DNA of 12,389 bases from NCBI GenBank assembly GCA_945863085.1, contig CAMBCD010000044.1, positions 1-12,389 on the forward strand, read 5' to 3'. Both the position numbers and the translations under genes were made by a program. The notes beneath the pieces are model-generated. The model was given only the letters and a program-made list of their open reading frames with translations. It had not been told where the DNA came from and ran no database searches. This document shows positions 1 through 12,389 of this stretch, piece by piece; within the stretch, counting starts at the first letter, position 1, and each line of letters begins with the position of its first letter. This DNA comes from Bordetella parapertussis. Its GTDB lineage: Bacteria; Pseudomonadota; Gammaproteobacteria; Burkholderiales; SG8-41.

Positions 1-127
1 CTCGATGTTCGGCTGGATGAACCGCTGGAACGACACGCTGGCCACACAACTTGAAGAGCATCCCCTGCACTTTGCCCGGGAACACCTCACGGCATCCGGA
101 TGGACGCCCGGTGTACATGCGAAATAA
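1..127 (+). CDS. AhpD/carboxymuconolactone decarboxylase-like protein, C-terminal end only
   Basis: Only the last 41 codons are in the window, read from base 2 to the TAA at 125-127. The visible tail (M-F-G-W-M-N-R-W-N-D-T ... G-W-x-x-G-x-H) matches the C-terminus of the AhpD-like selenoprotein at 1238-1852, with about 24 of 40 residues identical by eye. It is therefore a second member of the same alkylhydroperoxidase/carboxymuconolactone-decarboxylase family. The CxxC (or CxxU) active site lies upstream of the window, so I cannot say whether this copy uses cysteine or selenocysteine. The DUF302 gene starts 16 nt after its stop, which suggests co-transcription. Family assignment rests on similarity to the neighbour, not on a catalytic motif. 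Confidence 0.8.
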   Translation, partial: SMFGWMNRWNDTLATQLEEHPLHFAREHLTASGWTPGVHAK

Positions 128-132
128 CCAAC

Positions 133-138
133 AGGAGA
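133..138 (+). promoter_or_regulatory. Ribosome binding site of the DUF302 gene
   Basis: AGGAGA lies 5 nt before the ATG at 144. It decides the start: the longer frame from base 51 would overlap the upstream gene and has no such site, whereas the 144 start also opens directly into a signal peptide. Confidence 0.7.
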
Positions 139-143
139 CCGCG

Positions 144-593
144 ATGAATATTTTCCGGATGATGGTTGTGCTGATGCTGTCGGCGCTCGCTGCGACGAGC
201 CTGGCTGCGGACGGCCTGGTTGCCGTGAAGAGTCCCCACAGTGTCAAGGACACTCTGGATCGGCTGGAGGCTGCGGCCAAAGGCAAGGGGCTGAATGTGT
301 TCCTGCGGCTTGATCACGCTGCCGGCGCGCAAAAAATCGGCAAAACCCTGCGCCCCACGGAATTGCTGGTCTTCGGCAATCCCCAGGGGGGCACGCTGCT
401 GATGGAATGTGCGCAGACAGCCGGTATCGATCTGCCGCTGAAGGCGCTGGCCTGGCAGGATGCCGCGGGACAGGTCTGGCTGGGCTACAACGATCCGCGC
501 TTTCTTGCAAAACGTCATGATGCCGGCGATTGCGCCGTAGCTCCCAATCTGCTGAAAGCCCTCGCTGGCCTGGCGGCCGAAGCCGTACGCTGA
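144..593 (+). CDS. Secreted DUF302 family protein
   Basis: This 149-aa protein has an N-terminal signal peptide (roughly residues 1-23: a short start, hydrophobic V-V-L-M-L-S-A-L-A-A, then cleavage near S-L-A-A), so it should be exported to the periplasm. The rest fits the DUF302 domain: G-L-V-A-V-K-S near residue 26, a central L-L-V-F-G-N-P element, and the late W-L-G-Y-N-D-P segment. The biochemical role of DUF302 is not established. The start at 144 is chosen for the AGGAGA ribosome binding site and the signal peptide. It sits between an AhpD-like gene and a TetR regulator, and its TGA overlaps the regulator's ATG by one base (TGATG), so the two are translationally coupled. A role beside redox enzymes is inference from position only. 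Confidence 0.8.
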   Translation: MNIFRMMVVLMLSALAATSLAADGLVAVKSPHSVKDTLDRLEAAAKGKGLNVFLRLDHAAGAQKIGKTLRPTELLVFGNPQGGTLLMECAQTAGIDLPLKALAWQDAAGQVWLGYNDPRFLAKRHDAGDCAVAPNLLKALAGLAAEAVR

Positions 594-1177
594 TGGCGAG
601 GCCGCGTGAATTTGAACCCGGCGCCGCGCTGGAACGCGCGATGCAGGCTTTCTGGGCGAAAGGTTACAAGGCGACTTCGCTGGATGACCTCTGCACGGCG
701 ACCGGATTAAGCCGCTCCAGCCTCTACGCGGCGTTCGGTGGTAAACGCGCTTTGCTGCATCGCTCGCTGGCCCGCTACGAGGAGGAGGCTGTTACTCGCA
801 TTACCGCGGCGCTGGCAAAGCCGTTGCCGATACGCGAGGCCGTTGCCGGATTTGTCGGTGAATTGATCGACCGCATTGTTGCCGGGCCGGGGCGTGCGGG
901 TTGTTTTATCGGTAATTGCGCGGCCGAGCTCGCCGGGCAGGACCGCGTCACCGCGGCCCGTGTCCGGCAAAGCCTGGCACGCATAGAAGGAACATTTTCT
1001 GATGCGCTTGCCCGCGCGCAGGTGCGAGGCGAAATCAGGGCTGATGCGGACGTCGCATCGCTGGCCCGTTTCCTGGTGTCCGGAATCCAGGGCTTGCGGC
1101 TGGTCGGCAAGGCCAATCCGGATCGTGCGGCACTGTCCGACATTGCGGCAGTCATGCTGCGCTGTCTTGATCGCTGA
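593..1177 (+). CDS. TetR/AcrR family transcriptional regulator
   Basis: This 194-aa protein starts M-A-R-P-R-E-F, the usual opening of this TetR subgroup. A helix-turn-helix follows at about residues 28-50 (T-S-L-D-D-L-C-T-A-T-G-L-S-R-S-S-L-Y-A-A-F-G), matching the TetR_N domain. The C-terminal part (residues 60-194) would bind a ligand and form the dimer; it contains G-C-F-I-G-N-C and is not informative about the ligand. The ATG at 593 overlaps the stop of the DUF302 gene, and the frame upstream of it is just the shadow of that gene. The AhpD-like selenoprotein gene follows after 60 nt containing a tandem repeat. Local control of the selenoprotein genes is a reasonable inference: many TetR proteins repress adjacent genes and respond to a small toxic or oxidising compound. 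Confidence 0.9.
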   Translation: MARPREFEPGAALERAMQAFWAKGYKATSLDDLCTATGLSRSSLYAAFGGKRALLHRSLARYEEEAVTRITAALAKPLPIREAVAGFVGELIDRIVAGPGRAGCFIGNCAAELAGQDRVTAARVRQSLARIEGTFSDALARAQVRGEIRADADVASLARFLVSGIQGLRLVGKANPDRAALSDIAAVMLRCLDR

Positions 1178-1200
1178 AAAATGTCCGGCGATTTGGGTCG

Positions 1201-1220
1201 AACAATTTAAAACAATTCAA
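1201..1220 (+). repeat. Tandem 10-bp direct repeat upstream of the AhpD-like selenoprotein gene
   Basis: Two adjacent 10-mers, AACAATTTAA and AACAATTCAA, differ at one base. They are spaced one DNA helical turn apart and lie just before the ribosome binding site AGAGGAG (1224-1230). This A/T-rich patch stands out in a GC-rich region. It could be a regulator binding site or a leader element; the sequence does not show which, and it is not a palindrome as many TetR operators are. Confidence 0.5.
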
Positions 1221-1237
1221 AAAAGAGGAGAGCAAAC

Positions 1238-1852
1238 ATGAACGGAACCGAAAAACCCGATCCGCGGCTGGCGCCGCTGCCGCAGGAAACCACACCCGAA
1301 CTCGCGGGTGCATTCCAGACCTACGTGAGGGTGCTCGGTTTCGTGCCCAACAGCGTGCTGATCATGCAGCGCAAACCGAAGCTGGTGCAGGCGCTGTCAC
1401 AACTGGCTGCGGCAGTATGGGATCCGGAAAGTGAAGTGCCGGTGGGTTTCAAGCGCATGCTGGCGCATGTGGCGAGCCGGGCGCACGGCTGCCATTACTG
1501 AATGGCGCACACGGCCGGGGCGGCGCTCGGGCTGGGTATTGATGAAAAAAAACTGGAAGCGGTATGGGAGTTTCGCAGCAACCCGCTTTTTACTGCTGCG
1601 GAGCGGGCAGCACTGGAAGTCGCCATTGCCGGCGCGGCACAACCCAATGCGGTTGACGAAGCCATGTTTGCCGAACTCAAGCGGCACTGGAACGAAGGGC
1701 AGATCGTGGAAATTGTCGCGGTCATCGCCATGTTCGGCTTCATGAACCGCTGGAACGACACCATGGCGACGCCGCTGGAAGAGGAGCCGATCCATGTCGG
1801 CGAGAAACATCTGGCAAAAAGCGGCTGGGACGTGGGCAAACACCGGCGCTGA
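1238..1852 (+). CDS. AhpD-like selenoprotein (CxxU), read through in-frame TGA at 1499-1501
   Basis: Read through one TGA, this is a 204-aa alkylhydroperoxidase/carboxymuconolactone-decarboxylase family protein. The active-site segment is A-S-R-A-H-G-C85-H-Y-Sec88-M-A-H91-T-A-G. Homologues have G-C-x-Y-C-x-A-H-T, so the TGA replaces exactly the second cysteine of the CxxC redox pair. Residues 1-84 (including F-V-P-N-S-V-L-I-M-Q-R-K-P) and 89-204 (ending N-R-W-N-D-T ... G-W-D-V-G-K-H) both belong to the family, and the latter resembles the tail of the gene at 1-127. AhpD-like enzymes reduce peroxides with an attacking thiol or selenol; CxxU members are known. The ribosome binding site AGAGGAG lies 7 nt before ATG 1238. 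A hairpin at 1509-1537 is the candidate SECIS. The peroxide substrate and electron donor are unknown. A sequencing error or pseudogene is possible but unlikely, given the precise position and the same arrangement in the next gene. Confidence 0.88.
1509..1537 (+). promoter_or_regulatory. Candidate SECIS hairpin for the AhpD-like selenoprotein
   Basis: The sequence just after the TGA (1499-1501) can fold as follows: AC/GT at 1509-1510 with 1536-1537, an A-G mismatch, CGGCC (1512-1516) with GGCTG (1530-1534, one G-U), a G-G mismatch, and GGG (1518-1520) with CTC (1526-1528, one G-U). This leaves the apical loop CGGCG (1521-1525). Counting the U of UGA as 1, the loop spans positions 23-27, close to the loop of the E. 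coli fdhF SECIS, and it has a G in the first two loop bases. The stem is imperfect, so the exact pairing is uncertain. Confidence 0.55.
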
Positions 1853-1885
1853 TGCGCATCACGGCACTGACAGGGAGAACACGGC

Positions 1886-3106
1886 ATGGCACGAATGACG
1901 GATTTTTCGGACGCGGAGCAGCATCACCATCTCGACAAGATCAAGGATTTCCCGGATTTCGGCGAGACGCCGTTTGTTGCCGGGCCGGCACTGGCCCAGC
2001 GTCGCGTCGCAATCGTCACCACGGCCGGGCTGCACCTGCGCAGTGACCGCCCGTTTGACAGCGGAGCCGCCGATTACCGCGTGATCCCCGGCGATGCGCC
2101 GGCCGCGGACCTGATCATGAGCCATCTGTCGGTCAATTTTGACCGCACCGGTTTCCAGGAAGACATCAATGTCGTGTTTCCGCTGGACCGGCTGCGCGAA
2201 CTCGTGACGGAGGGTGTTATTGGTTCAGTGGCTGAAATCCACTATTCGTTCATGGGTGCCACGCAGATGCGTGCGCTTGAAGCGAAGGCGCGTGAGCTCG
2301 CGGGGTTACTGAAAAAAGACTGCGTCGACGCGGTGCTGCTGAGTCCCGTCTGACCGAACTGCACGTGCGCCGTGGGCGCACTGGGTCATTACCTGGAACG
2401 CGAAGGCATCCCGACTGCGCAGATTAGCCTGATCCGCGAACAGACTGCGGCGATCCGTCCGCCACGCGCATTGTGGGTGCCGTTCATGCTTGGCCGCCCG
2501 TTCGGTGCACCCGATGCGCCGGATTTCCAGCGCAGCGTATTGCGGGCGCTGCTGTCCTTGTTCGAGCGCGCCGCAGGTCCGGTGCTGGAGGATTTTCCCG
2601 AAGACGCACCTGCCGACAAGGGGCAGGAAGGCGGCTTTGCCTGTCCGGTGAGTTTTGCCGCGGAGCAGACGCAAAACGAAGGATTGGCCGGCGCTGTGCG
2701 CAATGAAGTCGCACAACTGTCGTCATGGTATGAGCTGGCGCTGCGCCGTCGAGGCCGTACTACGGTAGGTGTATTCGGAAAGTCAGTGGATGTGGCTGTC
2801 GGCCATGTGGTTTCATACCTCGATGGCCAACCCGAAGCTCCGCCATCGGGCATGACGGCGGGAACTGCGGTCAAACGTGCCTGCGACGACATCAAGGCGT
2901 ATTACTGTGAAGCGGCTGCCGCGCAACCGGGCAATCTTTCGTCACGGGCGATCGAACAATGGTTCTGGGGCGAGACCGCGGCGGCACGGGCGCTGCTGGT
3001 GATCCGCGACCTCTGTCTGGCCAGTGATGATGCATCGCTGAAACCCCTGGGCAAACTGAGCCTGATTCCGCGCGCCGTGAGTGCTGCCGGAGGCCGGAAA
3101 ACATAA
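1886..3106 (+). CDS. GrdB/PrdB-related selenoprotein (UxxC), read through in-frame TGA at 2351-2353
   Basis: Read through one TGA, this is a 406-aa member of the glycine/sarcosine/betaine/D-proline reductase selenoprotein B family. Residues 75-125 carry the family core (S-H-L-S-V-N-F-D-R-T-G-F-Q-x-D-x-N, then P-L-D-R-L-R-E-L and H-Y-S-F-M-G). The redox centre is D-A-V-L-L-S-P-V-Sec156-P-N-C159-T-C161, where GrdB/PrdB proteins also carry selenocysteine; the frame then continues G-A-L-G-H-Y-L-E-R-E-G-I-P-T. The C-terminal half (about residues 279-395: S-S-W-Y-E-L-A-L-R-R-R-G-R-T-T-V-G, then W-F-W-G-E-T-A-A) is an extension I recall from proteobacterial homologues, not from classical GrdB. True glycine reductase also needs GrdA and GrdC, which are absent here, so glycine reduction should not be assumed. 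The ribosome binding site AGGGAGA lies 7 nt upstream; the gene follows the AhpD-like selenoprotein after 33 nt. Substrate unknown. Confidence 0.88.
2365..2381 (+). promoter_or_regulatory. Candidate SECIS hairpin for the GrdB-related selenoprotein
   Basis: GTGCGCC (2365-2371) and GGCGCAC (2375-2381) form a perfect 7-bp stem with a GUG loop (2372-2374). Counting the U of UGA (2351) as 1, the loop G-U falls at 22-23; the SelB-contacting G-U of the E. coli fdhF SECIS is at 23-24. The stem begins 11 nt after the TGA. Stem, loop bases and distance all fit a bacterial SECIS. Confidence 0.78.
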
Positions 3107-3149
3107 GATTTTCACCCTTGTCACGATGCGGGCGCTGCGCCGTCCGACA

Positions 3150-3179
3150 TTGACCGCAAGCCACTGATTGGGCTACATT
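3150..3179 (+). promoter_or_regulatory. Candidate sigma-70 promoter for xseB-ispA-dxs-folE
   Basis: TTGACC (3150-3155, five of six to the -35 consensus) and TACATT (3174-3179, four of six to the -10) are separated by 18 bp. They lie 30-59 nt upstream of xseB, in the 102-bp gap after the selenoprotein gene. I see no convincing terminator in the same gap, so read-through from upstream is possible. Confidence 0.45.
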
Positions 3180-3208
3180 TCCTGTCCTTTCTGCGGGTCG
3201 CGCGCCTC

Positions 3209-3460
3209 ATGACAAAAACTCCAAAATCCTCTTCGGCTGCACCCACCGCAACTAATCCCTCTTTTGAATCCGCCCTCGCGGAGCTCGAAAAAATCGTCGA
3301 GGCCATGGAAGAGGGCCAGATGCCGCTGGAACAATCGCTGGCGGCCTACAAGCGCGGCGCGGAACTGCTCAAACTGTGCCAGACCCAGCTTCAGGATGCC
3401 CAGCAGCAGGTGAAAATCCTCGAAAGCGGCGTGCTGAAAAATTTCGGCACAGCCGAATAG
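3209..3460 (+). CDS. xseB: Exodeoxyribonuclease VII small subunit
   Basis: This 83-aa protein has the XseB signature: F-E-S-A-L-A-E-L-E-K-I-V-E-A-M-E-E-G-Q-M-P-L-E-Q-S-L-A-A-Y-K-R-G-A-E-L at about residues 19-53. The rest of the helix (L-L-K-L-C-Q-T-Q-L ... Q-Q-V-K-I-L) would form the helical hairpin that packs on the large subunit XseA. The first 18 residues are low-complexity (S/T/A/P) and probably disordered. Exonuclease VII degrades single-stranded DNA to oligonucleotides in repair and recombination; xseA is not in the window. The gene heads the isoprenoid cluster, an order common in proteobacteria. The ATG at 3209 lacks a strong ribosome binding site, but no better in-frame start is visible. 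Confidence 0.95.
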   Translation: MTKTPKSSSAAPTATNPSFESALAELEKIVEAMEEGQMPLEQSLAAYKRGAELLKLCQTQLQDAQQQVKILESGVLKNFGTAE

Positions 3461-3487
3461 CCGTTTTCGGCAATCCTCTTTCCCATC

Positions 3488-4384
3488 GTGACCGCCCCCG
3501 ATTTCCAGGCCTGGGCCGCAGCCGGGCAACAGCGCATCGAAGCCTTTCTGCAGCGCGCGTTGCCGCAGCAGGACATCGCGCCGCAGCGCCTGCATGCAGC
3601 GATGCGTTATGCCGTGCTCGGCGCCGGCAAACGGGTGCGGCCGCTGCTGGCCTACGCCGCGGGTGAGTTGTCGCAGGCCGATCCCGAGCGGGTGACGGTG
3701 GCCGGTGCCGCGGTGGAAATCATCCACGCTTATTCGCTGGTGCATGACGACCTGCCGTGTATGGATGACGATGTATTGCGTCGGGGCAAACCGACCTGCC
3801 ATGTTGAGTTCGATGAAGCCACCGCCTTGCTGGTCGGCGATGCATTACAAAGCCTGTCTTTCCAGTTGCTCGGCGAATATCGCCTGGCTGACGATGCCAA
3901 TGCGCAACTCGAAATGGTCAAACTGCTGGCGATTGCCGCGGGTTCGCGCGGCATGGCCGGCGGCCAGGCCATCGATCTCGCAGCGGTCGGCAAAAACCTG
4001 AGCGTGCCGGAACTCGAATTCATGCACATCCACAAAACCGGCGCGCTGATCCGCGCCGCGGCAGTGCTCGGCGCGCGTTGCGGCAGCGGTTTGACTGAAA
4101 GTGAATTTTCCCGCGTCGACACTTTCGCCAAGGCCGTGGGGTTGGCGTTCCAGGTGGTCGATGACGTGCTGGATGCAGAAGCGCCGACGGCGACTCTGGG
4201 TAAAACTGCGGGCAAGGATGCCGAGCAGGGCAAACCGACCTATGTCAGCGCCATGGGTATTGCCCAGGCCAAAACGCTGGCCGGTGAATTGCGCGAGCAA
4301 GCGCTGAAGGCGATTGCGCCCTTTGGCGCCCGAGGGGCTCGGCTGGCGCAATTGGCGGATTTCATCGTGTTGCGCAAGTTCTGA
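3488..4384 (+). CDS. ispA: Farnesyl diphosphate synthase (geranyltranstransferase)
   Basis: This 298-aa protein condenses isopentenyl diphosphate with dimethylallyl and geranyl diphosphate to give farnesyl diphosphate, for quinones, undecaprenyl phosphate and other isoprenoids. It has the first Asp-rich motif D87-D-L-P-C-M-D93-D-D with the two-residue insertion typical of bacterial type II FPP synthases, followed by L-R-R-G, and the second motif D225-D-V-L-D229. The G-A-G-K-R-V-R-P segment (45-52) supplies the diphosphate-binding lysine and arginines, and H-K-T-G-A-L is at 182-187. The start is a GTG at 3488, 27 nt after xseB; no good ribosome binding site is visible, so coupling to xseB is likely. 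Length matches the family. dxs follows after 12 nt; its product makes the first MEP-pathway intermediate. Confidence 0.96.
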   Translation: MTAPDFQAWAAAGQQRIEAFLQRALPQQDIAPQRLHAAMRYAVLGAGKRVRPLLAYAAGELSQADPERVTVAGAAVEIIHAYSLVHDDLPCMDDDVLRRGKPTCHVEFDEATALLVGDALQSLSFQLLGEYRLADDANAQLEMVKLLAIAAGSRGMAGGQAIDLAAVGKNLSVPELEFMHIHKTGALIRAAAVLGARCGSGLTESEFSRVDTFAKAVGLAFQVVDDVLDAEAPTATLGKTAGKDAEQGKPTYVSAMGIAQAKTLAGELREQALKAIAPFGARGARLAQLADFIVLRKF

Positions 4385-4388
4385 GAGA
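4383..4388 (+). promoter_or_regulatory. Probable ribosome binding site of dxs
   Basis: GAGAGA overlaps the ispA stop codon and lies 8 nt before the ATG at 4397. The in-frame ATGs at 4427 and 4457 have weaker upstream sequences, so 4397 is preferred; the 4457 start would give the more usual M-Y-E-L-L N-terminus. Confidence 0.45.
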
Positions 4389-4396
4389 ATGGCGAC

Positions 4397-6298
4397 ATGA
4401 GTGCAGATCTGAGCGGAACATTAACCATGAGCGGGGCGGGGTCGCAGGACAGGCCGATGTATGAACTGCTGAAGTCGGTGACGACACCGCAGGACTTGCG
4501 CTTGCTGGAGCGCAGCCAGTTGCCGCGGCTGGCCACGGAGTTGCGTGCCTACCTGATTGATTCGGTCAGCCAGACCGGTGGCCATCTCTCATCCAACCTC
4601 GGCACCGTTGAACTGACCATTGCGCTGCATTATGTCTATGACACGCCGCAGGACCGGCTGGTATGGGACGTCGGCCACCAGACCTACGGCCACAAAATCC
4701 TCACCGGCCGCCGCGAGGCGATGAAAAACCTGCGCATGTGGCAGGGCATTTCTGGTTTCCCGCAGCGTGCGGAATCCGAGTACGACGCTTTTGGCACCGC
4801 ACATTCCAGCACTTCGATTAGCGCCGCACTCGGCATGGCGGTGGCAGCCAAGCTGAAAGGTGAACCGCGACGCGCGGTGGCGATCATCGGCGACGGCGCG
4901 ATGACCGCGGGCATGGCTTTCGAAGCGCTGAATAACGCCGGCGACATGGATGTTGACCTGCTGGTGATCCTGAACGACAACGACATGTCGATTTCACCGC
5001 CGGTGGGTGCGCTGAACAAATACCTCGCCAAGCTGATGTCAGGCCGTTTCTACGCCGCGGCCAAGGGCCTCGGCGAAAAAGTGCTGGGCGATCTTGCTCG
5101 CCGCGCCGAGGAACACGTCAAGGGTATGGTCACGCCAGGCACGATGTTCGAGGAATTCGGCTTCAACTACATCGGCCCTATCGACGGCCACGACCTTGAT
5201 GCGCTGATTCCGACGCTGCACAACATCAAGCGCCTGAAGGGACCGCAGTTCCTGCACGTGGTCACGCGCAAGGGCCAGGGTTACAAACTCGCCGAAGTGG
5301 ATCCGATTCTGTATCACGGCGTTTCGAAGTTCGACCATACCAGCGGCATCGCCAGCGGCAAGTCCGGCGGCAAACCCTCGTACACGCAGGTCTTCGGCGA
5401 ATGGCTGTGCGACATGGCGGCGAAAGATTCGCGCCTGGTGGCGATCACGCCGGCGATGCGCGAAGGTTCGGGCATGGTCAAGTACGCCGCCGAGTATCCC
5501 GACCGTTATTTTGATGTCGGCATCGCCGAACAGCATGCGGTGACCTTTGCCGCGGGCATTGCCTGCGAAGGTCAAAAACCGGTGGTGGCGATTTATTCGA
5601 CCTTCCTGCAGCGCGGTTACGACCAGCTGATCCATGACGTGCAGATCCAGAACCTGCCGGTGATCTTCGCGCTGGATCGTGGCGGCCTGGTCGGCGCCGA
5701 CGGCGCCACGCACAACGGCAGCTTTGACCTGAGTTACCTGCGCTGCCTGCCCAACATGACGGTGATGACGCCCTCCGATGAAAACGAATGCCGGCAGATG
5801 CTCTACACCGCATTCCAGATGAACTCTCCAGTGGCGGTGCGTTATCCGCGTGGCACCGGACCCGGTGTGGCCGTGCAAAAGGAAATGACCGCGCTGCCGG
5901 TCGGCCGCGGTGAAGTGCGGCGTCAGGGCAAGGGCGGGATTGCGATTCTTGCTTTTGGTTCGATGGTGGCGCCGGCTCTGGCTGCCGCCGAAGAATTCGA
6001 CGCGACGGTCGCCAATATGCGTTTTGTCAAACCGCTGGATACCGATCTGGTGCGCGAGCTGGCGGAGAAACACGGCCTGCTGGTGACCATCGAAGAAAAC
6101 GTGATCATGGGCGGCGCCGGCAGTGCGGTGCTGGAATCCCTGCAGCAGCAGGGCTGCATGGTGCCGGTGCTGCAGCTTGGATTGCCCGACCGTTTCATCG
6201 AGCAAGGTGACCCGGCGGTGCAACTCGCCAGCATCGGCCTCGACGCCACTGGCATCGCCGCATCGATTCGTGCGCGGCTTGCAGTGCAAACCAAATGA
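4397..6298 (+). CDS. dxs: 1-deoxy-D-xylulose-5-phosphate synthase
   Basis: This 633-aa thiamine-diphosphate enzyme joins pyruvate and glyceraldehyde 3-phosphate to DXP, the entry step of the MEP isoprenoid pathway; DXP is also a precursor of thiamine and pyridoxal. Visible motifs: [15 protein letters not shown] (59-73), the ThDP/Mg motif G165-D-G through N-D-N-D-M-S-I (193-199), the catalytic glutamate E378 in [10 protein letters not shown], and the [18 protein letters not shown] transketolase-type block. The first 20 residues exceed what most homologues have, so ATG 4427 or 4457 could be the true start. It is 12 nt from ispA, and its stop overlaps an ATG of the folE frame (ATGA at 6295-6298). 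No frame damage is seen. The large antisense frame over this gene is a shadow. Confidence 0.97.
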
Positions 6299-6319
6299 AG
6301 CCGCATGAACTAAACATGC

Positions 6320-6325
6320 GGGAAG
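6320..6325 (+). promoter_or_regulatory. Ribosome binding site deciding the folE start
   Basis: GGGAAG lies 8 nt before the ATG at 6334. The longer frame from 6295 (ATGA overlap with the dxs stop) has no comparable site and adds 13 residues not expected in FolE. Confidence 0.6.
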
Positions 6326-6333
6326 AAAACGCC

Positions 6334-6930
6334 ATGGATGGTTATTCCAAGATCGAGCAGTACAACCCGGTAACCATCAAAAGCATTGCCGACAAGTATC
6401 GCGACATCCTGAAAGATGTTGGCGAGGATCCTGATCGTGAAGGCCTGCTCAAGACGCCGGAACGTGTAGCCAAGGCGCTGCAATACCTGACCCACGGTTA
6501 CGACCTCGACCCGGCGGAAATCCTGCGCTCGGCGATGTTCACCGAGAAATACCAGCAGATGGTGATCGTACGCGACATCGAGGTGTATTCGCTGTGCGAA
6601 CATCACATGCTGCCTTTTTTTGGCAAGGCGCATGTCGCCTACATTCCGAAAGGCCGCATCGTCGGCCTGTCGAAAGTGCCGCGTGTGGTGGATGCTTTTG
6701 CGCGCCGACTGCAGGTGCAGGAGCGGCTGACGGTGCAGATTCGCGACTGCATCCAGGAAACGCTGGATCCCGCGGGTGTTGCGGTGGTGATCGAAGCGCA
6801 GCACATGTGCATGATCATGCGCGGCATCCAGAAACAGAATTCGATCGCGTCGACGTCGGCGTTCACCGGCGAATTCAACAAGGACGTGACCCGCGCCGAA
6901 TTCCTGCGTTTGATCGCCCCCCGCACGTGA
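6334..6930 (+). CDS. folE: GTP cyclohydrolase I (type IA)
   Basis: This 198-aa enzyme converts GTP to 7,8-dihydroneopterin triphosphate, the first step of folate and pterin synthesis. Zinc ligands are visible: C88 and H91 in [12 protein letters not shown], and C159 in [10 protein letters not shown]. The flanking family motifs [11 protein letters not shown] and R-L-Q-V-Q-E-R-L-T are intact. The N-terminal [15 protein letters not shown] is typical. Start 6334 is chosen for its ribosome binding site; 6295 would give 211 aa and overlap dxs. It is probably the last gene of the xseB-ispA-dxs-folE unit: an A/T-rich stretch and a candidate new promoter follow it. No link between dxs and folE chemistry is needed to explain the pairing. 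Confidence 0.96.
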
Positions 6931-6937
6931 ATAAAAT
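6910..6937 (+). promoter_or_regulatory. Candidate promoter for ribBA
   Basis: TTGATC (6910-6915, four of six) and TAAAAT (6932-6937, five of six) are separated by 16 bp, straddling the end of folE. The A/T-rich stretch 6931-6957 contains AATAAAAT twice. Transcription from here would give a leader of about 50 nt before the ribBA start. Confidence 0.4.
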
Positions 6938-6964
6938 AGTAATAAAATCAAATACTTACGGTAC

Positions 6965-6990
6965 ACCGCATTCCTGCGGTCACTGACCGC
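6965..6990 (+). promoter_or_regulatory. Two mutually exclusive hairpins in the ribBA leader
   Basis: ACCGCA (6965-6970) pairs perfectly with TGCGGT (6975-6980) around a TTCC loop. GCGGTC (6976-6981) pairs perfectly with GACCGC (6985-6990) around an ACT loop; as DNA this second element is a 15-bp palindrome with one central base. The shared strand 6976-6980 can be in only one hairpin. The second ends 2 nt before the ATG at 6993, and no normal ribosome binding site is visible. There is no T-run, so neither is an ordinary terminator, and the leader is too short for an FMN riboswitch. Function not known. Confidence 0.5.
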
Positions 6991-6992
6991 TC

Positions 6993-8243
6993 ATGACCGA
7001 CCGTAAAACAAGCGCTCAGAACATCGAACAGATCCTGCCCGACGTACGACGCGGGCAGATGGTGATCCTCGTCGACAGCGAGGACCGCGAGAACGAAGGC
7101 GACCTGTTTGTTGCGGCGGAACGCGCGACACCCGAAGCCATCAATTTCATGGCCAGCCAGGGCCGCGGCCTGATTTCACTGGCGCTGACCGAAGACCGTC
7201 TGCGCACGCTGGGCCTGTCATTGATCACCGACGACACCGGCAATCAATCCAAATTCGGCACAGCTTTCGCGACACCGATCGACGCACGTGAGGGTGTGGG
7301 TTCAGGCATGTCGGCGCAGGACCGCGCGCGCACCATCGCGGTTGCGATCGCCGACAACGCCAAACCCGCAGACCTGATTCGTCCCGGTCGCCTGCAGACG
7401 CTGCGTGCGCTGGATGGCGGCGTGCTGGTGCGGCACGGCCATACCGAAGCGGCAGTGGACCTCGCGCGGCTCGCCGGATTCAAACCCGCCGGCGTGATCT
7501 GCGAAATCATGAATCCCGACGGCAGCATGGCGCGCATGCCTGACCTGGAACGTTTTGCCGGACAGCATGGCATTCGCATCGTGAAGATCAGTGATCTTGT
7601 CGCCTACCGTGACAAAGAACGCGAAATCCGCCGCAAGGCCGAAACGGTGCTGCCGACCAGCAAGGCCGGCGAGTTCAAAATGATCGTTTACGCCGACAAC
7701 CTCGAAACCACGCTCTATGTCGCACTGGTCAAGGGTGAGATCAAGCCCGGTGAACCGGCGCTGGTGCGCCTGCATTCACAATGCCTGACGGGTGACGTCT
7801 TCGGTTCCGAGCGCTGCGACTGCGGCGAACAGCTCGACGCCGCGATGGGCATGATCGAAAAAGCCGGCAGCGGTGTGCTGGTCTATATGTTCGACGAAGG
7901 CCGTGGTATCGGTTTACTGAACAAGATCCGCGCCTATGCGCTGCAGGACCAGGGCCAGGACACCGTCGAGGCCAACCACGCGCTGGGTTTTGCCGCAGAC
8001 ATGCGCGACTACAGTGCCGGTGCACACATCCTCTCCGATCTCGGCGCCCGCGAAGTGCGGCTGATGACCAATAACCCGGACAAGGTTGCTGCGCTGGAGG
8101 ATTACGGTTTGAAGGTGGTCGAGCGGGTTGCTGTCGAAGTGCCGCCGCGAGAGGCCAATCGGCGGTATCTGGATACCAAGCGCAGCAAGTTCGGGCATTT
8201 GCTGGCTATGGTCGGCGGGGAATCGGAAACACCAGAAAAATAA
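6993..8243 (+). CDS. ribBA: Bifunctional 3,4-dihydroxy-2-butanone-4-phosphate synthase / GTP cyclohydrolase II
   Basis: This 416-aa fusion supplies both branches of riboflavin synthesis. Residues 1-205 are the RibB domain (ribulose 5-phosphate to 3,4-dihydroxy-2-butanone 4-phosphate): [11 protein letters not shown] (28-38), S-A-Q-D-R-A-R-T-I (107-115), [11 protein letters not shown] (147-157). Residues 215-400 are the RibA domain (GTP to the diaminopyrimidine precursor): zinc cysteines C264, C275 and C277 in [14 protein letters not shown], then [18 protein letters not shown] and T-V-E-A-N. Both halves look catalytically complete. Two spots deviate: E-G-V-G-S-G-M-S where E-G-V-T-T-G-x-S is usual in RibB, and Y-M-F-D-E-G-R-G where Y-x-R-Q-E-G-R-G is usual in RibA. 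It may therefore be a second RibBA copy or a divergent lineage. The start at 6993 has no clear ribosome binding site. Confidence 0.93.
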
Positions 8244-8245
8244 GA

Positions 8246-8257
8246 GCCCGTCGGCTG
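8246..8257 (-). terminator. Weak candidate terminator for the glycosylase-like gene
   Basis: Read on the minus strand, AGCC-GACG-GGCT is followed by CTTATTTTT. The stem is only 4 bp, and it lies in the 37-bp gap between the convergent stops of ribBA and the minus-strand gene. The T-run supports it; the short stem argues against it. Confidence 0.25.
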
Positions 8258-8280
8258 GGGTGCTTGGTTGGGTTGCGTCG

Positions 8281-8973
8281 TCACGATACTTGACGCCCAA
8301 TCATGCGGAAAATTTGGCTGGCCGCCATCACGCGTTCTTGCTGGACGGAAGTTGTTGCGACCTGAGCGCGATTCCAGACGATGAGATTGGGGAAGGATTT
8401 GCCGCCAAGGCCAAGAATTCTTGCAGCCTTTTTGCCCATTGCAATAATGACGCGCGGCTGAAGTTCCTCAATCAGCGGGTAGGCGTATTGCGTTGCCGCT
8501 TTTTTTCCAATTGCATCATCGAAATTTGATTCACTGCCGGTGCGCCACGGGAGGGCATTTGCATACGCAACATCTTCAAGTGACAGCCTGCCCGCACCAA
8601 TGACCTCAGAACAATGTCGTCGCCAGACAGGCCAAGACTGGCATACCGACTTGTAAGCATTTTGTGCTTCAACGAATGCGACTGGCGAGAGATTGTCAGC
8701 GAATTTATGCAACGCAGGCATCATGATCTGGTCTTGCCGGCTTCTCGACGCATTGTTTCCGTTGCCTGGGTTGATTCCGAGGAGCAGAACCCTGCTTTGA
8801 GGGAACTGAGTTCCTACATAACCAAACTGCGGGACGAGATCGTCCTTTGCGATCAAAGGCGCTCTACCTTGTGGTAAATCCGCATTTGCCTCGCCAAGAA
8901 AAGCTGCGCGACCAAGCTTTAGGGCATGCTTTGCTGTCTTGTAGCCGAGAGGCGAATCAGTTTCGGATGTCAT
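8281..8973 (-). CDS. Uracil-DNA glycosylase superfamily-like protein, function uncertain
   Basis: This 230-aa protein resembles the UDG-like superfamily. R-V-L-L-L-G-I-N-P-G-N-G (61-72) fits motif 1 (G-x-x-P-G), L-E-D-V-A-Y-A-N-A-L-P-W-R-T (132-145) fits the strand with a conserved Asn, and P-R-V-I-I-A-M-G-K-K-A-A-R-I-L (173-187) fits the G-x-x-A-x-x-x-L element. No H-P-S motif is seen in the C-terminal region, so glycosylase activity is not assured. It also lacks the four Fe-S cysteines of family 4. The start is the ATG at 8973; the longer frame opens with TTG inside the neighbouring gene. Base composition is lower than around it (29 of 60 G+C at 8641-8700, against 38 of 60 at 6061-6120), suggesting transfer. 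It lies downstream of hicAB on the same strand and could be a defence or repair cargo gene; that is inference. Confidence 0.6.
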   Translation of the reverse strand: MTSETDSPLGYKTAKHALKLGRAAFLGEANADLPQGRAPLIAKDDLVPQFGYVGTQFPQSRVLLLGINPGNGNNASRSRQDQIMMPALHKFADNLSPVAFVEAQNAYKSVCQSWPVWRRHCSEVIGAGRLSLEDVAYANALPWRTGSESNFDDAIGKKAATQYAYPLIEELQPRVIIAMGKKAARILGLGGKSFPNLIVWNRAQVATTSVQQERVMAASQIFRMIGRQVS

Positions 8974-9020
8974 AGATAAAAGTGCCGGGGTCAATTTCTT
9001 GTAGAGGCGCGCCCCCAGCC

Positions 9021-9449
9021 TCAACTCACCGCAATCTCAGCCCGCAGACCCAGGACGGCAAGCGCGCGCTCCAAGGCAACCACCTTGGTCTGGTGGTGAG
9101 GATCGAGCATGCGCCGCGCTTCCTTCTCATGAACATGCATGCGCCGCGCCAGTTCGGATTTGGATACGCCCTGTTCGCGCATGGCGAGATAGACCGCGGC
9201 CTTCAGAGCGGTGGTTACGGGTGTTGAAACCATGCGTTCCCCGCTTTTCGCGCGGGACGGGGCCGGAATATCAAGGGCATCTTCGATGCGCGCCTCGATT
9301 GCTGCCTGCAGGGCGCCCTCGGCTTCGGTCAGGGCTTCTTCGACGTTGTTGCCCTGTGTGATGGCCTCGGGGATATCCCGGAAGTTCACGACATAGCCGC
9401 CGTCCTTGCGATCACGGGTGAGTTTTGCGGGGTAGGTGAATTGCAGCAT
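9021..9449 (-). CDS. hicB: HicB-family antitoxin with helix-turn-helix
   Basis: This 142-aa protein has the HicB partially degraded RNase-H-like fold at residues 1-60 (Y-P-A-K-L-T-R-D-x-x-D-G-G-Y-V-V-N-F-R-D-I-P-E-A-I-T-Q-G, then E-A-L-x-E-A-x-x-A-L) and a C-terminal helix-turn-helix at about 94-117 (V-S-K-S-E-L-A-R-R-M-H-V-H-E-K-E-A-R-R-M-L-D). It should bind and neutralise HicA and, with its HTH, repress its own promoter. Its ribosome binding site AGGAG overlaps the hicA stop (TAAGGAG on the minus strand) and the gap is 10 nt, so the two are co-translated. Order is toxin first, antitoxin second, usual for hicAB. Confidence 0.93.
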   Translation of the reverse strand: MLQFTYPAKLTRDRKDGGYVVNFRDIPEAITQGNNVEEALTEAEGALQAAIEARIEDALDIPAPSRAKSGERMVSTPVTTALKAAVYLAMREQGVSKSELARRMHVHEKEARRMLDPHHQTKVVALERALAVLGLRAEIAVS

Positions 9450-9459
9450 TGACGGCTCC

Positions 9460-9675
9460 TTAGCGAAGATCCTGATCGGTCAGCCCGATTTGTTTGAGCA
9501 TCGCGTGATACGTTCCGGTTTTCAGTTCGTCCTTCGGATTGCGAACGACTGTTCGCCGGTCTCCAAGGATCAGTACACCGTGAGAACCCTTGCCGCGGTC
9601 GGCACGCCATTCGCAGATCAGGCCGGCCGCTTTTGCGTACTTTTGAACCTTGCGAATGAACTCGTTACCCCGCAT
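9460..9675 (-). CDS. hicA: HicA-family mRNA interferase toxin
   Basis: This 71-aa protein has the HicA double-stranded-RNA-binding-like fold. The catalytic histidine is H32 in R-G-K-G-S-H, followed by R-R-T-V-V-R-N-P-K-D-E-L-K-T-G-T, matching the family's P-x-H-x-x-E-L-x-x-G-T with Asn-Pro-Lys in place of the second histidine region. HicA cleaves mRNA and halts growth when not held by HicB. Start ATG 9675 has GGAG (complement of 9683-9686) 7 nt upstream. Length is normal or slightly long for the family. The frame is intact, so the module is probably functional. It sits between housekeeping genes with a low-GC neighbour, consistent with acquisition by transfer. Confidence 0.92.
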   Translation of the reverse strand: MRGNEFIRKVQKYAKAAGLICEWRADRGKGSHGVLILGDRRTVVRNPKDELKTGTYHAMLKQIGLTDQDLR

Positions 9676-9700
9676 CAGAGGACTCCGGATTCAGGAGAGC

Positions 9701-9729
9701 ATTATCGGACAATTTTGTCCGAATTCCAA
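9701..9729 (-). promoter_or_regulatory. hicAB promoter
   Basis: On the minus strand TTGGAA (complement of 9724-9729) and GATAAT (complement of 9701-9706) are separated by exactly 17 bp, a good sigma-70 arrangement. It lies 25 bp upstream of hicA, and an A/T-rich stretch lies further upstream at 9748-9788. Confidence 0.65.
9705..9722. promoter_or_regulatory. Palindromic operator inside the hicAB promoter
   Basis: TCGGACAA (9705-9712), TT, TTGTCCGA (9715-9722) is a perfect 8+8 bp inverted repeat filling the space between the -35 and -10 boxes. A protein bound here would block RNA polymerase. The HTH of HicB is the natural candidate, by analogy with autoregulated hicAB operons. Confidence 0.65.
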
Positions 9730-9791
9730 GGGTGATGCAAACGCGGGTAATTACGATTTAAGTATTTGTTTTTATTGTTATTTTTTGGCAA

Positions 9792-10454
9792 TCAAAATCG
9801 TCGTATCAAAGTCAAGGCCTGTCCATCCCGCTTCATCTCGGTGCGGTTCAGGAAACTCATCCCCAGCAGCGCAATCTTCAGGCCGTCGCCTTCCAGCACC
9901 ACGGCTTCGACGGCATGTAAGGTGATGTCGCCGACTTTGACGGTGTCCAGTGTGATTCTGTAAGCCACTGCGCGGCCGTTGGCGGTTTGTGTGAAACCGC
10001 GCTGGCCGTTGAGGTAGTTGATGCCCAATCGCCGCGCATCGGCACTGGGCAGTGCGATGGAGGTGGCCCCGGTGTCGACCAGGAAGGTCACCGTGCCGCC
10101 GTTGACCTGGCCCAGGGTCTGGTAATGGCCTTGTGCATCGGCGGTCAGGGTTACGGACGATCCGCTGCTGCTGGCGGCTGACAAGTCCGCGCCGCCGATC
10201 CGCATGCCTGATCCCAGTGCGAGGCTCCGCCGTTTGCCCTGGAATTCGATCACTGCGGCGCTGCTGTCGGCGCTGATCAGTTTGACGCCTTCCGGCGAAG
10301 TCTGTCCGGCGGACAACATGCGCGGTTTGCCACCGTTGATGACGAGTTGTGCCTTGCCGCCGAACAGCGCGGTGACGCTGATGTCCGCAGCCTGAGTTTG
10401 TGTTGCGCAGCACAGTAAAGCAGCCGCCAGTGTCTTAAGATACGCGCTTCGCAT
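9792..10454 (-). CDS. Retropepsin-like (clan AA) aspartic protease, secreted
   Basis: This 220-aa protein has a signal peptide at residues 1-22 (M-R-S-A-Y-L-K-T-L-A-A-A-L-L-C-C-A-T-Q-T-Q-A, cleaved before A-D-I-S). A retroviral-type protease domain lies at about 105-215. The catalytic triplet is D127-T-G-A-T in F-L-V-D-T-G-A-T-S-I-A-L-P, and the second family element is L-L-G-M-S-F-L-N-R (196-204). One domain means it must act as a dimer. The N-terminal 80 residues (G-G-K-A-Q-L-V-I-N-G-G-K-P-R) resemble the region preceding the protease in TIGR02281-type proteins. Its cell targets are not known. Start ATG 10454 has GGGGGA 7 nt upstream on the minus strand; the earlier start at 10493 would overlap the divergent gene and precede the signal peptide. 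Only 12 bp separate it from the amidotransferase. Confidence 0.9.
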   Translation of the reverse strand: MRSAYLKTLAAALLCCATQTQAADISVTALFGGKAQLVINGGKPRMLSAGQTSPEGVKLISADSSAAVIEFQGKRRSLALGSGMRIGGADLSAASSSGSSVTLTADAQGHYQTLGQVNGGTVTFLVDTGATSIALPSADARRLGINYLNGQRGFTQTANGRAVAYRITLDTVKVGDITLHAVEAVVLEGDGLKIALLGMSFLNRTEMKRDGQALTLIRRF

Positions 10455-10466
10455 CCGGATTCCCCC

Positions 10467-11180
10467 ATGAAGCCTATCGCCGTTTTTCGCCACTCGCCGA
10501 CCGAAGGGCCGGCTTATTTTGCCACGTACCTTGAACAGAAGAAGATTCCGTACCGCGTCATCAAACTGGATGCCGGAGAAGCGGTTCCGGCGGATGTGAC
10601 GGCATATTCAGGGCTGGTGTTCATGGGCGGGCCGATGAGCGTCAACGACGACCTGCCGTGGATCGCGCCGGTACTGGCCCTGATCCGCGACGCCGTGGCG
10701 CGCGACGTGCCGGTGCTGGGCCATTGCCTCGGCGGGCAGTTGATGGCCAAGGCGCTGGGCGCGCTGGTAACGCGTAATCCGGTCAAGGAAATCGGCTGGG
10801 GCGAGGTCAAGGTGCTCGACCAGCCCGCGGCAAAGCAGTGGCTGGGTAATGATCTCTCGTCATTCCTGTCTTTCCACTGGCATGGCGAAACCTTTGCGCT
10901 ACCGGAGGGTGCGACCCGCGTGATGGCCAGTGCCTGGTGTCCGAATCAGGGCTTTGCACTGGGCAAACATTTCGGCATGCAATGCCATGTCGAAATGACG
11001 GAAGAACTGATCCGCACCTGGTGTCAGGATTGGGCCAGCGAGGTGGAGGCATTGGCCGGGCGCGTGGCCTCGGTGCAGACGCCGGCGGAAATGGAGCAGG
11101 GCATCAGCGAAAAAGTGCGTGCGCTGAATGCGGTGGCGGCGCGGATTTACGATCGCTGGATTGCGGGGCTGGCCGTTTAA
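10467..11180 (+). CDS. Class I glutamine amidotransferase (GMP synthase-like)
   Basis: This 237-aa protein has the full glutaminase triad: C87 in V-L-G-H-C-L-G-G-Q, and H174 and E176 in M-Q-C-H-V-E-M-T-E-E. The oxyanion segment G-L-V-F-M-G-G-P-M-S-V-N-D is at 49-61, and F-H-W-H-G-E-T-F is at 136-143. It is a stand-alone glutaminase domain of the type often annotated as GMP synthase-like, but it has no synthase domain and is not GuaA. The amination partner or gamma-glutamyl substrate is unknown. The start at 10467 is 12 bp from the divergent protease, and no clear ribosome binding site precedes it on this strand. Its stop is 3 bp from the stop of chrA, which converges on it. Confidence 0.9.
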   Translation: MKPIAVFRHSPTEGPAYFATYLEQKKIPYRVIKLDAGEAVPADVTAYSGLVFMGGPMSVNDDLPWIAPVLALIRDAVARDVPVLGHCLGGQLMAKALGALVTRNPVKEIGWGEVKVLDQPAAKQWLGNDLSSFLSFHWHGETFALPEGATRVMASAWCPNQGFALGKHFGMQCHVEMTEELIRTWCQDWASEVEALAGRVASVQTPAEMEQGISEKVRALNAVAARIYDRWIAGLAV

Positions 11181-11183
11181 GGT

Positions 11184-12389
11184 TTAGCTGAGCAGCGTCC
11201 ACGCCGCACCCAGCAGGGCACAGGCCCCGATCACCGGCATGATGCCGATCTTGTAACGCCACAGTGCGATAAACGCGCCGAGGCCGATCACCAGCGACGG
11301 CCAGTCGAAGTGGCCTTTGAGGCCTTCTGGCCACAACACGTGATAGGCAAAAAACACCGCGAGGTTGAGGATCACGCCGACCACGGCGGCGGTGATGCCG
11401 GTCAGGGGTGCGGTGAATTTGAGGTCACCGTGCGTGGTTTCGACCAGCGGGCCGCCGAGAAGAATAAAAATGAAACTGGGAAGAAAGGTGAAATAAGTAA
11501 CGACGGTGGCCGCCAGCGCGCCCGCGAGGAACAGGTTGTCCGCACCGAGAAATTGTGTGGTCCAGCCGCCGACAAAAGCGACAAAGGCGACCACCATGAT
11601 CAGCGGTCCGGGCGTGGTTTCGCCCAGCGCCAAGCCGTCAATCATCTGCAGCGGCGTGACCCATTGGTACTGTTCGACGGCGGCCTGATAGACATAAGGC
11701 AGTACGGCATAGGCGCCGCCGAAGGTCAGCAGCGCCGCCTTGGTGAAAAACCAGCCCATCTGGCTTAAGGGGCTCTGCCAGCCGTAGACCGTCACCAGCA
11801 GCGCCATCGCACCGCCCCACAGCAACAGGCCGATCGCGAGCACGATGGCGAATCGTTTCCAGGTGAACAGTGCATGTTGTGGTGTCGGGGTTTCGTCGTC
11901 GATTACCGCGGCACCGTAACTTTTGCCGTCAGTGCCGTGGCCGCCACCGGTGGCGAACAATTTCGGCGCCACCTGACCACCGATGTAACCGATGATGCCG
12001 GCGCCGATGACGATTAACGGGAACGGCAGCTTCAGTGCAAACAGTGCGACAAACGCCGCCGCGGCAATGGCCCACAACGCACTGTTTTTCAGCGCCCGTG
12101 AACCGATGCGCAGTGCGGCGACCACGACAATGGCGGTGACCGCGGGTTTGATGCCGTAGAGGATGCCGGCGATCGCCGGTACGTCTCCCCAGACCAGATA
12201 GATCCAGGTCAGTGCAACAAGGATGAACAGCGAGGGCAGTACGAACAGCCCGCCGGCGACAATACCGCCCCAGGTGCGGTGCATCAGCCAGCCGATGTAG
12301 GTAGCGAGCTGCTGCGACTCCGGGCCGGGCAGCAGCATGCAATAGTTCAGCGCGTGCAAAAAGCGCTGCTCAGAAATCCAACGCTTTTC
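11184..12389 (-). CDS. chrA: Chromate transporter ChrA, N-terminus beyond the window
   Basis: The frame is open to the window edge; the first residues seen are E-K-R-W-I-S-E-Q-R-F-L-H-A-L-N-Y-C-M-L-L-P-G-P-E, the usual CHR-family segment after the missing first helix. About 400 residues are visible, mostly hydrophobic helices. Two CHR halves are present: L-L-P-G-P-E-S-Q-Q-L-A-T-Y-I-G-W in the first, and F-T-K-A-A-L-L-T-F-G-G-A-Y-A-V-L-P-Y-V with L-G-E-T-T-P-G-P-L-I-M in the second. They are joined by a hydrophilic linker (G-G-G-H-G-T-D-G-K ... D-D-E-T-P-T-P). This is the long two-domain type, an inner-membrane protein exporting chromate; some homologues carry other oxyanions. The apparent TTG start at 12359 is an artefact of the edge. 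Confidence 0.93.
   Translation of the reverse strand, partial: EKRWISEQRFLHALNYCMLLPGPESQQLATYIGWLMHRTWGGIVAGGLFVLPSLFILVALTWIYLVWGDVPAIAGILYGIKPAVTAIVVVAALRIGSRALKNSALWAIAAAAFVALFALKLPFPLIVIGAGIIGYIGGQVAPKLFATGGGHGTDGKSYGAAVIDDETPTPQHALFTWKRFAIVLAIGLLLWGGAMALLVTVYGWQSPLSQMGWFFTKAALLTFGGAYAVLPYVYQAAVEQYQWVTPLQMIDGLALGETTPGPLIMVVAFVAFVGGWTTQFLGADNLFLAGALAATVVTYFTFLPSFIFILLGGPLVETTHGDLKFTAPLTGITAAVVGVILNLAVFFAYHVLWPEGLKGHFDWPSLVIGLGAFIALWRYKIGIMPVIGACALLGAAWTLLS

Follow-up and report, generated by a model that had tools for sequence, protein, structure and literature searches.

The window, by which we mean the whole stretch of 12,389 nucleotides that was analysed, carries two neighbouring genes on the plus strand that are each interrupted by an in-frame TGA. 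The features on which the analysis turns are as follows.

2 to 124, plus strand: a further AhpD-like paralogue, its tail cut by the window edge, recognised by its identity to a paralogue in locus L002.
51 to 593, plus strand: gene for a DUF302 protein (PF03625, 72 bits), a neighbour kept in close relatives.
530 to 1177, plus strand: gene for a TetR-family regulator (TetR_N, TetR_C_13), a possible regulator of the pair, at the same position in close relatives.
1238 to 1852, plus strand: AhpD-like (CMD family) gene of 204 amino acids with the TGA taken as Sec, from PF02627, TIGR01926 and Bmp8.
1499 to 1501, plus strand: in-frame TGA, the predicted Sec88 of a CHYU motif, from the codons of 28 AhpD-like sequences.
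1512 to 1534, plus strand: predicted SECIS-type hairpin of the AhpD-like gene, from 22 sequences compared with a synonymous null.
1886 to 3106, plus strand: PrdB/GrdB-related gene of 406 amino acids with the TGA taken as Sec, from PF07355, TIGR04483 and homologues.
2351 to 2353, plus strand: in-frame TGA, the predicted Sec156 of a UPNC motif, from TGA/Cys conservation in relatives.
2360 to 2362, plus strand: Cys159 codon, the predicted resolving residue of UxxC, invariant together with residue 156 in 72 rows.
2365 to 2381, plus strand: predicted SECIS hairpin of 7 bp whose loop, 2372 to 2374, is GTG, from a single-sequence fold and from 89 sequences compared with a synonymous-codon null.

Elsewhere the window, a stretch of bacterial chromosome, holds what we take to be dxs, ispA, folE and ribBA-like genes. 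At 9021-9675 a HicB-like antitoxin (PF15970, 37.4 bits) adjoins a 71-residue open reading frame (9460-9675, minus strand) that we presume to be HicA from its appearance, and a chromate transporter gene (PF02417, 195 bits) lies on the minus strand at 11184-12359. The DUF302 protein also matches positions 136-247 of the NCBIfam model NF002454 (fluoride efflux transporter CrcB) at 132.7 bits, the cut-off being 312; this part of the model presumably represents a DUF302 extension, and a link to fluoride is possible. Ten MAG records titled Bordetella parapertussis (L013, L015, L016 and seven others) carry PrdB-like loci, and this label looks doubtful for them, judging from isolate names alone.

A first-pass annotation had proposed that the TGA at 2351-2353 encodes selenocysteine within a single GrdB/PrdB-related protein, and our results bear this out. 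The codon lies in the same frame as the ATG at 1886 and the stop at 3104-3106, and translation through it yields a 406-residue product containing U156-P-N-C159-T-C, with the core motif noted ahead of it present as S-H-L-S-V-N-F-D-R-T-G at residues 79-89. The open reading frames called at the locus are those anticipated by that annotation, one of 155 amino acids (1886-2353) and a second of 244 amino acids that restarts at the GTG at 2372. Searched with profiles, the read-through product matches PF07355 at 38 bits (gathering cut-off 22) and so belongs to the GRDB superfamily, the match covering only the last fifth of the profile (274-345 of 347), and it matches the PrdB model TIGR04483 at 109.1 bits, below the equivalog cut-off of 300. 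Since the latter match covers residues 35-226, it spans the TGA; about 180 C-terminal residues lie beyond it. Of 2102 homologues found in the protein database, 120 were listed, and 119 of these are fragments of 238-259 residues that start past the TGA, including the window's own protein (P0002). Departures from the usual gene structure were observed among relatives: a tandem pair of PrdB-like genes with TGA at the Sec codon in both (L070:8001-10430), a match split between query residues 1-288 and 304-401 by a frameshift or assembly error (L014:6886-8059), and two 708-residue database proteins in which a Cys-type PrdB-like protein is fused to a TauD/TfdA dioxygenase domain (P0148, P0156).

A scan of genome contigs recovered at least 557 relatives, and in all of the best 80, which we took as loci, the codon at the Sec position is TGA; as the nearest relatives, these 80 under-sample the Cys forms. 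Over all loci collected, 94 distinct stretches comprise 91 with TGA, two with TGC and one with TGT. A protein search with residues 1-185 returned 105 matches of varied length, and in the resulting alignment of 106 rows, query counted, the Sec column holds Cys in 71 (query included), a gap in 26 and another residue in nine, these nine being mostly fragments or chimeric gene calls. Positions 156 and 159 are invariantly C in 72 aligned rows, 26 of which are Sec rows written as C. We also sampled 300 genomes from the order to which the genome of L001 belongs, where matches at E <= 1e-20 were obtained in 21 genomes. All 21 strong matches (E <= 4.8e-83), which occur in 18 genomes hereafter called carriers, contain exactly one stop, and it is a TGA, while five weaker matches contain one TGA in two cases and no stop in three. 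The codon is thus TGA where homologues carry Cys, and it is kept across species. To take it for a normal stop, an error of sequencing or a mark of gene decay is scarcely credible, and this was rejected: the RNA folds of the single sequences are weak, as this reading would have it, but the best 80 of at least 557 relatives and every strong match share the TGA, the downstream frame is open and conserved, and longer homologues carry Cys at the same position. Mapped on a tree of 72 family members with five outgroup proteins, the Sec rows require four changes, at least two of them forced by well-supported branches, and the Cys rows five, at least three of them so forced; Sec and Cys have therefore been exchanged for one another on more than one occasion.

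Directly 3′ of each TGA we found a predicted SECIS-type hairpin by multi-sequence tests, in which kinship was left uncorrected. The hairpin of the PrdB-like gene occupies nucleotides 15-31 counted from the TGA, and its GTG loop is the start codon chosen by gene callers. Folded from the window sequence alone it is weak (z -1.4 to -2.3). Across 89 sequences, with kinship uncorrected, the paired fraction averages 0.90, whereas 100 synonymous resamplings give 0.66 +/- 0.016 and at most 0.695; the mean energy is -11.4 against -6.2 +/- 0.28 kcal/mol in the synonymous null. The full set of seven pairs is present in 54 of the 89 sequences. Both sides have changed at two pairs, in one from C-G to A-U and in the other from G-C to A-U: pair 19-27 is G-C in 86 sequences, A-U in two and G-U in one, and pair 21-25 is C-G in 60, A-U in three, G-U in one, the remaining 25 leaving it unpaired. 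Among 28 distinct sequences of the AhpD-like gene, the 22 with TGA give an energy of -17.6 against -14.6 +/- 0.6 in the synonymous null (kinship uncorrected), and the fold of the window sequence alone is not significant (z -0.17 and -0.46). An Rfam search of the window returned no match.

Genes for Sec decoding were sought in 33 genomes that contain 35 of the 80 loci. SelB scored above cut-off in 30 of them (missing from G006, G015 and G023), as did tRNA-Sec (missing from G008, G015 and G024), each tRNA match reaching at least 68 bits against a cut-off of 47; one or the other is present in 32 of the 33 genomes and both in 28. A search for SelB in 55 further genomes found it in 11 of 12 carriers, the exception being G175, in one of three genomes with weak matches and in 10 of 40 non-carriers. 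In one relative, a distance of about 2 kb separates selB from the PrdB-like gene (G035:C5:70396-75519). From these genomes we infer that the species of the window probably has the Sec machinery as well. The first-pass annotation had staked its reading on two points, similarity across the TGA junction and the presence of Sec-decoding genes, and both turned out in its favour: the TIGR04483 match, the long Cys homologues and the invariant C156/C159 all run across the junction, and the decoding genes are present in relatives. We conclude that the TGA at 2351-2353 very likely encodes Sec, as residue 156 of a 406-residue PrdB/GrdB-related protein.

The gene directly upstream, which likewise contains an in-frame TGA, is an addition to what that annotation had reported. 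Its read-through product contains C85-H-Y-U88 and matches PF02627 at 40.7 bits (cut-off 23) over residues 47-129, across the TGA, which places it in the CMD family; taken separately, the two halves give no match and 14.6 bits. Against the peroxidase-related subfamily model TIGR01926 it scores 66.4 bits, short of the cut-off of 81.8. The codon at position 88 is TGA in 22 of 28 distinct AhpD-like sequences scoring above 150 bits, the remainder having TGC (four), TGT (one) and TCG (one), and the TGA at 1499-1501 is likely read as Sec. The truncated paralogue at 2-124 is 90% identical to the L002 paralogue, which has CRYC. CxxU selenoproteins of the AhpD-like type within the CMD family (PF02627) appear as TIGR01926 and COG2128 in the portions of two metagenome surveys available to us (PMC1088965, PMC2398784), and the window gene shares these traits but differs in directly adjoining a PrdB-like selenoprotein gene.

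The two genes also tend to occur in the same genomes. An AhpD-like match (E <= 1e-40) is present in 20 of the 300 genomes, namely in 13 of the 18 carriers and seven of the 282 others (Fisher p 3e-14, kinship uncorrected), with three genomes that have weak PrdB-type matches counted among the others. Leaving out three AhpD-like matches that lack the TGA or are broken gives a strict set of 12 of 18 against five of 282. Because both genes need Sec decoding, non-carriers that possess SelB make a fairer control, and against these the strict set stands at 12 of 18 to one of 10 (p 0.006, kinship uncorrected). Five of the 13 co-carriers have both genes side by side on one strand, in either order: the AhpD-like gene is upstream in G001, G005 and G121, where 24-42 bp separate the match ends; in G038 and G200 it lies downstream, with gaps of 58 and 86 bp. 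Among the 80 loci, many of which are short, seven have a strong AhpD-like neighbour no more than about 350 bp away (six with Sec and one, L024, with Cys), and in L004 and L014 an AhpD-like gene with a TGA lies on each side of the PrdB-like gene. An adjacent AhpD-like gene was not found at L006, L008, L009 and L010, which are 64-68% identical, nor in Zwartia hollandica LF4-65 (L046), a named strain which has the PrdB-like gene and whose genome contains SelB and tRNA-Sec. That the PrdB-like gene pairs with a second selenoprotein gene in the clade of the window is well supported.

Further neighbours recur at these loci. A TetR gene like that of the window is found in 11 of the 80, with an identity of at least 61% in nine of these, and it adjoins the PrdB-like gene in the absence of a strong AhpD-like gene at L012, L013 and L016; two database proteins (P0170, P0172) join TetR and the N-terminal half of a PrdB-like protein in a single frame. 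In L001, L002, L005 and L007 a DUF302 gene lies upstream and in the same orientation.

An AlphaFold2 model of the PrdB-like protein, with Cys replacing Sec, has a mean pLDDT of 94.1. With high confidence it places a strand at 149-153 and then residue 156 directly before a helix (157-172) that contains C159. A position at the start of a helix lowers the pKa of a thiol or selenol, as in thioredoxin-like proteins. The modelled geometry would thus set the two residues for attack and resolution, and Sec156 is likely the attacking and Cys159 the resolving residue.

Taken together, we consider it probable that both TGAs encode Sec and that the PrdB-like and AhpD-like proteins form a redox pair acting on a substrate that is likely not an amino acid. 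That the two proteins act together we infer from the observations above, and an amino acid is disfavoured as substrate because the pyruvoyl subunit of the amino-acid reductases is missing from most relatives, as detailed below. In the proposed mechanism, the Sec156 selenolate of the PrdB-like protein would attack an electrophilic substrate and Cys159 would free the product by forming an Se-S bond; the AhpD-like protein, through its CxxU motif, would then reduce this bond, or might itself take a peroxide or electrophile.

Bmp8, a debrominase, uses a deiodinase-like strategy. Among solved structures it is the closest relative of the AhpD-like product, at 111 bits over residues 8-184 (PDB 6ohi, 6ohj), with all other entries at 38.8 bits or less; its CMYC aligns with CHYU, so that Bmp8 has a Cys where the AhpD-like protein has a predicted Sec, the likeness being one of sequence alone. 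FarB, a relative of GrdB, has been proposed to act as a fluoroacetate reductase that breaks the C-F bond of fluoroacetate, and it is encoded with FarE, a GrdE-type protein that lacks the pyruvoyl-forming cysteines, according to the accessible part of PMC10838667. Together, the Bmp8 likeness and the FarB proposal suggest a reductive removal of electrophiles, and our guess, by analogy, is that the pair may serve this purpose. A narrower version, which we regard as distinctly unlikely, is that it constitutes a two-selenoprotein module for reductive dehalogenation, a form of electrophile removal, under a TetR regulator in Betaproteobacteria: the pyruvoyl-free PrdB-like protein would attack a carbon-halogen bond through Sec156, in the manner proposed for FarB on fluoroacetate, with a Bmp8-like debrominase in Sec form working alongside.

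One may postulate instead that both proteins merely detoxify peroxides, in line with the usual naming of AhpD family members. The matches of the AhpD-like protein to TIGR01926 and PF02627 are consistent with this, and Sec is common in thiol peroxidases; however, the closest solved relative of this protein is a debrominase, with other structures far behind in score, and the PrdB/GrdB family is not known to act as a peroxidase. We consider this explanation rather unlikely.

Another scenario places the PrdB-like protein in an organoarsenical pathway, where it would reduce an arsenic intermediate beside the radical-SAM enzyme ArsS. ArsS lies in the flanks of nine of the 80 loci, where a density of one copy per 4 Mb would predict about 0.23: L001, L002, L005, L007 and L014, all of the window's clade, and L024, L049 (tail only), L040 and L073. 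Profile matches to the ArsS model TIGR04167 confirmed it in L001, L005, L040 and L073. In L040 the gene order is PrdB-like, MerA-like reductase, VTT, TIGR04169 peroxidase-like and ArsS, and L073 follows a like order with one extra gene between. Of the 18 carriers, 17 also have ArsS, as do 76 of the 282 other genomes (p 1e-8, kinship uncorrected), but the excess is modest when SelB-positive non-carriers serve as the control (17 of 18 against five of 10, p 0.013); the class of G023 gives five of five against 141 of 239 (p 0.08). Moreover, five of the nine ArsS loci represent one clade, and in most carriers ArsS lies elsewhere in the genome. An arsenite methyltransferase scored above either cut-off in just five of 26 carrier genomes and one of 13 controls, with weaker matches in the carriers G007 and G032, the latter containing a TGA. 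Because few carriers have the methyltransferase, an arsenic role is possible and not favoured; frequent as ArsS is as a neighbour, we hold the arsenosugar pathway to be weakened by this finding, and the scenario to be unlikely. As a separate observation, many TIGR04167 matches in the class of G023 hold one in-frame TGA, which fits the "(seleno)protein" of the model name.

It is very improbable that the PrdB-like protein belongs as a subunit to an amino-acid reductase of the D-proline or glycine type, where a pyruvoyl partner activates the C-N bond of the carbon that Sec attacks. In glycine and D-proline reductases, it is the amino group that the pyruvoyl subunit activates. PrdB and GrdB are both taken to need it, according to the accessible part of PMC10838667. 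What speaks for this assignment is that PrdB is the best curated match, that PF07355 scores above its cut-off and that the UxxC motif is as in PrdB and GrdB; metagenome surveys, in the portions at hand, use the PrdB name for such genes, classing pfam07355 UxxC genes as PrdB or proline reductase (PMC1088965, PMC2398784), the GOS survey (PMC2398784) counting 235 selenoproteins and 110 Cys homologues as "Proline reductase PrdB". With PrdB the protein thus shares UxxC, the domain match and the existence of Sec and Cys forms, but its 109 bits fall far below the cut-off and the C-terminal residues outside the match set it apart. With GrdB and FarB it shares the Pfam family and a predicted selenolate nucleophile, which for FarB is likewise a proposal, made in the same portion of PMC10838667.

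GrdB acts with GrdE and GrdA, whereas these partners are missing from most relatives here. The pyruvoyl subunit family PrdA/GrdE (PF09338) was not found in 30 of the 33 relatives' genomes, nor was GrdA (PF04723), and neither occurs in the eight genomes that stand nearest to the window (G001-G007 and G012). It is on account of these partners missing from 30 of the 33 genomes of relatives that we rejected the amino-acid reductase reading, and they likewise favour the earlier suggestion of a substrate other than glycine. Both families are present in G014, G024 and G031, as neighbouring genes in the last two, so that in these three genomes a true glycine reductase likely exists beside the PrdB-like protein.

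The low PrdB score and the missing partners indicate that the family should not be named proline reductase. The surveys, in the portions available to us, count PrdB-type UxxC selenoproteins under that name, and the genomes with the gene that were examined here mostly lack the subunit that such a reductase needs; a large family of 2102 proteins is therefore likely misnamed. The family is also mis-annotated, in that all but one of the 120 listed proteins begin after the TGA. The pairing with a Bmp8-like AhpD selenoprotein provides a testable lead to the chemistry of the PrdB-like proteins.
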